Origin: Oscillospiraceae bacterium
Lineage (GTDB): Bacteria; Bacillota_A; Clostridia; Oscillospirales; Oscillospiraceae
Direction of reading: 5' to 3'
Assembly: GCA_017456105.1 (NCBI GenBank)
Contig: JAFTKA010000011.1
Coordinates: 3,162-67,161, forward strand
Length of the DNA stretch: 64,000 nucleotides
Shown here: piece by piece, positions 1 through 64,000 of the stretch
Layout of the letters: each line of letters starts with the position of its first letter
Position numbering within the stretch: position 1 is the stretch's first letter
The notes under the pieces: generated by a model
Told to the model about the DNA's origin: nothing
Database searches by the model: none
What the model saw: only the letters and a program-made list of their open reading frames with translations
Translations under genes and position numbers: made by a program

Positions 1-198
1 AGCCAGCTGCTGGGTCAGGGGGCCGATGCCCGGGCCGATTTCCAGCACGCCCACAGTCTCGTCCACACCGGAGTCCTCAGCGATCCGCTCCGGTACCCAA
101 CCGGCTACCAGAAAGTTCTGTCCCTTTGCCTTGGAAAAATGAAAGCCGTGCTCTGCAAGCAGCGGCTTCATGACATGAATATTACAGACGTCAATCAT
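1..198 (-). CDS. rsmA: 16S rRNA (adenine1518/1519-N6)-dimethyltransferase RsmA/KsgA, N-terminal part
   Basis: This is the first 66 codons of RsmA, which dimethylates two adjacent adenines in helix 45 of 16S rRNA during late 30S assembly. The rest lies beyond the left edge. Visible are the family's N-terminal segment HFSKAKGQNFL and the SAM-binding motif I, EIGPGIGPLTQQL. The start is the ATG whose complement ends at 198; a 12-bp inverted repeat and a good promoter lie just upstream. In Bacillus subtilis yabE, rnmV and ksgA are neighbours. Here the YabE-like gene lies directly upstream and rnmV is absent from the space between them. Confidence 0.93.
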   Translation of the reverse strand, partial: MIDVCNIHVMKPLLAEHGFHFSKAKGQNFLVAGWVPERIAEDSGVDETVGVLEIGPGIGPLTQQLA

Positions 199-204
199 AA
201 ACTT

Positions 205-249
205 AAATCCGCCTTTCCGCTGCCATTATAGCAACGAAAAGGCGGATTT
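205..249 (-). terminator. 12-bp inverted repeat between the yabE-like gene and rsmA
   Basis: Perfect 12-bp arms (205-216 and 238-249) enclose a 21-nt loop. The T-run is weak, so it may be a terminator for the yabE-like gene or an operator. The -10 of the rsmA promoter falls inside the loop, so the hairpin and the promoter share the same DNA. Confidence 0.5.
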
Positions 250-253
250 GCAA
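225..253 (-). promoter_or_regulatory. Promoter of rsmA
   Basis: On the minus strand TTGCAA (248-253) and TATAAT (225-230) are separated by 17 bp, a good sigma-A-type promoter about 27 bp before the rsmA start. Confidence 0.7.
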
Positions 254-285
254 GCATAACCTATCGGAGTTCGATTCTCCTCAGC

Positions 286-1356
286 TTACTCTCTCCAGTT
301 GGCGTCGCCCAGGAAGTACACGGTACAATTCCTGACACCGAACTGCATGCATTCAGCATAAGTATCGTGATACAGGTCCAGGTGGTTGCCCTTAATGCCG
401 CCGCCGCAGTCTTCCGCGGTAGCCAAACCGTAAACATAAGAGCCATCTCTGGTTACGATGAACATACGGGTGCCGTAGGGAACAACAGTGGGATCAACGG
501 CAACAACACCCTTATGTACCCGGGAGCCGGTTGCGGTATAGTCATCGCAGCCTGCGTCGGTCTTGGTATATGCGGTGGCAGAGAAGGTCCGGGCAGAGTA
601 ATAGGTCAAAATCTCGCCAGTAGGCAGAACGATCACGCCATCACCGATCAGGGGCATATCGGGGTTTCCACCCAGGCCGGTGCCACGGGCAACAATCTGG
701 TTGACCGGCTGCTCCAGCACAGTCTGACGCAGATTGGTCCGGTTCTCCTCCTTGGCGTTACGGTAGATCACGCTGTCCTCATAGAGGATCTGACCGGCAG
801 AGCCGGTGGCCAGGATCTTTTCTTCACCGGCAGGCAGGTTGGGGTCATCACAGTAAATGACCTCGTAGGCAATTTCTTTCGTGTAGGACTCCTGTTTTTC
901 CACCACACGGTCCACGGCCACCTCCATACCGTCAAAGGTCTCGGTGTCCAGGGGCAGGGATACCACATAATCGTCATAAAGAACGATACCGGAGCGATTC
1001 AGAAGGGCTTCCAAAGTCTCGCCGTAGCTGATCAGCTCCTGTGCTTCACCGCAGTTGGTCAGCTTGATGGTCTGAGCACGGAGTACATTGATGGCAATGT
1101 CCGCACCCTCGGTGGCATCGGTGGTATAGGAGTCGGCTTCTTCCAGAGAAAATCCTGCTTCACTCAAAACTTCTTTGGGATTGGTGGAGTAGGTGGTATG
1201 TACGATCACCTGATCACCGTCCGTGATCACATAGGTGTTTCTTGCGAAAACCGTAATGCACATCATACAGATCACCAGGATCATCGGCACAAACACAGCC
1301 GCGGACCGCAGGATCTGCCGCCTGTTCTTTTTGAACATGGACGCATACTTTTTCAT
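286..1356 (-). CDS. YabE-like protein with DUF348, G5 and 3D domains (cell-wall-acting)
   Basis: This 356-residue secreted or membrane-anchored protein is related to YabE and resuscitation-promoting factors, which act on peptidoglycan. A basic N-terminus is followed by one hydrophobic segment (about 17-38), two DUF348 repeats (about 40-125), a G5 domain (about 150-230) and a C-terminal 3D domain (about 258-352). The 3D domain carries the family aspartates in AVDPTVVPYGTRMFI, AEDCGGGIKGNHLDLY and a lytic-transglycosylase-like fold. The start has AAAGGAGG eight bases upstream. The strong promoter at 1452-1479 gives a leader of about 90 nt. Family identity is clear. Enzymatic activity is inferred from the 3D domain. 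Confidence 0.88.
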   Translation of the reverse strand: MKKYASMFKKNRRQILRSAAVFVPMILVICMMCITVFARNTYVITDGDQVIVHTTYSTNPKEVLSEAGFSLEEADSYTTDATEGADIAINVLRAQTIKLTNCGEAQELISYGETLEALLNRSGIVLYDDYVVSLPLDTETFDGMEVAVDRVVEKQESYTKEIAYEVIYCDDPNLPAGEEKILATGSAGQILYEDSVIYRNAKEENRTNLRQTVLEQPVNQIVARGTGLGGNPDMPLIGDGVIVLPTGEILTYYSARTFSATAYTKTDAGCDDYTATGSRVHKGVVAVDPTVVPYGTRMFIVTRDGSYVYGLATAEDCGGGIKGNHLDLYHDTYAECMQFGVRNCTVYFLGDANWRE

Positions 1357-1451
1357 GGAAGGAACCTCCTTTCAATGGTAATTTTCATTCGTCAAAATGA
1401 CGGCATCTTTTGTAGGCAAAGAAATACAACCCTCAAAAGGATTGCCTGAGC

Positions 1452-1479
1452 ATTATAGCATATTTTCATAAAAAGTCAA
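1452..1479 (-). promoter_or_regulatory. Promoter of the yabE-like gene
   Basis: TTGACT (1474-1479) and TATAAT (1452-1457) on the minus strand, 16 bp apart. The leader is too short for the c-di-AMP riboswitch often found before such genes, and I see no match to that motif. Confidence 0.8.
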
Positions 1480-1772
1480 GTCTTTTGGGTCAAACTCGGC
1501 AAATCGGCAACTTTTTGCCTATTTTTTAAGAAAATATTATGTTAACCAACAACAAAATATTGCACAAAAACTTTGTCGCCAACCACTACATATTGTAAAA
1601 AAGGTTACACTGATTTACATAATTCGTCATAAAAATGTAACCTTTTGGGATTTTTTGGCTTTTTCAGTTATGGTAAACCAATTTCCCACAAATTTCCCGC
1701 ATTTCCCTCCGTTTTGACAGGTTTTTTCAGGACAAAACAGAGCTGTTCCTCCACCGGATTATAGATTTGAAC
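1480..1772. other. AT-rich gene-free stretch with an 11-bp inverted repeat
   Basis: About 290 bases without a credible gene, upstream of the yabE-like promoter. It contains an inverted repeat with arms at 1599-1609 and 1636-1646 (AAAAGGTTACA and its complement) around a 26-nt spacer. This could be an operator or a weak terminator. I recognise nothing else here. Confidence 0.4.
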
Positions 1773-1830
1773 GTAGGGAACGGATTTATCCGTTCCGAAA
1801 AAAACGGAATGCATAAATGCATTCCCTACA
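1773..1830. repeat. Palindromic intergenic repeat, family B, copy 1
   Basis: The outer arms are GTAGGGAA and TTCCCTAC. Inside are two palindromes, one around CGGATTTATCCG and one around GAATGCATAAATGCATTC. Further copies lie at 23411, 34755 and 42350. Confidence 0.75.
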
Positions 1831-1890
1831 ATTCGTTATAGATAGTTTGAAAGGAGACTGCCTATCAGGCAGTCCCCTTTGTATATATTC

Positions 1891-2082
1891 TTAATCAGCG
1901 GTTCGGACTACCACGTAGCCGTCCACCAGGTTGGCAGATTCCAAAAAGCCCTCAATGGTAACGGACCGTTCCATCAGGTCTGTCAGGATCACCTGGCCGT
2001 CCTTGCACTCAATCCGCATAACATTGTTCATCACCATGGCCTCCGGGGCCATCTTGTTTTTATAAACCGTAGAAAGACACAT
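1891..2082 (-). CDS. CooT-family nickel-binding small protein
   Basis: This 63-residue protein starts MCLSTVYKN and runs through IECKDGQVILTDLMERSVTIEG, the pattern of the CooT family. CooT of Rhodospirillum rubrum is a small dimeric protein that binds nickel through the N-terminal Cys2 and helps mature carbon monoxide dehydrogenase. The start is placed at the MC codon so that Cys2 is the second residue. A TTTGGAG ribosome binding site overlaps the stop of the upstream His-rich gene. It is the last gene of the folT-folC operon. The metal in this organism is not known from sequence. Confidence 0.8.
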   Translation of the reverse strand: MCLSTVYKNKMAPEAMVMNNVMRIECKDGQVILTDLMERSVTIEGFLESANLVDGYVVVRTAD

Positions 2083-2086
2083 AATA

Positions 2087-2518
2087 TTACTCCAAACTGG
2101 CAAGAACGACGCTCAGCCGCATATTGCCCTTTTCAAAATCGGATACGGACGCCATCACCTGCTCAAAGGCGGCGTGGTTGCCGGCCTTTTCCAACTGACC
2201 GGCAAGATCTGCCAGCTCCTTGGCGTGGGCGGCATTGTGGTTTACCATATACTTCATCAGAGCCTTCAATTCGTCCATGGGGGTGTGGCTGCAGGAAGAG
2301 CCGCAACTGCCGCAGGAGCCGCTGCAGCCATGGCTGTGATTATGCTCTGCACCGTGATCGTGCAGATGGTCGTGCTCATGGGGGTGAGCGTGATCGTGTT
2401 CATGGGCGTGGGAATGCTCATGGGAATGGGTTACGCCGTCGTGGGTATGCTCATGGGTATGGGTATGCTCGTGAGCGTGGGTGTGGCCGCCGGCCACGTG
2501 ATCATGATGGATATGCAT
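2087..2518 (-). CDS. Histidine-rich putative metal-binding protein
   Basis: This 143-residue protein has 28 histidines among its first 63 residues, in HxH steps, then a Cys cluster (65-78, C-x3-C-x2-C-x3-C) and a helical C-terminal part (about 80-143). That last part resembles the small helical domain that often accompanies His-rich metal proteins next to CooT. The His tail suggests storage or sequestration of nickel, cobalt or zinc in the cytoplasm; there is no signal peptide. AAAGGAG precedes the start, 15 bp after folC. CooT follows after four bases, so the two are almost certainly co-translated. The function is inferred from composition and neighbour. Confidence 0.75.
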   Translation of the reverse strand: MHIHHDHVAGGHTHAHEHTHTHEHTHDGVTHSHEHSHAHEHDHAHPHEHDHLHDHGAEHNHSHGCSGSCGSCGSSCSHTPMDELKALMKYMVNHNAAHAKELADLAGQLEKAGNHAAFEQVMASVSDFEKGNMRLSVVLASLE

Positions 2519-2533
2519 AGGGCTTCTCCTTTA

Positions 2534-3808
2534 TTATAATAGTACTTCTTTCAGGCTGTCGTGGATCGCACCGATGGAGTACAGCGAGCCAAAGCACAGC
2601 ACAACGCCGTCCTTTCCTGCCAGTTCCATTGCCTTGATCACGCCCTCCCGGGTGCTTTCGCAGGCGGTAGCCTTTGCACCGGCTTTTTGCAGATGCAGAG
2701 CAAGCTCAGTAGATTCCAGCTTCCGGGGATTGTCGGGGGTGATGCAGACGAACTGCTCCACAAGAGGCATTACGGGCTTATACATATCGCCGTAATCCTT
2801 GTCGGCCAGCACACCGGTCAGTGCGATGACCCTGCGATCCTGCAGATAATCTTCGATGTTCTTAATGAGTGCTTCAATGCACTGGGGATTGTGGCCGCCA
2901 TCGATGATAAACAGGGGATCCCGGCTGACAATGTCAAACCGGCCGGGCCAGCTGACCTCCCGGATACCGTCATAAATGTTCTGCTCAGAGATCTTCCAGC
3001 CGTTTTCAATCAGGGTGTCGGCAACGGACAGCACCACTGCCGCATTGTGAAGCTGATGGTCGCCCAACAGGGGAAGACGAATATTCTTTCTGTTGCCGCA
3101 ATCGAATTCCTGACCGAACAGGTCGTGGGAGCGGAGGGTGAGACCTTCAAAATCGGCCTTTTTGAGGGATACCTTTTTATCCCGGCACACGTCCTCAAAG
3201 ACTTTTTCCACAGAAGGCGTTCCCCGGTAGATAACCGCGTGGCCGTTCTCCTTAAAAATGCCTGCCTTGGTGCGGGCGATCTCCTCGACGGTAGAGCCCA
3301 GATAATCCGTATGGTCAAGACCGATGTTGGTGATCACGGCCACCTCGGGGGTCTTAATCACATTGGTGGCATCAAATTCACCGCCCATGCCCACTTCCAG
3401 CACCACGATGTCGCAGTTTTTCCGCTTGAAGTACTCAAAGGCGATGCAGCACACCAGCTCAAATTCCGTGGGGGTTTCTTCCATGGATTCTGCCAGGGGC
3501 TTAACATATTCGGTAACGGCAATGAGATCCTCATCATTGATCTGCTCTCCGTCGATCTGGATCCGCTCGTGGAAACGGTAGATATAAGGAGAGGTGTAAA
3601 GGCCTGTGCGGTAGCCTGCCTTCCGCAAAATGGAGGCGGTCATAGCGGCGGTAGAGCCCTTGCCGTTGGTGCCGGCAATATGGATAAACTTCAGGCTGTT
3701 CTGGGGGTTGCCCATTTTGTTAAGCAGGGTTTGCGTCCGGCCCAAACCGGGGATACTGCCCTTCCAAAATTTGGAGTGGATATATTCAATTGCCTGTTCA
3801 GCAGTCAT
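2534..3808 (-). CDS. folC: Folylpolyglutamate synthase / dihydrofolate synthase FolC
   Basis: FolC adds glutamate to dihydropteroate and/or to folates using ATP, which retains folates in the cell. The 424-residue length is normal. The family P-loop GTNGKGST is at about 46-53, with NIGLDHTDYLG and IIDGGHNPQC further on. The start ATG follows the folT stop with no gap, so the two are translationally coupled. Pairing with FolT under a tetrahydrofolate riboswitch suggests it mainly traps imported folates. Whether it also has dihydrofolate synthase activity cannot be read from the sequence. Confidence 0.95.
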   Translation of the reverse strand: MTAEQAIEYIHSKFWKGSIPGLGRTQTLLNKMGNPQNSLKFIHIAGTNGKGSTAAMTASILRKAGYRTGLYTSPYIYRFHERIQIDGEQINDEDLIAVTEYVKPLAESMEETPTEFELVCCIAFEYFKRKNCDIVVLEVGMGGEFDATNVIKTPEVAVITNIGLDHTDYLGSTVEEIARTKAGIFKENGHAVIYRGTPSVEKVFEDVCRDKKVSLKKADFEGLTLRSHDLFGQEFDCGNRKNIRLPLLGDHQLHNAAVVLSVADTLIENGWKISEQNIYDGIREVSWPGRFDIVSRDPLFIIDGGHNPQCIEALIKNIEDYLQDRRVIALTGVLADKDYGDMYKPVMPLVEQFVCITPDNPRKLESTELALHLQKAGAKATACESTREGVIKAMELAGKDGVVLCFGSLYSIGAIHDSLKEVLL

Positions 3809-4387
3809 TTAGGCAGACTTCCTTTCTTTTTTGAGTTTGGGTGGCCATACGCCCAATCGGGTAAAGACATTGGTTTTCATCAGCATATAGATGATCAATA
3901 CTTCCACTACCAGCATAATGGCAAACTGGACACTACGAGTGCTTAAATAATACAAAACACCCTTTAGGTATGCACCGTCAAAGTAAAAATAGGCCAGTGC
4001 ACAGCTCTGACACAAAATGGAACCAATGACGATCGGGAACAGGTAACTGAAAGCCAAACGGAAGATTGAGGGGTTCTTCTGAATGTATCGACGCAACAGT
4101 CCACCAAACAATCCGTACAAAATTGCAGGCAGGCACAGCAAAGGGTTAAAGCCGAATTGCATCAAACTACCCAGGAAATCAGCGGCAAATCCGGTCAACG
4201 CACCTGCCAGCGGTCCAAAAAACATTCCTGCCAAAAACAGGGGGAATTTATCCAACGACCAACGAATTCCGTCCGGTGTGGCAAAAGACAAGACCCGTGC
4301 CATAACAATACTCAATGCGATCAGCATAGCACAATAGACGATGGTTTTGGTTGCCATAAGGGTTTTGTTTCTGGTGTTCTCTTTCAT
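3809..4387 (-). CDS. folT: Folate ECF transporter S component FolT
   Basis: This 192-residue membrane protein has about six hydrophobic segments and features of ECF S components: ATKTIVYCAMLIALSIVMARVL near the start, and GMFFGPLAGALTGFAADF in the middle. It binds folate in the membrane and works with the shared EcfAA'T module, which is encoded elsewhere. The start is set at MKENTR because GGAGG lies eight bases upstream; the ATG five codons earlier overlaps that site. The folate assignment comes from the riboswitch and from folC immediately downstream. Confidence 0.9.
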   Translation of the reverse strand: MKENTRNKTLMATKTIVYCAMLIALSIVMARVLSFATPDGIRWSLDKFPLFLAGMFFGPLAGALTGFAADFLGSLMQFGFNPLLCLPAILYGLFGGLLRRYIQKNPSIFRLAFSYLFPIVIGSILCQSCALAYFYFDGAYLKGVLYYLSTRSVQFAIMLVVEVLIIYMLMKTNVFTRLGVWPPKLKKERKSA

Positions 4388-4443
4388 AAAAAATGCCTCC
4401 ATTCATGTGGGCAACGGGAACGCCTGCAACCCCTCTTACAAAT

Positions 4444-4471
4444 GAAAAACCCCGTGCCGAAGCACAGGGAG
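4444..4471 (-). terminator. Riboswitch-associated terminator before folT
   Basis: An 8-bp GC-rich stem with a UUCG loop, followed by five T on the minus strand, lies between the THF aptamer and folT. It is the expected off-switch. Confidence 0.8.
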
Positions 4472-4566
4472 TTTATTTCACCCATAAGGAAAAGGGCAGC
4501 ACAAAATCGGCGGCCTTTACCCGACCGAGTATCGTTGCTACATAAAGGAAGACTCCTATATGACGC

Positions 4567-4663
4567 AGCGGGTGCGGATACCTCATCGCGGACAATGTCC
4601 TTCGTCTGCCACTCAACTCCCCATTTTGGCAGCACTTCACGCGGGGTCTCCTACTCTGTTCCC
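4567..4663 (-). promoter_or_regulatory. Tetrahydrofolate (THF) riboswitch controlling folT-folC
   Basis: The minus-strand RNA carries the conserved blocks of the THF aptamer in order: GAGUAGG, CGCGUGAAGUG, GGGGAGUUG, ACGAAGGACA, UGUCCGCGAUGA, then AUCCGC and a CCC that closes stem P1 with the 5' GGG. A terminator follows about 100 nt later and folT directly after it. Known THF riboswitches control folT and other folate genes in Firmicutes. The match was made by eye against remembered aptamers. Confidence 0.87.
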
Positions 4664-4667
4664 AGCT

Positions 4668-4696
4668 ATCATACACGATTCTTATGGAAATGTAAA
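4668..4696 (-). promoter_or_regulatory. Promoter of the THF riboswitch / folT operon
   Basis: TTTACA (4691-4696) and TATGAT (4668-4673) with a 17-bp spacer. The predicted RNA start falls right at the 5' end of the aptamer. Confidence 0.75.
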
Positions 4697-4764
4697 TACC
4701 CTTTCGATATTTTTTTACAGATTTTATCGGTGGCGTGGCGGATTGTCTGGCAGCTACAAAATAC

Positions 4765-4891
4765 CACGTCATTGCGAGGAGCGGAGCGACGTGGCAATCC
4801 GCGTCCCTGTCGCCAACGGCGACGCAGTGCTTTGCACTGCAAGAGGACGGATTCCCACGACCAGTTTGCGAACTGGTCTCGGAATGACGTG
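4765..4891. repeat. Palindromic intergenic element, family C, copy 1
   Basis: This 127-bp element has inverted ends CACGTCATT (4765-4773) and AATGACGTG (4883-4891) and begins with ATTGCGAGGAGCG. A partial copy lies at 34612, and 29405-29519 has similar architecture. No open reading frame is visible, so it is a MITE- or REP-like element. Confidence 0.75.
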
Positions 4892-4892
4892 T

Positions 4893-4922
4893 AAAAAAGG
4901 CCCCTCGGGTGAGGGGCCTTTT
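4893..4922 (-). terminator. Terminator of the PfkB kinase gene
   Basis: Ten-bp stem (4897-4906 with 4911-4920) and a T-run on the minus strand, directly after the kinase stop. Confidence 0.88.
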
Positions 4923-4924
4923 CA

Positions 4925-5929
4925 TTATCTCATAGATGCGTAGAGTTCTCTTGCTTCTTTTTCGGTCCGCATACCGTCGGTGGCGTTGGCCTCGGACAAG
5001 GAGCACACTGCAGAGGCAGTGCCCAGCTCAATGGCGGACTTCAGGGTTTCACCCTTCCAGGCGGCGTACAGAACACCGGCACAGAAGGCATCGCCTGCAC
5101 CCACAGTGCCGGCTATGTAGCCCTTAGGCAGCTTCAGGCTGGGAACTTCCACATAATTGTTGTTCTCGTCCAGACCGAAACCGACCTCGGGACAGTGGAT
5201 CACAGCCCAGGTGGAGACACCTAGCTCCTTCATCTTCTGCAGAGCGGGAAGCATATTCTCGCGGATCAGTTCGCCTTCCTCAGTACGCAGGGAGATACCG
5301 GTGGTGGCACTGGCCTCCACCTCATTGATCACGCAGTAGTCGGTGTACTTCAGGGCAGGACGCACGATCCGCACAAACCGGTCGCCGGCCTCGCTGACCA
5401 CGTCGATGGAGGTCTTGATGCCGTGCTTTTGGGCGGTATGCAGCAGTCTTGCCATTTTGGTGCCGTACTCGGGATCTTCGCTGTCCAGAGTGTCCAGCAG
5501 CAGAATGTAGCCGGCGTGGAGAATGTCCACATTCAGCTTGTCCCAGGGGATATCCTCTTCACAGAACAGAGCACCGGAGCCACGGCCCACGAAGAAGGTC
5601 CGCTGCTTGGTGATCTCGTCGGCCATGACGATGGTGTAGGCGTTTACGCCGCCCTTGACCACGTGGCTCAGATCGATATTCTTATAGGCACTGAGGGTGT
5701 CCACAACGAACTGGCCCTCGGCATCGTCGCCGATGCGGCCCAGGGCAACCAACGGCAGCTCCGGATCCAGCTTGGCAAGATCCACGATATCGTTGCACAC
5801 GCAACCGCCGGTGGAACGGCTCACATCAGCCACCACGGTGGTCAGCTCACCGGGGCCGGGCAAACCTGCGATGGGGTACAGCAGATCCACGATCATGTTG
5901 CCGGCAACGGCAATTCCCTTTTTACTCAT
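4925..5929 (-). CDS. PfkB-family carbohydrate or nucleoside kinase
   Basis: This 334-residue ribokinase-fold enzyme is expected to phosphorylate a sugar or nucleoside with ATP. It has the substrate-lid GGCVCN near residue 41, and the PfkB signature 2 with the anion hole and catalytic Asp in GTVGAGDAFCAG at about 276. It sits alone between terminators, so context does not reveal the substrate. GGAAG lies nine bases before the start. A TACAAT -10 is visible upstream but with a poor -35. Ribokinase, fructokinase and adenosine-type kinases remain possible. Confidence 0.85.
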   Translation of the reverse strand: MSKKGIAVAGNMIVDLLYPIAGLPGPGELTTVVADVSRSTGGCVCNDIVDLAKLDPELPLVALGRIGDDAEGQFVVDTLSAYKNIDLSHVVKGGVNAYTIVMADEITKQRTFFVGRGSGALFCEEDIPWDKLNVDILHAGYILLLDTLDSEDPEYGTKMARLLHTAQKHGIKTSIDVVSEAGDRFVRIVRPALKYTDYCVINEVEASATTGISLRTEEGELIRENMLPALQKMKELGVSTWAVIHCPEVGFGLDENNNYVEVPSLKLPKGYIAGTVGAGDAFCAGVLYAAWKGETLKSAIELGTASAVCSLSEANATDGMRTEKEARELYASMR

Positions 5930-6011
5930 AGAAATTTACTTCCTTTCTTTTCCTCTAACGTTATCATTGTAACCGAAACAGATGGGTTTTTCCATTGGTG
6001 TTTCCTACAAA

Positions 6012-6860
6012 TTAACCGGCATCATTTTGTGCGTTTTTATCTTCCACGGTGTTGACATACAATTCTTTATGGGGGCGGAAGTGCAAAATCACCAGAGCAG
6101 CTACAGCGATCAAACAACTAATGGCCGCCAATACCTGACTGACCCGGAACGGGCCCCAATACAGGCTGTCGGTCCGCAGACCCTCGATAAATGCCCGACC
6201 CAAACCGTACCAAGCCACATAACCAAGAGCCATCTGACCGTCGTATTTTCTTTTTTTCGACAGAAAATGCAGCAGTACAAAGCCCATAGCGTTCCATGCC
6301 GATTCATAGAAAAACGTGGGGTGGTAGTAAATAACTTCCCCGGTCTTGGCGTTTTCAAGACCCATTCGCAGGAAGCTGGAGGTTTCTGCACCGAAGGCCT
6401 CCCGGTTGAAGAAATTGCCCCAGCGGCCGATGCTCTGACCGATCAAAAAGCTGATGGACACCAGATCCAGTACCGCACCCAGGCGTACTTTTTTGATCTT
6501 GCAGAACACGATCACGCCCAATGCCGCACCGATGACACCGCCGTAAATGGCAAGGCCGCCGTTCCAGATATAGAGCATTTCGATGGGGTTATCCTTGTAG
6601 TCGCTCCAGGAGAAAATGCAGTAGTAAAGTCTTGCACAGACAACTGCCAAAGGCACGATCCACAAAAGACCGTCAATAATATCGTCCTGCCGCAGACCGA
6701 AGGCTTTGCTCCGTCGCAGTCCGTAGACCGCTGCCAGCAGCAGGCCCAAACCGATGATAATGCCGTAAAAATGGATGCTGAAGCTGTCGGTGATGGGGAT
6801 CTCCCGGGGCGGATTTAAGGAAATTCCCAGCCCGGGGAAGGAAATGGTAGAGTAGTTCAT
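6012..6860 (-). CDS. lgt: Prolipoprotein diacylglyceryl transferase Lgt
   Basis: Lgt transfers diacylglycerol from phosphatidylglycerol to the lipobox cysteine of prelipoproteins. The 282-residue protein has about seven membrane segments. The Lgt signature IGQSIGRWGNFFNREAFG is at about 141-158 and includes the catalytic Arg/Asn/Glu cluster; HPTFFYESAWN follows. The start overlaps the stop of ymfH by one base (TGATG). It is last in a minus-strand operon of four genes. A likely client, the lipoprotein at 60011, is in this window. Confidence 0.96.
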   Translation of the reverse strand: MNYSTISFPGLGISLNPPREIPITDSFSIHFYGIIIGLGLLLAAVYGLRRSKAFGLRQDDIIDGLLWIVPLAVVCARLYYCIFSWSDYKDNPIEMLYIWNGGLAIYGGVIGAALGVIVFCKIKKVRLGAVLDLVSISFLIGQSIGRWGNFFNREAFGAETSSFLRMGLENAKTGEVIYYHPTFFYESAWNAMGFVLLHFLSKKRKYDGQMALGYVAWYGLGRAFIEGLRTDSLYWGPFRVSQVLAAISCLIAVAALVILHFRPHKELYVNTVEDKNAQNDAG

Positions 6861-8140
6861 CAGTTTACCTCCTCTATGGGGTTGATCACCGAAAGACTTG
6901 TGCGTTCTTCGGTTACGACCCTTTGTAAAAATTCTTGCACCTGACGGGCGGTTACGGATTCATAAACTTCCGGGAAACGGAAGTAGTCATACCGGGAAAA
7001 ATGGTAGGCACAGACACGGAAGCAGGTAGAATCAAAGCTGTCCAGACCCTTGATCCGGCGGCCCAAAGAGCTGCGTTTCATACGGAGGAAATCTGAATCA
7101 ATGATGCCCTCTCTGGAAATCCGGGCGGCCTCTTCCCAAATGGAAGAGCGTACCTTTTCCGGCTCCCAGCTGTCGCCGGAGGCGGTGAGTAGTGCCATAC
7201 CCTCGATGGTCTCAAAGCCGCCGCCGAAGGCAGAGTCGATGAGCCCCTCCTGATACATCTTAAGATACAACCGGGAGGACTCTCCGAACAGAGCCTCAGC
7301 TGCCAGATCGCCCATAAATTCCTGCCGGATCGCGTCCTCACCCTTGCCCAGGGGCTCACACTTAAAGCCCAGCTGGAACATGGGCATGGCCACTTCCATT
7401 TGCTCGGAGCAGTAGGGCTGCTTCACGGCCATATCCTCCTGCCAGCACCGGACATCGGTTACCTTGGGATTGTCCCTGGGGGACAGCTCCAGAGCGATGG
7501 CTTCCACCTTTTCCGGGTCAACATCGCCCACCACGCATAAAAGCATATTCTCCGGCCGGTAAAAGGCCCTGTGGCAGTCGGTCAGCATGTCCGGGGTGAT
7601 AGAACCGATGCTCTCTCTCGTGCCTAAAATGGGCTCTCGCACCGGGTGGTTTTCGTACATACTCCCCATGAGGTTCTCAAAGATCCTCGTTTCGGGAGCG
7701 TCCTGGTTCATATCGATCTCCTGACCGATAATGCCCTGCTCCTTATCCACACTTTCCCGGGTAAAACAGGGGGTGTATACAAACTCCAGCAACAGCCGCA
7801 GGCATTCATAGAAATTCTCCGTGCAGGAGAAATGATAGGCTGTCATATCGTAGCCGGTAAAGGCGTTGGGAACAGCACCCAAGGCGGCAAACTCCGCGGT
7901 AATATCCCGGCCCGGCATATCGAAGAGCTTATGCTCCAAGAAATGGGCAATGCCCGCAGGCACGGTGTAGGCCTTTCCGTTTAAGGAGAATTCCCGGTGG
8001 ATCGAACCGAAATCCGTTACCAAATAGGCAAGCTTTTTCGTAAAGCCCGGTCGGGGGACAACGGCCACAGAAAGGCCGTTTTGCAATTTCGCGGTGTATA
8101 ACACCTCGTCCAACAGGGGGTAACTGGTCTTTTTCATCAT
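6860..8140 (-). CDS. ymfH: M16 family zinc peptidase, YmfH-like
   Basis: This 426-residue M16 protein keeps the inverted zinc motif H-x-x-E-H (H66-FL-E69-H70) and a downstream Glu in EQGIIGQEIDM. In B. subtilis ymfF and ymfH are linked to 5-aminopentanol modification of elongation factor P. M16 peptidases often work as pairs of one active and one inactive half, and the upstream gene is the matching inactive partner. The start overlaps the upstream stop (ATGA), with GGAGGGGG before it. Confidence 0.88.
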   Translation of the reverse strand: MMKKTSYPLLDEVLYTAKLQNGLSVAVVPRPGFTKKLAYLVTDFGSIHREFSLNGKAYTVPAGIAHFLEHKLFDMPGRDITAEFAALGAVPNAFTGYDMTAYHFSCTENFYECLRLLLEFVYTPCFTRESVDKEQGIIGQEIDMNQDAPETRIFENLMGSMYENHPVREPILGTRESIGSITPDMLTDCHRAFYRPENMLLCVVGDVDPEKVEAIALELSPRDNPKVTDVRCWQEDMAVKQPYCSEQMEVAMPMFQLGFKCEPLGKGEDAIRQEFMGDLAAEALFGESSRLYLKMYQEGLIDSAFGGGFETIEGMALLTASGDSWEPEKVRSSIWEEAARISREGIIDSDFLRMKRSSLGRRIKGLDSFDSTCFRVCAYHFSRYDYFRFPEVYESVTARQVQEFLQRVVTEERTSLSVINPIEEVN

Positions 8141-9393
8141 GCTTCCCCCTCCAAAAAATACACGGTGTGAAGCTGAACGCTTTCTGCCGCTTCTTTAATA
8201 TCCTGTAGGCTTACCTTCTCCACCGCCCGGATATATTCCATGGGGGTCATGGCAAGACCGTTCAGGGCGGAGGTGGCGTAATAGCTTTCGATGGAGCCGG
8301 GGGCATCGTGGGTGGCCTGCAATTGCGTGATGATCCCCTGCTTGGCAGAAAGGATTTCCTCTTCGGTCATATCGCCCTTGCGGCAGGCTTCCAACTGGGC
8401 AAGGATCTGGGATTGAGCCACTTCCTTTTGGGAAAATTCGATGCCTGCGGCCACGGTCATTACACCCTTACTGCCATAATAGGAAGAGCCGATGTCATAG
8501 CACAGCGACAGTTTTTCCCGGACCTGCATAAAAAGCTTGCTGGTCATGCCGCCGCCAAAAATGGCGTTCATCACCTGCAGGGCGGCAAAGCCCGGATCTC
8601 TGGTGGTAACAGGGGTGGTAAAGCCAAGGCAAAGCCTGCCCTGGGTAACGTCCATCTGCTCTTTGATTTCTGCCGGTTCGGCAGGGCACAGCACTGTCTG
8701 CGGCGGCAGGGGAATGGGGTCTTCACTGACACACAGGGGTTTCAGCAATTCTGCCACATACTCCGGCTTTGCAGAGCCCACATAAAAGATCTCCATAGGG
8801 GAGGTCTTCAGAATCTTCCGATAATGGGTATAAAGACCCTCTGCGGAGATGGCCTCCACCTCCGGGATCTGGCCCAAACGGGGGATTCCGTAGCTGTCAG
8901 TGCCGCACATATGGGTCAGCATTTGGTTTCCGGCATAAACTCTTTTGTCATTTTTCTGGGCGGCAATGGCGGCGATCAGATTCCGCTTTTCGCCCTCCAC
9001 ATAGTCATTGCGGAAAATGCCGTTTTCCAGCACAGGCTCTAAAAACAGCTCCCGCAGAAAATCGGCCATAGGGGCTAAAACCTGATCTCCGGGCAGGGCG
9101 AACCTGTCCTCGATAAAGGTGCAGCTCAAACCGATGGTCTGATAATCGCCCACCCGCCGAACCAGCGTTCCCACGCCGGCACCGTACAGATGGTCAAGCC
9201 GCAGGGTAATATCCCGCAGGTCGGGACTATTCTTGCTGCCCCGCAGCAGAACAGCCGGAAGAAGAGCGTTCATAGCGGCCTCTTCCCGGCACATGGGCCG
9301 CACCATCTGCAGACTGAGCCCGCCCTGCTTGAATCGGTTATCTTCATAGCATCGCAGGGTAAAGCCGGGGGCTAAAGAAAGGGTTTGGATCAT
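8137..9393 (-). CDS. ymfF: M16 family non-catalytic partner, YmfF-like
   Basis: This 418-residue M16-fold protein has no HxxEH motif; the corresponding region reads NALLPAVLLRGSKN. That is usual for the inactive half of a heterodimeric M16 peptidase. It probably pairs with the YmfH-like product encoded directly downstream. It overlaps its neighbours on both sides by four bases (ATGA). Confidence 0.85.
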   Translation of the reverse strand: MIQTLSLAPGFTLRCYEDNRFKQGGLSLQMVRPMCREEAAMNALLPAVLLRGSKNSPDLRDITLRLDHLYGAGVGTLVRRVGDYQTIGLSCTFIEDRFALPGDQVLAPMADFLRELFLEPVLENGIFRNDYVEGEKRNLIAAIAAQKNDKRVYAGNQMLTHMCGTDSYGIPRLGQIPEVEAISAEGLYTHYRKILKTSPMEIFYVGSAKPEYVAELLKPLCVSEDPIPLPPQTVLCPAEPAEIKEQMDVTQGRLCLGFTTPVTTRDPGFAALQVMNAIFGGGMTSKLFMQVREKLSLCYDIGSSYYGSKGVMTVAAGIEFSQKEVAQSQILAQLEACRKGDMTEEEILSAKQGIITQLQATHDAPGSIESYYATSALNGLAMTPMEYIRAVEKVSLQDIKEAAESVQLHTVYFLEGEA

Positions 9394-10316
9394 ACTTGCT
9401 CCTTCAGATTATCATAAATGGCAGCATAGGTAGTCTGCACTCTGCCCCGGAACAGGCTGTGAAGGCCCAGCTGACACAGGGCATAGAGTCCGTAGAACAG
9501 GAAAAAGCCTGTACCTTCCGACAGGGGAAGCGTTACGCCCAGAGCCTGCAGAAGGGTATTTCCGTAGCACAGAACCACCACCAGGACCTCCAAAAGGTAG
9601 AACCACCAAAATTGCAGATCCACACGCAGCAGCTTAAAACAATTTCTCTTCATACAGCGGTTACTGCTAAGAAGCGAAGCAAAAGCACCTGCTCCGTCCA
9701 TAACCGCAAAGTCGGCAAAACGGACTCTGTAAAGCACAGGGATCAAAATTCCCAAAAACAGCACCGCAAACAAAATGAGTGCCGGCAATACGGCGGACTG
9801 GATCTCAGAAAAGGGAACTTCCTGGAAGATGGTCTGCACGTCGGAACCCTGTTGGGCAAAGGGTGCTACCAGGGCAGTCAGCCTGTCCGAAAGGGGCGTG
9901 TACAAAAAGGTAGTCAGACTCACCTGCATGGCGGCGATACCTGCCACCAGACAAAGCACCAGCCGTAAAAGCATCAGCCGCAGAGCCGGCCAAAAACGAC
10001 GGAAGCCCTCCTTCAGGTCATAGGTGCTTACCTGCTGAGCTCTTGCCATACGAAGGGAGGCAAACACAAGTCCCATCTCCCAGAAGGGAAGCAGGATCAT
10101 ACCCACGTACTGCAAAACCGTCCGCAGGGTTTCTAAAATTGCCCGGGAGCCGATGCCGGCAAGACCGGAGGTTTCATTTACCTTGCCCATCAGGACATAG
10201 TCTGCCACCGTCAGTAACAGCATCAGACCCACACTCACCAGGGTGTGGATAAATACGATTTTTCTGTCAATATACTTTACCCGCTGACGCAGGGCTTTTT
10301 TGCTCCAATCCACCAT
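9390..10316 (-). CDS. Multi-pass membrane protein of unknown function (DUF975-like)
   Basis: This 308-residue protein has about six hydrophobic segments and a short basic N-terminus (MVDWSKKALRQRVKYIDRK). The pattern is reminiscent of DUF975-type integral membrane proteins, but I cannot assign it firmly. An upstream in-frame extension is open, but GAAGGAG six bases before the ATG at 10316 decides the start. It is the first gene of the operon with the M16 pair and lgt. No enzymatic motif is visible. Confidence 0.7.
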   Translation of the reverse strand: MVDWSKKALRQRVKYIDRKIVFIHTLVSVGLMLLLTVADYVLMGKVNETSGLAGIGSRAILETLRTVLQYVGMILLPFWEMGLVFASLRMARAQQVSTYDLKEGFRRFWPALRLMLLRLVLCLVAGIAAMQVSLTTFLYTPLSDRLTALVAPFAQQGSDVQTIFQEVPFSEIQSAVLPALILFAVLFLGILIPVLYRVRFADFAVMDGAGAFASLLSSNRCMKRNCFKLLRVDLQFWWFYLLEVLVVVLCYGNTLLQALGVTLPLSEGTGFFLFYGLYALCQLGLHSLFRGRVQTTYAAIYDNLKEQV

Positions 10317-10341
10317 CTTCGCTCCTTCTTTGTTTTCTATC

Positions 10342-10369
10342 ATTATAAGCCATATATAAAAAATAGCAA
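10342..10369 (-). promoter_or_regulatory. Promoter of the membrane protein-ymfF-ymfH-lgt operon
   Basis: TTGCTA (10364-10369) and TATAAT (10342-10347) on the minus strand, 16 bp apart. Confidence 0.7.
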
Positions 10370-10408
10370 ATGAATTTTTTGCAGGCGGTGGATTTTCGAT
10401 TTTGTTCG

Positions 10409-10417
10409 TGATATAAT
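10409..10417 (+). promoter_or_regulatory. Extended -10 promoter of the XRE regulator operon
   Basis: TGATATAAT at 10409-10417 is an extended -10 element with a poor -35. It lies 23 bp before the start and diverges from the operon on the other strand. Confidence 0.6.
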
Positions 10418-10440
10418 GAAAATTCCAGGAGGTGAGGCAT

Positions 10441-11226
10441 ATGGAACTGGGCGAAAAACTGCGGCAGGCACGACTGGAGAAAGGTCTGTCCCAAAAGGCT
10501 CTTTGCGGGGATATCATCACCCGGAATATGCTCTCCCAGATTGAAAACGGCAGTGCCAATCCCTCCATGGAAACCCTGCGGCTTTTGGCAGCACGGCTGG
10601 AGCTGCCCTTAAGCTGGTTTTTGGAGGACGTACTATCGTCCAATGCCCGGCTGATGGTAAGCCTGCGGAACGCTCCCCCCCGGGACGTGCTGGATTTGCT
10701 GGAAGAATATCACGCACCTGATGACTGCTTTGACGCGGAGCGGTACTTAATAGAGACCCTTGCCTGCCTTTCCCTGGCAGAGGAAGTGCTGGAGGAGCGG
10801 CCCAAGTATGCTCTGACCTTGTTAGATCAGGCACAGCAGGCAGGAGAAAAGACACCCTATTATACGGACGCACTGGCTCGCCAAAGAGCAATTTTGTGCT
10901 ATCGGGCAGACCCCTTCCAGGCAGGTACTGTAGTAAAAAGCTTGCCTTCTCTGGATCAGGAGCTTCTGCTCCGGGCAGAGGCGGCATTGCAGGAGCAGGA
11001 CGCAGCTTCCTGCCTTGCGTTTCTGTCTGCGGCTGCCCGAAGCGACAAATGGCATCTTCTGAAGGCACAGGCACATCTTGCCTTGGGGGAATACGAAAAG
11101 GCCATTGAGCATTTTTTGCCCATTGAAGAAGCGTATCCCCAAGAGGCCTGGCCGGGTCTGGAGCAATGCTACCGGCAATTGGAGGATTATAAAATGGCAT
11201 ATCATTATGCCTGCAAAGGAAGATAA
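10441..11226 (+). CDS. XRE-family transcriptional regulator with TPR-like C-terminus
   Basis: This 261-residue protein has an N-terminal helix-turn-helix (about 4-58; LGEKLRQARLEKGLSQKALC, then NMLSQIENGSANPS). A long helical region follows, with TPR-like repeats (for example HLALGEYEKAIEHF at about 220). The layout resembles RRNPP-type regulators, which sense peptides, but no peptide gene is visible nearby. An in-frame GTG at 10432 lies inside the AGGAGG site, so the ATG at 10441 is chosen. It is followed after eight bases by the carboxypeptidase gene and may control that operon. Confidence 0.85.
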   Translation: MELGEKLRQARLEKGLSQKALCGDIITRNMLSQIENGSANPSMETLRLLAARLELPLSWFLEDVLSSNARLMVSLRNAPPRDVLDLLEEYHAPDDCFDAERYLIETLACLSLAEEVLEERPKYALTLLDQAQQAGEKTPYYTDALARQRAILCYRADPFQAGTVVKSLPSLDQELLLRAEAALQEQDAASCLAFLSAAARSDKWHLLKAQAHLALGEYEKAIEHFLPIEEAYPQEAWPGLEQCYRQLEDYKMAYHYACKGR

Positions 11227-11234
11227 AAAGACCT

Positions 11235-12230
11235 ATGAAGAAAGTACTTATCATAGAGATCACCGTTTTTGTACTGCTGATCGGTTTGGCCGTCTGTGCA
11301 CTAACCGGTGTTTTCAGCCCCAGTGATGCTCCGCTCGAGACCACGGAGACTACCGCAGAAACGGTGGCACAGCCAGTTTTTGAAGTGGTGGTATCCCCGA
11401 AGCCTAAGGCCGACTGGGAGACCTTCCCGGGAAGAAAGCTTACCTGTGAACGGTTCTTTGTCTACGACTGTGAGACAAATACCATGATGGCACAGTACGG
11501 AGAGGATACAAAGCTCTACCCTGCCAGTATCACCAAGCTGCTGACCGCCTATACCGCATTGCAGTATCTGAAGCCTGCCGACAAGGTGGTGGCAGGGGAC
11601 GCCCTGGATCTGGTGGCGGCGGACTCCTCCATCGCCTTTATCCGGCGGGGCGATACCCTGGCGGTGGAGCAGCTGGTTGAGGCCATGATGCTGCCCAGCG
11701 GCAACGATGCGGCCTATATTACTGCCGTAGCAGCCGGCCGGGAAATTGCCCATAATCCGGAGCTTGCCCCGGCGGAGGCTGCCGATGTCTTTGTCCGGCA
11801 GATGAATATTACCGCAAAAAATGCCGGTATGACCGGCAGCAATTTTATGAACCCCGACGGCTATCACCATGATAACCACTACACCTGCTTCCGGGATATG
11901 GCCATTTTGGGCGAGCTGGCTATGACCAATGAGCTGATCGTAAAATATACGGCCTTGCCGGAGGGCAATAACCCCAACTTCGATGAGGACGAGGGAATTC
12001 CCCAGTGGGAGAACACCAATTTCCTGATCCACCCGGACAATGAGTTCTATTGCTCCTATGCCAAGGGCTTAAAGACCGGAAACACCTCCCTGGCGGGAAA
12101 ATGCCTGCTGTCCGCCTTCAACTATGAGGGACGGAAGCTGATCATCGGTGTGTTCGGCTGTCCGGAGCATGCAGACCGCTTTATGGATACTTTGTACATC
12201 TTCAGCCATGTCATCGGTGCTGTAAAATAA
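11235..12230 (+). CDS. D-alanyl-D-alanine carboxypeptidase (DacF/PBP5 type)
   Basis: This 331-residue enzyme trims the terminal D-Ala from peptidoglycan stem peptides. An N-terminal hydrophobic anchor (3-26) is followed by a Thr/Glu-rich linker. Then come the three penicillin-binding motifs: S98-I-T-K101, S155-G-N157 and K280-T-G282. The usual C-terminal beta domain of PBP5/DacF is missing. It starts eight bases after the XRE gene and is followed 14 bases later by the aldo/keto reductase, forming a three-gene operon. Confidence 0.9.
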   Translation: MKKVLIIEITVFVLLIGLAVCALTGVFSPSDAPLETTETTAETVAQPVFEVVVSPKPKADWETFPGRKLTCERFFVYDCETNTMMAQYGEDTKLYPASITKLLTAYTALQYLKPADKVVAGDALDLVAADSSIAFIRRGDTLAVEQLVEAMMLPSGNDAAYITAVAAGREIAHNPELAPAEAADVFVRQMNITAKNAGMTGSNFMNPDGYHHDNHYTCFRDMAILGELAMTNELIVKYTALPEGNNPNFDEDEGIPQWENTNFLIHPDNEFYCSYAKGLKTGNTSLAGKCLLSAFNYEGRKLIIGVFGCPEHADRFMDTLYIFSHVIGAVK

Positions 12231-12244
12231 ATGGAGGAATGAAT

Positions 12245-13360
12245 ATGGCTTGTTTTGAGAACATCAAGAAGAATTTCGGCTTCGGCTTTATGCGTCTTCC
12301 CATGCTGGAAAAAGAGGTGGATATTGAAAAGACCTGCCAGATGGTAGATGCCTTTCTGGAGGCGGGGTTTAATTACTTTGACACCGCCCACGGCTATACT
12401 GACGGCAAAAGTGAACCTGCTCTGCGGAAGTGTTTGACAGAGAGATATCCCCGGGAAAGCTATGTGCTGACAAATAAGCTCTCCGGCAATTTCTTCCAAT
12501 GCCAGGAGGACATTCGCCCCCTGTTTGAAAGCCAGCTGGAAGCCTGCGGCGTGGACTATTTTGATTTTTATCTGATGCACGCCCAGGAGAAGCGGAACTT
12601 CCCCAAGTACAAGGCCTGCCGTGCCTATGAGACCGCTTTTGAATTAAAGGCAGAGGGCAAGGTGAAGCACGTGGGCATTTCCTTCCACGACACCCCAGAG
12701 GTGCTGGAGCAGATTATTACGGCCTATCCTCAGATCGAGGTGGTGCAGATCCAGCTGAACTATGTGGATTTTGACGACCCCGCGGTCCAGGCACGGAACT
12801 GTCTGCAGGTCTGCCGGAAATACCAAAAGCCTGCCATCATTATGGAGCCGGTCAAGGGCGGCAGTCTTGTAAAGCTGCCCGAAAAGGCCCAGCAGGTCTT
12901 TGATGAACTATGTGGCGGCTCCAATGCCAGCTATGCCATTCGCTTTGCCGCCAGCCAGGAGGGCGTGATGATGGTGCTTTCCGGTATGAGCGATTTGGAA
13001 ATGGTCCGGGAAAACGTGGGCTTTATGAAAGATTTTAATCCCCTGACAGAAAAGGAAAACAAGGCCATCGAAAAGGTCTGTGCCATTTTCCGGGAGCTGG
13101 GCACCATTCCCTGCACTGCCTGCCGGTACTGCACCGAGGTCTGCCCCCAGGGGATTCCGATCCCCGACCTGTTCGCCTGTTTGAACGCCAAAAAGGCCTT
13201 TAACAACTGGAACACGGGCTACTATTACGGCATTATTACCAAGGAAGGCACCCGGGCAAAGGACTGTCTGCAGTGCGGAGCTTGTGAGGGGAGCTGCCCC
13301 CAGCATTTGCAGATCCGGGATCTTTTAAAGGAAGTATCCGAGGAATTTGACAAAAAGTAG
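12245..13360 (+). CDS. Aldo/keto reductase with C-terminal 2x[4Fe-4S] ferredoxin domain
   Basis: This 371-residue protein has an aldo/keto reductase barrel (about 1-270; FDTAHGY with the catalytic Asp/Tyr, TNKL, LMHAQE). After it come two ferredoxin clusters, CTACRYCTEVCP and CLQCGACEGSCP, each C-x2-C-x2-C-x3-CP. Such iron-sulfur AKRs are common in anaerobes; substrates are mostly unknown. GGAGG seven bases upstream favours this ATG over one six bases earlier. The TAG stop is contributed by the palindromic repeat that begins at 13357. Confidence 0.9.
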   Translation: MACFENIKKNFGFGFMRLPMLEKEVDIEKTCQMVDAFLEAGFNYFDTAHGYTDGKSEPALRKCLTERYPRESYVLTNKLSGNFFQCQEDIRPLFESQLEACGVDYFDFYLMHAQEKRNFPKYKACRAYETAFELKAEGKVKHVGISFHDTPEVLEQIITAYPQIEVVQIQLNYVDFDDPAVQARNCLQVCRKYQKPAIIMEPVKGGSLVKLPEKAQQVFDELCGGSNASYAIRFAASQEGVMMVLSGMSDLEMVRENVGFMKDFNPLTEKENKAIEKVCAIFRELGTIPCTACRYCTEVCPQGIPIPDLFACLNAKKAFNNWNTGYYYGIITKEGTRAKDCLQCGACEGSCPQHLQIRDLLKEVSEEFDKK

Positions 13361-13379
13361 GGGCGATTCACGAATCGCC
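13357..13379. repeat. Palindromic repeat family A, copy 1
   Basis: GTAGGGGCGATTC followed by its inverted partner GAATCGCC. The first TAG is the stop codon of the aldo/keto reductase. Other copies: 35478, 42257, 46005, 47309, 59892, 61346. Confidence 0.8.
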
Positions 13380-13390
13380 TGCTCCAACGA

Positions 13391-13426
13391 AAAACCCGGG
13401 CGTTGCCTTTTGGCAACGCCCGGGTT
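13391..13426 (-). terminator. Terminator of rubrerythrin
   Basis: A 15-bp stem (13393-13407 with 13412-13426) followed on the minus strand by TTTTTCG. It may also stop plus-strand readthrough from the aldo/keto reductase. Confidence 0.88.
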
Positions 13427-13435
13427 CTGAATATC

Positions 13436-13975
13436 TTAGTAGTTTTCTGCGTGGATCTCGAAGTAGCTCTGGGGGTGATCACAGGTGGGGCAGACTTCAG
13501 GTGCGGCTTCGCCCACAACCAGATGTCCGCAGTTGCGGCACTCCCAAACCTTGACACTGCTCTTCTTGAAGACCTCAGCGGTCTCCACGTTCTTAAGCAA
13601 TGCACGGTAACGCTCCTCGTGAGACTTTTCAATGGCAGCGACCAGACGGAACCTGGCAGCCAGCTCCGGGAAACCTTCCTTTTCGGCGGTCTCGGCAAAG
13701 CCTGCATACATATCGGTCCATTCGTAGTTCTCGCCCTCAGCGGCGTGAACCAGGTTCTCAGCGGTGTCGCCGATGCCCTTGAGCTCCTTCAGCCACAGCT
13801 TGGCGTGCTCCTTTTCATTGTCAGCGGTCTTCAGGAACAGGGCAGCGATCTGCTCGTAGCCTTCCTTCTTGGCCTTGGATGCGAAATAGGTGTACTTGTT
13901 TCTTGCCATGGATTCGCCGGCGAAAGCGGCCTCCAGATTCTTTTCGGTTTGAGTACCTGCGTATTTGTTAGCCAT
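13436..13975 (-). CDS. rbr: Rubrerythrin
   Basis: Rubrerythrin reduces hydrogen peroxide in anaerobes. This 179-residue protein has the N-terminal ferritin-like diiron domain (about 1-135, with ExxH sets such as EKEH and EKSHEER). A C-terminal rubredoxin-type FeCys4 site follows (CRNCGH...CPTCDHP, about 145-165). It is transcribed alone, between its own terminator and a promoter overlapped by a PerR-like palindrome. GGAGG precedes the start. Confidence 0.96.
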
Positions 13976-13998
13976 AACAACGTCCTCCTTTGTTTTGA

Positions 13999-14013
13999 TA
14001 CAAAATTATTGTA
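13999..14013. promoter_or_regulatory. PerR/Fur-like 7-1-7 palindrome at the rubrerythrin promoter
   Basis: TACAAAATTATTGTA is an almost perfect 7-1-7 inverted repeat (one mismatched pair), the geometry of Fur-family boxes. It covers the minus-strand TACAAT -10. PerR represses rubrerythrin genes in clostridia, so a PerR operator is plausible. The bases differ from the classical TTATAAT half-site. Confidence 0.5.
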
Positions 14014-14038
14014 CCACAAAACCCGGATTTTGTATAGA

Positions 14039-14506
14039 CTAATTTAGCAAATACACACCCAAATTCAAATAAGCGGCAAAGGTGATCCACAAAATATAGG
14101 GAAGCAGAAGATCTCCCGCCCGTTCGTTGATGGCAGAAAACTTTCTCAGGGTCAGATAGACCAGCACCCAAAGGGCGATCAGCAGCAAAAAGGCCACCAA
14201 ATACCAGCCAAGGCCAAAAAACACGATGGGCCAAAGAAGATTTAAAACCAGTTGTGCAAAATACAGGGTGAGTGCTTTGCGGATCTCCTCCTGAGGTTTC
14301 CCTGAGGTATACACCAGGTAAGAGGCATAGCCCATCAGCAAGTACAAAATCGTCCACACGATGGGGAACACCCAGCCCGGCGGCGACAGGGGCGGCTGAT
14401 TCATAATTTTATAGCTGCCCATACCGCCGGAGAGCAGGGTGCCGAGACCGCCCACGGCCAGGGGTATGGCCAGACTGATGATGAGTTGCTTCCAGTTTAT
14501 TTTCAT
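14039..14506 (-). CDS. tspO: TspO/MBR family membrane protein
   Basis: This 155-residue protein has five hydrophobic segments and the TspO hallmarks: PPLSPPGWVFPIVWTILYLLMG in the first half and NLLWPIVFFGLGWYLVAF later. TspO proteins bind tetrapyrroles and related ligands; their role in Firmicutes is unsettled. An upstream in-frame extension is open but lacks a ribosome binding site, while TAGGAGGG lies correctly before the ATG at 14506. It is transcribed away from the small Cys-rich gene. Confidence 0.92.
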   Translation of the reverse strand: MKINWKQLIISLAIPLAVGGLGTLLSGGMGSYKIMNQPPLSPPGWVFPIVWTILYLLMGYASYLVYTSGKPQEEIRKALTLYFAQLVLNLLWPIVFFGLGWYLVAFLLLIALWVLVYLTLRKFSAINERAGDLLLPYILWITFAAYLNLGVYLLN

Positions 14507-14541
14507 AAAGATCCCTCCTAAAATACAATATGGATTGTCCA

Positions 14542-14570
14542 TTGTAGAAATGAAAGATTTTTGATATAAT
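14542..14570 (+). promoter_or_regulatory. Promoter of the Cys-rich small protein gene
   Basis: TTGTAG (14542-14547) and TATAAT (14565-14570), 17-bp spacer, with an extended TG before the -10. Confidence 0.72.
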
Positions 14571-14600
14571 ATTAAATATAATATGTAAGAGGTGAAATAA

Positions 14601-14963
14601 ATGGGACTGAATAGTGGCTGCAGTGGCTGCAGCGGCGGTTGTTGTGAAAGCTGCGGCAGTTTGACTTTAGGGCCGGACGAGGTGGCGATCCTGCGAAATT
14701 TGGGGCAGATCCCCTTTTGGCCCATAGCCCGGAAAGCGGACGATATGACCCCCGTTTACAGAGAAGACGATGCCTACCCTGAGGAAGTCTACAGCATTTT
14801 GCTTACCCTTTTGGAAAAAAAGGGACTAATCTCCCTGGATTACGATAAGCCCCTTGGTGGCTTCGATATGACTGCTTACCGGGATCTTCCTGTCCACGGC
14901 AGTCTGGCGTTGACCGCCCGGGGTCAGCAGGTTTTGGAAAGCCTGGATATTCAAGGAGTATAA
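14601..14963 (+). CDS. Small protein with N-terminal Cys cluster, winged-helix-like remainder
   Basis: I do not recognise a named family for this 120-residue protein. Five Cys lie in the first 18 residues (positions 7, 10, 14, 15, 18), mixed with Gly and Ser, which suggests a metal or iron-sulfur site. The rest (about 25-118) is helical with a beta-rich end (EEVYSILLTLLEKKGLISLDYDK, then SLALTARGQQVLE), like a winged-helix domain. GAGGTGA and a good promoter support expression. It may be a redox- or metal-responsive regulator; that is inference only. Confidence 0.7.
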   Translation: MGLNSGCSGCSGGCCESCGSLTLGPDEVAILRNLGQIPFWPIARKADDMTPVYREDDAYPEEVYSILLTLLEKKGLISLDYDKPLGGFDMTAYRDLPVHGSLALTARGQQVLESLDIQGV

Positions 14964-14965
14964 GA

Positions 14966-14995
14966 TTGAAGTGTCAAAAAGCCAGCGATTATAAA
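14966..14995 (+). promoter_or_regulatory. Possible promoter of the structured RNA
   Basis: TTGAAG (14966-14971) and TATAAA (14990-14995), 18 bp apart, immediately downstream of the Cys-rich gene. A transcript from here to the terminator at 15177 would be about 175 nt. Confidence 0.45.
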
Positions 14996-15001
14996 AACGC
15001 A

Positions 15002-15177
15002 CAAACAGGTTATCAAGGGGATTCCTAAGGGGGAAGCGAAGGCAATCTTGGATATTGTATATCCGGTTCGCTTCTCCCTTAGGCCGTCTGGGGAGTCCGA
15101 GGACCATACGGCAGGTCCTCGGCATTCCCAACAAGCTTAATAAGCGGTGCATTTTCTCCACGAAAATGCACCTTTTT
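15002..15177 (+). ncRNA. Candidate structured small RNA (two long hairpins plus terminator)
   Basis: No open reading frame explains this stretch. It folds into hairpin 1 (17-nt arms 15024-15040 and 15067-15083, with an inner 6-bp stem 15050-15055/15059-15064) and hairpin 2 (arms 15091-15105 and 15114-15129). A strong terminator hairpin follows at 15146-15172. A possible promoter lies just upstream. It could be an independent sRNA or a structured 3' UTR of the Cys-rich gene. I could not match it to 6S RNA, SRP RNA or a riboswitch. Confidence 0.5.
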
Positions 15178-15178
15178 C
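15146..15178 (+). terminator. Rho-independent terminator after the structured RNA
   Basis: An 11-bp stem (15146-15156 with 15162-15172) followed by five T. Confidence 0.88.
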
Positions 15179-15253
15179 TATATATAGTGAAAAAATCCCC
15201 AAATTTTCAACTATATCTTGTGTTTCGACAAACTTTTCGCAAAATCTGTAGTA

Positions 15254-17182
15254 TTATGTTCCCGTGGTCGACGGATCGAGCCTAACGGTGATTACGGTTG
15301 CATCGTCCTCTCCTGCCGTCTGACCACAGTTCATCAGGCCGGAGGCCAACTCCCCAGGTGTCCGCCCGATATTTTCTTTACAGCAGTGCATGGCATCATT
15401 CTCCCCGATGCCATCGCTGACTAACACAAAAACCTCCCCCCGGCGTAGGGACAGCCGGGCCGTTTCTTCCCGACTTTCGGTTACCGACAGACCGGGCGGC
15501 GGCCCCGCTGTCCCAATTTTTTCTGCACTGATGGTCGATACCAGATAGGACGGAGCCGCTCCCCATTTGTAGGAGGTGGCTCTGCCGGTGTCCAGCTCCA
15601 GCTCCAAAAGATCCACCGTTACCGCCCCTGCCCGGTTTCGCAGGGCACAAAGACTGTTAAGACTTTGCAGGGCGTGGGAGGCAGGGTAGCCGGCAGTCAA
15701 AAGCTTGCGTAAAAGATTGGCCGCGGTTTTTCCCTCCTGCACCGCACCCAGACCCGTACCCATACCGTCGCACATCAGCACATAATACCGGTGGCAAGTG
15801 CCGGCAAATTTCATCACCCGGTCGCCGTTGTCGGATTCCGGCCGGTTGCCGTAGACCCGAACCTCTGCCCGGTAATAGGGCCTTTGGCCCGAAGTTCTGC
15901 GGGAGAGCTGGTCGGAAAGCTCCTGTAAATACTCTGACAAAAACTGATACTGCTGGATCACCGCCGCACGATACTCCTTCTGCCGTTCCCGGTCGGCCTG
16001 AATGGAGCGAAGCTGCTCCTGGGAGCGATGAAGCTCTGCTAAGAATCTTCCGCTTTTGCGGCAAATGATGGGAAGCTCCTGACTGGTGAGCAGGGGCTTG
16101 TGCAGCAGCAGCCCCGGCAATTGAGTGATCCTGCGAATGTCCTTGCAGGAATGCCGGGCAGGACAGCCAGAGCAGGCCTTTTCCGCGGCCTTGCAAACCA
16201 GGGCATTTTCGTCCACAGGGGTTTGGGGCATTTCCAAAAGCACCTGCTGGGTTTGTGCCAAAACACCTGCCGCCATCTCCAGTCGGACCTGTGCCGCTCC
16301 GGTCTCACCCCGACGGTGAGCCAAGCGGCCGGGCCCCGGCAGAAATCCCCCCAGGATACCACCCAGAAAAAGGGCAGGTAGGGGGTAAAGATCCCATTGA
16401 CCGGTGAGCCCCATTACCACTAAATATACCGATGCCGGGGCGATCTGCCCCAGCCAGCCGGGATACCGGGGTAAAAACCGGATCAGATACCCCATGGTCA
16501 TCACCGCTGTCATATGTACCGGCGTGATCTCGGATAAATCCAGGGCAAGCCCTGACAGGGCCGCCGCGGGAAATGCTCCGGTTACTGTCATGGCTCCGGC
16601 GGCCACAAAACCAAAATTCAAGTAGGGGATCGGGGCAATTTGGGCAAGCCCCAAAATACCCAAAGACCAGGCGATCCACTCCAAAGTAGGATTCCTGCCC
16701 TGAAACAGCCGGGCAAAGAGCCAGGCACTGCCACCGCTTAACAGGACTCTCAGGCCGTAAATTGCCACCGGGGCGGTGTCTTCCCAAGCGGTTTGAAACA
16801 GTAGCCCTGTGGCGGCGGTAATGAGGGCTGAAATTGCCGGCAGCAGTAAGGGATTCTCCCGACTGATCCGCCGATCAGACAGGAAAAGGGTCAGAATAAG
16901 TCCCGCTGAGAGCCAAACAAGGCATTGTTCTGCTGCTGTTCCCCAAAAAACCCAGTAGCCCAAGCTGCCGCCTGCGGCCACCAGCACAGCCGACCAGCCG
17001 CTGCAGGCACAAACAAGCCCCAAACTCAGGGATATTGGCAGATTGGCAAGGCTGGCGGCACTCAGGACAAAGCCCGCCGCCACATGTGCCAACCCCCGGA
17101 GGAAAACATGGAATCTCGGATCTACGGACCAGCGGCGGAGGGTGTGCCGACCCTGCCGCACGTAGCCCTGTAAGGAAATCAT
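15254..17182 (-). CDS. spoIIE: Stage II sporulation protein E (PP2C-type phosphatase)
   Basis: SpoIIE dephosphorylates the anti-anti-sigma factor SpoIIAA in the forespore, releasing sigma F. The 642-residue protein has about ten N-terminal membrane segments (about 25-290) and a central Cys cluster (CKAAEKACSGCPARHSC, about 335). The C-terminal phosphatase domain has metal-binding Asp residues in LMCDGMGTG, LVSDGIGE and EDDATVI. It is shorter than the B. subtilis protein of about 827 residues, mainly in the middle region. AAAGGAGTG decides the start at 17182. This gene marks the organism as a spore former. Confidence 0.95.
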   Translation of the reverse strand: MISLQGYVRQGRHTLRRWSVDPRFHVFLRGLAHVAAGFVLSAASLANLPISLSLGLVCACSGWSAVLVAAGGSLGYWVFWGTAAEQCLVWLSAGLILTLFLSDRRISRENPLLLPAISALITAATGLLFQTAWEDTAPVAIYGLRVLLSGGSAWLFARLFQGRNPTLEWIAWSLGILGLAQIAPIPYLNFGFVAAGAMTVTGAFPAAALSGLALDLSEITPVHMTAVMTMGYLIRFLPRYPGWLGQIAPASVYLVVMGLTGQWDLYPLPALFLGGILGGFLPGPGRLAHRRGETGAAQVRLEMAAGVLAQTQQVLLEMPQTPVDENALVCKAAEKACSGCPARHSCKDIRRITQLPGLLLHKPLLTSQELPIICRKSGRFLAELHRSQEQLRSIQADRERQKEYRAAVIQQYQFLSEYLQELSDQLSRRTSGQRPYYRAEVRVYGNRPESDNGDRVMKFAGTCHRYYVLMCDGMGTGLGAVQEGKTAANLLRKLLTAGYPASHALQSLNSLCALRNRAGAVTVDLLELELDTGRATSYKWGAAPSYLVSTISAEKIGTAGPPPGLSVTESREETARLSLRRGEVFVLVSDGIGENDAMHCCKENIGRTPGELASGLMNCGQTAGEDDATVITVRLDPSTTGT

Positions 17183-17286
17183 AAGATCACTCCTTTCGTA
17201 TAGCACAAGCCTAACACGCAAGCTGCGTTAATTTTGTCGGAATCGGTCCTTGGAGAAAGATTTTTGCGGATTGTTTTCCGAAACCC

Positions 17287-17315
17287 TTGAGAAATCAAAA
17301 AATAGCCTGTATAAT
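17287..17315 (+). promoter_or_regulatory. Promoter of the CYTH protein operon
   Basis: TTGAGA (17287-17292) and TATAAT (17310-17315), 17-bp spacer. Confidence 0.8.
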
Positions 17316-17342
17316 AAGGGAAATTCCAAAGGGGGCAAAGCT

Positions 17343-17918
17343 ATGGGCATGGAATATGAACTGAAGTTCCGGGCAACTGCATCGGTGCAGGAAAAGATTC
17401 TGCGGGATAACCCCGGTTCGTGGCAGACCCTTTCCATGGAAACGACCTATTATGACACCCCCACAGATGCCCTGTCTTCCCGGCACTACACCCTCAGAAG
17501 GCGGCTGGAAAACGGAAAAAGCGTCTGCACCCTCAAAACCCCCGCTGAGAATGGAGCAAGAGGGGAGTGGGAGACTGAGAATGACAGCATCGAAACGGCA
17601 ATTCCGATATTATGTAAACTTAGAAATACAGAAGAGCTCCTTTCTCTGACCCGGGAGGGCATCGTCCCCGTCTGCGGAGCAAGGTTTACCCGGCGGTATC
17701 TGACCCTGGGTTTCGGGGAAAGCACCCTGGAGCTGGCCTTGGACGAGGGAATTCTGTTTAACGGAAATGCCCGGATTCCCCTTTGCGAGGTGGAGATCGA
17801 GCTGAAAAGCGGCAGCATTGACGATGCCAACGCCTGCGGCCTTCTCTTCCGGCAAAAATACGGTCTTGAACCGGAGCATAAAAGCAAATTCAAAAGAGCC
17901 AAGGAGCTGGGCTTATGA
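17343..17918 (+). CDS. CYTH domain protein (triphosphate tunnel enzyme)
   Basis: This 191-residue protein begins MGMEYELKF and so carries the CYTH signature E-x-E-x-K (E4, E6, K8). Later charged strands fit the tunnel fold, for example YYDTPTDAL, LRRRLENGK and LCEVEIELK. CYTH enzymes hydrolyse inorganic triphosphate or act on thiamine triphosphate or nucleotides; most bacterial ones are triphosphatases. GGGGG lies seven bases before the start. It overlaps the exonuclease gene by four bases. Confidence 0.88.
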   Translation: MGMEYELKFRATASVQEKILRDNPGSWQTLSMETTYYDTPTDALSSRHYTLRRRLENGKSVCTLKTPAENGARGEWETENDSIETAIPILCKLRNTEELLSLTREGIVPVCGARFTRRYLTLGFGESTLELALDEGILFNGNARIPLCEVEIELKSGSIDDANACGLLFRQKYGLEPEHKSKFKRAKELGL

Positions 17919-18592
17919 ATGCATTGTTTGCTATCTACGACCGACTGGTCTTATTTGATACGGAGACCACCGGCTTATTTTATCACCGAGATGAGATCAT
18001 CGAATTTGCGGCGGTGGTGGTGGAGCTGCGTGAAGGCGTTCCCACGATCATCGAAGAATACGATGAGCTGATCTCCCTTTCACCCGGCAACCGGGTACCG
18101 CCGGAAATTGAAAAGCTCACCGGCATTACCAACGAAGCCTTGCTGGAAAAGGGCGTACCCAAGACAAAGGTCTGCGGGGATTTTGCCCGTATGGTTGCAG
18201 GCAACACCCTGCTGCTTGCCTATAACGCCCATTTTGACCTGAGCTTTCTTTTCTATATGCTTTTGCGGGACGGCGACATATCCTGCCTGAAGGGCAAGGA
18301 TAAGCTGGACCTTTTAACCGTGTATAAGGATCGCCACAGCTATCCCCATAAGCTGTGTAACGCCATTGAGGTGTATGGCCTTTCCGAACAGGTGCAAAAT
18401 TCCCACCGTGCCATCGACGACGTCATCGCCACAGTGGCGGTTATGGAGAAGATGGAACAGGAAAAAAATGACCTGCCCCGCTACATAAACCTCTTTGGCT
18501 ACAACCCCAAATACGGCATCAGCGGCAAGCCCATCGGCTCGGTTACCTATAAGCCCCAGCCCTTTGACCCGCCCCAGCCCCTGTACCTGTAA
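17915..18592 (+). CDS. DEDDh-family 3'-5' exonuclease (DnaQ-like)
   Basis: This 225-residue protein has the three exonuclease motifs: Exo I LVLFDTETTG (about 11-20), Exo II YNAHFDLSF (about 103) and Exo III HRAIDDVIAT (about 164, DEDDh type). It resembles the proofreading epsilon subunit and PolC exonuclease domains but is a stand-alone enzyme. It probably trims DNA 3' ends. Its start overlaps the CYTH stop (ATGA) and the aminotransferase begins 10 bp later, so these three form an operon. Confidence 0.88.
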   Translation: MNALFAIYDRLVLFDTETTGLFYHRDEIIEFAAVVVELREGVPTIIEEYDELISLSPGNRVPPEIEKLTGITNEALLEKGVPKTKVCGDFARMVAGNTLLLAYNAHFDLSFLFYMLLRDGDISCLKGKDKLDLLTVYKDRHSYPHKLCNAIEVYGLSEQVQNSHRAIDDVIATVAVMEKMEQEKNDLPRYINLFGYNPKYGISGKPIGSVTYKPQPFDPPQPLYL

Positions 18593-18602
18593 GGAGAGAT
18601 CT

Positions 18603-19775
18603 ATGTATAATCAGAAAACTTATGAATTAGGCACAAACCGCTCCGTGATCCGGGAGCTGGCGGAGTACGGCAAACAGCGTGCTGCCATTGTCGGACCGGA
18701 GAATGTGTTTGACTTCAGCATCGGTAATCCCAGCATACCCGCACCTGCCAGGATCAACGATACCATTCGGGAGATCCTTTTAGATACCGATTCCCTTGCC
18801 ATTCACAGCTACACCTCTGCAACCGGCAATCTGGACACCCGGCAGGCCATTGCTGACGACTTAAATGACCGCTTCGGCACTTCCATTACCCCACAGGAGC
18901 TGACCATCGGCTGCGGCACTTCTCAAGAGCTGGTGGCGGTGTTCACCGCCCTGTCCGTGGAGAACTCGGAAATCTTAACCATCGCCCCTTATTTTCCGGA
19001 GTATCAGGTGTATGTGGAGCATGCCGGCTCGAAATTTAAGGTGGTGCCTGCGGACATTCCCGGCTTCCAGATCAATTTGGAAGCCTTGGAGTCTATGCTG
19101 AATCCCAATACCGTGGCAGTGATCATCAACTCGCCCAATAACCCCTCCGGTGCAGTCTATTCTGCCCAGACCCTTGAGCACCTGGCTTGTATCCTGACCC
19201 GGAAGGCGGCAGAATACGGCCACCCCATCTATATCGTGGCAGATGAGCCCTACCGGGAACTGGTGTACGGAAAGCCTGCCCCCTTTATTCCCACCATTTA
19301 CCGGGATACCATCGTGTGCTATTCCTACTCCAAATCCCTGTCGCTGCCCGGCGAGCGGATCGGTTATATTTACATTCCCCGCCAGGCTACCGACAGCGAA
19401 GCCTTGGCTGCCGCCATCTCCGGCGGTACCCGGCTGACAGGCCACATCTGTGCTCCTTCTCTTTTGCAGCAGGTCATCGCCCGGTGTGCTACCCTGCGTC
19501 CGGATATGACCGCCTATGCCCAAAACCGCAAGGCTCTTTCCGAGGGCTTACGGGCGGCTGGCTATGAGATGGCAGAGCCCGACGGTGCATTTTACCTGTT
19601 TGTAAAAGCCCCCGGCGGCGATGCCATGGCCTTCTGTGAAAAGGCCATGGCAAAAGATGTGCTGGTGGTGCCGGGCGACATCTTCGGCTGCCCCGGATAC
19701 CTGAGAGTCTGCTACTGTGTCAGCTATGATACGATCCTGAAGGCCCTTCCCATCTTCCGGGAACTGAACAAATAA
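18603..19775 (+). CDS. PLP-dependent aminotransferase (fold type I, class I/II)
   Basis: This 390-residue enzyme has the Asn/Asp/Tyr set of aspartate-aminotransferase-like enzymes (INSPNNPSG at about 178, VADEPYRELVY at about 215). The PLP-binding Lys lies in SYSKSLSLPGERIGY at about 245. The specific amino acid cannot be told; related clostridial genes are annotated as aspartate, tyrosine or methionine aminotransferases. AAGGAGA decides the start at 18603. A bidirectional terminator follows directly. Confidence 0.9.
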   Translation: MYNQKTYELGTNRSVIRELAEYGKQRAAIVGPENVFDFSIGNPSIPAPARINDTIREILLDTDSLAIHSYTSATGNLDTRQAIADDLNDRFGTSITPQELTIGCGTSQELVAVFTALSVENSEILTIAPYFPEYQVYVEHAGSKFKVVPADIPGFQINLEALESMLNPNTVAVIINSPNNPSGAVYSAQTLEHLACILTRKAAEYGHPIYIVADEPYRELVYGKPAPFIPTIYRDTIVCYSYSKSLSLPGERIGYIYIPRQATDSEALAAAISGGTRLTGHICAPSLLQQVIARCATLRPDMTAYAQNRKALSEGLRAAGYEMAEPDGAFYLFVKAPGGDAMAFCEKAMAKDVLVVPGDIFGCPGYLRVCYCVSYDTILKALPIFRELNK

Positions 19776-19812
19776 AAGAATCCCCCGGTTTACCACCGGG
19801 GGATTCTTTTAT
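19774..19812. terminator. Bidirectional terminator between aminotransferase and CapA-like gene
   Basis: A long palindrome centred near 19792 (AAAGAATCCCCCGGT and its complement), with T-runs on both strands. It serves both convergent genes. Confidence 0.88.
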
Positions 19813-21077
19813 TCACCTTTGATTCTGGCTTCAATTCGCTCCAGGGCATACGCCATGGCGTTGTAGTCGGCCTCGGATACCTTTTCAATATAGTTATTCT
19901 CGTAGGCCGCCATGGTCTCCTTGATCCGCACCACCCGTACCGGCAGGCCGTCCTGCTTTGCCGTATAAATGGGGGTGTAGTCATAGCCGGAAATGGTGGT
20001 CTTGCCGGACTTATTATCCTTGGTAAACGCAAGATCCAAAATCACCGAATACTCCATACCGCTGTCCTGAGCATCGGAATAGAAGCTGCCCAAGGAATAG
20101 GCCACAAACTGACCGTTTTCATTCATGGACATCTGCTGCAGATAAATGGGGTGAGTACCGATCACCGCATCTGCTCCCAGCTCCTGCAAAAGATTCAGGA
20201 TCCGCTTTTGGCTGGAGCTGACGGTGTCGCTCTCCTTACTGCCCCAGTGGAGCAGAACCACGATGGCGTCCGGGTCTTCCCGGGCGGCGGATTTCATGAC
20301 CTGGGTGATTTTCTCTGTATTGATGTTCTGATAGGTGCTGTCATAGTCCTCATAGAGGATATTGACGCAGTTTTCACTGCCGGCGGGCAGAGCCATACCG
20401 TCCACCATGCCCTTGGTAAAGGCCACAAAGGCAATCTTCAAACCGTTTACATTCCGCAGGGTAAAGCCCCGGGCTTTTTGGTAGGAGCTCGTATCCGGCC
20501 ACACACCCAAAGGCTCCATACCGGCGGATCGCACCCGGTCGATGGTCTGACCCAGACCGGAGATGCCGTGGTAGATGGAATAGGAGTTGGCCAGCTGGAT
20601 CAGGTCAACGCCGGCATCGTCCAGAGCCTCCATCATGGACAGGGGAGCGGAGGCGGTTTGCGTGCCGTAGGGAGCACCGTAAAGGCTGCCCTCCAGATTC
20701 AAAACGGCCATATCCGCATTGGCAAGCACCGGAGCAACGTCGCCGAACACCTTGCTGTAATTCAGATCCGCACCGCCGGAATTGACCACGTTGTCAGTGA
20801 TGATCAGATCGCCTGCAAAGGCAAGATGCACCGTGGTGGTGGGAGGGATTTCTGTGGGCTGGGTAGGTGCCGGGGCAACGGTTTCTTTTTCTGTAGGCGA
20901 CTGGGGGGAGGGGGCGTCCGGCCGACTCAGGGCAAAGATCAAAATGCCGCACAGCAAAAGCACGCCTGAAGCAATACCCAACCGGATCATCAGCTTCTTA
21001 CGCTGCACCTGCTGGCTTTCCCGCTGCTGCTGCTTTTGAAGCCGTCTTCTTTTCATTTCTTCCGGGTCAATGGCCAT
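19809..21077 (-). CDS. CapA family protein (poly-gamma-glutamate biosynthesis type)
   Basis: This 422-residue protein has a basic cytoplasmic tail, one membrane anchor (about 30-50) and a Pro/Thr-rich spacer. A CapA-type metallophosphatase-like domain follows (about 80-420; FAGDLIITDNVV, NLEGSL, LHWGSKES, GTHPIYLQ). CapA (PgsA) proteins take part in export or anchoring of poly-gamma-glutamate, but stand-alone copies are widespread and their role is unclear. No pgsB or pgsC is nearby. A 17-bp-spaced promoter is present. Confidence 0.87.
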   Translation of the reverse strand: MAIDPEEMKRRRLQKQQQRESQQVQRKKLMIRLGIASGVLLLCGILIFALSRPDAPSPQSPTEKETVAPAPTQPTEIPPTTTVHLAFAGDLIITDNVVNSGGADLNYSKVFGDVAPVLANADMAVLNLEGSLYGAPYGTQTASAPLSMMEALDDAGVDLIQLANSYSIYHGISGLGQTIDRVRSAGMEPLGVWPDTSSYQKARGFTLRNVNGLKIAFVAFTKGMVDGMALPAGSENCVNILYEDYDSTYQNINTEKITQVMKSAAREDPDAIVVLLHWGSKESDTVSSSQKRILNLLQELGADAVIGTHPIYLQQMSMNENGQFVAYSLGSFYSDAQDSGMEYSVILDLAFTKDNKSGKTTISGYDYTPIYTAKQDGLPVRVVRIKETMAAYENNYIEKVSEADYNAMAYALERIEARIKGE

Positions 21078-21105
21078 GGTATCCCTCCTTCCGTATAATA
21101 ATGGT

Positions 21106-21134
21106 ATTGTACACTATTTTTGCCCGTTTCACAA
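21106..21134 (-). promoter_or_regulatory. Promoter of the CapA-like gene
   Basis: TTGTGA (21129-21134) and TACAAT (21106-21111) with a 17-bp spacer. Confidence 0.65.
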
Positions 21135-21141
21135 GCCCCAC

Positions 21142-21170
21142 TTTACAGGAAAGCTTCTTTCGGTTAAAAT
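21142..21170 (+). promoter_or_regulatory. Promoter of the acidic membrane peptide-gluQ operon
   Basis: TTTACA (21142-21147) and TAAAAT (21165-21170), 17-bp spacer. Confidence 0.6.
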
Positions 21171-21191
21171 AGGCTTAAAGAGGTGATCGGT

Positions 21192-21461
21192 ATGTTTCAG
21201 GATAAGGACGAAGAACTGACCCGGCTTCAGGAGGCTCTGATGGAAGCAGAGCCCGATGAGGAGGAATGGGAAGAAGACGAGCCCGAGTATGACGACTGCG
21301 TTTATAATGCCGACCGCTGCGATGAGGATCTGGAAGCGTATGCCGAGCAGGTTTTGGACGAAACGGAGCAGGGTGCGTCCGGTCTTGCCATCGCAGCACT
21401 GCTGCTTGCCTTAGGGGTTTTGGGGGTATTATTATGGTTTCTCCTGAAGTATTGGATATGA
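21192..21461 (+). CDS. Small acidic protein with C-terminal membrane anchor
   Basis: This 89-residue protein is very acidic in its first 65 residues (runs such as EPDEEEWEEDEPEYDD). It ends in one hydrophobic segment (about 68-87), so it is a tail-anchored type. I do not recognise a family. The ATG at 21192 sits eight bases after AAAGAGG. Its stop overlaps the gluQ start (ATGA), implying coupled expression, but no shared function is evident. Confidence 0.7.
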   Translation: MFQDKDEELTRLQEALMEAEPDEEEWEEDEPEYDDCVYNADRCDEDLEAYAEQVLDETEQGASGLAIAALLLALGVLGVLLWFLLKYWI

Positions 21462-22360
21462 AGCCGCCTGTGGGCCGCTTTGCTCCCACGCCCTCCGGCC
21501 GTATGCACCTGGGAAATGTATTTGCCGCATTGATCGCATGGCTTTCCGTCCGCAGTCGGAACGGCAGCCTGATTTTGCGTATGGAGGACCTGGACACTCA
21601 GCGGACCAGCGATGAATTTGCGGAGATCCTGAGAGACGACCTTCTCTGGCTGGGACTTGACTGGGATCTGGAGACCCAGCCCCAGTCCCAAAGAAGCAAG
21701 GTCTACGATTCCTATTTTGACCGTTTGCAGCAAAGGGAGCTATTGTACCCCTGCTACTGCACCCGCAGTCAGCTCCACAGCGTCAATGCACCCCATTTGT
21801 CCGACGGTACTTACGTCTATCCCGGCACTTGCCGGGGAAGAGAAAAGCAGGACCTTCCCCATTCCTGGCGGGTGAAAGTACCGGACAGGCTTTGGCAGGT
21901 GGAGGATCTGTGCCAGGGGTTGTATGAAGAGAATCTTGCGACCCATTGCGGTGATTTCGTGGTCCGGCGGGCAGACGGCTGCTATGTGTACCAGCTGGCG
22001 GTTACAGTGGACGACGGTGAGGCCGGGGTTACGGAGGTAGTCCGTGGTGTGGATCTACTGAGCTCTGCTCCCCGGCAGATGTACCTGCAGGAATTGTTCG
22101 GCTTCCCGCACCCGACCTACGGCCACGTGCCTCTTTTGGTGGCCTCCGATGGCCGTCGCCTCAGTAAGCGGGATCAGGATCTGGATTTAGGCGTCCTGCG
22201 TCAGAAAATGACGCCCCAAAGGCTATTGGGCATTTTGGCGTATTCGGCAGGCCTTACGGACACGTTGGAAGATATCAGTGCCAAAGAGCTTGTTCATCAG
22301 TTCCGGTGGGAGAAGCTGCAGGGGGAAACCCTGTGTCTGAACACGGAATTTTTGCGGTAG
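21458..22360 (+). CDS. gluQ: Glutamyl-queuosine tRNA(Asp) synthetase GluQ
   Basis: GluQ is a truncated glutamyl-tRNA synthetase that attaches glutamate to queuosine at position 34 of tRNA(Asp). The 300-residue length and lack of an anticodon-binding domain fit. Motifs are the HIGH-like PSGRMHLGN, a zinc site (CYC...YPGTC, about 103-128) and the KMSKS-like RRLSKRD (about 233). The ATG at 21458 overlaps the preceding stop; an in-frame ATG at 21434 is the alternative. A discriminating GluRS is excluded by length. Confidence 0.9.
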   Translation: MKPPVGRFAPTPSGRMHLGNVFAALIAWLSVRSRNGSLILRMEDLDTQRTSDEFAEILRDDLLWLGLDWDLETQPQSQRSKVYDSYFDRLQQRELLYPCYCTRSQLHSVNAPHLSDGTYVYPGTCRGREKQDLPHSWRVKVPDRLWQVEDLCQGLYEENLATHCGDFVVRRADGCYVYQLAVTVDDGEAGVTEVVRGVDLLSSAPRQMYLQELFGFPHPTYGHVPLLVASDGRRLSKRDQDLDLGVLRQKMTPQRLLGILAYSAGLTDTLEDISAKELVHQFRWEKLQGETLCLNTEFLR

Positions 22361-22361
22361 C

Positions 22362-22390
22362 TTGCTTTTTGGTAAAAAATAGGATATAAT
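22362..22390 (+). promoter_or_regulatory. Promoter of the nucleotidyltransferase gene
   Basis: TTGCTT (22362-22367) and TATAAT (22385-22390), 17-bp spacer. Confidence 0.75.
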
Positions 22391-22420
22391 GAAAACACCA
22401 AAATAAATGGAGGTTTTGTT

Positions 22421-23350
22421 ATGAACAAGAAACCGGTTCTGGTGGTATTGGCCGCAGGTATGGGCAGCCGTTACGGCGGCCTGAAGCAGATCGACCCGGT
22501 GGGCAGCCACGGCGAAGCTATTTTGGACTACTCTTTGTTTGACGCCCACGAAGCAGGCTTTGAAACCGCGGTTATCATTATTAAAGAAGCTATCAAAAAG
22601 GATTTTATGGATACCGTAGGTGCAAGACTGAAAAAGTGCCCCATGGAGATCCGCTATGCCTACCAAGAGATCGATAAACTCCCCGCAGGCTTTACCGTTC
22701 CTGCAGAGCGGACCAAGCCCTGGGGTACAAGCCATGCAGTGCTGTGTGCAAAAAATGAGATCGGTGATGCACCCTTTGCGGTAATCAATGCCGATGACTA
22801 CTACGGCAAGGAGGCATTCCAGGAGATCTACAAGTATCTGCTGAATGCTACCAATACCGATACTTACAATTACGCCATGGTTGGCTATGAGCTGGGCAAG
22901 ACCGTTACCGACCACGGCTCTGTAGCCCGGGGTATTTGCGTAACCAATGAGGACGGTTATCTGGCAGAAATTGCCGAGCGTACCAAGATTGAGAAGTTCC
23001 CCGGTGGTATCCACTTTACCGAGGACGACGGACAGACCTGGACTGAGGTCTCTGCCGATGCCCCCGTGTCCATGAACTTCTGGGGTTTCACCCCCGGTTT
23101 CCTGGCGGAGATCGAGAATCATTTCCCGGCATTTTTGGAGAACGCCTTGAAGACAAATCCCATTAAGGCAGAGTTCTACCTGCCGCTGCTGGTCTCTGAT
23201 CTCTTACAGGAGAAGAAGGCTACCGTGAAGGTGCTGCGGACGCCTGCCAAGTGGTTTGGTGTAACCTATGCCGCCGATAAGCCTCAGGTGGTGGCAGCTC
23301 TTAAGGAGATGGCCGACAGGGGTCTGTACCCCGACGGCCTTTGGGGATAA
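22421..23350 (+). CDS. Sugar-phosphate nucleotidyltransferase
   Basis: This 309-residue protein has a Rossmann-like nucleotidyltransferase fold. The signature loop VLAAGMGSRYGGLKQI (about 9-24) and the metal-binding Asp in VINADDYYG (about 125) are visible. It likely activates a sugar phosphate with an NTP; the sugar is not evident. It is a single gene with its own promoter, GGAGG site and terminator. Close relatives are usually annotated only as nucleotidyltransferase. Confidence 0.87.
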   Translation: MNKKPVLVVLAAGMGSRYGGLKQIDPVGSHGEAILDYSLFDAHEAGFETAVIIIKEAIKKDFMDTVGARLKKCPMEIRYAYQEIDKLPAGFTVPAERTKPWGTSHAVLCAKNEIGDAPFAVINADDYYGKEAFQEIYKYLLNATNTDTYNYAMVGYELGKTVTDHGSVARGICVTNEDGYLAEIAERTKIEKFPGGIHFTEDDGQTWTEVSADAPVSMNFWGFTPGFLAEIENHFPAFLENALKTNPIKAEFYLPLLVSDLLQEKKATVKVLRTPAKWFGVTYAADKPQVVAALKEMADRGLYPDGLWG

Positions 23351-23356
23351 GTTTAT

Positions 23357-23390
23357 AAAAAAGGACGTGTCGTAAGACACGTCCTTTTTT
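23357..23390. terminator. Terminator after the nucleotidyltransferase
   Basis: A stem of about 14 bp (AAAAGGACGTGTC with its complement around GTAA) with A- and T-runs on both sides, so it can work both ways. Confidence 0.88.
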
Positions 23391-23410
23391 ACGTTATTGG
23401 GCACATCATA

Positions 23411-23430
23411 AAATATATCCGTTCCCTACA
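23411..23430. repeat. Palindromic repeat family B, partial copy 2
   Basis: Half of a family B element (ATATATCCGTTCCCTACA), directly after the GH2 gene. Confidence 0.6.
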
Positions 23431-23431
23431 A

Positions 23432-25126
23432 CTAGTTCATGGCTTGTATCAAATCAACTGCCAAAGCCTGCATAGCTTGTTGGTCTGCCTTGCAGACCTT
23501 GCGGTCATAGGTGAGTAACCCGTTGATCTCGTCCTCCACATCGGAGACCTGGGTGTAAATTGCGGCACACAGCCCCTTGGAAACCGCCGGTAAAATTCTT
23601 TTGCGATACAGTTTCTCAATGGACCTGTGGAAGTCGGCCAAGGTCTTGCAGGACTTGTAGCCATAGGCCTTTTCCGGGTTGAAAATGTGATCCTCCACAG
23701 GATAGCAGTGGCCACCGAATTCGCTGAGCACCAGGGGCTTATCGCTTTTTTTCAGCTGCCCCCAAGGGCCAAAGTAGATGTGGCGGCTGTCCACGTCAGT
23801 CTTCTTTCTGCGGAACCAACCGGAGGTTGCGTCGATAAAGCGGGTGTCGTCCAGCTCTTTGAGCCGATCATAGGCATCGTCTGCACAGAACTGGCCCCAG
23901 CCCTCATTGAAGATGGTCCAGTAGCAAATACTGGGGTGGTTTTGCAGCTGCCGGACGGTGGCTGCCATACTGTCTAAGAAGGCCTGCCGGGTGGCTTGAT
24001 CCCGGTGCATTCGTTTGTCAGACAGCTTTTGCACCATCAGGGTCGGTAGCAAAGTGTCCCAGAAGAAGCGGTAATCGCCGTTATTGACCATATCCTGAAA
24101 GACGATCATACCCAGCCGGTCGCAGTCGTAATAGAACTGAGCAGGCTCAACCTTAATATGCTTTCTGAGGGTATTAAAACCCAGCTTTTTCATAGCAAGG
24201 ATATCCTCTTCATAGCACTCCGGGCTGGCGGGGGTGTAGATACCGTCGCTCCAGTAGCCCTGATCCAGAAGTCCGTGGAAGAAATAGGGCTTTCCGTTCA
24301 GACACAGCCGGGGGATCCCGTCCACCACTTTTGTTTCCAGGGTTCTTAAGGCGAAATAGCTATCGATACGGTCTTGGCCTGCAACCACAGAAAAATCATA
24401 CAGATGGGGATTTTCCGGAGACCAAAGCACCGGGCTTTCCGGACTTAAAACGGCCATGCCCTCCATCAGGGGGACTTTTTTGTTTTCAAAAAGGATATGA
24501 CCGTCCAAAGCGGGTATGACCTGCACTGTGGCAGAGGCTTCCGAAACGCGGATCTGCAAGGATTCAATATAGTTTGCAGGAACGCTTTCCAGCCAAACCG
24601 TCTGCCAGATACCGGACACCGGGGTGTACCACATACCGCCCCGGGTTAAGGTCTGCTTGCCGTAGGGAAGGGCCTTGTTTTGCAGATCGTCCTGTACCCG
24701 GATAAGAAGTTCGTTATCCTCTTGCAGGCAGTGGGTAATATCGAAGGAAAAGGCTTCATAGCCGCCCACATGGCTGCCAACGGACTGGCCGTTGACAAAA
24801 ACCTCGGCGATCTGATCGGCAGCACCGATGTGCAGGATCACCCGGTCCTTCACAAAGCCTTCCGGCAGGGTGAGCCTTCTACGGTAGAACAGAAAGCTAC
24901 CCTCAGGGAAATGTTCGTTGACTCCGGAAAGCAGGCTTTCCGGACAGAAAGGCACTAAAATCGTTCTATCGAAGGTTTCCGGGAGCGTTTCTTTGGCAGA
25001 AACCGCAAAATCCCAGTATCCATTTAAGTTCAGGCAGGAATCCCGCCGCAGTTGGGGTCTGGGATAGACCTGCCAGGGGGTGTCGGACACCTGCTCCCCG
25101 GCAGAGGTGTAGAGATTTTTAAGCAT
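23432..25126 (-). CDS. Glycoside hydrolase family 2 enzyme
   Basis: This 564-residue GH2 enzyme probably removes a terminal beta-linked sugar. It has the N-terminal jelly-roll (about 30-190), the immunoglobulin-like middle (about 190-260) and the TIM barrel. The acid/base Glu is in NEGWGQF (about 407) and the nucleophile Glu in LSEFGG (about 469). It is shorter than LacZ and has no signal peptide, so it acts in the cytoplasm. It overlaps the MFS transporter by eight bases, which suggests import of the substrate before hydrolysis. Beta-galactosidase, glucuronidase and mannosidase are all possible. Confidence 0.88.
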   Translation of the reverse strand: MLKNLYTSAGEQVSDTPWQVYPRPQLRRDSCLNLNGYWDFAVSAKETLPETFDRTILVPFCPESLLSGVNEHFPEGSFLFYRRRLTLPEGFVKDRVILHIGAADQIAEVFVNGQSVGSHVGGYEAFSFDITHCLQEDNELLIRVQDDLQNKALPYGKQTLTRGGMWYTPVSGIWQTVWLESVPANYIESLQIRVSEASATVQVIPALDGHILFENKKVPLMEGMAVLSPESPVLWSPENPHLYDFSVVAGQDRIDSYFALRTLETKVVDGIPRLCLNGKPYFFHGLLDQGYWSDGIYTPASPECYEEDILAMKKLGFNTLRKHIKVEPAQFYYDCDRLGMIVFQDMVNNGDYRFFWDTLLPTLMVQKLSDKRMHRDQATRQAFLDSMAATVRQLQNHPSICYWTIFNEGWGQFCADDAYDRLKELDDTRFIDATSGWFRRKKTDVDSRHIYFGPWGQLKKSDKPLVLSEFGGHCYPVEDHIFNPEKAYGYKSCKTLADFHRSIEKLYRKRILPAVSKGLCAAIYTQVSDVEDEINGLLTYDRKVCKADQQAMQALAVDLIQAMN

Positions 25127-26408
25127 GTGTCTTCTCCTTTTTTACAAGGGAAAACAGGGGGATCAGCAAAAGACAAAGCAGTACCGTAACACCGAAGGCT
25201 GCCAAAAAGATCTTTTCATTGGGAATAAAGGAGGTTGTGCCGTCGGTGTTTACAATGGTTTCCGCGTTTTTCAGCACCGCCGCACCGATGGCAGGGCCGA
25301 TGATGCCCGGCAGCAGCACCTGACCCACGATCCGCTGACCCTGGAACATGCCGGCCCGGTTTTCCGGAGTCTTATCCCGGAGCATAGCACCGAAAACCGC
25401 CATGCCGGAAAGGTAGCCGCAGAGCATCAGAAGCGTACCTAAGAACACTGGCAGTGTGGACTTGCAGAAATAGAGCACCGTAAAGCCCGCAAGAAGCAGT
25501 GCCAAAGAGGGAAGCACGGTCTTTTGAAAGCCCTTTTTGTCATAAATACGTCCGTAAAGGGCGGTAAAGGCCGCCGCCAAAATAATGGCGGGAGCAAAGA
25601 TCAGCACGTAGTTTTGCATTTTGAGCCCCTCGGTATAGTAGAGGATCAAATAGGGCATAAAGATATTGATGGCGATGCCAAACACACCGTAAGCACCCAA
25701 AACGCCGTACAGCACCGCATTCTTCCGTATCACAGAGGGTCGGAAGCCGTAAATGAGATTGCCGAAGTAATTTTCCTTTCGGGGTGTCAGCTTAGGCTCT
25801 TCGATCAGGAAGAAGCCCAAAATGCCGATGATCAGCACCGCAGTACCGATGATGCCGAAAATCAGCGTCCAGCCGTTGGCCTGACCCTGATCCACACCCA
25901 TAAAGCCGCCGAACACCACCAAAATGGCCATCAGAGGCATCATGGCGTTGATACCCTCGGCCGCACCCCGGCTTTTGGGATCGGCAGAATCCGTCAGCCA
26001 GGCGTTGAAGCAGGCGTCGTTGGCGGTAGAGCCGAAGAAGGTCATCACGCAGTCCATGGCAATCACCAGGGTTACACCGATGCTGGCGGCAGAAGCAGCC
26101 GCAGGGAAGATTGCCGAGATGACGTCCATACGGATCAAAGCGAAGCTCCAGATGGAAATACCCCACAGAATGTAGCCCACGCACATAAAGACCTTCCGCT
26201 TGCCCAAACGGTCGGAAAGAGCACCCATAAAGATGGTGGTAACCGTTGCGGCGATGGCAGAAGCAGAGACCATCATGGAGATTTCTGCGGCACTGGCGTG
26301 GAACATATTATAGATGAATACGTTAAAATACATATTCTCTACCACCCAGGCAACCTGTCCAACCAGGCTGAAAATGATAAGAGCTGAATAGAACTTGGAT
26401 TTTTTCAC
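25119..26408 (-). CDS. MFS sugar-type transporter
   Basis: This 429-residue transporter has about twelve hydrophobic segments and the MFS loop motif GALSDRLGKRKVFM after segment 2. The pattern resembles glycoside/SLC45-like MFS symporters. It is transcribed first, and the GH2 gene overlaps its end, so together they form a small carbohydrate-use operon. The promoter lies at 26430-26457. No regulator is encoded beside it. Confidence 0.87.
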   Translation of the reverse strand: MKKSKFYSALIIFSLVGQVAWVVENMYFNVFIYNMFHASAAEISMMVSASAIAATVTTIFMGALSDRLGKRKVFMCVGYILWGISIWSFALIRMDVISAIFPAAASAASIGVTLVIAMDCVMTFFGSTANDACFNAWLTDSADPKSRGAAEGINAMMPLMAILVVFGGFMGVDQGQANGWTLIFGIIGTAVLIIGILGFFLIEEPKLTPRKENYFGNLIYGFRPSVIRKNAVLYGVLGAYGVFGIAINIFMPYLILYYTEGLKMQNYVLIFAPAIILAAAFTALYGRIYDKKGFQKTVLPSLALLLAGFTVLYFCKSTLPVFLGTLLMLCGYLSGMAVFGAMLRDKTPENRAGMFQGQRIVGQVLLPGIIGPAIGAAVLKNAETIVNTDGTTSFIPNEKIFLAAFGVTVLLCLLLIPLFSLVKKEKTHA

Positions 26409-26429
26409 ATAACCGCCCCCTTTTTCTGT

Positions 26430-26457
26430 ATTATAGCACAGAGAAGTTACTTTTCAA
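26430..26457 (-). promoter_or_regulatory. Promoter of the MFS-GH2 operon
   Basis: TTGAAA (26452-26457) and TATAAT (26430-26435), 16 bp apart. Confidence 0.72.
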
Positions 26458-26469
26458 ATAAAAAACATC

Positions 26470-26499
26470 TTGACTTTACCCCCACATTTTGGATATACT
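26470..26499 (+). promoter_or_regulatory. Promoter of the riboswitch / P-type ATPase transcript
   Basis: TTGACT (26470-26475) and TATACT (26494-26499), 18-bp spacer. RNA would start just before the aptamer. Confidence 0.72.
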
Positions 26500-26506
26500 A
26501 AAAGGG

Positions 26507-26596
26507 TCATGAGGGAGTAATTCAACGCTTATGCGTTAAGTAGTTCCGTCAAAACGGCGTAAAGCCCGGAATACTTGTAAAAGAATGAGACTCGTA
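26507..26596 (+). promoter_or_regulatory. yybP-ykoY (manganese) riboswitch
   Basis: The RNA has the L1 element GGGAGUA (26514-26520). It is followed by a hairpin, a second arm with AAAGCCCGG, and the L3 element AAUGAGACU (26584-26592). Stem P1 pairs 26509-26513 with 26591-26595. These are the conserved parts of the yybP-ykoY family, which binds Mn2+ and controls exporters such as P-type ATPases. An overlapping terminator follows. The match was made by eye. Confidence 0.8.
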
Positions 26597-26634
26597 CACA
26601 TACCCGGTAGGTATGCGTATGGGTCTTTTGTTTT
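26587..26634 (+). terminator. Riboswitch terminator before the P-type ATPase
   Basis: Arms 26587-26604 and 26610-26627 pair at 17 of 18 positions, followed by a T-rich run. The left arm includes the 3' side of aptamer stem P1, so the two structures exclude each other. Confidence 0.8.
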
Positions 26635-26658
26635 ATTATAATGAAGGAGTGCTGATTC

Positions 26659-29352
26659 ATGGAAAAATCCTACATGAAGTCCACCGATGAAGTTCTGAAA
26701 TCGCTGGACACCGACGGTCAGGGCCTTACCTCCCAGGAAGCTGCGAAGCGACTGGAAAAGTATGGCCCGAATAAGCTGGCCGAAGGCAAAAAACCTACCA
26801 TTCTGCAGAGATTTATGGCACAGCTGAAAGACCCCATGCTGATCATTCTGATGATCGCTGCGGTGGTCTCCGCAGCCACCACAGTCATTGACTATCTGCA
26901 GCTGCCCCTGCCCAGAGACCCGGGTCATCTGACCGAAGGTCTGGTGGAAGTGGGCATCATCGTGGTGGTGGTGCTTTTGAATGCGGTCCTGGGCGTGATC
27001 CAGGAGAGTAAGGCAGAAGCTGCCATTGAAGCCTTGCAGACCATGACCGCGGCCACCTGTAAGGTGATCCGGGACGGAAAGCAAGTGGTTCTTCACGCCG
27101 ATGAGCTGGTACCCGGTGATGTGGTGGTTTTGGAAGCAGGCGACGCTGTTCCTGCGGACGGCCGGATCATTGAATGTGCCAGTCTGAAGATCGAAGAAGC
27201 GGCACTGACCGGTGAATCCGTACCTGTCAATAAGCTGATCGATGCTCTGAACCTGACTGCCGGTCAGGAGGAAGTGCCTCTGGGCGACCGGAAGAATATG
27301 TGCTATATGGGCTCTACTGTGGTCTATGGCCGGGGCAAGGCAGTGATCACTGAAACCGGTATGGATACCGAAATGGGTAAGATCGCCGGTGCTTTGGCAG
27401 CTGCCGAGGACGAGCAGACCCCCCTGCAGAAGAAGCTGGACAGCCTGGGCAAGACCCTTTCCTACCTGGTGCTGGGCATCTGCGTATTTATCTTTGCTTT
27501 CAATCTTATCATGAAGCAGGATTATTCCATTAACGGAATCTTAGGTACCTTTATGGTGGCGGTGTCGCTGGCGGTTGCGGCGATCCCCGAGGGCCTTGCT
27601 ACAGTGGTTACGGTGGTGCTTTCCATCGGCGTTACCAAGATGAGCAAGCGAAATGCGGTGATCCGTCGGCTGACTGCTGTAGAGACCCTGGGCTGCACCC
27701 AGGTGATCTGCTCCGATAAGACCGGCACTCTGACCCAGAACAAGATGACGGTTGTGGACCATTTCGGTCCTACAGAGCTTTTGGCTACCGCCATGGCTCT
27801 TTGCTCCGACGCCAATCTCAACGAGGAGAATCAGGCTGAGGGCGAGCCCACCGAATGTGCTCTGGTAAACTTTGCTTATTCCGTTGGCCTGCATAAGGCG
27901 GAGCTGGAAAAGGCCACGCCCCGGGTGGACGAAGCACCCTTTGACTCCGGCCGGAAGATGATGTCCACGATCCACGCTCTGGCAAATGGCTTTGTACAGT
28001 ACACCAAGGGCGGTCCTGACGTGGTGCTGGCGAAGTGTACTGCTTATCTGGAAGACGGTCAGATTAAACCCATGACCGAGGAAAAGCGGGCGGAAATTAT
28101 GGCCGTCAACAAGGCCATGGCCGATAAGGCACTCCGGGTGTTGGCTGCCGCCAAGCGGGACTGGAGTGAAAAGCCTGCCGATAACACCCCTGAGTTCCTG
28201 GAACAGGAGCTGTGCTTTGTGGGCCTGACCGGTATGATCGACCCGGTCCGCCCCGAGGTCAAGGCCGCCATCGAGGAATGCCGGGCTGCCGGTATCCGGC
28301 CTGTGATGATCACCGGCGACCATAAGGATACCGCCGTGGCCATCGCCAAGGAGCTGGGCATCATCACTGACGCAAGTGAAGCCATCACCGGTGCAGAGCT
28401 TGACAGCATTTCCGATGAGGATATCTGCGAATTTGTCAAGAAGTTCGGTGTTTACGCCCGTGTCCAGCCGGAGCATAAGACAAGGATCGTTACCGCCTGG
28501 AAGGCAAACGGTGCCATCACCGCCATGACCGGCGACGGTGTCAACGACGCACCCTCCATCAAGTCCGCCGACATTGGCGTGGGTATGGGCATCACCGGTA
28601 CGGACGTTACCAAGAACGTGGCCGATATGGTGCTGGCTGACGATAACTTTGCTACCATCGTCTCCGCCGTGGGCGAGGGACGTCGGATCTATGACAATAT
28701 CCGAAAGGCGATCCAGTTTTTGCTTGCCTCCAATATGTCCGAGGTCTTGGGTGTGTTCGGAGCAACGCTGATGGGCTTTGTGCTTTTGAACCCTGTCCAC
28801 CTGTTGTTCATTAACCTGGTAACCGACTGCTTCCCGGCTCTGGCTTTGGGCCTTGAGGAGGCAGAGCCCGACACCATGAACCGGCCTCCCAGAGATTCCA
28901 AGGACGGTATCTTCTCCGGCGGTCTGGGTGTGGACGTGGTCTATCAGGGCATTTTGGTAACCATCATCACCATCGCAGCCTACCTGATCGGTGCAGCCAT
29001 GGAATTTGGCGGTGCGGACTGGTTCAAGCAGCTGACAACCCTCGGTGAGTCCGGCCACGGTATGACAATGGCATTCCTGGCAATGAGCATGTGTGAGATC
29101 TTCCACTCCTTCAACCTGCGTTCTCAGCGGAAGTCCGTATTTAGCCTGAAGAGCCACAACAAGGTCCTGTGGGCAGCTATGCTGGGAAGCCTTTTGCTGA
29201 CCACCGCAGTGATCGAGATTCCCTTTATCGCCAAGGCCTTCGGTTTCACCACCATCGGTCTTGTGGAGTACGGCATCGCCATGGGTCTTGCCTTCCTGGT
29301 GATCCCCATTGTAGAGATCGTAAAACTCATTCAGCGAAAGGTCGCAAAATAA
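26659..29352 (+). CDS. Cation-transporting P-type ATPase (Ca2+/Mn2+ type)
   Basis: This 897-residue P2-type ATPase exports divalent cations using ATP. It has the N-terminal cation ATPase domain, the actuator TGES (about 182), the membrane motif AAIPEGL, the phosphorylated Asp in DKTGTLTQNKM (about 353), the hinge GDGVNDAP (about 625) and the transport motif NLVTDCFPALALG. By similarity it would be called a calcium ATPase. The manganese-type riboswitch in its leader argues for Mn2+ export. AAGGAG precedes the start and a terminator follows. Confidence 0.92.
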   Translation: MEKSYMKSTDEVLKSLDTDGQGLTSQEAAKRLEKYGPNKLAEGKKPTILQRFMAQLKDPMLIILMIAAVVSAATTVIDYLQLPLPRDPGHLTEGLVEVGIIVVVVLLNAVLGVIQESKAEAAIEALQTMTAATCKVIRDGKQVVLHADELVPGDVVVLEAGDAVPADGRIIECASLKIEEAALTGESVPVNKLIDALNLTAGQEEVPLGDRKNMCYMGSTVVYGRGKAVITETGMDTEMGKIAGALAAAEDEQTPLQKKLDSLGKTLSYLVLGICVFIFAFNLIMKQDYSINGILGTFMVAVSLAVAAIPEGLATVVTVVLSIGVTKMSKRNAVIRRLTAVETLGCTQVICSDKTGTLTQNKMTVVDHFGPTELLATAMALCSDANLNEENQAEGEPTECALVNFAYSVGLHKAELEKATPRVDEAPFDSGRKMMSTIHALANGFVQYTKGGPDVVLAKCTAYLEDGQIKPMTEEKRAEIMAVNKAMADKALRVLAAAKRDWSEKPADNTPEFLEQELCFVGLTGMIDPVRPEVKAAIEECRAAGIRPVMITGDHKDTAVAIAKELGIITDASEAITGAELDSISDEDICEFVKKFGVYARVQPEHKTRIVTAWKANGAITAMTGDGVNDAPSIKSADIGVGMGITGTDVTKNVADMVLADDNFATIVSAVGEGRRIYDNIRKAIQFLLASNMSEVLGVFGATLMGFVLLNPVHLLFINLVTDCFPALALGLEEAEPDTMNRPPRDSKDGIFSGGLGVDVVYQGILVTIITIAAYLIGAAMEFGGADWFKQLTTLGESGHGMTMAFLAMSMCEIFHSFNLRSQRKSVFSLKSHNKVLWAAMLGSLLLTTAVIEIPFIAKAFGFTTIGLVEYGIAMGLAFLVIPIVEIVKLIQRKVAK

Positions 29353-29357
29353 AACGT

Positions 29358-29388
29358 AACCCCCGGAGGTCTCCTCCGGGGGCTTTTT
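29358..29388 (+). terminator. Terminator of the P-type ATPase gene
   Basis: CCCCCGGAGG pairs with CCTCCGGGGG around TCT and is followed by CTTTTT. Confidence 0.9.
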
Positions 29389-29404
29389 GCGAATTACAAG
29401 AAGT

Positions 29405-29519
29405 GCGTCATACTGAGCGAGCATAAGCGAGTCGAAGGATCTACGCATTTTCGTTGCTGCTGAGCAGTTATTCGGTGCGTAGATTCCTCGACTTCACTTC
29501 GTTCCGCTCGGAATGACGC
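29405..29519. repeat. Palindromic intergenic element, family C-like
   Basis: The ends GCGTCAT and ATGACGC are inverted, and arms of over 40 nt (through GATCTACGCA and TGCGTAGAT) can pair with few mismatches. It lies between two terminators and shares layout, though not all bases, with the element at 4765. Confidence 0.68.
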
Positions 29520-29520
29520 G

Positions 29521-29556
29521 AAAAAACAGGAGCAGACCTGTTGACAGGCCTGCTCC
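29521..29556 (-). terminator. Terminator of malQ-glgP
   Basis: A 12-bp stem (29529-29540 with 29545-29556) followed on the minus strand by TTTTTT. Confidence 0.85.
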
Positions 29557-29563
29557 ATAAAAT

Positions 29564-31897
29564 TTAGTACTGTGTAGGCTCGATATGCCAAATTTCTTCG
29601 GCGTACTGACGAATGGTCCGGTCAGAGGAGAATTTAGCTCCGCTGGCAATATTCATCAAACACTTTCTACCAAAGCCCAGCCGGTCGGCATAGTCCCGGT
29701 TGGCCTGCAGCTTCCGGTCAAGATAGGATTCATAATCCATCAAAAGGAAGTAGTGGTCAGCCTTATGCCAGCCGGTGCCGTCCAGCAGGGCGTGGTACAG
29801 CTCCTTCTGGGCATCGTCGGTGGGCACAGTGCCGTCAACCAGGGTGTCGATGGCACGACGGAGCCGGGGATTATTTTCGTAAATATCCCGGGAGCGGTAG
29901 CTGTCCTTGCGTTCGTTGATCTCCGGAACGGTAGCACCGAAGATGTAGTTGTTCTCCATACCTGCTTCCTTGACAATCTCCACGTTTGCACCGTCCAAAG
30001 TGCCCAGGGTTACCGCACCGTTGAGCATCAGCTTCATATTGCCGGTGCCGGAGGCCTCTGTACCGGCAGGGGAGATCTGCTCGGAAATGTCGGCGGCGGG
30101 GATAATGGACTCTGCGTAGGAGCAGTTATAGTTCTGCACGAACACCACCTTCAGCTTGCCGTCCATCTCCGGGTCGTTGTTGATCATACGGGCAATCCGG
30201 TTGATATAGCGGATAATGGCCTTTGCCCGGGCGTAGCCGGGTGCGGACTTTGCACCGAACAGATAGACCGTAGGCTGGAAGTCGGTCAAAGAGCCGTCCT
30301 TCAGTCGGAAGTAGATATCCACAATGGACAGAGCATTCAATAGCTGCCGCTTATACTCATGAAGCCGCTTGACCTGCACATCGAACATGAAGTTGGGGTT
30401 CAGCTTAATGCCCTCCTGCTTTTCGATCCGCTTGCACAGCTGCTCCTTCTTCTGCCGTTTGATGGCGTTGAACTGACCCACCATATCGTCATCGATCATG
30501 GGCTTCAGCTTGGAGAGCTTATCCAGGTCCTTCAGGAAATCGCCGCCGATGCGGTACTTAATGAGTCTGGTCAGCTCCGGGTTGCACAGACCCAGCCACC
30601 GCCGGGGGGTAACGCCGTTGGTCTTGTTCTGGAAACGTTCCGGGAAGGCCTCATACCAGGCCTTGAACACGTCGTCCTTCAGGATCTGAGAGTGGATCTC
30701 AGCCACGCCGTTGATGTAGCTGCCCACGTAAATGCTCAGGTTTGCCATATGAGCGGTGTTGTCCCGGACGATGAACAGGTTCGGGTGCTCTTTTTTCAGC
30801 CGCTCGTCGATCCGCCAGATGATGTTGACGATATCGGGTACAACAGAGCCCAAAAGCTCCAGATCCCACTTTTCCAAAGCCTCACCCATAACGGTGTGGT
30901 TGGTGTAGGAGAAGGTCTTCTGTGCCATCTGGAAGCTCTGCTCAAAGTCCATACCCTCGGCCATCAAAAGCCGGATCAGCTCGGGGATACACATAGCCGG
31001 GTGGGTGTCGTTCAGCTGAACGGCATACAGCTCCGGGAAGTGGGTCAGATCGTCGCCGTGAATGGACTTGTAGACCCGCAGCATATCCTGCAAAGATGCA
31101 GAGGAAAGCACATACTGCTGCTTGATACGCAGCCGCTTGCCCTCATAGGTGGAGTCGTTGGGGTACAGAACACGGGTGATGTCCTCGGCCTTGTTCTTTT
31201 GCTGCAGAGCCCGCAGGTAGTCCTGATCGTTAAAGGCGTTAAAGTCCAGCTCTTCCTCAGCCTCACACTGCCACAGACGCAAAGTGTTAATATTCTCCGT
31301 GCCGTAGCCGATCACAGGCACGTCGTAAGGAACGGCCAACACAGTGTGATCCGGGAACTTGACCTTTACGGTGTGGTTATAGCGGCGATAGGACCAGGGA
31401 TCACCGAACTTGGACCAGTCGTCGGCATTTTCCTTTTGGCTGCCGGCGGCGTCGAAGCTCTGCTTGAACAGGCCGAACTTGTACCGCAGACCGTAGCCGG
31501 ACAGGGGGATATTGGTGGAAGCGGCGGAGTCTAAGAAACAGGCAGCCAGACGACCCAAACCGCCGTTACCCAAAGCGGCGTCCTCGATCTCCTCCAAAAT
31601 GGACAGATCCACACCCCGCTCGGCAAACAGCTGCTTCATTTCGTCCAGGATACCCAAATTGTACAGGTTGGAATATACCAGCCGGCCGATCAGATACTCA
31701 GCGGAAATGTAGTAGGCCTTCCGCTGATGCATACGGGTACGCTTACTGTGATTCCAGTTGTCGGAAATGGCCATCATCACAGCCTGAGAAAGTGCCTCGT
31801 GCAGCTCCTGGGCACTGGCGTCCTTCAGGGATACGTCGTGGGTGTATTTTAATTGGGCTTCCGTCCATTTGACAATGTTCAGACAATTATAGCTCAT
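29564..31897 (-). CDS. glgP: Glycogen/starch/alpha-glucan phosphorylase GlgP
   Basis: GlgP releases glucose-1-phosphate from alpha-1,4-glucans using phosphate and PLP. The 777-residue length is usual. Visible are the N-terminal EDAALGNGGLGRLAACFLDS, the catalytic-loop NDTHPAM, and the PLP site EASGTGNMKLMLNG with its Lys at about 630. It follows malQ with a four-base overlap, the normal pairing for maltodextrin use: MalQ rearranges short glucans into chains that GlgP can degrade. Confidence 0.97.
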   Translation of the reverse strand: MSYNCLNIVKWTEAQLKYTHDVSLKDASAQELHEALSQAVMMAISDNWNHSKRTRMHQRKAYYISAEYLIGRLVYSNLYNLGILDEMKQLFAERGVDLSILEEIEDAALGNGGLGRLAACFLDSAASTNIPLSGYGLRYKFGLFKQSFDAAGSQKENADDWSKFGDPWSYRRYNHTVKVKFPDHTVLAVPYDVPVIGYGTENINTLRLWQCEAEEELDFNAFNDQDYLRALQQKNKAEDITRVLYPNDSTYEGKRLRIKQQYVLSSASLQDMLRVYKSIHGDDLTHFPELYAVQLNDTHPAMCIPELIRLLMAEGMDFEQSFQMAQKTFSYTNHTVMGEALEKWDLELLGSVVPDIVNIIWRIDERLKKEHPNLFIVRDNTAHMANLSIYVGSYINGVAEIHSQILKDDVFKAWYEAFPERFQNKTNGVTPRRWLGLCNPELTRLIKYRIGGDFLKDLDKLSKLKPMIDDDMVGQFNAIKRQKKEQLCKRIEKQEGIKLNPNFMFDVQVKRLHEYKRQLLNALSIVDIYFRLKDGSLTDFQPTVYLFGAKSAPGYARAKAIIRYINRIARMINNDPEMDGKLKVVFVQNYNCSYAESIIPAADISEQISPAGTEASGTGNMKLMLNGAVTLGTLDGANVEIVKEAGMENNYIFGATVPEINERKDSYRSRDIYENNPRLRRAIDTLVDGTVPTDDAQKELYHALLDGTGWHKADHYFLLMDYESYLDRKLQANRDYADRLGFGRKCLMNIASGAKFSSDRTIRQYAEEIWHIEPTQY

Positions 31898-33381
31898 AGA
31901 TCTTGCTCCTTCAAACGGCCATAAAGCCGTGTCATATCATAAATTTTTTCTGCCAGATCGTCTGCTAGACAACCGGCCTCTGCCCGCCATACCCAGTTAT
32001 CACCGGTCTGAGTACCGGGGAAATTCATACGGGCATCGCCGCCCAGGTCCAGGTAATCCTGCAGCTGGACAACACACAGGTCGGAAACGCTGGCCATTGC
32101 GGTACGGATCGTACCCCAAACCCAGTTTTCCCCGTGGCGTAAATTCATATACTCTGCGGCATACTTGACGGCGGCCTCGTCGGCGGTCTCAAACCACTGA
32201 CGCATGGTCATATTATCGTGAGTGCCGGTGTAGCACACGGAGTTTTGGGTGTAGGTGTGGGGCAGGTAATCGGAAGGCTCACGGGAGTCAAAGGCAAACT
32301 CCAGCACCTTCATACCGGGATAACCGGAGGCGTCCCGCAGGGCCTTCACCTCGGGGGTGATAAAGCCCAGATCCTCGGCGATCATCTGCACCTGGGGCAG
32401 AGCCTTCTTAATGGCATCGGTAAAGGCAATGTCCGGACCTTTGACCCACTTGCCGTTCCGGGCGGTCTCATCACCGTAAGGTATGGACCAGTAGCTCTCC
32501 AAGCCCCGGAAATGGTCAATTCTGACTACATCAAAGCGGGTTCCTGCTGCAGCCAAACGCCGGATCCACCAGCCGAAACCGTCCTGCTCATGGACGTCCC
32601 AGCGGTACAGGGGATTGCCCCACAGCTGACCGTCCTCGGCAAAGGCATCGGGGGGACAGCCGGCCACCGCAATGGGGTCTAAGTTTTCGTCCAAAAGGAA
32701 CAGCTCAGGGTTACTCCAAACGTCGGAAGAATCCAGCGGCACGTAGATGGGAACATCACCGATGATCTCCACACCGGCCTCATGGGCATAGCTCCTGAGT
32801 GCCTGCCACTGGGTATCGAACAGATACTGAATAAAGCAGTAGAAACGGACCTCGTCCTTCAGTCGCTGACGGGCCTGCCACATGGCGTCCGGATCTCTGC
32901 GTTTTAAAGAGGCTTCCCATTCATACCAGGGCTTGCCGCCGTTCTCTTCCTTCAGAGCCATAAACAGGGCAAAGTCCGGCAGCCAGCTGCTGTTTTCCTT
33001 GCAGAACAGATCCAGCTTTTCGTTTTCGGTAAATCTGCCATAAGCCAAACGAAGCACACTTAAGCGATTCTGATACAGAAGACCGAAATCCACCCGGGTC
33101 TCAGTATAGTTCCACTGTACCCGGTCAGCTTCTTCTTTTTCCAAAAGGCCTTGCTCGATCAGCAAAGGCAGGTCAATTAAATAATGATTTCCTGCAAAGG
33201 TGGAGCAGGACTGATAGGGAGAATCCCCGTAGCCTGTGGGGGTCAGGGGCAGCATCTGCCAGCAGCTCTGACCGGCCTTTTTCAGAAAATCGATAAATTC
33301 GTAGGAGGGCTTTCCCATAGAGCCCACGCCATAGGGGCCGGGCAGGGAAGTGATGTGCATTAAGATACCGCTTTTACGCAT
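31894..33381 (-). CDS. malQ: 4-alpha-glucanotransferase (amylomaltase) MalQ
   Basis: MalQ is a GH77 enzyme that transfers glucan segments between maltodextrins. It is 495 residues long. Visible are GDVPIYVPLDSSDVW, the nucleophile Asp in VVRIDHFRGLESYW (about 287) and the acid/base Glu in IAEDLGF (about 334). It is the first gene of malQ-glgP. The promoter at 33479-33507 and a LacI-type palindrome just downstream of it suggest control by maltodextrin or by catabolite repression. Confidence 0.96.
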   Translation of the reverse strand: MRKSGILMHITSLPGPYGVGSMGKPSYEFIDFLKKAGQSCWQMLPLTPTGYGDSPYQSCSTFAGNHYLIDLPLLIEQGLLEKEEADRVQWNYTETRVDFGLLYQNRLSVLRLAYGRFTENEKLDLFCKENSSWLPDFALFMALKEENGGKPWYEWEASLKRRDPDAMWQARQRLKDEVRFYCFIQYLFDTQWQALRSYAHEAGVEIIGDVPIYVPLDSSDVWSNPELFLLDENLDPIAVAGCPPDAFAEDGQLWGNPLYRWDVHEQDGFGWWIRRLAAAGTRFDVVRIDHFRGLESYWSIPYGDETARNGKWVKGPDIAFTDAIKKALPQVQMIAEDLGFITPEVKALRDASGYPGMKVLEFAFDSREPSDYLPHTYTQNSVCYTGTHDNMTMRQWFETADEAAVKYAAEYMNLRHGENWVWGTIRTAMASVSDLCVVQLQDYLDLGGDARMNFPGTQTGDNWVWRAEAGCLADDLAEKIYDMTRLYGRLKEQDL

Positions 33382-33450
33382 AGTGCAGTCTCCTTATGAA
33401 ACAGTATATGGGCCATGAAACCAACAGGTTCACGCAGGTGGAAATTGAGA

Positions 33451-33467
33451 TTTGAAACGTTTCCAAA
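33451..33467. promoter_or_regulatory. LacI/CcpA-type operator before malQ
   Basis: GAAACGTTTC is a perfect 10-bp palindrome inside TTTGAAACGTTTCCAAA, of the kind bound by MalR/CcpA-like LacI-family regulators. It lies 12 bp downstream of the -10 on the minus strand, where a bound repressor would block transcription. No LacI-family gene is in the window. Confidence 0.62.
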
Positions 33468-33478
33468 CGTATAGTAAA

Positions 33479-33507
33479 AGAATAAAGCCTTTCGCCCCTT
33501 TTGTCAA
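33479..33507 (-). promoter_or_regulatory. Promoter of malQ-glgP
   Basis: TTGACA (33502-33507) and TATTCT (33479-33484) on the minus strand, 17 bp apart. Confidence 0.78.
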
Positions 33508-33590
33508 GAAAAACCCTTGCCGCAAAAGAGCATTTCGACACATTTCGTCAGATTGATGATTTTGAACCGCCAAATTTGGCAAACTATGAC

Positions 33591-33621
33591 AAAAGCCGGC
33601 CAATGCTTAGCATTGACCGGC
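33591..33621 (-). terminator. Terminator of the phosphatase-DUF2284 operon
   Basis: A 12-bp stem (33595-33606 with 33610-33621) followed on the minus strand by TTTTG. Confidence 0.85.
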
Positions 33622-33631
33622 AAGGGCATTT

Positions 33632-34174
33632 TTATTTTTCATTGAAGAACAGCAGGGAATACCAGGTAACCACATTGTCGCCAAACTGGAAGGGAAGACC
33701 GTTTTCTTCCAGCGTGGGGATCAGGTTGATGCCGTGGCTTTCCACACAGGGGTGCATGGTTTCCGGGTAACGGCAGGGCTGGCCGTCCAGATAAGCACAA
33801 CGCTCGCAAATGGCACAGGCCTCCGTGGAAAGAATGTAGGGCTCAATGCCCTGCTCCCGCATCAGGGAAGCTACCTGCTCGGTAAGGGCCTCATGCTCCG
33901 GCCGGGTGGCCAGGGTAGCGTCCATATCCGCAATGTCCGCCGTTTCCGCGACTGCGCCGATCATCAGGCAGTTACTGTAGGCAAGACACTTATTTTGGCA
34001 TGTCGACACCTCGCCCACCGCCGGGGGACAGGCCCAGGTCTTGCCGTACATGGGACACTCCGAAGAGCAGATGTAACGGATCCGGTCAGAAAACTCCAGG
34101 CTTTTGGGGTCAATGTAAAAATAGGCATACAGGGGAAGCTCAGATAGCTTTTCTTCCAAAATACTTAAATTCAT
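33632..34174 (-). CDS. DUF2284 putative metal-binding protein
   Basis: This 180-residue protein is rich in Cys, in the DUF2284 pattern: CSSECPMYGKTWACPPAVG (about 35-54) and CAICERCAYLDGQPC with a further PETMHPC (about 117-142). Such proteins are thought to bind metal or an iron-sulfur cluster; no function is established. The start overlaps the stop of the upstream phosphatase gene (ATGA). Confidence 0.87.
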   Translation of the reverse strand: MNLSILEEKLSELPLYAYFYIDPKSLEFSDRIRYICSSECPMYGKTWACPPAVGEVSTCQNKCLAYSNCLMIGAVAETADIADMDATLATRPEHEALTEQVASLMREQGIEPYILSTEACAICERCAYLDGQPCRYPETMHPCVESHGINLIPTLEENGLPFQFGDNVVTWYSLLFFNEK

Positions 34175-34590
34175 TTCAGCTCCTCCAGGATCCGTTTGCA
34201 GCCTTCCTCTATGTCCAGCCAGGTCTGGGTGAAATCACCGGTGTACCAGGGATCGGCAACGCTCCGGTCCAAAAAGGGCAGGAAACGATCCTCTCCGGGG
34301 AACATGCGGCGTAAATTCCGCAGATTGTTGCTGTCCATATAGTAAATGCGGTCGTAATGGGCAAGATCCGCCTTGGTGATCTGCCGGGCGAATTTGCCCA
34401 CGGGATCAATACCGTGGCGACGTAGCTCCCGCTGGGCGGGGGGATAGATGGGATTTCCCAGCTCCTCGGTGGAGGTGGCGGCAGAGGCGATCTCTACAGA
34501 AATGCCTGCCTTTTTGGCCATATCCCGTAAAACAAACTCCGCCATGGGACTGCGGCAGATATTGCCATGGCAGACAAACAAAATCTTCAT
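34171..34590 (-). CDS. Low-molecular-weight protein tyrosine phosphatase
   Basis: This 139-residue protein has the P-loop CHGNICRSP at residues 7-15, with the nucleophile Cys7 and Arg13. The general acid Asp is in VADPWYTGDF near residue 110. It may dephosphorylate tyrosine or arginine residues of cellular proteins. An upstream in-frame extension runs into a family C repeat and lacks a ribosome binding site, so the ATG at 34590 with GGGAG is chosen. Confidence 0.92.
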   Translation of the reverse strand: MKILFVCHGNICRSPMAEFVLRDMAKKAGISVEIASAATSTEELGNPIYPPAQRELRRHGIDPVGKFARQITKADLAHYDRIYYMDSNNLRNLRRMFPGEDRFLPFLDRSVADPWYTGDFTQTWLDIEEGCKRILEELK

Positions 34591-34611
34591 AAAAAATCTC
34601 CCAATGAAAGG

Positions 34612-34650
34612 TGTCATTGCGAGGAGCGTAGCGACGTGGCAATCTCCTGC
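34612..34650. repeat. Palindromic repeat family C, partial copy
   Basis: Matches the first 33 or so bases of the element at 4765 (GTCATTGCGAGGAGCG then TAGCGACGTGGCAATC). It lies directly upstream of the phosphatase gene. Confidence 0.7.
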
Positions 34651-34754
34651 AACCATGGTGCATTATAGCACAATTTGACACAGATTGCAACCAAAAGGCC
34701 CCGTTACACAAGGGAGGCTTTTCCCACAGGCAAATTGCACCACCAAAAGAAATT

Positions 34755-34919
34755 GTAGGGAATGCATATATGCATTCCGCGGAACGGATAATTTCCGTTT
34801 GCGGTGCCCGAAAAAATCATCGGGCTTTCGCCGATCCTCGATTTTTTCGACCGCGGCACTCGCTCCGCCTCCGTTGCTTCCGCCACCGGCGGCACGTAGG
34901 CTCGCGACCGTTCCCTACA
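34755..34919. repeat. Palindromic repeat family B, long composite copy 3
   Basis: The element begins TGTAGGGAATGCATATATGC and ends CCGTTCCCTACA, with a GC-rich core of several short inverted repeats between. With the family C fragment it fills the 400-base gap between the phosphatase gene and the acetyltransferase terminator. I see no gene in it. Confidence 0.68.
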
Positions 34920-34956
34920 TTCCGTCGGCAAGAGTTACGCATTTAAAGAAAAGCCG

Positions 34957-34987
34957 AAAACAGCCGCCGACCTGATGGTCGGCGGCT
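34957..34987 (-). terminator. Terminator of the acetyltransferase gene
   Basis: An 11-bp stem (34962-34972 with 34977-34987) followed by GTTTTC on the minus strand. Confidence 0.82.
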
Positions 34988-34991
34988 TTGC

Positions 34992-35420
34992 TTATTTCTT
35001 CATTTCCAGATAGGGGAGCACTTCAAAGCCGTTTTTCCGGTAGGCGGCGATGGCGTGGGCGTTTTCTTCCTCAACCTCCAGGCGGAAGATACTGCCCGGA
35101 AATTGATCAAAAATGAACTGCAGCACCTGGCTGCCAAGCCCCTTGCCCCGGTAGGGCTCTTTCAGGTACAGATCTTCGATCCAGATACAGGGCTTTCCAA
35201 ATTCGGTGGAATAGCTTTTTGCCACCATGGCATAGCCCAAAATCCTGTCTGCGTCTTCTACGATAAAGCCCTCTGCGTAGGGGCTGTCGCCCACACAGTT
35301 TTCAAAATCGGCCCTAAAAATTTCCTCCGAGCCGTTACTGAGTACCGCCTCAGAGGCGTAGAACACACGCATCATTTCCAGTACAGAAGTTCTGTCCTTT
35401 TCTTCCATCTTTCTGATCAT
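34992..35420 (-). CDS. GNAT-family N-acetyltransferase
   Basis: This 142-residue GNAT protein has the acetyl-CoA motif A in LYLKEPYRGKGLGSQVL (about 83-99) and the C-terminal NAHAIAAYRKNGFEVLPY. The substrate is unknown. GAGGG lies six bases before the start, and it is a single gene with its own terminator. Confidence 0.88.
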   Translation of the reverse strand: MIRKMEEKDRTSVLEMMRVFYASEAVLSNGSEEIFRADFENCVGDSPYAEGFIVEDADRILGYAMVAKSYSTEFGKPCIWIEDLYLKEPYRGKGLGSQVLQFIFDQFPGSIFRLEVEEENAHAIAAYRKNGFEVLPYLEMKK

Positions 35421-35477
35421 AGAAGACCCTCACTTTCGTGAAACTATTGTAGCACAGAAAGCACCGGATTGCAACTT

Positions 35478-35528
35478 GTAGGGGTCATTCACCAATGACC
35501 CGCGGGCGATTCATGAATCGCCCCTACA
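35478..35528. repeat. Palindromic repeat family A, copy 2 (double)
   Basis: Two adjacent palindromes, GGGTCATTCACCAATGACCC and GGGCGATTCATGAATCGCCC, inside GTAGGGG...CCCCTAC ends. Confidence 0.75.
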
Positions 35529-35563
35529 TTTCAACGAATGCGTTACGCTTCTAAAACAGACGC

Positions 35564-35592
35564 AAAAATGCCGCCTCCGAGATGGAGGCGGC
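35564..35592 (-). terminator. Terminator of the collagen-like gene
   Basis: GCCGCCTCC pairs with GGAGGCGGC and is followed on the minus strand by ATTTTTG. Confidence 0.85.
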
Positions 35593-35598
35593 TGAAAT

Positions 35599-36972
35599 TT
35601 ATTGGAGCTGTGTGATCACCAGATGGGCGGAAACCGGGCGGGTACCGCCTGCCAGGGGCGTGATGGTCAGAGCCGCGGCTGTGCCTTCGGGATTTCGGAC
35701 CGTCAAAACGGAGTTGACCGCAGTGGTCTCCACGATGGCCATACCGACGATTTGAGATACTCCTGTGGCACGGCCTACTACGGTATAGGCCAGATCCTCA
35801 CCGTTTAAGGTCAGGATCAGCTGGCCGGCTTCGGTTACACTGACCTGGAACAACACCTGGTAGGTGCCGATGTTACCAAGGGTGAAGGAGCTGGGTCCGG
35901 ACCGGGCGATGCCGGTGCCGCTGTTGGGACCGTCCTGGGGGAAGCTGACGTCGGTACCGGGAGCAACGGTGGCGGAGTTATCGGGGGGCATTAAGGCATA
36001 GAAATCCGCAAAGCCCAATACACCGCCGGCAGGCCCCTGGGGCCCGGTCTCACCAGCGGGACCTTGCGGGCCGACAGGACCGGTCTCACCCACAGGACCC
36101 TGCGGGCCGGTAGCACCGGTCAAACCGATAGGACCTTGCGGACCGGCAGGTCCGGTCTCACCCACAGGACCCTGCGGACCGACAGGTCCGGTCTCACCAA
36201 CAGGACCCTGTGGGCCGGTAGCACCGGTCAAACCGATAGGACCTTGCGGACCGACAGGTCCGGTCTCACCAACAGGACCCTGGGGGCCGGTAGCACCGGT
36301 CAAACCGATAGGACCTTGCGGACCTACAGGACCGGTCTCACCAACAGGACCCTGCGGGCCGGCGGGTCCGGTCAAACCGATAGGCCCTTGAGGACCGGCA
36401 GGACCGGTAGCACCCACAGGACCTTGCGGGCCGGTGGCACCGGTCTCGCCGGCAGGCCCCTGAGGACCCATAGGCCCGGTTTCGCCCACAGGACCTTGAG
36501 GCCCTACAGGCCCGGCTACACCGGCAGGCCCTTGAGGACCGGCAGGCCCGGCGATCCCGGCAGGGCCCTGAGGACCTACAGGACCTGCTTCTCCCGTAGG
36601 ACCCTGAGGCCCTACAGGTCCGGCCACACCGGCAGGCCCTTGAGGACCGGCAGGTCCGGCGATCCCGGCAGGCCCCTGAGGACCCACGGGTCCTGCTTCA
36701 CCCACGGGACCCTGAGGACCAACCGGTCCGGCGACCCCTTCAGGTCCTCTCGGACCAACAGGGCCTCTGACACCGGGAATACCCTGTGGACCGGCAGGTC
36801 CTCTCGGACCCACAGGCCCCTGGGGGCCGGCAGGCCCAGGGGGACAATTGCTGCAGCAGAAGCTGTGTTCCCGGTCTGCACAGGAAGATGTCTGGAAGCT
36901 GTGGCGTTTGCAGGAATTATCATCAAATTGGGGCGTAAAATTTCTATCATCGAAGCCGTTGTATCTGTTCAA
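35599..36972 (-). CDS. Collagen-like repeat protein, BclA-type (probable spore surface)
   Basis: This 457-residue protein has a short Cys-containing N-terminus (1-44), about 90 Gly-X-Y triplets (about 45-316) and a beta-rich C-terminal domain (about 317-457) like that of the BclA exosporium glycoproteins. The triplets are mostly GPQ, GPA, GPV, GET and GLT. BclA proteins form the hair-like nap on spores, with Thr residues in the collagen part glycosylated. The start codon is TTG with AGGAGGG upstream. A sigma-K-type promoter lies at 37067-37094. Repeat number may vary by recombination or assembly error. Confidence 0.88.
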
Positions 36973-37066
36973 TAGAATCCCTCCTCATATTAAGACTGCA
37001 TAACATCTTATGTACTTTCGACGGGCTTTGACACGGATACCTGTGCCTTGCCAGAAGGCATCGTCT

Positions 37067-37094
37067 TATTATATGATGCTGCAGGAATGGGTGT
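37067..37094 (-). promoter_or_regulatory. Sigma-K-type promoter of the collagen-like gene
   Basis: On the minus strand AC (37093-37094), a 17-bp spacer, then CATATAATA (37067-37075). This matches the B. subtilis sigma-K pattern AC-N17-CATAnnnTA at every fixed base. It gives a leader of about 90 nt before the TTG start. Confidence 0.55.
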
Positions 37095-37109
37095 GCGTGG
37101 AAAAGGGAA

Positions 37110-37137
37110 TTGTAAAATTTATTTTTTCTGCTATAAT
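37110..37137 (+). promoter_or_regulatory. Promoter of the thioesterase-TrkH-TrkA operon
   Basis: TTGTAA (37110-37115) and TATAAT (37132-37137), 16-bp spacer. Confidence 0.72.
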
Positions 37138-37168
37138 AAGAGCAAATAAAGAACACGAGGGATCCTTT

Positions 37169-37642
37169 ATGAGAGAAATGAAAACGGCTTCCCAGTCTCT
37201 TACGGAGCAACAATATATTATTCGCCCCTCCCACATCAACCACTACGGCCGTCTTTTTGGCGGTCAGCTTCTCAAGTGGATCGATGAGATGGCGGGTATC
37301 GTCGCCACCCGGCACAGCGGTGCAACAGTTACCACCGCTGCCGTTGACAATTTGCAGTTTCAGGCCCCGGCCTACGAGGGCGAGCTGATCGTGCTGCAGG
37401 GCAAGGTTACCGCGGTGGGACGGTCCTCCATGGAGATCCGGGTGGATACCTACCGGGAGGCACTGAGCGGAGAGCGGTCCATGATCAACCGGGCCTACAT
37501 TGATATGGTGGCCATCGACAGCACCGGCAGGGCGGTGGAAGTACCGGGCCTTTTGCCGGAAACGGAAGAGGAAATCAAGGAAATTGAGGCGGCTGTGAAG
37601 CGGAAACAAATGCGGAAACAGCGGCGTCAGGAGGGCTTTTAA
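37169..37642 (+). CDS. Hotdog-fold acyl-CoA thioesterase
   Basis: This 157-residue protein has the acyl-CoA hydrolase hotdog pattern INHYGRLFGGQLLKWIDEMAG, about residues 21-41. It resembles YciA/BACH-type thioesterases, which hydrolyse fatty acyl-CoAs. The first ATG with GAGGGA before it is 37169; the frame is open further upstream without a ribosome binding site. Its stop overlaps the trkH start by one base (TAATG), an odd partner for a K+ transporter. Confidence 0.87.
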   Translation: MREMKTASQSLTEQQYIIRPSHINHYGRLFGGQLLKWIDEMAGIVATRHSGATVTTAAVDNLQFQAPAYEGELIVLQGKVTAVGRSSMEIRVDTYREALSGERSMINRAYIDMVAIDSTGRAVEVPGLLPETEEEIKEIEAAVKRKQMRKQRRQEGF

Positions 37643-38964
37643 TGGGAGCAAACAAACGGTTTCGACTGAACGGACCGCAGATCATGGTATTGGGCTTTGC
37701 AGGTCTGATCCTTTTGGGAACGCTATTACTGATGCTGCCGGTTTCTTCCGCAGCCGGAAAGGTTACGTCCTTTGGTGATGCCTTGTTTACCTCTACCACG
37801 TCGGTTTGTGTTACGGGTCTGATTGTGCAGGATACCGGCACCTACTGGTCCACCTTTGGCCACACGGTAATCCTGATCCTCATTCAGATCGGTGGTCTGG
37901 GCGTGGTTACGGTGGCGGCCTCCTTTGCCATGATCTCCGGTAGACGGATCGGTCTGTTCCAACGCAGTACCATGCAGGAGGCGGTGGCTGCCCACAAGAT
38001 GGGCGGCATCGTGCGACTCACCGGCTTTTTATTAAAACTGACCTTTATCATCGAGGCTGTTGGTGCGGTGTTACTGGCACCGGCGATGATCCGGGATCTC
38101 GGTTGGGGAAGAGGCATTTGGACGGCCATATTTACTTCAATTTCGGCTTTCTGCAATGCGGGCATCGACCTATTCGGAGGCTATTCCTCCGCAACTGCCT
38201 ATGTGGGAGATCCGCTGGTCAACCTGACGCTGATGGCGTTGATCGTTATCGGCGGCCTGGGCTTTTTGACCTGGGACGATATCCGCACTAACGGCATTCA
38301 CCTGAAGCGTTACCGTATGCAGAGCAAGGTGATCCTGACGACCACGATAATCCTGCTTGTGGTGCCGGCCCTGTGGTTTTTCTTCCTGGAGTTCACGGAC
38401 CTGCCCTTGGGTGAGCGGATCTTTGCATCTTTGTTCCAATCTACAACCACCCGGACCGCGGGCTTTAACACAGTGGACCTGAACACGGTTTCAGAGCCGG
38501 GCAAGGTGATGATGATCCTCTGGATGCTGGTAGGCGGCTCACCCGGCTCTACCGCCGGTGGACTGAAGACCACAACCTTAGCGATTTTGGTGGGTTGTAC
38601 CATAGCGGTGTTCCGGAAGCGGGAGTCGCCCCAGTTCTTTGGCCGAAGGGTAGGTCAGGAGGTGGTCTCCGCTGCCTTGACCATTACGTTTATGTATGTA
38701 ATTTTAAGCGTTGGTGCAGCTATGGTGATCAGTAGGATCGAGAATTTACCAATGCTGACCAGCTGGTTTGAGACCGCTTCTGCGGTAGGTACAGTGGGCT
38801 TGTCTCTGGGTATCACGCCGGGGCTCAGTGCAGTGTCCAAGGGCATTTTGATTATTTTGATGTATTTTGGCCGGGTGGGCGGACTGACCCTCATTTACGC
38901 AGCCCTGTCCGGCACAAAACGGCAAGTGGGTAAGCTGCCCCTTGACCATATCACAGTGGGGTGA
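37642..38964 (+). CDS. ktrB: K+ uptake membrane subunit TrkH/KtrB
   Basis: This 440-residue protein has four pore-loop repeats of the TrkH/KtrB family: TSTTSVCVTGLIV, ISAFCNAGIDLF, TTTRTAGFNTVD and ASAVGTVGLSLG. Each carries the Gly of the selectivity filter. It forms the ion-conducting dimer for Na+- or H+-coupled K+ uptake. The gating subunit TrkA/KtrA follows after five bases. The size fits KtrB more than the longer TrkH. Confidence 0.94.
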   Translation: MGANKRFRLNGPQIMVLGFAGLILLGTLLLMLPVSSAAGKVTSFGDALFTSTTSVCVTGLIVQDTGTYWSTFGHTVILILIQIGGLGVVTVAASFAMISGRRIGLFQRSTMQEAVAAHKMGGIVRLTGFLLKLTFIIEAVGAVLLAPAMIRDLGWGRGIWTAIFTSISAFCNAGIDLFGGYSSATAYVGDPLVNLTLMALIVIGGLGFLTWDDIRTNGIHLKRYRMQSKVILTTTIILLVVPALWFFFLEFTDLPLGERIFASLFQSTTTRTAGFNTVDLNTVSEPGKVMMILWMLVGGSPGSTAGGLKTTTLAILVGCTIAVFRKRESPQFFGRRVGQEVVSAALTITFMYVILSVGAAMVISRIENLPMLTSWFETASAVGTVGLSLGITPGLSAVSKGILIILMYFGRVGGLTLIYAALSGTKRQVGKLPLDHITVG

Positions 38965-38969
38965 AAATT

Positions 38970-39617
38970 ATGAAACAGATTTTATTGATCGGCTTGGGCC
39001 GTTTTGGCAAGCATATTGCCAAGGAACTGAATTCCTTGGGTCATCAGGTGATGGCCGTGGACGATAACGAGGAGCGGATCAACGAAGCGCTTCCCTATAT
39101 CACAAACGGTCAGATCGGCGATGGCACCAACGAGGCCTTTTTGGACTCTCTGGGCATTCCCAATTTCGACGTGTGCATCGTTACCATTTCCGATGATTTT
39201 CAGGCGTCTCTGGAGTGTACGTACCTGCTAAAGGAGCTGGGTGCAAAGATGATCGTATCCCGTGCCGAGCGGGACGGCCAGGCAAAGTTTTTGCTTCGCA
39301 ACGGTGCAGACGAGGTGGTATACCCGGAAAAGCAGCTGGCAAAGTGGACGGCGATCCGCTTCAGCTCCGACCACATTCTCGACTATATCGCTCTTGACGA
39401 TGAGCATGCCATCTTTGAGGTGGATCTGCCCAAGAACTGGGAGGGAAAGACCGTCATTGAGGTGGACGTCCGCCGGAAATACGGCATCAACATTATGGGC
39501 ATTAAGAAGGACGGCAAGCTAAATCTGACCGTTACACCTGATACCCGCTTTGCTCCCGAGGACACCATTTTGGTGCTGGGTAAGTATAAGGATCTGCAGA
39601 AGTGCTTCCATATCTGA
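38970..39617 (+). CDS. ktrA: K+ uptake regulatory subunit TrkA/KtrA
   Basis: This 215-residue RCK protein has the Rossmann nucleotide-binding motif GLGRFGKHIAKEL (about 7-19), the acidic AVDDNEE after beta-2, and an RCK_C domain (about 135-215). It binds ATP/ADP or NAD(H) and c-di-AMP in related proteins and gates the KtrB channel. The ATG at 38970 follows GGGGTGA, which overlaps the ktrB stop. Confidence 0.94.
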   Translation: MKQILLIGLGRFGKHIAKELNSLGHQVMAVDDNEERINEALPYITNGQIGDGTNEAFLDSLGIPNFDVCIVTISDDFQASLECTYLLKELGAKMIVSRAERDGQAKFLLRNGADEVVYPEKQLAKWTAIRFSSDHILDYIALDDEHAIFEVDLPKNWEGKTVIEVDVRRKYGINIMGIKKDGKLNLTVTPDTRFAPEDTILVLGKYKDLQKCFHI

Positions 39618-39656
39618 ATTTTCCGGGAAAACCCGTTATGGTAAGGGCGTGATTCT

Positions 39657-41594
39657 ATGGAATATATCGAAGCCAAGGAAGAATATCTCCATGCGTTAAA
39701 GCAGGGTCAAAAGGAACAAAGGGCTTTGCACCTGCAGGGTAAAGATCCCCACCCGGCTGTGCTGGACGAGCTTTTAACGGATATGCCCGCACTGTCTACG
39801 GTGGATCTTGGCATTACCGAGATCCCCATAGAGCGGATCGTGGGCGTCAAATCCGCAGGCCGTATTACTGCCCTGACGGCGGGCTTTCTGCCCCTGATGG
39901 ACGAGGACAGCGAATTTGCTTATAAATGGGTGAGCCTTTTTGTGGCTCATATGTCCGAAACGGGCATCAGCGATCCTATTGAGTGCTATGAGTATCTGGG
40001 CAATTTCTATGTCCAGGAGGGCAACAAGCGGGTCAGCGTATTAAAATTCTGCGGTGCGGCCCGGATCTCTGCCCGGGTGCAGCGAATTTTACCGGAACGC
40101 AGTGAAGAACCCCAAATCAAGGCATATTTTGAATTTGTGGATTTCTATGCCGCCACCGGCATCTATGACATTCAGTTCCGCCGTCCCGGTGATTACGACA
40201 AGCTTTTGGCTTATCTTGGCAAAGAACCGGGAGAAAGCTGGACGGAGAACGAGCGTCGTGCAGTCCGGGCAGGCTTCCAGTATTTTAAGGAGGCCTTCGG
40301 AGCGGTAGCCACAGGACAGATGGATCTGCTTCCTGAGGAGGCACTGCTGCTGTGGCTGCGGGTCTATCCCTTCCGGGATCTGGGAAAGCACTCCGGTTAT
40401 GCCATTCGTAAGGCCCTCAGCCGGCTGAAAGAGGATATGATCTCCGTGGCCGAGCAGGTGAACGTGGACACGGAGGCGGACACGGAGCTGAGTGGCAACC
40501 TTTTGAGCAAACTCCTGCCTAACCACATTCAGGTGGCCTTCATCTATCAGATGGATACCTCCACCAGCAGCTGGGCCAGTGCCCATTATGCCGGTGCGGA
40601 ATATTTGCAGAAGAAGCTGGGCCGGCAAGTCAGTGTGTCCCATTATTTCCACGCAGACACCCCTCAGGAGACCGAGGAGAAGATAGAGCGGGCTGTTTCA
40701 GAGGGAGCACAGGCGGTGTTCACCACCACACCCAAAATGAGCCGTGCCGCCTTAAAGATGGCGGTCAAATACCCGAAGGTGCGGTTTTTGAACTGCTCGG
40801 TGGACGCACCCTATTCCAGCGTCCGCACCTACTACAGCCGGATCTATGAGGGCAAGTTTATTACCGGTGCGATCGCCGGTGCTATGGCAGAAAATGACCG
40901 GATCGGCTACATCGGCTCGTACCCCATTTTCGGCGTACCGGCCTCCATTAACGCCTTTGCCCTGGGTGCTCAGTTGACGAACCCCCGGGCAAGGGTAGAG
41001 CTGAAATGGTCCTGCACCCCCGGACGGCCTGCGGAGGAATTTATGGCCCAGGGAATCCGGGTGATCTCCAACCGGGATATCCCCGTGGGCGGCAATCCCC
41101 ACAGCTTCGGCGATTACGGCACGTATATGGTTAAGGACGGCACTTTACAGTCCCTGGGTTCTCCCTGCTGGGTGTGGGGCAAGTTCTACGTAACCGTGGT
41201 CCGCTCCATCTTGAACGGTAGCTGGGACAGAGGTAAAGATCCAAACCGTGCGGTCAATTACTGGTGGGGTATGGACAGCGGCGTTATTGACGTAACCCTG
41301 GCTGAGGGTCTGCCGGAGGGTGTATACGCTTTGGCAGAGATGCTCCGCAAGGGCTTAAAAGAGGGTACGATCGACCCCTTCCACAGAAGGATCGTGGATC
41401 AGTCCGGCCGGGTCATTAACCCCGGCGACCGGATTTTGTCTGCGGAAGAGCTGCTGCATATGGACTGGCTCTGCGAAAATGTGGACGGCAAAATTCCTGC
41501 TTTTGAAGAAATCCTGCCCTTTGCACAGGATACGGTGCGGGAGCTGGGCGTTTATCGGGATCAGATCCCCATGGAAAAGGAGGGATCGCTGTGA
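39657..41594 (+). CDS. Cytoplasmic BMP-domain protein with ParB-like N-terminal region
   Basis: This 645-residue protein has two parts. The N-terminal half (about 55-150) has a ParB/sulfiredoxin-like look: PIECYEYLGNFYVQEGNKRVSVLK, with EGNKR (121-125) in place of the ParB N-G-x-H-R motif. From about 290 it is a BMP/PnrA-type periplasmic-binding domain (VAFIYQMDTSTSSWASAHYAG, IGYIGSYPIFGVPASINAF), a family that usually binds nucleosides outside the cell. No signal peptide or lipobox is present, so it should stay inside. It begins 39 bases after ktrA and overlaps the phosphoesterase gene by four bases (GTGA). A ligand sensor is a reasonable guess. Confidence 0.8.
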   Translation: MEYIEAKEEYLHALKQGQKEQRALHLQGKDPHPAVLDELLTDMPALSTVDLGITEIPIERIVGVKSAGRITALTAGFLPLMDEDSEFAYKWVSLFVAHMSETGISDPIECYEYLGNFYVQEGNKRVSVLKFCGAARISARVQRILPERSEEPQIKAYFEFVDFYAATGIYDIQFRRPGDYDKLLAYLGKEPGESWTENERRAVRAGFQYFKEAFGAVATGQMDLLPEEALLLWLRVYPFRDLGKHSGYAIRKALSRLKEDMISVAEQVNVDTEADTELSGNLLSKLLPNHIQVAFIYQMDTSTSSWASAHYAGAEYLQKKLGRQVSVSHYFHADTPQETEEKIERAVSEGAQAVFTTTPKMSRAALKMAVKYPKVRFLNCSVDAPYSSVRTYYSRIYEGKFITGAIAGAMAENDRIGYIGSYPIFGVPASINAFALGAQLTNPRARVELKWSCTPGRPAEEFMAQGIRVISNRDIPVGGNPHSFGDYGTYMVKDGTLQSLGSPCWVWGKFYVTVVRSILNGSWDRGKDPNRAVNYWWGMDSGVIDVTLAEGLPEGVYALAEMLRKGLKEGTIDPFHRRIVDQSGRVINPGDRILSAEELLHMDWLCENVDGKIPAFEEILPFAQDTVRELGVYRDQIPMEKEGSL

Positions 41595-42241
41595 AGATAC
41601 TGGCATTGTCCGACGAGATCTACCCCGGCCTGTGGGAGCACTATGCCCCCGGAAAGCTGGAGGCGTATGACCTGATCATCTCCTGCGGCGACCTGAAGCC
41701 GGAATACTTATCCTTTTTGGTAACCATGGCAAAAGTGCCGTTACTTTATGTCCACGGAAACCACGATGAGCGATACCTGCAGAATCCCCCGGAGGGCTGC
41801 GACTGTATTGACGACAAGCTGGTGGTCTATAAGGGACTGCGGATCTTAGGCCTTGGGGGCTGCCGGAAGTACAATAACGGCAAATTCCACTTTACCGACC
41901 GGCAGATGCGAAGAAGGATCGCAAGGCTCCGGTGGAAGATCCGTCGCCACGGCGGCGTAGATCTGGTAGTTACCCACGCATCACCCTATGGCGTGGGCGA
42001 CGGGGAGGACCTGCCCCACCGGGGCTTTGAGGCTTTTTTGGATTTCATTGATAAGTATAAGCCCAAATACCTGCTCCACGGCCATATGCACCTGCAGTAC
42101 GGTATGGATCAGACAAGACAGCGGGAATACGGCGGCACGAAGGTGATCAATGCCTGCCAAAAATATGTGCTGGAGATCCCCGACGGACAGATTCCCACCA
42201 CTGCCAAAAAAGGCGATATTGACTATAGCTACTACGGATAA
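41591..42241 (+). CDS. Calcineurin-like metallophosphoesterase
   Basis: This 216-residue protein has the metal motifs GD (33-34), GNHDE (56-60), VTHASP and LHGHMH. The usual N-terminal D-x-H is replaced by SDE (7-9), so one metal site is altered. It probably cleaves a phosphodiester or phosphomonoester. The start is GTG and overlaps the stop of the BMP-domain gene, so the two products are likely to work together. Confidence 0.87.
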   Translation: MKILALSDEIYPGLWEHYAPGKLEAYDLIISCGDLKPEYLSFLVTMAKVPLLYVHGNHDERYLQNPPEGCDCIDDKLVVYKGLRILGLGGCRKYNNGKFHFTDRQMRRRIARLRWKIRRHGGVDLVVTHASPYGVGDGEDLPHRGFEAFLDFIDKYKPKYLLHGHMHLQYGMDQTRQREYGGTKVINACQKYVLEIPDGQIPTTAKKGDIDYSYYG

Positions 42242-42256
42242 TGTTCGTTAGAATTT

Positions 42257-42284
42257 GTAGGGGCGATTCATGAATCGCCCCTAC
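42257..42284. repeat. Palindromic repeat family A, copy 3
   Basis: GTAGGGGCGATTCATGAATC continuing to CGCCCCTAC, a perfect 28-bp palindrome. Confidence 0.82.
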
Positions 42285-42302
42285 GTCCGCAGGAATCTGT
42301 AC

Positions 42303-42349
42303 AGAAAAAGGGCGTGTTGCAAATTTTGCAACACGCCCGAATTGTTTTT
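42303..42349. terminator. Bidirectional terminator between phosphoesterase and MmgE/PrpD genes
   Basis: GGGCGTGTTGCAAA pairs with TTTGCAACACGCCC, with T-runs on both strands. Confidence 0.82.
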
Positions 42350-42400
42350 GTAGGGAACGGATATATCCGCTCCGCGGAATGCATTTATGCATTCCCTACA
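42350..42400. repeat. Palindromic repeat family B, copy 4
   Basis: GTAGGGAACGGATATATCCG followed by GGAATGCATTTATGCATTCC and CTACA. Confidence 0.78.
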
Positions 42401-42414
42401 GCCTCAATCAAGGA

Positions 42415-43758
42415 CTATGCGTTAGACGGAAACTCCTTTAATGCCCGGTTGACACCGGCAACCACGGCTGACAGCTTCTGCTCCGGATCCCGGGTCAATA
42501 GGTCGAGCAAATACTGCTGACCTTCAGATGACAGGAAGGGTGCTGTGATCCGACGGAACTTTTCCGTGATCCAGGGCATATCCACCTTGTCCGTAGCTTC
42601 GCCGTTGGCGGCATACACGGAGCTTTGATAGGTCGTTCCGTCCTTAAGCCGGAACTCCACCCAGGCCAGTCGCTTTTCCGGGAACTGGGCGTCCATCTCC
42701 GGGTCTACCACAAAGGAGAGCCGTTCCATCACGGACTTTACACGCTGGTCGTCCAGGGCCTGGTTGCAGACCTGCCGGAAGCCCACATCTCCGTGGACAA
42801 TGGCGGAAGCCACCGGCCAGGCGATGTTATACTGGGCCTCGTCCGTGTCCTTGGGAACAATCTTGCTGAGCCGTGCCGCAGAGGAGAAGGTGTGCACCTT
42901 TACAGACTCTACCTGTTCCCAGGTAAAGCCCTTGGCCTGCATCAGCTCCACAGAGGCCTGTATGGGCTGATGACCCCAGCGGCAGCAGGTATAGGGCTTG
43001 AAATAGAGATTCAGGATCTCGTAGGTCTTTCCCAAAGAATCCGTAAGGTGCTGATACGCAGGAAGCTCCAAAAGATGGGTCTTTGCGGTCTCTCCGGCCA
43101 AAGTGTCCAGCACCGCCAAAGCACCCACCATCGCACCGAAGGGGACGCCGTCCTTGTTCATGGAGGGGATCTCCACAGACCGCATCACAGGCACCAAGGG
43201 AGCGTGGAACTCCGCCATGGAAAGAGCGGTATTCAGCTGCTCACGGGTCATACCGAAGATCCGTCCTGCACCGGCGGCGGTGGCTACAGCACCGTAAGTG
43301 CCGGTGGAGTGGAGGAAGCCGTAATGATCCTGCAGAGCAAGACCCATACGGACAGCCACATCGTAGCAGACTACCAGCGTTGTCAGATACTCCCGATAGG
43401 AAATATTCTGCTGAAGCCCTGCGGCCATTACACCGGCAATAAAGGATGTACCGGGGTGGCCCTTGATCATATTGTGTCCGTCGTCGATATCAAAGGAATT
43501 GGAGGCGTGGCCCATGGCCATCGCAGCACCCAAAAAGCCGAAGGTATCGTCGCAGCCGGGCACAGGGATCGAACCGGGTGCGGTATGCTGAGCCAAACGC
43601 TTGCCGTTTTGGAACTGCTGACCCCGGCTTCCCAAAATCAGAGCCATCATCAGGTCAATGCCGCATACTACCGCACGATCCTGAACATCTTTGGGAAGAT
43701 CTTCCCAGCGGGTGTTCAGCACATAGTCTTCCACCCGGTAATCTGTCTTAAATTCCAT
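42415..43758 (-). CDS. MmgE/PrpD family protein
   Basis: This 447-residue protein belongs to the family of 2-methylcitrate dehydratase (PrpD), MmgE and cis-aconitate decarboxylase. The family pattern GHASNSFDIDDGHNMIKGHPGTS is at about 85-107, and RWGHQPIQASVELM lies near 265. Many members of this family have other, unknown substrates. It begins one base after the stop of the opine dehydrogenase-like gene. There is no prpB, prpC or citrate gene nearby, so methylcitrate breakdown is unlikely. Confidence 0.85.
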   Translation of the reverse strand: MEFKTDYRVEDYVLNTRWEDLPKDVQDRAVVCGIDLMMALILGSRGQQFQNGKRLAQHTAPGSIPVPGCDDTFGFLGAAMAMGHASNSFDIDDGHNMIKGHPGTSFIAGVMAAGLQQNISYREYLTTLVVCYDVAVRMGLALQDHYGFLHSTGTYGAVATAAGAGRIFGMTREQLNTALSMAEFHAPLVPVMRSVEIPSMNKDGVPFGAMVGALAVLDTLAGETAKTHLLELPAYQHLTDSLGKTYEILNLYFKPYTCCRWGHQPIQASVELMQAKGFTWEQVESVKVHTFSSAARLSKIVPKDTDEAQYNIAWPVASAIVHGDVGFRQVCNQALDDQRVKSVMERLSFVVDPEMDAQFPEKRLAWVEFRLKDGTTYQSSVYAANGEATDKVDMPWITEKFRRITAPFLSSEGQQYLLDLLTRDPEQKLSAVVAGVNRALKEFPSNA

Positions 43759-43759
43759 A

Positions 43760-44995
43760 TCAGCGGTTGTAAACGCCTTCGTTCAGATAAGCAAGCAGCT
43801 CTTCCTTGCTCATACCGTCGATGCCCAGGTAAGAAAGGCTGTACTTACTGTCGAAGAAGCTCTTCTTGTGCATAGCACCGGCCAGGACGATCATGGAGTC
43901 AATGATGGGGGTGGGAACATTGTACTGTACGCCCAGGTCGTGGTAGACCTTGCAGCCGATGGGCACGTCCTCGGTCATGTAACGGTGGTGAATGGTGTTG
44001 GGGCCGGTATTGCCTTCGTTGGAGGGCTGGTCCAGGGGGAACACCACATTGTCGTTGCCGTTCTCGTCCAGACCCATGTACTCCTGGGTCAGCACGCTGC
44101 GGCGGGAGAAGAACATCTCGTACTTATACTCGGGGCAGCCAACGCCGATGGCCTTGGCAAGAGCAATTTCCTCATTGTAGAACTGGTACTGCACCTCGCA
44201 GATGGAGGGACACAGACCGTGGGAGTACATGGAGTAGTTGGTGCGGTCGTGGCCACCGAAGATCACACCCCAGTTTTCCATGGTGGAAACACCCAAAACG
44301 GTGGCAGGTACGTGAATGACGGGGTTGACGTTGGCAAAGTCCACGTCCAGCACGGTATTGGCAATGGCAGCACCGTCGCCCTTGGTTACGGCGTCCATGC
44401 AGGGCAGGTAGTTGGCAGATTCAATGAATGCGGGGGTGTCGGTCATGGGCAGAGCTGCACCACGCAGAGTGATAGCTCTGTACTTGGCACTGACGTGGGG
44501 GAACTGGAAATTGCCGATGGTCTCGATCCGGGTGCCGTAGGGCATGGAGGACCAACCGCCAATAATGACCTTCTTGGTGCAGCCGGCTTCCCGCATCATC
44601 TTCCGCAGCAGCAGAGCACCAAAGTTGTCGGCAAATACGTGGACCACCATACCGTCCTCCAGATGGGGGATCAGCTCCCGGAAGGTGCCTTCGTGGCCCC
44701 AGGAACCCATGGCGACGATGATCTGACCTGCACCCTTAACGGCAGCGGCCATATCGGTGGTTACCAGGTCGAAAAATGCCCGGCCGGAACGCTCAAAGCA
44801 GTACTTGTTACGCTGAATACCGTCGAACAGGATACCGGTCTTGTCCAGATCCTTCAGGGATTTTGCTGCAAAGGGCATAGCGTCCCAAAGACGTACTTCT
44901 GCACCTGCCAGCTTACAGTCAGCAGCACAGGTCTTGCCGCCTGCACCGCCGCCCAGCACTGCGATGGGCATATTCTTCAAATATTCCATACTCAT
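43760..44995 (-). CDS. Opine/octopine dehydrogenase family protein
   Basis: This 411-residue protein has an N-terminal NAD(P)-binding motif AVLGGGAGGKTCAADCKLAG (about 12-31) and a C-terminal octopine-dehydrogenase-type domain (PSNEGNTGPNTIHHRYMTED at about 320). Family members couple an amino acid to a keto acid by reductive condensation, or cleave the product. AAAGGAG decides the start at 44995. It is divergent from a LysR gene and followed directly by the MmgE/PrpD gene, so a catabolic pair induced by its substrate is likely. Confidence 0.85.
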   Translation of the reverse strand: MSMEYLKNMPIAVLGGGAGGKTCAADCKLAGAEVRLWDAMPFAAKSLKDLDKTGILFDGIQRNKYCFERSGRAFFDLVTTDMAAAVKGAGQIIVAMGSWGHEGTFRELIPHLEDGMVVHVFADNFGALLLRKMMREAGCTKKVIIGGWSSMPYGTRIETIGNFQFPHVSAKYRAITLRGAALPMTDTPAFIESANYLPCMDAVTKGDGAAIANTVLDVDFANVNPVIHVPATVLGVSTMENWGVIFGGHDRTNYSMYSHGLCPSICEVQYQFYNEEIALAKAIGVGCPEYKYEMFFSRRSVLTQEYMGLDENGNDNVVFPLDQPSNEGNTGPNTIHHRYMTEDVPIGCKVYHDLGVQYNVPTPIIDSMIVLAGAMHKKSFFDSKYSLSYLGIDGMSKEELLAYLNEGVYNR

Positions 44996-45046
44996 AAAAA
45001 ACTCTCCTTTTTTTAGGCCTGATTCGTTCAGGCTATTTACAATCGC

Positions 45047-45074
45047 ATTATAATATAGTACAATCATTTTGAAA
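45047..45074 (-). promoter_or_regulatory. Promoter of the opine dehydrogenase operon
   Basis: TATAAT (45047-45052) with a weak TTTCAA -35 (45069-45074), 16-bp spacer. A weak -35 fits a LysR-activated promoter. Confidence 0.5.
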
Positions 45075-45084
45075 AACGAATAAT

Positions 45085-45094
45085 TCCGATCGGA
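45085..45094. promoter_or_regulatory. Possible LysR operator
   Basis: TCCGATCGGA is a perfect palindrome in the divergent promoter region, flanked by AT-rich sequence (ATAATTCCGATCGGATATAT). It lies just upstream of the -35 for the divergent operon. Confidence 0.5.
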
Positions 45095-45123
45095 TATATC
45101 AAAATTTTCGATAAGGAGAACCT

Positions 45124-46008
45124 ATGGAAGTAAGGAATTTGGAGACCTTCATTCGGGTGGCGGAGTTGGGTAGTGTTACCAAGGCCGCCGAGGAAATGGG
45201 CTTTGTCCAGTCCACCGTCAGCATGCAGATCCGGCAGATGGAGTCAGAACTGGGCTATCCGCTTTTTGACCGGATCGGCAAGCGGGTATCCCTGACTGCT
45301 CTGGGCGAGGAATTTTTAGCCAGTGCCTATGAAATGGTCAATATTATGGACAGGGCGGCTGCCAAGAAGGACAGCAGCGAAATGCGAGGTACATTGCGGA
45401 TCGGCGTGCTGGAATCGCTGCTTTTTAGTAACCTTTTGGAGGTGCTGCCTCAATTCAAGGAGAAATTTCCCAAGGTGGATTTGCGGCTGAAAATGGGACA
45501 GATGGGAGAGCTGATCCAGCAGCTAAAGCAGAACCAGCTGGACCTTGTGTATTTGTCCTCAGATTTAAATACGGACCGGGAGCTGACCTGCTGCTGCCGC
45601 CGTCAGGAAAAAATCGTATTCATCTGCAGTCCGGAGCACCCCTTTGCAGGAAGGAAAAAGATCTCCCGGGAAGAGCTGTTCACGGAGGCCTTTGTGGTAA
45701 CGGAGCGGACGGGACTTTGCTACGGCAGACTGCGTACCCTGGCCGCCCAATGCGGAGCGACAGTGTCCGACTCTGTGGAGGTGGACTCTACTGTGGCCAT
45801 CGTGGAACTGGTCCGTAAGGGTATGGGCGTGGCGTTCCTGCCGGAGTATTCGGTGGAAAAGCACATAAAAGCCGGTATTCTTTCAAAGATCCCGGCAGAT
45901 ATTCCGGAGCAAACCTATTTTAGTCAGATCCTCTGCCACAAAAAACGCTGGCTGTCCCCCTTGATGACCGGCTTTGTGGAAATGGTAAAACAGCATCAAA
46001 AAATGTAG
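45124..46008 (+). CDS. LysR-family transcriptional regulator
   Basis: This 294-residue protein has the N-terminal winged helix (1-60; LETFIRVAELGSVTKAAEEM, then QSTVSMQIRQMESELG). The effector-binding domain (about 88-290) follows. It is divergent from the opine dehydrogenase and MmgE/PrpD genes and likely activates them on sensing their substrate. GGAG precedes the start. The TAG stop is supplied by a family A palindromic repeat. Confidence 0.93.
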   Translation: MEVRNLETFIRVAELGSVTKAAEEMGFVQSTVSMQIRQMESELGYPLFDRIGKRVSLTALGEEFLASAYEMVNIMDRAAAKKDSSEMRGTLRIGVLESLLFSNLLEVLPQFKEKFPKVDLRLKMGQMGELIQQLKQNQLDLVYLSSDLNTDRELTCCCRRQEKIVFICSPEHPFAGRKKISREELFTEAFVVTERTGLCYGRLRTLAAQCGATVSDSVEVDSTVAIVELVRKGMGVAFLPEYSVEKHIKAGILSKIPADIPEQTYFSQILCHKKRWLSPLMTGFVEMVKQHQKM

Positions 46009-46028
46009 GGGCGATTCATGAATCGCCC
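46005..46028. repeat. Palindromic repeat family A, copy 4
   Basis: GTAGGGGCGATTC followed by ATGAATCGCCC. Its first TAG is the LysR stop codon. Confidence 0.8.
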
Positions 46029-46038
46029 GGATAATATA

Positions 46039-46067
46039 AGAGCGTGTTGCATTGCAACACGCTCTTT
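46039..46067. terminator. Bidirectional terminator between lysR and rodA-like genes
   Basis: GAGCGTGTTGC (46040-46050) pairs with GCAACACGCTC (46054-46064). A T-run follows on the plus strand. Confidence 0.75.
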
Positions 46068-46070
46068 GTG

Positions 46071-47255
46071 TTATAGGGGAGGTCTTATATACCGTTCGTG
46101 GCTGGTGGCTTTTGGTCGGGCGTACACGCCGGAGACCAGTCCCAGCATAGCGTACAGCGACAAAATTGACGAGCCACCGTAGCTGATAAAGGGCAGTGTC
46201 AAACCGATAACCGGCATCACGCCGATACACATACCCACGTTGATCATAACCTGGAAAATAAGGGCCGAGGCAGCACCGAAGCAGATCATTCGCCGCATAT
46301 AGTCAGAGCTCCGGCAGCCCACATAGATGCACCGGCCGATGATCAGTGCCATCAATACCAGTACGAAGATGCAGCCCACATAGCCCAGCTCTTCGCCGAT
46401 GGCGGAGAAGATATAGTCCGTATGCTGGGCGTTCAGGGCACCGTTCTGGGTCCGATGACCCTGGAACAGACCCTGACCGGTCATACCGCCGCCGGTAAGG
46501 GAGCGAAGGGAGCGGACGGTGTGATACCGCTCGTCGATGCCTAAGGGGTCAAGGTTGGGGTTAAACAGGACCTCAAAACGGCCTCTTTGATATTCCGGCA
46601 AATAGGGCCAAAGCACAGGGATCATTAGTGCGATAGCACCGGCAGCCACCGCAAACCAAAGAATGTTCACGCCGCCGGCCCAGGTCATACCGATGAAGAT
46701 GAACACGAAGATCAAAGAAACGCCGGCGTCTCCCGACAGCACCATGTTCAGACCCACGATCAGCACCATATAGGCCACGATCCGGATCACGGACTTGGGG
46801 TGGGAAATGCGGTTTTTCTGAGCATTCATCACCGAGGCGGTAATGAGAATGTAGAAGATCTTGCAAATTTCCGCAGGCTGTACATAAAAGGGCAGGATCG
46901 GAAGATCCAGCCAGCTCTTGTTACCGGAGCCGATGTCCGTACCGAAGGGGATCAGCAATAGCAGGGTAAAACAGCAGATGGCCACAAGGCCTGTCCGGTG
47001 TTCGGAAATAAAATCTGCGTCCACAGAGGAGACCAACGCGTACAAAAACACGCCGCCGGCAGCTGCCAGGATCTGAATGATCACGAACTGAAAAGAGCCG
47101 GTATACCGGGTAGCACTGGAAATGATCAGACAGCCGAAGGCTGTGGTAACGATGCAAAGCAATAAAAGCAGCTTGTCGCCTTTTTTGAAGGCCTCTACCG
47201 TCCTGCGGATCAGGGCCAAAACAAAAGCGGCTGCTTTGGAAGCATATTTCTTCAT
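46071..47255 (-). CDS. FtsW/RodA/SpoVE family peptidoglycan glycosyltransferase
   Basis: This 394-residue SEDS protein has about ten membrane segments and polymerises lipid II with a partner class B PBP. Visible are SGNKSWLDLPILPFYVQPAEICKI (about 118-141), the loop with RSLRSLTGGGMTGQGLFQG, and PVIGLTLPFISYGGSS near the end. RodA (elongation) fits best. FtsW or SpoVE cannot be ruled out, and no PBP gene is adjacent. An in-frame GTG nine bases upstream lies within the GGAGGTGA site. Confidence 0.9.
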   Translation of the reverse strand: MKKYASKAAAFVLALIRRTVEAFKKGDKLLLLLCIVTTAFGCLIISSATRYTGSFQFVIIQILAAAGGVFLYALVSSVDADFISEHRTGLVAICCFTLLLLIPFGTDIGSGNKSWLDLPILPFYVQPAEICKIFYILITASVMNAQKNRISHPKSVIRIVAYMVLIVGLNMVLSGDAGVSLIFVFIFIGMTWAGGVNILWFAVAAGAIALMIPVLWPYLPEYQRGRFEVLFNPNLDPLGIDERYHTVRSLRSLTGGGMTGQGLFQGHRTQNGALNAQHTDYIFSAIGEELGYVGCIFVLVLMALIIGRCIYVGCRSSDYMRRMICFGAASALIFQVMINVGMCIGVMPVIGLTLPFISYGGSSILSLYAMLGLVSGVYARPKATSHERYIRPPL

Positions 47256-47308
47256 GGGTCTCACCTCCTGCGGAAATTTATTGTATCATCTTTTTGGGAA
47301 AAAGTAAA

Positions 47309-47332
47309 GTAGGGGCGATTCAGGAATCGCCC
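47309..47332. repeat. Palindromic repeat family A, copy 5
   Basis: GTAGGGGCGATTCAGGAATC followed by GCCC. Confidence 0.78.
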
Positions 47333-47333
47333 G

Positions 47334-47366
47334 AAAAAACGGCACTGTGTGTTTCACAGTGCCGTT
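47334..47366 (-). terminator. Terminator of the M18 aminopeptidase operon
   Basis: ACGGCACTGTG (47339-47349) pairs with CACAGTGCCGT (47355-47365). TTTTTT follows on the minus strand. Confidence 0.86.
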
Positions 47367-47372
47367 TTGAAA

Positions 47373-48752
47373 TCATGCCAAATAAATCGCCTTGCAGGCC
47401 AGCATGGTCATATAGCAGTCCAGCTTGCTGACAAGCTCCGTGGGAGCGTGCATGGAGATTACAGGTACGCCGGCATCTACCGTAACGATGTTCCGGTTTG
47501 CCATATAGGCAGCCACTGTACCGCCGCCGCCCTGATCCACCTTGCCCAGGGTTGCGATCTGCCAGCGGACACCGGCATTATCCAGAGTGGTACGGACATG
47601 ACCCATGGCCTCAGCAGAGGCATCGGAAGCACCGCCCTTACCACGGGAGCCGGTGTACTTGCAAATGGCCACGCCGTAGTTGAGCTTGCAGTTGTTCCGC
47701 TTGTCGCTGACCTCGGGGAAATTGGGGTCAAAGGCGTTGGAAACGTCGGCGGACAGGCAGAAGGAATTGGCAAAGCAATGGGAGAGCTTCACGCCCTGGG
47801 CGTCGCACAGCATTTCCATAAAGTATTCAAAGGCCTGGCTCTGCATACCGGAAACGCCCACAGAGCCGATCTCTTCCTTGTCGGCCAGAATGCACACAGC
47901 GGTGTGGGTGGGAGTGCCCATTTCAAAGAGGGGCAGCATTTCGGCATAGGCACAGACCCGGTCATCATGGCCGTAAGCACCCAGAAGGCTGCGGTCCAGA
48001 CCCACCTCACGGCACTTGCCGGCAGGTACGATGGTCAGTTCGGCAGAGAGGAAGTCCTCTTCAATAATGCCGTACTTTTCGTTGAGGAGCTTCATAATGT
48101 GCAGCTTTACCAGGTCGCTGCCCTCGCCGTTTAACGGCTCAGTACCCATAATGATGTTCAGCTGCTCACCCTCAATGACCTTGGCGGCAGTCTTCTGCAG
48201 CTGGTCAGCAGACAGGTGAATGAGAAGATCGGAAACGTACAAAACAGGATCAGCTTCGTCTTCACCTACGGTAACGGTTACCACCGTGCCGTCCTTGCGG
48301 TACACAACACCGTGCAGTGCCAGGGGAATGGTGGCCCACTGATACTTCTTGATGCCGCCGTAGTAATGGGTCTTCAGATATGCGATCTCAGAGTCCTCGT
48401 ACAGAGGATTGGGCTTAATGTCCATACGGGGAGAGTCCACGTGAGCGGCACAGATGTTAGCACCCTCAGCAAGGCTCTTTTCGCCGATGACCGCCAGGAT
48501 AATGCTCTTACCCCGGTTGTTGAAATAGACCTTGTCGCCGGCCTTGACAGAAAGGCCGGGCTTCATTGCCTTAAAACCGTACTTTTCGGCCTCGTTAACG
48601 GCCCAGGCAGTAGCTTCCCGCTCGGTCTTGCAGGCGTCCATGAATGCGGCATAGCCCTTGCAGTAAGTTTCCATCTCAACACGCTGCTGGGCGGTGAGGG
48701 TAGCATAGCCGTTCTTAGGATCGGCCAGCAGGCTCTTACGTAATTCTTCCAT
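47373..48752 (-). CDS. M18 family aminopeptidase
   Basis: This 459-residue zinc aminopeptidase has the M18 metal and catalytic residues: AAHVDSPRMD (about 98), ADKEEIGS (about 292), AYGHDDR (about 261) and SMHAPTEL near the end. It removes N-terminal acidic or neutral residues from peptides in the cytosol. It starts 12 bases after coaE with AAAGGAG, so tsaC, coaE and this gene form one operon. Confidence 0.94.
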   Translation of the reverse strand: MEELRKSLLADPKNGYATLTAQQRVEMETYCKGYAAFMDACKTEREATAWAVNEAEKYGFKAMKPGLSVKAGDKVYFNNRGKSIILAVIGEKSLAEGANICAAHVDSPRMDIKPNPLYEDSEIAYLKTHYYGGIKKYQWATIPLALHGVVYRKDGTVVTVTVGEDEADPVLYVSDLLIHLSADQLQKTAAKVIEGEQLNIIMGTEPLNGEGSDLVKLHIMKLLNEKYGIIEEDFLSAELTIVPAGKCREVGLDRSLLGAYGHDDRVCAYAEMLPLFEMGTPTHTAVCILADKEEIGSVGVSGMQSQAFEYFMEMLCDAQGVKLSHCFANSFCLSADVSNAFDPNFPEVSDKRNNCKLNYGVAICKYTGSRGKGGASDASAEAMGHVRTTLDNAGVRWQIATLGKVDQGGGGTVAAYMANRNIVTVDAGVPVISMHAPTELVSKLDCYMTMLACKAIYLA

Positions 48753-48764
48753 ATATAATCTCCT

Positions 48765-49349
48765 TTAAGCATTTTCTTTTATTATATCCGGGTTACCAAA
48801 AAAGACAAGGCATTTCTGAAGGAATTCTTCTTCCGTGCCGTTGTTTTCCAAATGATGGGTGCAAAGAGAAATAAATTCCTCCTGACTCCGTTGGGCGGAA
48901 AGCCGCAATTTCGCATACTCGGCAGAGATATTTTCCCGGGCCATCAGCCGGGCGATCCGCATTTCCTCCGGAGCGGTAATGGCCACAGTGATGTGGCAGA
49001 GTTCAGAAAGCCCGCCCTCGAAAAGGCCAATGGCCTCGATGGCAGCAAGCCCATTGCCCGGCAAAAGACGCAGGACCTCTTTTTTGACAGCGGCATGGGT
49101 GATGGCGTTTAAGTCCTGCAAAGCTGCCGGATCGGAAAACACGATCGCACCCAAGGCCTTCCGGTCAAGACGGTTTTCTGTTACTGTGCCGGGGAAACTC
49201 TTTTCGATAGCTTCCAGCAGGGCAATGTCCGTTTCCAAAAGCCGATGGTAGATGGCATCGCAATCCAAAACCGTGCCGCCTAAAGCGGAAATCGCTTTTA
49301 ATGCGGTAGATTTACCGCAGCCGCTGCCACCGGTGATGCCCACGATCAT
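48765..49349 (-). CDS. coaE: Dephospho-CoA kinase CoaE
   Basis: CoaE phosphorylates dephospho-CoA, the last step of coenzyme A synthesis. The 194-residue protein has the P-loop GGSGCGKST (residues 6-14), LDCDAIYHRLL and ITAPEEMRIARLMARE. The open frame extends upstream, but the ATG at 49349 overlaps the tsaC stop (ATGA) with GAGGTGG in front. Confidence 0.93.
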   Translation of the reverse strand: MIVGITGGSGCGKSTALKAISALGGTVLDCDAIYHRLLETDIALLEAIEKSFPGTVTENRLDRKALGAIVFSDPAALQDLNAITHAAVKKEVLRLLPGNGLAAIEAIGLFEGGLSELCHITVAITAPEEMRIARLMARENISAEYAKLRLSAQRSQEEFISLCTHHLENNGTEEEFLQKCLVFFGNPDIIKENA

Positions 49350-50380
49350 AATTCCACCTCGCTGTCCACCACACGGAAACCGGCAGCTTTTTTCAGCCGG
49401 TTCTGCACCGCGTAGGCGATGCCGCCGCCCACCGGGCAACGGGCATAGATCTTATTTACCTCCGGGATATCCAGCTCTCGCAAAGCCGCAAACAAACCGG
49501 CAGAAAGGGTAGCTGGGTCGGATTCCGAGCCGTAGGACAGGGGATTGCAGTCGGCGTACAGAGAAAGCTCTTCATCAAAGCACAGCACCCTGTCCTTGGG
49601 GGTGATGTGTCTGTGAATGTAGCCTGAGGCCTTCTCCCGGCTGCCGGCAATAATGATGACCTCTGCCTGGGGGGCGTAGTGCTTGTACTTCATGCCGGGG
49701 GCTTTGACCACCGCTTCCGTACCAAGCTGCTGGGTTACGGCCTTGTCGATCTCCAGATCTTTCAGCACCTCCAAAAGCTGCTCCGGGGTAATGCCGCCGG
49801 GCCGCAACAGACGGGGGCGGTCTTCACTTAAGTCCACAATGGTGGACTCCAAACCCACTCTGCAAGCTCCGCCGTCCACAATGGCGTCAATTTTGCCGTC
49901 GTGGTCGTGTAATACGTGCTGAGCAGTGGTTGTGGAGGGCTTGCCGGAAATGTTGGCAGAGGGTGCGGCAACAGGAACGCCCGCCAGGGCGATGATTTGC
50001 CGGGTGATATCGTGATCCGGACACCGGACAGCCACCGTGCTTAGACCTGCGGTGGTGCATTTGGGAACAGTATCCCGGGCTTTCAACACCATAGTTAAAG
50101 GACCGGGCCAAAAGCGTTCTGCCAAAGCGTAAGCAGCTTCAGGGATATCATAGCAGAAATCTTCGATTTGCCGGGCTTCTGCCACGTGGAGGATCAGAGG
50201 ATTATCCTGCGGACGGCCCTTGGCGATAAAGATCTTGGCAACTGCTTCCGGGTCAAGTCCGTTGGCACCCAGACCGTAAACGGTCTCCGTGGGGATCGCC
50301 ACCAAACCGCCGGAGGCTATGATTTCCGCTGCGATTTTGGGAGTGTTCTCTTCAGCGGCAGATAAGTATAGAGTGTTCAT
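49346..50380 (-). CDS. tsaC: L-threonylcarbamoyladenylate synthase (Sua5/TsaC type)
   Basis: This enzyme makes threonylcarbamoyl-AMP from Thr, bicarbonate and ATP for the t6A37 modification of ANN-decoding tRNAs. The 344-residue size is the long Sua5 form. A YrdC domain (about 10-200; PTETVYGLGANG, KGRPQDNPLILHV, APSANISGKPSTT) is followed by the C-terminal Sua5 domain (about 235-340, SPGMKYKHYAP-like APGMKYKHYAP at the junction). It heads the operon with coaE and the M18 peptidase. Confidence 0.95.
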   Translation of the reverse strand: MNTLYLSAAEENTPKIAAEIIASGGLVAIPTETVYGLGANGLDPEAVAKIFIAKGRPQDNPLILHVAEARQIEDFCYDIPEAAYALAERFWPGPLTMVLKARDTVPKCTTAGLSTVAVRCPDHDITRQIIALAGVPVAAPSANISGKPSTTTAQHVLHDHDGKIDAIVDGGACRVGLESTIVDLSEDRPRLLRPGGITPEQLLEVLKDLEIDKAVTQQLGTEAVVKAPGMKYKHYAPQAEVIIIAGSREKASGYIHRHITPKDRVLCFDEELSLYADCNPLSYGSESDPATLSAGLFAALRELDIPEVNKIYARCPVGGGIAYAVQNRLKKAAGFRVVDSEVEL

Positions 50381-50473
50381 TCCTGCACCTCCTTCGGGCG
50401 GAAATCAATTGAAAATGAGACTATCTTCTCACGACATAATCATTATCCCTTTTTCATTGTCAATTGTCAATTA

Positions 50474-50509
50474 TAAAAAATCGGAGTAGCTTTTGCTACT
50501 CCGATTTTT
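50474..50509. terminator. Terminator downstream of tpiA
   Basis: ATCGGAGTAGC and its complement GCTACTCCGAT around TTTT, with A/T runs on both sides. It can end tpiA readthrough on the minus strand. Confidence 0.8.
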
Positions 50510-50589
50510 GCACAGGTGGCAGAGGTCAGTAAAGCCGACAATCGTCAAAATGCAAAAATGTGGATTGGTGGCTTTAATGACCCTCTGAA

Positions 50590-51363
50590 TCAGACGGGTT
50601 GGTTGGCAGCTTCGATGATCTGCACGAACTTCTCGGGTACCAGGGAAGCACCGCCGATCAGACCGCCGTCGATGTCGGGCTGAGCCAGCAGCTCGAAGGC
50701 GTTCTTCTCGTTCATAGAACCGCCGTAGAGAATGGAAATGGCACGGGCGTTCTTGGAGCTGTAGAGCTTGCGAACTACGGTGCGGATATTCTCACAGACC
50801 TCCTGGGCCTGCTCAGGGGTAGCGGTCATACCGGTGCCGATGGCCCAGATGGGCTCGTAGGCGATGATGACCTTGCGGATCTTGTCCTCGGGCACGCCGG
50901 CCAGACCCAGCTTGATCTGCATGGCGATATGCTCATCGGTGATGCCGGCCTGACGCTGAGCCAGGGTCTCACCGCAGCACATGATGGGGATCAGGCCTGC
51001 TTCCAGAGCAGCCAGAACCTTGGCGTTGACCTGAGCATCGGTCTCGCCCATCTCCCGACGCTCGGAGTGGCCGATGATTACGTACTTACAGCCGGCGTCC
51101 ACCAGCATGTCGGTGGCGATTTCACCGGTATATGCACCGCTCTTGGCGGCATGACAGTTCTCAGCACCGATGCCCACCCGGGTCTCACGCATAGCACGGA
51201 CAGCTGCGGGGATACACACAGCAGGCACACACAGGGCGATGTCGCACCAGCGACCCTTGGGCATAATGGCCTTCAACTGGGTCATAAATTCTTTGGTCTG
51301 GGAGGGGGTCTTGTTCATCTTCCAGTTGCCGGCAATCACGGTCTTACGATACTTTCTGTTCAT
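50590..51363 (-). CDS. tpiA: Triosephosphate isomerase
   Basis: TpiA interconverts dihydroxyacetone phosphate and glyceraldehyde 3-phosphate. The 257-residue protein has the catalytic Lys in AGNWKMNKT (about 11-19), the His in [10 protein letters not shown] (about 98) and the Glu in [11 protein letters not shown] (about 170). It lies 90 bases after pgk in the trmL-pgk-tpiA operon. Confidence 0.98.
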
Positions 51364-51417
51364 GGTAATTCTCCTTATATTTGCATCGATCCTTCGATGT
51401 TAAGTTCAATGTTGGGC

Positions 51418-51440
51418 GGGGCCGATGGGTATCGGCCCCG
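51418..51440 (-). other. GC-rich hairpin between pgk and tpiA
   Basis: GGGGCCGAT and ATCGGCCCC can pair, with no T-run after. It may stabilise or process the pgk-tpiA mRNA rather than end it. Confidence 0.5.
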
Positions 51441-51453
51441 GATTTGTATTAAA

Positions 51454-52653
51454 TTATTTGTCTTCCAGGCAAGCAATACCGGGAAGCTCCAGGCCTTCCA
51501 GGAATTCCAGGGAAGCACCGCCGCCGGTGGAAATGTGGGTGATCTTGGAGGCAAAGCCCAGCTGCTCACAGGCAGCTGCGGAGTCGCCACCGCCAACGAT
51601 GGTAACGGCATCAGAGTCAGCCAGACCCTGAGCAACCGCGATGGTACCTCTGTTCAGCACGGGGTTCTCAAATACGCCCATAGGTCCGTTCCAGACCACG
51701 GTCTTGGCACTCTTAGCAGCAGCGGCGAATTCGGCCTGAGCCTTTTCACCGATATCCAGGCCCATCTTGCCCTCGGGGATCCCATCGGAAGCAACGGTCT
51801 CCACGGGAATCTCAGCGTCGATGGGGGAGGGGAAGGAATCTGCAACCACAGTGTCAACAGGCAGCAAAAGCTTTACGCCCTTAGCTTCAGCCTTTGCCAT
51901 CATTTCCTTACAGTAGTCGATCTTCTCCAGGTCAACCAGGGAAGAACCTACGGAGTAGCCCTTGGCTGCCAGGAAGGTAAATGCCATACCGCCGCCGATG
52001 ATCAGGGTGTCCACCTTTTCCAGCAGGTTATTGATAACGTTCAGCTTGTCGGAGACCTTGGCACCACCCAGGATCGCCACGAAGGGACGCTCGGGGTTAG
52101 CCAGAGCCTTACCCATAATGGAAACTTCCTTCTGTACCAGATAGCCGGAAACAGCGGGCAGGTAATCAGCTACGCCGGCGGTGGAGGAGTGGGCACGGTG
52201 TGCAGTGCCGAAAGCGTCGTTAACGAAGATATCAGCCAAAGAAGCCAGTGCCTTACTCAGCTCGGGATCGTTCTTGGTCTCGCCCTTAATATAACGGGTG
52301 TTCTCCAGCAGCATCACGTCGCCGTTCTTAAGAGCAGCAGCCTTGGCTACGGAATCCTCACCGGCTACGTCGGAAGCCATAACAACTTCCTTGCCCAAAA
52401 GCTCAGACAGGCGATCAGCTACGATCTTCAGGCTCAGCTCGGGCTTCCACTCGCCCTTGGGCTTGCCCATATGGGAGCAGAGAATCACCTTAGCACCCTT
52501 GTTCACCAGATACTCGATGGTGGGCATAGCGGCAACGATTCTCTTGTCAGAGGTGATCTTGCCGTCCTTGGTGGGGACATTGAAGTCGCAGCGGCACAGA
52601 ACTCTCTTGCCGGCTACATCAATATCTTCAATAGACTTCTTGTTGTAATTCAT
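51454..52653 (-). CDS. pgk: Phosphoglycerate kinase
   Basis: Pgk transfers phosphate from 1,3-bisphosphoglycerate to ADP in glycolysis. The 399-residue protein has [19 protein letters not shown] (about 21-39), [10 protein letters not shown] (about 58) and the C-terminal nucleotide site [14 protein letters not shown] (about 352). It follows trmL after 16 bases. Confidence 0.98.
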
Positions 52654-52669
52654 AATACTTCCTCCGTCT

Positions 52670-53155
52670 TTAATTATTCCGCATTTTGCCGAAGTCCTGC
52701 AGGCCGGGATAGTTCAGCTGCCGCAGGGCTTCAAAAACCGTGATGGCCACGGCGTTGCTTAAGTTGAGGCTTCGAGCCTCCTGCCGCATGGGGATTCTCA
52801 CGCAGCATTCATAATGCTCAGCGAGAAAATCCTCCGGAAGACCCTTGGTCTCTTTGCCGAAAAGCAGGTAGCACCCGTCTTCAAAAGAGGCTTCCGTGTA
52901 GCAGCGGGGTGCTTTTGTGGAAAGACACCACATTTGCTTTACATCGTTCCTGGCAAAAAAGTCATCAAGGTTTTTATATTCAAAAACCTCAACCATATGC
53001 CAGTAGTCAAGACCGGCCCTTTTCACGGCTTTTTCCGAAACGTCAAAGCCCAGTGGGTGGACAAGGTGCAATCTTGCACCGGTGGCGGCACAGGTACGAG
53101 CAATATTGCCACAATTTTGGGGGATCTCCGGCTCAACCAGAACAATATTTAACAT
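52670..53155 (-). CDS. trmL: tRNA (cytidine/uridine-34 2'-O)-methyltransferase TrmL
   Basis: TrmL methylates the ribose of the wobble base in leucine tRNAs. The 161-residue SPOUT protein has [25 protein letters not shown] near the start and the knot motif [20 protein letters not shown] near 122-141. The ATG at 53155 with GGGGGA upstream is used. It is first in an operon with pgk and tpiA. Confidence 0.93.
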
Positions 53156-53184
53156 ATTAATCCCCCTCATATCACATAAACCAT

Positions 53185-53213
53185 ATTATACGGAAAATGC
53201 CCTGTAAAATCAA
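53185..53213 (-). promoter_or_regulatory. Promoter of trmL-pgk-tpiA
   Basis: TTGATT (53208-53213) and TATAAT (53185-53190), 17-bp spacer. Confidence 0.78.
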
Positions 53214-53298
53214 TCCAAAAAATGCGAAAACAACAAGTTTTCATAGTATTCACATAAAAAATTCCAATTATCGATTAAATTTGTGGATTTTGCGTAAG

Positions 53299-53329
53299 GT
53301 GTAAACGTTTCACGAATTCCACATTGACT
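53299..53329 (+). promoter_or_regulatory. Upstream region of aspS: palindrome and -35
   Basis: A near-palindrome, GTGTAAACGTTTCAC (53299-53313), precedes a TTGACT -35 (53324-53329). The -10 (GAAAAT near 53347) is poor. The palindrome core matches the operator before malQ. No T-box sequence is present. Confidence 0.45.
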
Positions 53330-53385
53330 TTTTTTGCTTTTTATGAGAAAATAAATGCCATAAAATCGTAATAAGGAGAGAGCCT

Positions 53386-55167
53386 ATGCTGTTTCAATCC
53401 AGAACCCATAATTGCGGGGAACTGCGTCTTAGCGATGCAGGCAAAGAGGTTACTTTGGCCGGCTGGCTGGAGAACGTCCGCGAGGTGGGTGCCAATTTTG
53501 CTTTTTTAGTGCTGCGTGATTTCTACGGCACTACCCAGGTGGTGGTCCAGACCGAGGAAATGATGCAGATTATCAAGGGCCTGAACAAGGAGACCACTGT
53601 GCAGGTTACAGGCACAGTCTGCGAGCGTGAGAGCAAGAACCCCAAGCTTGCCACCGGTGAGATCGAAGTGATCCCCACCGCCATCAAGGTGCTGGGCAAG
53701 TGTGTCCACAACGCTCTGCCCTTTGAGATCAACAAGAGCCGTGATGCCGACGAGAATGTCCGTCTGAAATACCGGTATTTGGATCTGCGGAATCCCGAGG
53801 TCAAGAAGAATATCATTCTTCGCTGCCAGGTGGTGGCTGATATCCGCCGCCGTATGACCGAGAAGGGCTTTTTGGAGATCACCACACCCATTCTGACCGC
53901 ATCTTCTCCCGAGGGTGCAAGAGACTACCTGGTTCCCGCCCGGAACCACCCCGGCAAGTTCTATGCTCTGCCCCAGGCACCCCAGCAGTTTAAGCAGCTG
54001 CTGATGACCTCCGGCTTTGACAAGTATTTCCAGATCGCACCCTGCTTCCGTGATGAGGACGCCCGTGCCGACCGGACTCCCGGCGAGTTCTATCAGCTGG
54101 ATATGGAAATGTCCTTTGCTACTCAGGAAGACGTACTCTCCACCTTGGAAGAGGTGCTGGGCCCTGTGTTCCAGACCTTCGGCAAGTATGAGCGGGTCTC
54201 CCCCTGGCCCTGGCGGCATATCCCCTTCAATGAGGCCATGGAGCGTTACGGCTCCGATAAGCCCGACCTGCGAATCGATCTGGAGGTCCAGGATATCACC
54301 GCAGAGGTACAGGGCTGCGGCTTTGGTCCTTTCGAGAATGCTACCGTTAAGGCTGTTGCGGTGGATAATTTTGCCGAGGGCCGCAAGTGGATCGATAAGC
54401 TGCTTGTTGACGTTGAGGTGCAGACCGGCAATAAGGCCTGCTGGGTCAAGGTGGACGAAAACGGCGAGTTGACCGGCGGTGTTTCCAAGTTCTTAGTAAA
54501 CTGCAAGGACGCTTTGGTTTCCAGGCTGAACCTGAAGCCCGGCTCTTTCGTCTGCATGGCTGCCGGCAAGAAGGCCGCTGCCCAGAAGACCGCCGGCGTG
54601 ATCCGCACCATGATGGGCAGACGTATTCCCGGCCACTTCGATGAGAATCAGTACGCTATGTGCTGGATCGTGGACTTCCCCATGTACGAGATGGGCGAGG
54701 AGTCCGGTGAGCTGGAGTTCTGCCATAACCCCTTCTCTATGCCCCAGGGCGGTATGGAAGCTCTGCTGGCAGCTGAGGGCGATACCGAAAAGCTCCTGGC
54801 TATCAATGCCAACCAGTACGACCTGGTGGTCAACGGTTATGAATCTGCCTCCGGTGCTGTGAGAAATCACGATCCCGAGATCATGGTGAAGGCATTCCAG
54901 ATGGTAGGCTTGGGCGAGGAGGACGTAAAGTCCAAGTTCCCGGCCATGTACAACGCCTTCACCTACGGTGCTCCTCCCCACGCAGGTGCAGCCCCCGGCA
55001 TTGACCGGATCGTGATGCTGCTGTGCGGTGAAGAGTCCATTCGTGAGGTTATCACCTTCCCCATGAACAAGAACGCACAGGATCTGATGATGGACGCACC
55101 TACCACCGTTTCCCAGAAACAGCTGGACGATGTGCATATCCTGATCAACGAATCCCATTTACAGTAA
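53386..55167 (+). CDS. aspS: Aspartyl-tRNA synthetase
   Basis: AspS charges tRNA(Asp). The 593-residue bacterial-type class II synthetase has an N-terminal OB fold (about 1-105), class II motif 2 in CFRDEDARADRTPGEF (about 217-232), a GAD insertion (about 285-420) and motif 3 in GAAPGIDRIVMLL (about 531). A dedicated asparaginyl path cannot be judged from this gene. AAGGAGAG precedes the start, and a strong bidirectional terminator follows. Confidence 0.98.
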   Translation: MLFQSRTHNCGELRLSDAGKEVTLAGWLENVREVGANFAFLVLRDFYGTTQVVVQTEEMMQIIKGLNKETTVQVTGTVCERESKNPKLATGEIEVIPTAIKVLGKCVHNALPFEINKSRDADENVRLKYRYLDLRNPEVKKNIILRCQVVADIRRRMTEKGFLEITTPILTASSPEGARDYLVPARNHPGKFYALPQAPQQFKQLLMTSGFDKYFQIAPCFRDEDARADRTPGEFYQLDMEMSFATQEDVLSTLEEVLGPVFQTFGKYERVSPWPWRHIPFNEAMERYGSDKPDLRIDLEVQDITAEVQGCGFGPFENATVKAVAVDNFAEGRKWIDKLLVDVEVQTGNKACWVKVDENGELTGGVSKFLVNCKDALVSRLNLKPGSFVCMAAGKKAAAQKTAGVIRTMMGRRIPGHFDENQYAMCWIVDFPMYEMGEESGELEFCHNPFSMPQGGMEALLAAEGDTEKLLAINANQYDLVVNGYESASGAVRNHDPEIMVKAFQMVGLGEEDVKSKFPAMYNAFTYGAPPHAGAAPGIDRIVMLLCGEESIREVITFPMNKNAQDLMMDAPTTVSQKQLDDVHILINESHLQ

Positions 55168-55168
55168 T

Positions 55169-55205
55169 AAAAAAGAACTCCGACAATCGTCGGAGTTCTT
55201 TTTTG
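55169..55205. terminator. Bidirectional terminator between aspS and potCD
   Basis: AAGAACTCCGAC pairs with GTCGGAGTTCTT, with A- and T-runs outside. Confidence 0.9.
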
Positions 55206-55206
55206 C

Positions 55207-57114
55207 TTAATTTAGCCGGACTTTCAAGAACAGGTTTTCCACAAACCGGGTGGTTTCCTCCGGCAGGAAGCCGTAGCTTTCGCCCCGTTCCAGGGTTTCT
55301 GCGGGGGGATAGATCACTTCACTTTCTGCCAGGTATTCTTCCATATACTCGGTAGCACCCTCGATGGGAGAGCCGTAGCAGATATAGTCCATATTGGCAC
55401 CGGAAATTTCCGGGTCGCACATAAAGTTAATGAAGGTCTCAGCCGCCTCTTTTTCCTGACAGCAGTCGGGGATACACATGGCGTCGATGAACAGATTGAA
55501 CGCCTCATTTTCCGGCAGATAGAACCGCAAGTTTTCGTTATTGTCCATCATCATCATGGCGTCGCCGGCGTAGTAGGGAGCGATCCAGGCGTTCTCTTCC
55601 TCCATCTTGGCGTAAACCTGATCCATCACGTACTGCTGGACCAGCGGCCGCTGCTGGGCCAGCACATCGGCACAGGCCTGAAGCTCTGCTTCGTCGGTGG
55701 TGTTTACGCTGTAGCCCAGCTTGTACTGGGCAATGCCAAAGGCGTCCCGGGAGTTATCGAACATCAGGATCTGACCTTTGTACTTTTCATTCCACAGCAG
55801 ATCCCAGCCGGTAACGTCCGCTTCGTCTACAAATTTAGAATTGTAGATGATACCCACCGTACCCCAGGTGTAGGGAACGGAGTACTTGTTCTCCGGGTCA
55901 TAGGCCTGATCCTTATAGGTAGCTATGACATTTTCATAGTTGGGAATGTTCTTAAAGTCCAGGGGAAGGAGCATATCCTCACTGATCATACGGGCGATCA
56001 TATAGTCCGAGGGAATGATCACGTCCACCACCAAACCGCCGGTGGAGAGCTTCGAGTACAGCTCTTCATTGGAGGCATATTCGGAGTAGTTCACGTCGAT
56101 GTGAGGATATCTTTGCTCAAACTCAGCGATCAGATCCATGGTGCCATCACTGCCGTCGGCTATATTCTGACCCCAGTTCATCACGTTCAGGGTGATCTTG
56201 TCCTTGCCGCTTGTGGCGATCAGGAAAATGCTGCCAAACAGCAATACCGCGGCACAGCAGACCGCAACAGACCGCTTGAAGATCCGCATACCCTTGGAGC
56301 TGACCTTGGCCTGACGGTCCTTTTTCTTCTTTTCGCCCCGCAGCTGCAGTAGGTTCATTGCTACCATCAGCACAAAGATCAGCAAAAACAGCAATGTAAA
56401 CATGGCATAGACTTTGGGGTGAATGGGCTTTTTGGTAAAGGAGTAGATCTTGACAGGCAGCGTAACAAATTCAGAGCCCGTTACAAAGTAGCTGATCACG
56501 AAATCGTCCAGGCTCATGGTAAAGGCCATAATAGCACCGGCGATCATACCGGGCATGATCTCGTGGAGGGTTACCTTGAAAAATGCCTGTACCGGGGTGC
56601 AGCCCAGGTCCATGGCCGCGTCCTGCAGAGCCGGATTCATCTGCCGGAGTTTCGGCATTACGTTCAAAATCACGTAGGGCAGATTAAAGGTAACGTGGGC
56701 GATCAGCAGTGTCCAGAAATTAAGACTCTGCTTCTGACCCAGCATTCCCGTGCCGATGAACACGAACAGCAGGGAAAGGGAAATACCCGTAACAATGTCG
56801 GGGTTGGTCATGGGAATGTTGGTCAGACTCATGACAGCCTTCCGCATACGGGGTCTTAAGTTGTGGATACCCACCGCTGCGAACGTACCGAAGGCGGTGG
56901 CGATAGCGGTGGATAAAATGGCAATGAGCAGGGAGTTGCCCAAAAGTGCCAAAAGGTCGCTGTCCCGAAACAGCTCTTTGTACTGGTCTAAGGTGAAGCC
57001 CTCAAAAATAGCAAGATTCTTGCCGGTATTGAAGGAGGCCAGAATCAGCACCAGCATGGGGATATACAGGAAAATGAAGATCAGCACGGTGAAAATGCGG
57101 TTTGTCTTTCTCAT
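55207..57114 (-). CDS. Spermidine/putrescine ABC transporter PotC-PotD fusion
   Basis: This 635-residue fusion joins a PotC permease (about 1-265, six membrane segments, EAA loop near DLGCTPVQAFFKVTLHEIMPG) to a PotD substrate-binding domain (about 310-635). A further membrane segment (about 280-300) places the binding domain outside, tethered to the permease. The PotD part has the polyamine-type sequence LNVMNWGQNIADG and YTWGTVGIIYNSKF. It is the last gene of potA-potB-potCD and needs no separate lipoprotein. Confidence 0.93.
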   Translation of the reverse strand: MRKTNRIFTVLIFIFLYIPMLVLILASFNTGKNLAIFEGFTLDQYKELFRDSDLLALLGNSLLIAILSTAIATAFGTFAAVGIHNLRPRMRKAVMSLTNIPMTNPDIVTGISLSLLFVFIGTGMLGQKQSLNFWTLLIAHVTFNLPYVILNVMPKLRQMNPALQDAAMDLGCTPVQAFFKVTLHEIMPGMIAGAIMAFTMSLDDFVISYFVTGSEFVTLPVKIYSFTKKPIHPKVYAMFTLLFLLIFVLMVAMNLLQLRGEKKKKDRQAKVSSKGMRIFKRSVAVCCAAVLLFGSIFLIATSGKDKITLNVMNWGQNIADGSDGTMDLIAEFEQRYPHIDVNYSEYASNEELYSKLSTGGLVVDVIIPSDYMIARMISEDMLLPLDFKNIPNYENVIATYKDQAYDPENKYSVPYTWGTVGIIYNSKFVDEADVTGWDLLWNEKYKGQILMFDNSRDAFGIAQYKLGYSVNTTDEAELQACADVLAQQRPLVQQYVMDQVYAKMEEENAWIAPYYAGDAMMMMDNNENLRFYLPENEAFNLFIDAMCIPDCCQEKEAAETFINFMCDPEISGANMDYICYGSPIEGATEYMEEYLAESEVIYPPAETLERGESYGFLPEETTRFVENLFLKVRLN

Positions 57115-57932
57115 ACCACCACACCGCCTTCCTCGTCAGAGCCGAAGCGGTTCATAATGCCGGTGCAGACGAATACCAGGATCATCAGCACCAGGCTCAG
57201 TGCCGCACCCAAATTGGGATTGCCTGCGGACTTAAACTGCCGCTCGATCACGTCGCCGATCAGCAAAGTGTCGGTGCCACCCAGCTTTTGGGAGATATAG
57301 AAGGTGGAGACGGCCGGCACAAAGACCATGGTGATGCCGGAGAGGATTCCGGGCATACTCAGGGGCAATACTACCTTGGAAAAGACCTGCTTGGGCGTGC
57401 AGCCCAGGTCCTCGGCAGCTTCAATGAGGCGACCATCGATCTTCACGATAATGGCATAAAGCGGCAGGATCATATAGGGCAGGTAGTTATAGACCATACC
57501 CAAAATCACCGCACCGGGCGTGCCGATCATTTTCAAAGGTGCAATCCCGAAAAGACCCAAAAACTGGTTAATAATGCCATTGGTTTCCAAAAGGCCTACC
57601 CAGGCCAGGGTGCGGAGCAGAAAGCTCATGCACATGGGGAGCATCACCAGCATATACAGGATCTTTTGGGTGGTGGGTTTGCGATGGGCGATGAAGTAGG
57701 CGACCGGGTATCCCAGAATCAGACAGATCAGTGCGGAAACAAGAGAAAACCACACCGACGTGCCCAAGGTGGGAAGAAACAGACCAAGCTCCCGGATATT
57801 CCGCAAGGTGAACACACCGGTGTCCGGGTCAGTCAATGCATAGTAGCCCACAACACCCAAGGGGATCAGGGTGAACAGCAGCATCCACAGAATATAGGGA
57901 GTGCTGAGCAGTACGGACTTACTCTTCTTCAT
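57111..57932 (-). CDS. potB: Spermidine/putrescine ABC transporter permease PotB
   Basis: This 273-residue permease has six hydrophobic segments and the EAA-type loop [25 protein letters not shown]. It pairs with the PotC part of the fusion. It overlaps potA by 14 bases and the fusion gene by four. GGAGG lies nine bases before its ATG. Confidence 0.94.
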
Positions 57933-59040
57933 CTTCGGCGTCCTCCGTCAGCTCGTCATACTCGGCAGAGTAGGAGCTGTAATCACCGAACAGGCCGGAA
58001 TACTCGCTCTTGTGCATTACGTGGATATCCTCCGGATTCAACCGGATTCCAACCTCCGCACCTACGCTCTGGTGGTCGGTGGTTTGGATCAGCCACTTAA
58101 AGCCCTTGAAGTCCACGATAATATCGTAGTTAAGACCCTTAAAGGTTACGCTGGTAACCGTGCCGGTCAGATGGCCTTTTTCCACAGGCACGAAATCAAT
58201 GTCCTCAGGACGGATAACCACGTCCACCGGCTCATTGGGTTCAAAGCCTGCGTCCAGACACTTGAAGGTCCGGCCGAAGAACTTGACCTTGTAGTCTTCG
58301 ATCATGGTGCCGTCGAGAATGTTACTCTCACCGATAAAGTCGGCCACAAAGGCGTTCTTCGGCTCGTTATAAATATCCTCGGGTCTGCCGATCTGCTGAA
58401 TACGGCCCTTGTCCATAACCACAACTGTGTCGGACATGGAAAGTGCCTCTTCCTGATCGTGGGTAACGTAAATAAAGGTAATGCCCATGGCCTGCTGGAT
58501 CCGCTTGAGTTCATTCTGCATATCTTTTCTCAGACGCAGATCCAGAGCCGCCAAAGGCTCGTCCAATAAAAGCACCTTGGGGCGATTAACCAGTGCTCTG
58601 GCTATGGCAACACGCTGCTGCTGGCCACCGGAAAGAGAGTCGATATGGCGGTGGGCAAAGCCCTGCAGACCGACAACCTCCAGCATCTCGTTGACCCGTT
58701 GGCTGATCTCGGCCTTGGGCAGCTTCGCAACGTTCAGACCGAATGCGATGTTGTCATACACATTCAGATGGGGAAACAATGCGTAACGCTGAAAGACCGT
58801 ATTGATCTGCCGTTTATAGGGGGGCATATCGTTGATGCACTTGCCGTCAAAAAGCACCCTGCCGGAAGTGGGGGTCAAAAAGCCTCCAATAATACGCAGA
58901 GTGGTGGTTTTACCACAGCCGGAAGGGCCCAGCAGTGTGAGAAATTCGTGATCATTAAAGTAGAGATTGATACCGTCAAGTACCTGTTCCCCGTCGAACT
59001 CCATGGTAAGATCCTGGAGTCTGATGAGTTCCTTGGACAT
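57919..59040 (-). CDS. potA: Spermidine/putrescine ABC transporter ATPase PotA
   Basis: This 373-residue ATPase has Walker [11 protein letters not shown] (about 37-46), the signature [14 protein letters not shown] (about 136), Walker [13 protein letters not shown] (about 160) and a C-terminal TOBE domain (about 285-350). It energises polyamine uptake. GGGGGAGG decides the start at 59040; twelve further in-frame codons upstream lack such a site. The promoter is at 59092-59120. Confidence 0.95.
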
Positions 59041-59091
59041 TATCCTCCCCCGTTTCTTTCTTAAAAATTTCGCCATTTTCAGACACTATAA

Positions 59092-59120
59092 GATATACAG
59101 CAAAAGCACTCTTTTGTCAA
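59092..59120 (-). promoter_or_regulatory. Promoter of potA-potB-potCD
   Basis: TTGACA (59115-59120) and TATATC (59092-59097) on the minus strand, 17-bp spacer. Confidence 0.72.
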
Positions 59121-59145
59121 TGAATTTTTAATTTTACAAAAAATG

Positions 59146-59173
59146 GTTTAACCCCCGAAAAACTGGGAATACT
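59146..59173 (+). promoter_or_regulatory. Possible sigma-F-type promoter before the M23 peptidase gene
   Basis: GTTTA (59146-59150) and GGGAATACT (59165-59173), 14 bp apart, resemble the sigma-F pattern GYWTA-N15-GGnrAnAnT. The transcript would start close to the GGAGG site. Confidence 0.4.
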
Positions 59174-59194
59174 GGACTTCGGAGGTGCTTAAAA

Positions 59195-59854
59195 ATGAGC
59201 AAACGAAAATTCAGTGCAAAGATGAACGGTAAGGGCTACTACATAGCCCTGATCCTGTGTGCCGTCGCCATCGGGATCACCGGCTATTTGTACTACCGAA
59301 ACGCAGACAATGACGCCCAAATGAGCAATGACCCTGTGGACGTAGTGGCAACGGACGGCTTGGAGGCCGTGGCTACCCAGCCGGGTACTACCACACCTGA
59401 TGCTACCACCGACGCTACCGAGCCAAAGCCCACAGAAAAGTCCTTGAAGACTGCTGCTCCCGTGGCAGGTGAGACTGTGGCGGAGTACGCTATGGACTGC
59501 CTGAGCTATAATGCAACCACCCGGGACTGGCGTGTCCACAACGGCATCGACATTGCCGCCGAGGCAGGCACACCGGTTATGGCAGCGGCCGCCGGCGAGG
59601 TCTACACCGTCTACGATGACGACACCATGGGCAAGACCGTGGTGATCCGCCATGCGGGCGGCTACACCACCCGTTACGCCAGCCTTGGAGACGACGTGGC
59701 GGTGGAGCCCGGCAAGACCGTTGCCCTGGGCGAGAAGATCGGCACGGTGGGACAGAGTGCGTTGATGGAGACCGCTTTAGGCGACCACCTGCATTTCTCT
59801 GTTACTCTGAACGACAAGACCATCGATCCTGCCAAATTCCTGGCGGGGGAATAA
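59195..59854 (+). CDS. M23 family metallopeptidase, SpoIIQ-like
   Basis: This 219-residue protein has a short cytoplasmic tail, one membrane anchor (about 15-35), a Thr-rich linker and an M23 domain (about 90-219). The zinc motifs H-x3-D in VHNGIDIA and H-x-H in DHLHF are present. This layout matches SpoIIQ, the forespore protein that binds SpoIIIAH and links the two membranes during engulfment. In clostridia SpoIIQ keeps its peptidase motifs. A general M23 endopeptidase is the alternative. Confidence 0.82.
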   Translation: MSKRKFSAKMNGKGYYIALILCAVAIGITGYLYYRNADNDAQMSNDPVDVVATDGLEAVATQPGTTTPDATTDATEPKPTEKSLKTAAPVAGETVAEYAMDCLSYNATTRDWRVHNGIDIAAEAGTPVMAAAAGEVYTVYDDDTMGKTVVIRHAGGYTTRYASLGDDVAVEPGKTVALGEKIGTVGQSALMETALGDHLHFSVTLNDKTIDPAKFLAGE

Positions 59855-59858
59855 AAGG

Positions 59859-59888
59859 CCCGGGCCTGCATTCGCAGGCCCGGTTTTC
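59859..59888 (+). terminator. Terminator of the SpoIIQ-like gene
   Basis: CCGGGCCTGC-type stem pairing with GCAGGCCCGG, followed by TTTTC. Confidence 0.82.
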
Positions 59889-59891
59889 TAT

Positions 59892-59914
59892 GTAGGGGCG
59901 ATTCACGAATTGCC
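59892..59914. repeat. Palindromic repeat family A, copy 6
   Basis: GTAGGGGCGATTCACGAATT followed by GCC; one base off a perfect palindrome. Confidence 0.75.
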
Positions 59915-59934
59915 CGAAAAAGCCTTGCTACACC

Positions 59935-59963
59935 TTGATTTTTTCCTGTTTTTCCCATATAAT
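59935..59963 (+). promoter_or_regulatory. Promoter of the lipoprotein gene
   Basis: TTGATT (59935-59940) and TATAAT (59958-59963), 17-bp spacer. Confidence 0.75.
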
Positions 59964-60010
59964 TTTATTAGTAGGATTCCACCCCCCCGCCCTCAGAAGG
60001 AGGACTTTCT

Positions 60011-61300
60011 ATGAAAAAATTATTGAGCATTCTATTGATAGCAGTGCTGACCTTGTCGATTGTCGGCTGTACCGAAACAGAAACAGAAACAGAGGAGATC
60101 GTCCTGCCGCCCACACGCTATAGTTCAAGCGGGGGAGGACTTGTGGACTGGGCCACCCTTGATGTTGCTGACTTTTACGCCGATGCCGAGGTAGTGGCCC
60201 GGGTAAAAGTTGGCAACTGGCTCTGGGAAGATCGGGAACGGAGCAGCACATATTTTGAAGCCCAGGCCCTGGAATGTTATAAAGGATCCATTCCGGAGAA
60301 TTTCACACTGAGGCAATACGGGACATCCGAGCATACGTCCTATGGACAGATCTATACCTACGGGAACGAGAAGATCCTCTTTATGTCGAAAGCCGCACCG
60401 GGCCTATCACCCTATAAGGACACCTATGGCTGCGGAGATATATCGGCTATGGTGGTCGCCTATGACAATGCCGGCAGACGGCATATCATTGTGCCTCACC
60501 CCTTCGTGGCAGAATCCGTTACCCGCACCACACCTATGACAGAAATTCCTGCTTCCGAGGTCAGGCAGAATGCTGTAAAAGATGACCCGCTTTTAGGAGA
60601 GGGAGCCTATGAAGCTTCCGGAGTGTTCTCTGAAGAGGACATCAAGCTGTTCTTTGCCAGTTTGGAACAGGGGAAGACCGCAGTCAGACGCAAAAAAGAA
60701 ACGGGTGTGCTGCCGCTTACCAGATTTGCAAGAGCAGGTGAATCCGGTTGGTGGAGCGAAGAGGATACTTTCGAAGCACTTTATGCACAGGCAGATGTGG
60801 TAGTCCGCTTGGTCGTGGGCGACTGGCTGGGAGAGGATAAAGAACTTGGTGCAACCTACTATAACGCAACAGCGGTGAATGTTTTTAAAGGGAAGCTTCC
60901 GAAAAACTTTACCCTGAAGCAGAACGGAAGTTCTGAAAAATCGGCAGCACTTTTATATACATACGGTAACGAGCTGCTGCTATTCTTAAAAGCCGAGGAA
61001 GATGTTGTTTATAAGAATACCTACACAGAATTTGCCAAAGCCGCGGCCATTGATATTTCCTATGATGACGAGGGGAATGCCTATTACCTGCCCCGAAATG
61101 ACCACTTTGGTGCAACGATCCCTTGCAGTACCATAGGGGACGGTTGGGAGGCCCATCAGATCTATGAGAATCTGATAGAGCAGGATCTGATGATCGAGGT
61201 GTCAAGAGATGGGTGGCGAAAGATTTTCGGCCGAAGCGATCCCTATACGTTCCCGGAAGGGGAATTGAACGATTGGTTTGAAGCCCAGAAGAATTCATAA
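60011..61300 (+). CDS. Lipoprotein with two tandem homologous domains
   Basis: This 429-residue protein has a signal peptide with lipobox LSIVGC (Cys20) and a TE-repeat linker. Two related domains follow, at about 46-135 and 247-335. Matching parts include VKVGNWLWED with LVVGDWLGED, KGSIPENFTLRQ with KGKLPKNFTLKQ, and IYTYGNEKILF with LYTYGNELLLF. I do not recognise the domain family. It would be processed by Lgt and stay at the outer membrane face. AAGGAGGA precedes the start; it has its own promoter and terminator. Confidence 0.82.
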   Translation: MKKLLSILLIAVLTLSIVGCTETETETEEIVLPPTRYSSSGGGLVDWATLDVADFYADAEVVARVKVGNWLWEDRERSSTYFEAQALECYKGSIPENFTLRQYGTSEHTSYGQIYTYGNEKILFMSKAAPGLSPYKDTYGCGDISAMVVAYDNAGRRHIIVPHPFVAESVTRTTPMTEIPASEVRQNAVKDDPLLGEGAYEASGVFSEEDIKLFFASLEQGKTAVRRKKETGVLPLTRFARAGESGWWSEEDTFEALYAQADVVVRLVVGDWLGEDKELGATYYNATAVNVFKGKLPKNFTLKQNGSSEKSAALLYTYGNELLLFLKAEEDVVYKNTYTEFAKAAAIDISYDDEGNAYYLPRNDHFGATIPCSTIGDGWEAHQIYENLIEQDLMIEVSRDGWRKIFGRSDPYTFPEGELNDWFEAQKNS

Positions 61301-61310
61301 CAAAACTGAT

Positions 61311-61341
61311 CCGGGCCTGCCAACACGGCAGGCCCGGTTTT
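61311..61341 (+). terminator. Terminator of the lipoprotein gene
   Basis: CCGGGCCTGC (61311-61320) pairs with GCAGGCCCGG (61328-61337), followed by TTTTC. It is nearly the same as the terminator at 59859. Confidence 0.85.
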
Positions 61342-61345
61342 CTAT

Positions 61346-61369
61346 GTAGGGGCGATTCACGAATCGCCC
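61346..61369. repeat. Palindromic repeat family A, copy 7
   Basis: GTAGGGGCGATTCACGAATC followed by GCCC. The order terminator then repeat is the same as at 59859-59914. Confidence 0.8.
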
Positions 61370-61382
61370 GTTTATTAAGTAA

Positions 61383-62375
61383 TTACGCCTTCTCCCAGCT
61401 TGCGATGTCGCTGTGGAAACGGACGGTGAACTGATAGGTCTTGCTTTCGCCGGGCTGCAGGGTCTGCAGGATACCTGCTTCCCGGTTGCCGGACTGACCC
61501 AAGGGCAGGCAGTTGCCGGGCTCTAAGCCCAATACATAGGCGTGCTCGCCCAGCATCTTCCACTGGCAGAAGCAGGGAAGGACCTTGGGGTCAAAGTGAA
61601 TGGAAAGGCCCACACCGATGTCGGGATTAAAGATCTTTGCCTTGCCCTCGGTTTCAAAGCTGTGGAAATAGCACTGCTCCTCAAAACCTGCGGTAGGAGG
61701 CAGCATTTTTGCCCAGGTATCCAGATCCTTGGCGGCATGCTCATTCCGGGGCTCTACCTTGCAGGAGGCTACCTCAACCTTGGCGTTCTCACTGAGGAGG
61801 GGATAGCCCATATTCATATGATACAGAAGCATCACAGGAGATGCGGTCTCTGCGTGGTTTTCCACGGTATCAGTCAGGGTCAAAGAGTTATCCTTGGTGG
61901 AAATGGTGATCACACGGTTCAGCTCCAGATTCCGACCGAAGATCCGGGCGTCCCGTACCTTGGCACGGATCGTAAGAGCGTCAGCGGTCCTTTCCCAGTA
62001 AGCCTGCTCGGCGGGGGTGTTGGCGATGGAGCCATGCAGACCCAGTTCATCGATCTCGTCCTGCTCCGGACCGCCGGCGTTGGTCAGACCACAGGTGGTA
62101 AGGAAACCTGCGGTGAAGCTCCGCAGCCAGTTGGCGTCCTTCCGCTCATAGAAGGCAGGTGCCACATAACCGCTGGGGGAGAAGTAGCCCATATTATAGC
62201 CCTTGAAGCTGAGTCGGGCAATGTCCGCTGCCCGATCGGGAACGACGGTGCAGGCAAGACCCAGGCCGTTCTTAGCCTCAAAAAGACGCATTCCGTCGCC
62301 CTTGCCGCCAACCAGACGGTGCTCTTCCACGCAGGAAAGCTGGGATTTGTGTCCAATGTACTTGCTGTATTGCAT
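61383..62375 (-). CDS. Aldose 1-epimerase-like protein (DUF4432)
   Basis: This 330-residue protein has the galactose-mutarotase-type beta-sandwich pattern of DUF4432: VVPDRAADIARLSFKG (about 43), GLHGSIANTPAE (about 113), LLYHMNMGYPLL (about 185) and the late VLGLEPGNCLPLG (about 277). Such proteins probably interconvert anomers or epimers of a sugar or sugar acid. It follows the acetyltransferase gene after two bases in the same operon. Confidence 0.87.
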   Translation of the reverse strand: MQYSKYIGHKSQLSCVEEHRLVGGKGDGMRLFEAKNGLGLACTVVPDRAADIARLSFKGYNMGYFSPSGYVAPAFYERKDANWLRSFTAGFLTTCGLTNAGGPEQDEIDELGLHGSIANTPAEQAYWERTADALTIRAKVRDARIFGRNLELNRVITISTKDNSLTLTDTVENHAETASPVMLLYHMNMGYPLLSENAKVEVASCKVEPRNEHAAKDLDTWAKMLPPTAGFEEQCYFHSFETEGKAKIFNPDIGVGLSIHFDPKVLPCFCQWKMLGEHAYVLGLEPGNCLPLGQSGNREAGILQTLQPGESKTYQFTVRFHSDIASWEKA

Positions 62376-62377
62376 AA

Positions 62378-62884
62378 TTAACCCTCCAATTTTTTATCAA
62401 ATGCCACGCGGTCGCCGCCCCCTTGAACGACTGTTCCGCAATAAGAAAACCCATTCTTTTGGAGCACGTGCTGCATACGCTTATTCTGACCGTCGGTGTC
62501 GATCCGCAGGGTGTTCGCTCCCTGTTTTACACAAAATTTCTCCGCAAGAGAGAACACCACGCTTGCGATGCCTTGCCCCCGGAAAGCGGGGGAGATTGCC
62601 ATACGATGGATCACCGCATAGGGCTCATCGTGATGCCACGCACCCTTGATGGCGGGGTAGGCCGGGTCTCCGTCAAAGCCGATGTAAAGATAGGCGGCAT
62701 TTTTGCCGTCTGCTTTTAAAACATAACCCTTGCCGGTGCGAATGTCCTCCCGGACGCTTTCTTCGTCCGGATACCCGTCGGGCCACTGAATAAATCCCTG
62801 CTGCCGCTGAAATTCCCGGCCGGCGTTGAGGATATCCATGGCGTCCTGCAGGTCCTCCCACCGGGCTAACGTAAGCTCGTACAT
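62378..62884 (-). CDS. GNAT-family N-acetyltransferase
   Basis: This 168-residue GNAT protein has VIHRMAISPAFRGQGIASVVF, the acetyl-CoA motif, at about 91-111. LRIDTDGQNKRMQHVLQKNGF follows. The substrate is unknown. Upstream in-frame codons lack a ribosome binding site, while AGGAG lies correctly before the ATG at 62884. It is first in a two-gene operon with the epimerase-like gene. Confidence 0.88.
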   Translation of the reverse strand: MYELTLARWEDLQDAMDILNAGREFQRQQGFIQWPDGYPDEESVREDIRTGKGYVLKADGKNAAYLYIGFDGDPAYPAIKGAWHHDEPYAVIHRMAISPAFRGQGIASVVFSLAEKFCVKQGANTLRIDTDGQNKRMQHVLQKNGFSYCGTVVQGGGDRVAFDKKLEG

Positions 62885-62909
62885 ACATTTGCTCCTAATG
62901 TTTTTTCTT

Positions 62910-62938
62910 ATTATAACAGTTCCCTGTCCAAAGTGCAA
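62910..62938 (-). promoter_or_regulatory. Promoter of the acetyltransferase-epimerase operon
   Basis: TTGCAC (62933-62938) and TATAAT (62910-62915), 17-bp spacer. Confidence 0.75.
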
Positions 62939-63022
62939 GGAGGGATTCAATACTACCGTTTTATTGGACAGATTGCCTGCTATGATAGCATCAAACATCA
63001 AGGGAAAGGGGAGAACGGGAGT

Positions 63023-63133
63023 ATGATTCGCGGCTTTTTCTGGCTGATAATGTTGCCTTTCAAAATAATAACCTTTATATTAAAGGTGATGCTTTTGGGA
63101 TTCGGCTTTTTGCTGTTCCGCAACAAATACTAA
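63023..63133 (+). CDS. Small hydrophobic membrane peptide
   Basis: A 36-residue peptide, nearly all hydrophobic (two short segments separated by a Lys at residues 14 and 21), with GGGGAGAACGGGAG before the ATG. It precedes the 177-residue unknown gene by 12 bases. No family can be assigned from its length. Confidence 0.55.
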   Translation: MIRGFFWLIMLPFKIITFILKVMLLGFGFLLFRNKY

Positions 63134-63145
63134 GGGGAGTACATT

Positions 63146-63679
63146 ATGAAGAAAACAAAAACAGAGAAAATTCGTTCCGGAATTGAAAAGTACCGACTTC
63201 TGCGGCAGCAGCTTTTTGAAACGGACGTATCCACAGACCGGGATTTTCAGCGAACCTATAATGGCTTTTGGAGAATGGGTCGTCGTACGGAGGCGTATTA
63301 TAGCGACTACTATTGCTATCTGCAGCAGCATAAAAACACAGGTGTCTTATTTGCTGACGCACTAACATATTTGTATGAGAAGCATGGCAGACTGGAGATG
63401 TCCTTTGTCAGCAAAATGGTGGCGATGGTGGATCCGCAATACCCTATCTGGGACAGTGTTGTAACCAAAGGTCATTTTGGAATCATAGCACCTTTTGCCA
63501 ATGTAAAAAACCGTCTGCAAAAGGGAATTGAAAGATATGAGCAGTATCGCCGATGCTACGGTACATATATGCAGACCGAGGAAGCAGCTCAGAAGATCGC
63601 TGAGTTTGAAAGTCTGTTCCCTGATGCGGAAATTTCCAACGTGAAGAAACTGGACTTTATGCTTTGGCAGGAGCGATAA
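63146..63679 (+). CDS. Protein of unknown function
   Basis: This 177-residue, basic, largely helical protein has no signal peptide or membrane segment. The central MSFVSKMVAMVDPQYPIWDS (about 85-104) resembles the helix-hairpin-helix-like segment of some DNA-repair glycosylase-fold proteins. That is a weak resemblance and I do not assign a function. GGGGAG lies seven bases or so before the start. It may be co-transcribed with the small membrane peptide. Confidence 0.7.
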   Translation: MKKTKTEKIRSGIEKYRLLRQQLFETDVSTDRDFQRTYNGFWRMGRRTEAYYSDYYCYLQQHKNTGVLFADALTYLYEKHGRLEMSFVSKMVAMVDPQYPIWDSVVTKGHFGIIAPFANVKNRLQKGIERYEQYRRCYGTYMQTEEAAQKIAEFESLFPDAEISNVKKLDFMLWQER

Positions 63680-63700
63680 TTGCTCCCCTTGAAAAGCTAG

Positions 63701-63733
63701 ACGCCCCGAAATCATTAGATTTTGGGGCGTTTA
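63701..63733 (+). terminator. Terminator of the 177-residue unknown gene
   Basis: ACGCCCCGAAATC (63701-63713) pairs with GATTTTGGGGCGT (63718-63730). The T-run after it is short. Confidence 0.7.
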
Positions 63734-63975
63734 GTATAAACAGAAAAATCAAACCGCCATTCTCTTGAATGCCATCGATAGAGGAGTAAATTCCATTATT
63801 TTTTTCTAACTTTTTATGTCCCAAATAGTCCATTATTCCCCAATTATTTGGAAAAATTCAACGTGCAGAACAATGTGTCTATTGTATTTCGTGTAAAACT
63901 CGGTTGAGCCGAGTTCCGCGGTTTTCGCGGAGTTCCGCGGTTCCGAGCATTTTAGCACGAAAGGATGCGATAAAA
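63731..63975. other. AT-rich intergenic region with hairpins before the right-edge gene
   Basis: The first 165 bases are clearly richer in A+T than the rest of the window. They are followed by tight hairpins (AACTCGG 63897-63903 with CCGAGTT 63909-63915; CCGCG with CGCGG around GTTTT) and a direct repeat GAGTTCCGCGG at 63911 and 63930. These look like a leader or regulatory region for the gene starting at 63976. No gene is visible within it. Confidence 0.5.
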
Positions 63976-64000
63976 ATGGCGTACATCTCGGTAAAAGAAG
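63976..64000 (+). CDS. Start of a possible helix-turn-helix (excisionase-like) protein, truncated
   Basis: Only eight codons are visible, MAYISVKE, after AAAGGATG. This is how many small excisionase-type helix-turn-helix proteins begin in clostridia. Eight residues are not proof, and the gene continues beyond the window. Confidence 0.35.

Follow-up and report, generated by a model that had tools for sequence, protein, structure and literature searches.

A near-obligate pairing of a predicted ParB-fold/BMP fusion protein with a calcineurin-like phosphoesterase across sampled Clostridia

Introduction

Recent work recognises the ParB-CTPase fold, found in ParB, Noc, KorB and PadC, as a general module for binding nucleoside triphosphates (NTP). 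Sulfiredoxin, whose catalytic cysteine sits in a GCHR motif, and the serine kinases SerK and SbnI belong to the same fold class as the protein analysed here in structural searches. BMP-type domains normally serve outside the cell, catching nucleosides. The purine-binding ABC binding proteins AtzT (6pi5, 6pi6, 6pii) and the Brucella BMP protein 3s99 are both exported, and AtzT binds guanine (Kd 0.11 μM) and adenine (2.5 μM) according to the accessible part of its description (PMC6834077). AtzT also retained guanine during purification. One BMP-fold protein has been named as a regulator, 2hqb from Bacillus halodurans, titled transcriptional activator of comK. The metal motifs GD, GNH, H and GHxH are common to MPPED2 and other calcineurin-like phosphoesterases.

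In this work, a gene encoding a fusion of a ParB-like domain to a BMP domain was analysed together with its phosphoesterase neighbour. The component folds are known, and the fusion with its near-obligate partner appears undescribed in the literature searched, which omits most subscription papers and preprints and in which no paper on the fusion or on related proteins came up. A survey of the ParB fold used the Pfam domain PF02195 as its query, as far as the accessible text indicates (PMC12704722); since that domain has no match in the fusion family, the family would have been missed, and the words BMP, PnrA, substrate-binding, periplasmic and phosphoesterase are all absent from the main text of the survey in its accessible form. 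A protein search with the fusion returned at least 7808 relatives, and the database names seen for them, ABC transporter binding protein or hypothetical protein, are probably misleading for this family. Many gut Clostridia carry both the fusion and the phosphoesterase, and this pairing suggests a two-protein module that has so far gone unstudied.

Results and Discussion

Features of the locus and division of the family

The window, i.e., the whole stretch of 64,000 nucleotides that was analysed, contains the features collected in Table 1. The relatives of the fusion were assigned to five subfamilies (A1, A2, B, C and D), with labels initially based on score and neighbourhood. In a tree built from 99 N-terminal domains, for which 20 of the 80 A1 rows were taken, each label corresponded to one of five groups; four were well supported and A2 was weak (89/59). 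The fusion of the window belongs to A1.

Table 1. Positions of the features within the window and the evidence for each
Feature	Start	End	Strand	Basis and remarks
Promoter-like site, head of gene row	37110	37137	+	Consensus scan only
Acyl-CoA thioesterase (4HBT) gene	37169	37642	+	ORF and Pfam; start is an internal ATG chosen by judgement, the ORF itself begins at 37010
KtrB/TrkH-type potassium transporter gene	37642	38964	+	Pfam; local neighbour, not part of the conserved unit
KtrA-type TrkA protein gene	38961	39617	+	ORF and Pfam; local neighbour, not part of the conserved unit
In-frame stop TAA upstream of fusion gene	39642	39644	+	Reading of upstream codons
Fusion gene	39657	41594	+	ORF, 645 aa; domain and protein searches
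ParB/sulfiredoxin-fold domain, residues 47-147	39795	40097	+	Predicted structure, structural searches
EGNKR, residues 121-125, containing GxxR	40017	40031	+	G122 and R125 in 159/159 rows
Helical domain, residues 148-270	40098	40466	+	Predicted structure
BMP clamshell domain, residues 289-614	40521	41498	+	Pfam, structural matches; nearest 3s99 and AtzT
C-terminal tail, residues 615-645	41499	41591	+	Conserved in alignment A1
Calcineurin-like metallophosphoesterase gene	41591	42241	+	ORF and Pfam; near-constant partner of the fusion
Terminator-like hairpin, 13-pair, end of gene row	42310	42338	+	Consensus scan; longest stem found

The fusion and the phosphoesterase are a near-obligate pair

The initial annotation had proposed that the fusion is coupled to the phosphoesterase, and its call for a search of the same two-domain protein across Clostridia was followed. 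Among the best 80 of 574 related loci (named genomes), the phosphoesterase gene was directly downstream of the fusion at 76 when searched by tblastn, against only 69 of the 80 A1 loci in a survey with an ORF caller. The median spacing, with starts placed by profile, was a four-base overlap, and 68 of the 75 measured pairs overlapped. In the window the two ORFs share the four bases GTGA, as had been noted from the coordinates.

The co-occurrence of both genes was also analysed in two genome samples. In the family sample (200 genomes, classes set by reading of the matches), both were present in 83 genomes, the fusion only in 0, the phosphoesterase only in 1 and neither in 116, with a Fisher p of 1.7e-56 that is not corrected for kinship. 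These 83 genomes comprised 71 with A-type fusions, 11 with B only and one with an N-terminal fragment (G191), and eight further genomes carried plain BMP proteins only. In the class sample (391 genomes), the corresponding counts were 38, 1, 3 and 349, the phosphoesterase being counted at E < 1e-50 and two weak matches, in G623 and G633 (~1e-15), being left out beforehand. The 41 fusion genes of this sample were found in tandem with the phosphoesterase (16), convergent with it (20), downstream of it (1), unlinked to it (3, two of these being second copies) or without it (1), with gene distances that assume a fixed gene length. With co-presence in 83/83 and 38/39 of the fusion genomes and adjacency at 76/80 loci, the partnership put forward earlier was supported well beyond this one genome, and the pairing was near-obligate across the sampled Clostridia.

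Exceptions were few, and absences in the searched genomes may correspond to assembly gaps, completeness figures not being given. Eight of the nine genomes with a partner-less fusion locus carried the phosphoesterase elsewhere, three of them beside a second copy of the fusion. The fusion was without a partner in G556, G341 and G657, and with only a fragment of it in G292. The partner was found without the N-terminal domain (E up to 10) in G036, where its locus is cut by the contig end 453 bases upstream, and in G637, G765 and G788. No neighbour was common to all of the unlinked phosphoesterases; alcohol dehydrogenase-like and FMN-reductase-like ORFs, judged by eye, recurred in several. In one genome the fusion gene was split over two reading frames (L104:4441-6481).

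The N-terminal domain has a predicted ParB-type fold and an invariant motif

The structure model of residues 1-285 (pLDDT 93) was compared with the folds suggested by the initial annotation, which had seen a ParB- or sulfiredoxin-like context around EGNKR, and resembled all three of them: residues 49-147 matched ParB/Noc, sulfiredoxin and SerK/SbnI. These matches support a ParB-CTPase-type fold for this predicted domain. In the 159 aligned members (this set, the 139-row hydropathy set and the ORF-caller survey exclude L081-L088 and L129-L158, duplicates or short flanks), E121, G122, K124, R125 and S127 were identical in every row, position 123 was N in 138 rows and H in 21, E86 and K90 were kept in 158/159, and E112 and E121 in 159/159. 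By a register derived from hhalign and the fold ranges, the GxxR would fall at the position of the ParB P-motif, as in ParB, Noc, KorB and PadC.

The ParB link is based on fold and motif, since sequence profiles gave no significant match: PF02195 matched neither the fusion protein nor the A1 members, and hhalign of the N-terminal domain against 26 ParB-type sequences from ten related genomes was not significant. The fusion also differs from ParB, Noc, KorB and PadC in having no recognised HTH, in being joined to a BMP domain and in having a phosphoesterase as its constant partner. Unlike sulfiredoxin, it has N or H at the position of the GCHR cysteine, so that the catalytic cysteine is absent. 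No informative structural match was obtained for residues 148-270. DUF4032 was considered as possible kin of the N-terminal domain and then dropped; PF13224 matched in none of three related genomes. A database search with the N-terminal alignment gave no new architecture among the 120 matches listed, all of which were short relatives or partial copies.

The BMP domain is carried by a protein without an export signal

A BMP-type domain had been placed from about residue 290. Pfam Bmp (PF02608) matched residues 292-452 (E 1.1e-18, 67.7 bits against a cut-off of 24.1) and was found in 29/29 members of A1. In the model of the whole protein, whose confidence was modest (pLDDT 73.6), the structural match to BMP proteins spanned ~289-614. 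AtzT and 3s99 were the nearest structures; in contrast to them, the fusion has neither an export signal nor the pocket glutamate and is joined to a ParB-like domain. Beside it in the window there is no gene for an ABC permease or ATPase, none being found among the ORFs at 36000-46000 (five of these were Pfam-scanned). The pocket varies across the family and erodes in subfamily C.

The absence of a signal peptide or lipobox, read earlier from the 645-residue protein, withstood a check for a hidden signal or an alternative start, and neither was found. Four in-frame codons, none of them a start (TCT, GAT, CGT and GGG), separate the fusion ATG from an upstream stop, so that no longer exported form is possible. 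The hydropathy peak of the N-terminus (first 45 residues, 15-residue window) was 0.13, whereas two BMP lipoproteins encoded at related loci reached 3.25 and 3.45; in the family no row out of 139 exceeded 2.0 (maximum 1.68). These observations support a cytoplasmic location, as read from the sequence.

The phosphoesterase is a remote relative of solved enzymes

In the alignment of the partner (127 rows, some of them near-duplicates), GD, GNHD, H129, H143 and GHxH were kept in all rows. Four of the five metal motifs were invariant; the first, D-x-H in MPPED2 and other calcineurin-like enzymes, was D-x-E in 114 rows and D-x-I in the window. The solved relatives, MPPED2 and the lariat debranching enzyme, were remote (best E 7.9e-6), and thus the substrate is not readable from them. 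In a search for defence systems, no PADLOC model matched the fusion, even at E values as high as 1, and the phosphoesterase had a single match, to the candidate-only defence model PDC-S10 (E 7.8e-17).

Neighbourhoods differ among the subfamilies

The neighbour scans covered 90/122, 85/101 and 131/139 listed ORFs. No purine family was present among the 25 families listed for A1, the subfamily of the window, nor among the 25 listed for A2, whose neighbours lean to MalK-type ATPases and PfkB kinases. An MsmK/UgpC-type sugar ABC ATPase gene was observed beside the A2 fusions of L107, L108, L117, L118, L120 and L168, at no more than 165 bases in the first five. In B, xpt was found within 2 kb at 6/23 loci, in four of these within 30 bases, and two loci (L170 and L171) had the gene order guaB, phosphoesterase, fusion. 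Genes for MurT, UDP-glucose dehydrogenase and P-type ATPases were commoner than xpt or guaB among the scanned B neighbours, and BMP-type ABC genes were near 3/23 B loci. In D, the fusion is convergent with the phosphoesterase and a DUF402 gene is directly upstream at 7/20 loci (six Pfam-confirmed). This gene overlaps or abuts the start of the fusion at L240:265-774 and at six other D loci. DUF402 takes in nucleoside tri- and diphosphatases and also an archaeal RNase, according to the accessible part of the source (PMC11602121).

The C proteins (544-591 residues) have an altered or shortened BMP part. In two of them, L159:2967-4328 and L160:3202-4584 (~455 aa), most of the first BMP lobe is missing, with the ParB-like domain preserved. 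The phosphoesterase is retained in all nine C genomes, on another contig, and a search at E up to 1e-60 detected no second copy of the fusion in any of them. These BMP-eroded proteins, of which the two of the nine are the strongest cases, and the convergent and unlinked arrangements suggest that the ParB-like domain and the phosphoesterase are the core of the module.

Proposed function of the pair

The best explanation of these results is that the fusion and the phosphoesterase constitute a conserved two-protein cytoplasmic module of Clostridia. As to its function, we tentatively favour the possibility that the fusion acts in the cytoplasm as a switch that binds NTP, senses a ligand and cooperates with the phosphoesterase in nucleotide metabolism or signalling. 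The first protein would be a three-part switch composed of the ParB/sulfiredoxin-fold domain, a helical connector and the BMP clamshell; the former most likely binds a nucleoside triphosphate through the GxxR loop, and the latter most likely closes on a small ligand, the leading guess being a purine or purine-like compound. The second protein would be a metal-dependent phosphoesterase tied to the first. In the most economical mechanism, NTP binding and closure on the ligand would jointly set whether the first protein engages the phosphoesterase, and hydrolysis of a nucleotide-type phosphoester would track the intracellular level of the ligand.

NTP binding through the GxxR loop is consistent with the loss of binding in ParB-fold proteins with the arginine changed, as given in the accessible text of the survey (PMC12704722). 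The confidence in the switch is lowered by the finding that NTP was not bound by 17 of the 28 ParB-fold proteins purified, as far as the accessible part of the source goes. The proposal of the initial annotation that the fusion senses a nucleoside or nucleotide is plausible by analogy, since guanine and adenine are ligands of the nearest BMP relatives, in the accessible part of the source (PMC6834077), and xpt, guaB and DUF402 occur at some loci of other subfamilies. The purine idea stays tentative, because these nucleotide neighbours come from other subfamilies and none was listed for A1. If the pair works as proposed, it would offer a concrete entry to a nucleotide-linked regulatory system in abundant gut bacteria.

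A broader proposal, which we regard as possible though doubtful, is that the family represents a new class of ParB-fold switch, in which a captured periplasmic-type sensor would report an intracellular nucleobase or nucleotide and gate a dedicated phosphoesterase. The sensor might change its ligand or be lost, and the whole would be a module of nucleotide signalling or nucleotide homeostasis, widespread in gut Clostridia, with the ParB-like domain and the phosphoesterase as its core.

Other explanations were weighed. The pair could be two opposed enzymes, a SerK/SbnI-like small-molecule kinase whose substrate is bound by the BMP domain, with the phosphoesterase taking the phosphate off again, which would account for the near-obligate pairing and give a role as candidate catalytic residues to the invariant E86, K90, E112 and E121. 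SerK and SbnI, of the same fold, are indeed present in the structural match lists, but they rank below ParB and Noc, and the two C proteins without most of one BMP lobe still keep the partner; we consider this explanation unlikely. A LacI-like transcription regulator, in which ligand sensing by the BMP domain would be combined with loading on DNA through the ParB-like and helical domains, the phosphoesterase being a partner or target gene, seems quite unlikely. It is favoured by the DNA-acting ParB-fold proteins KorB, Noc and VirB, described in the accessible text of the survey (PMC12704722), and by the title of 2hqb, which has 16-18% identity to the fusion and matches the BMP part only. Against it, no Pfam DNA-binding domain matched the fusion, the helical region is without an informative match and the phosphoesterase is often convergent or unlinked. 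It is very improbable that the fusion is a former transporter binding protein, deprived of its signal and retained in a minor role, next to which the phosphoesterase lies by accident; the homology of the BMP domain to exported proteins and its variable pocket, eroded in C, fit this explanation, and the invariant N-terminal motif and the co-occurrence with the phosphoesterase even when unlinked argue against it.

The adjacent potassium genes are not a conserved part of the unit

In the window, the fusion is part of a same-strand row of five genes (thioesterase, ktrB, ktrA, fusion and phosphoesterase) that runs from the promoter-like site to the hairpin. The KtrA gene ends 39 bases before the fusion gene, as annotated at first, and from this position a coupling to the potassium system, and hence to c-di-AMP, had been proposed. 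KtrA was found at 0/80 related loci (the best 80 of 574), of which 71 extend upstream for 1 kb or more; KtrB gave one weak match only (24%), ~3.3 kb downstream at L070. The linkage to the Ktr genes is not conserved and the coupling was rejected; a nucleotide sensor linked to potassium uptake by Ktr and to c-di-AMP is thus scarcely credible, in spite of its place on the same strand just after ktrA.

The scanned signals of the window were no more frequent than expected by chance, with six promoter-like sites found against 4.1 expected and five terminator-like sites against 5.6. Near the terminator-like hairpin, the palindrome GGGGCGATTCATGAATCGCCCC (42260-42281) and two short stretches (42350-42369 and 42377-42396) each have a single exact occurrence in the window. 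On the opposite strand, the gene row is adjoined by the gene of a collagen-like protein of 457 aa with GPxGPQ repeats (35599-36972, - strand).
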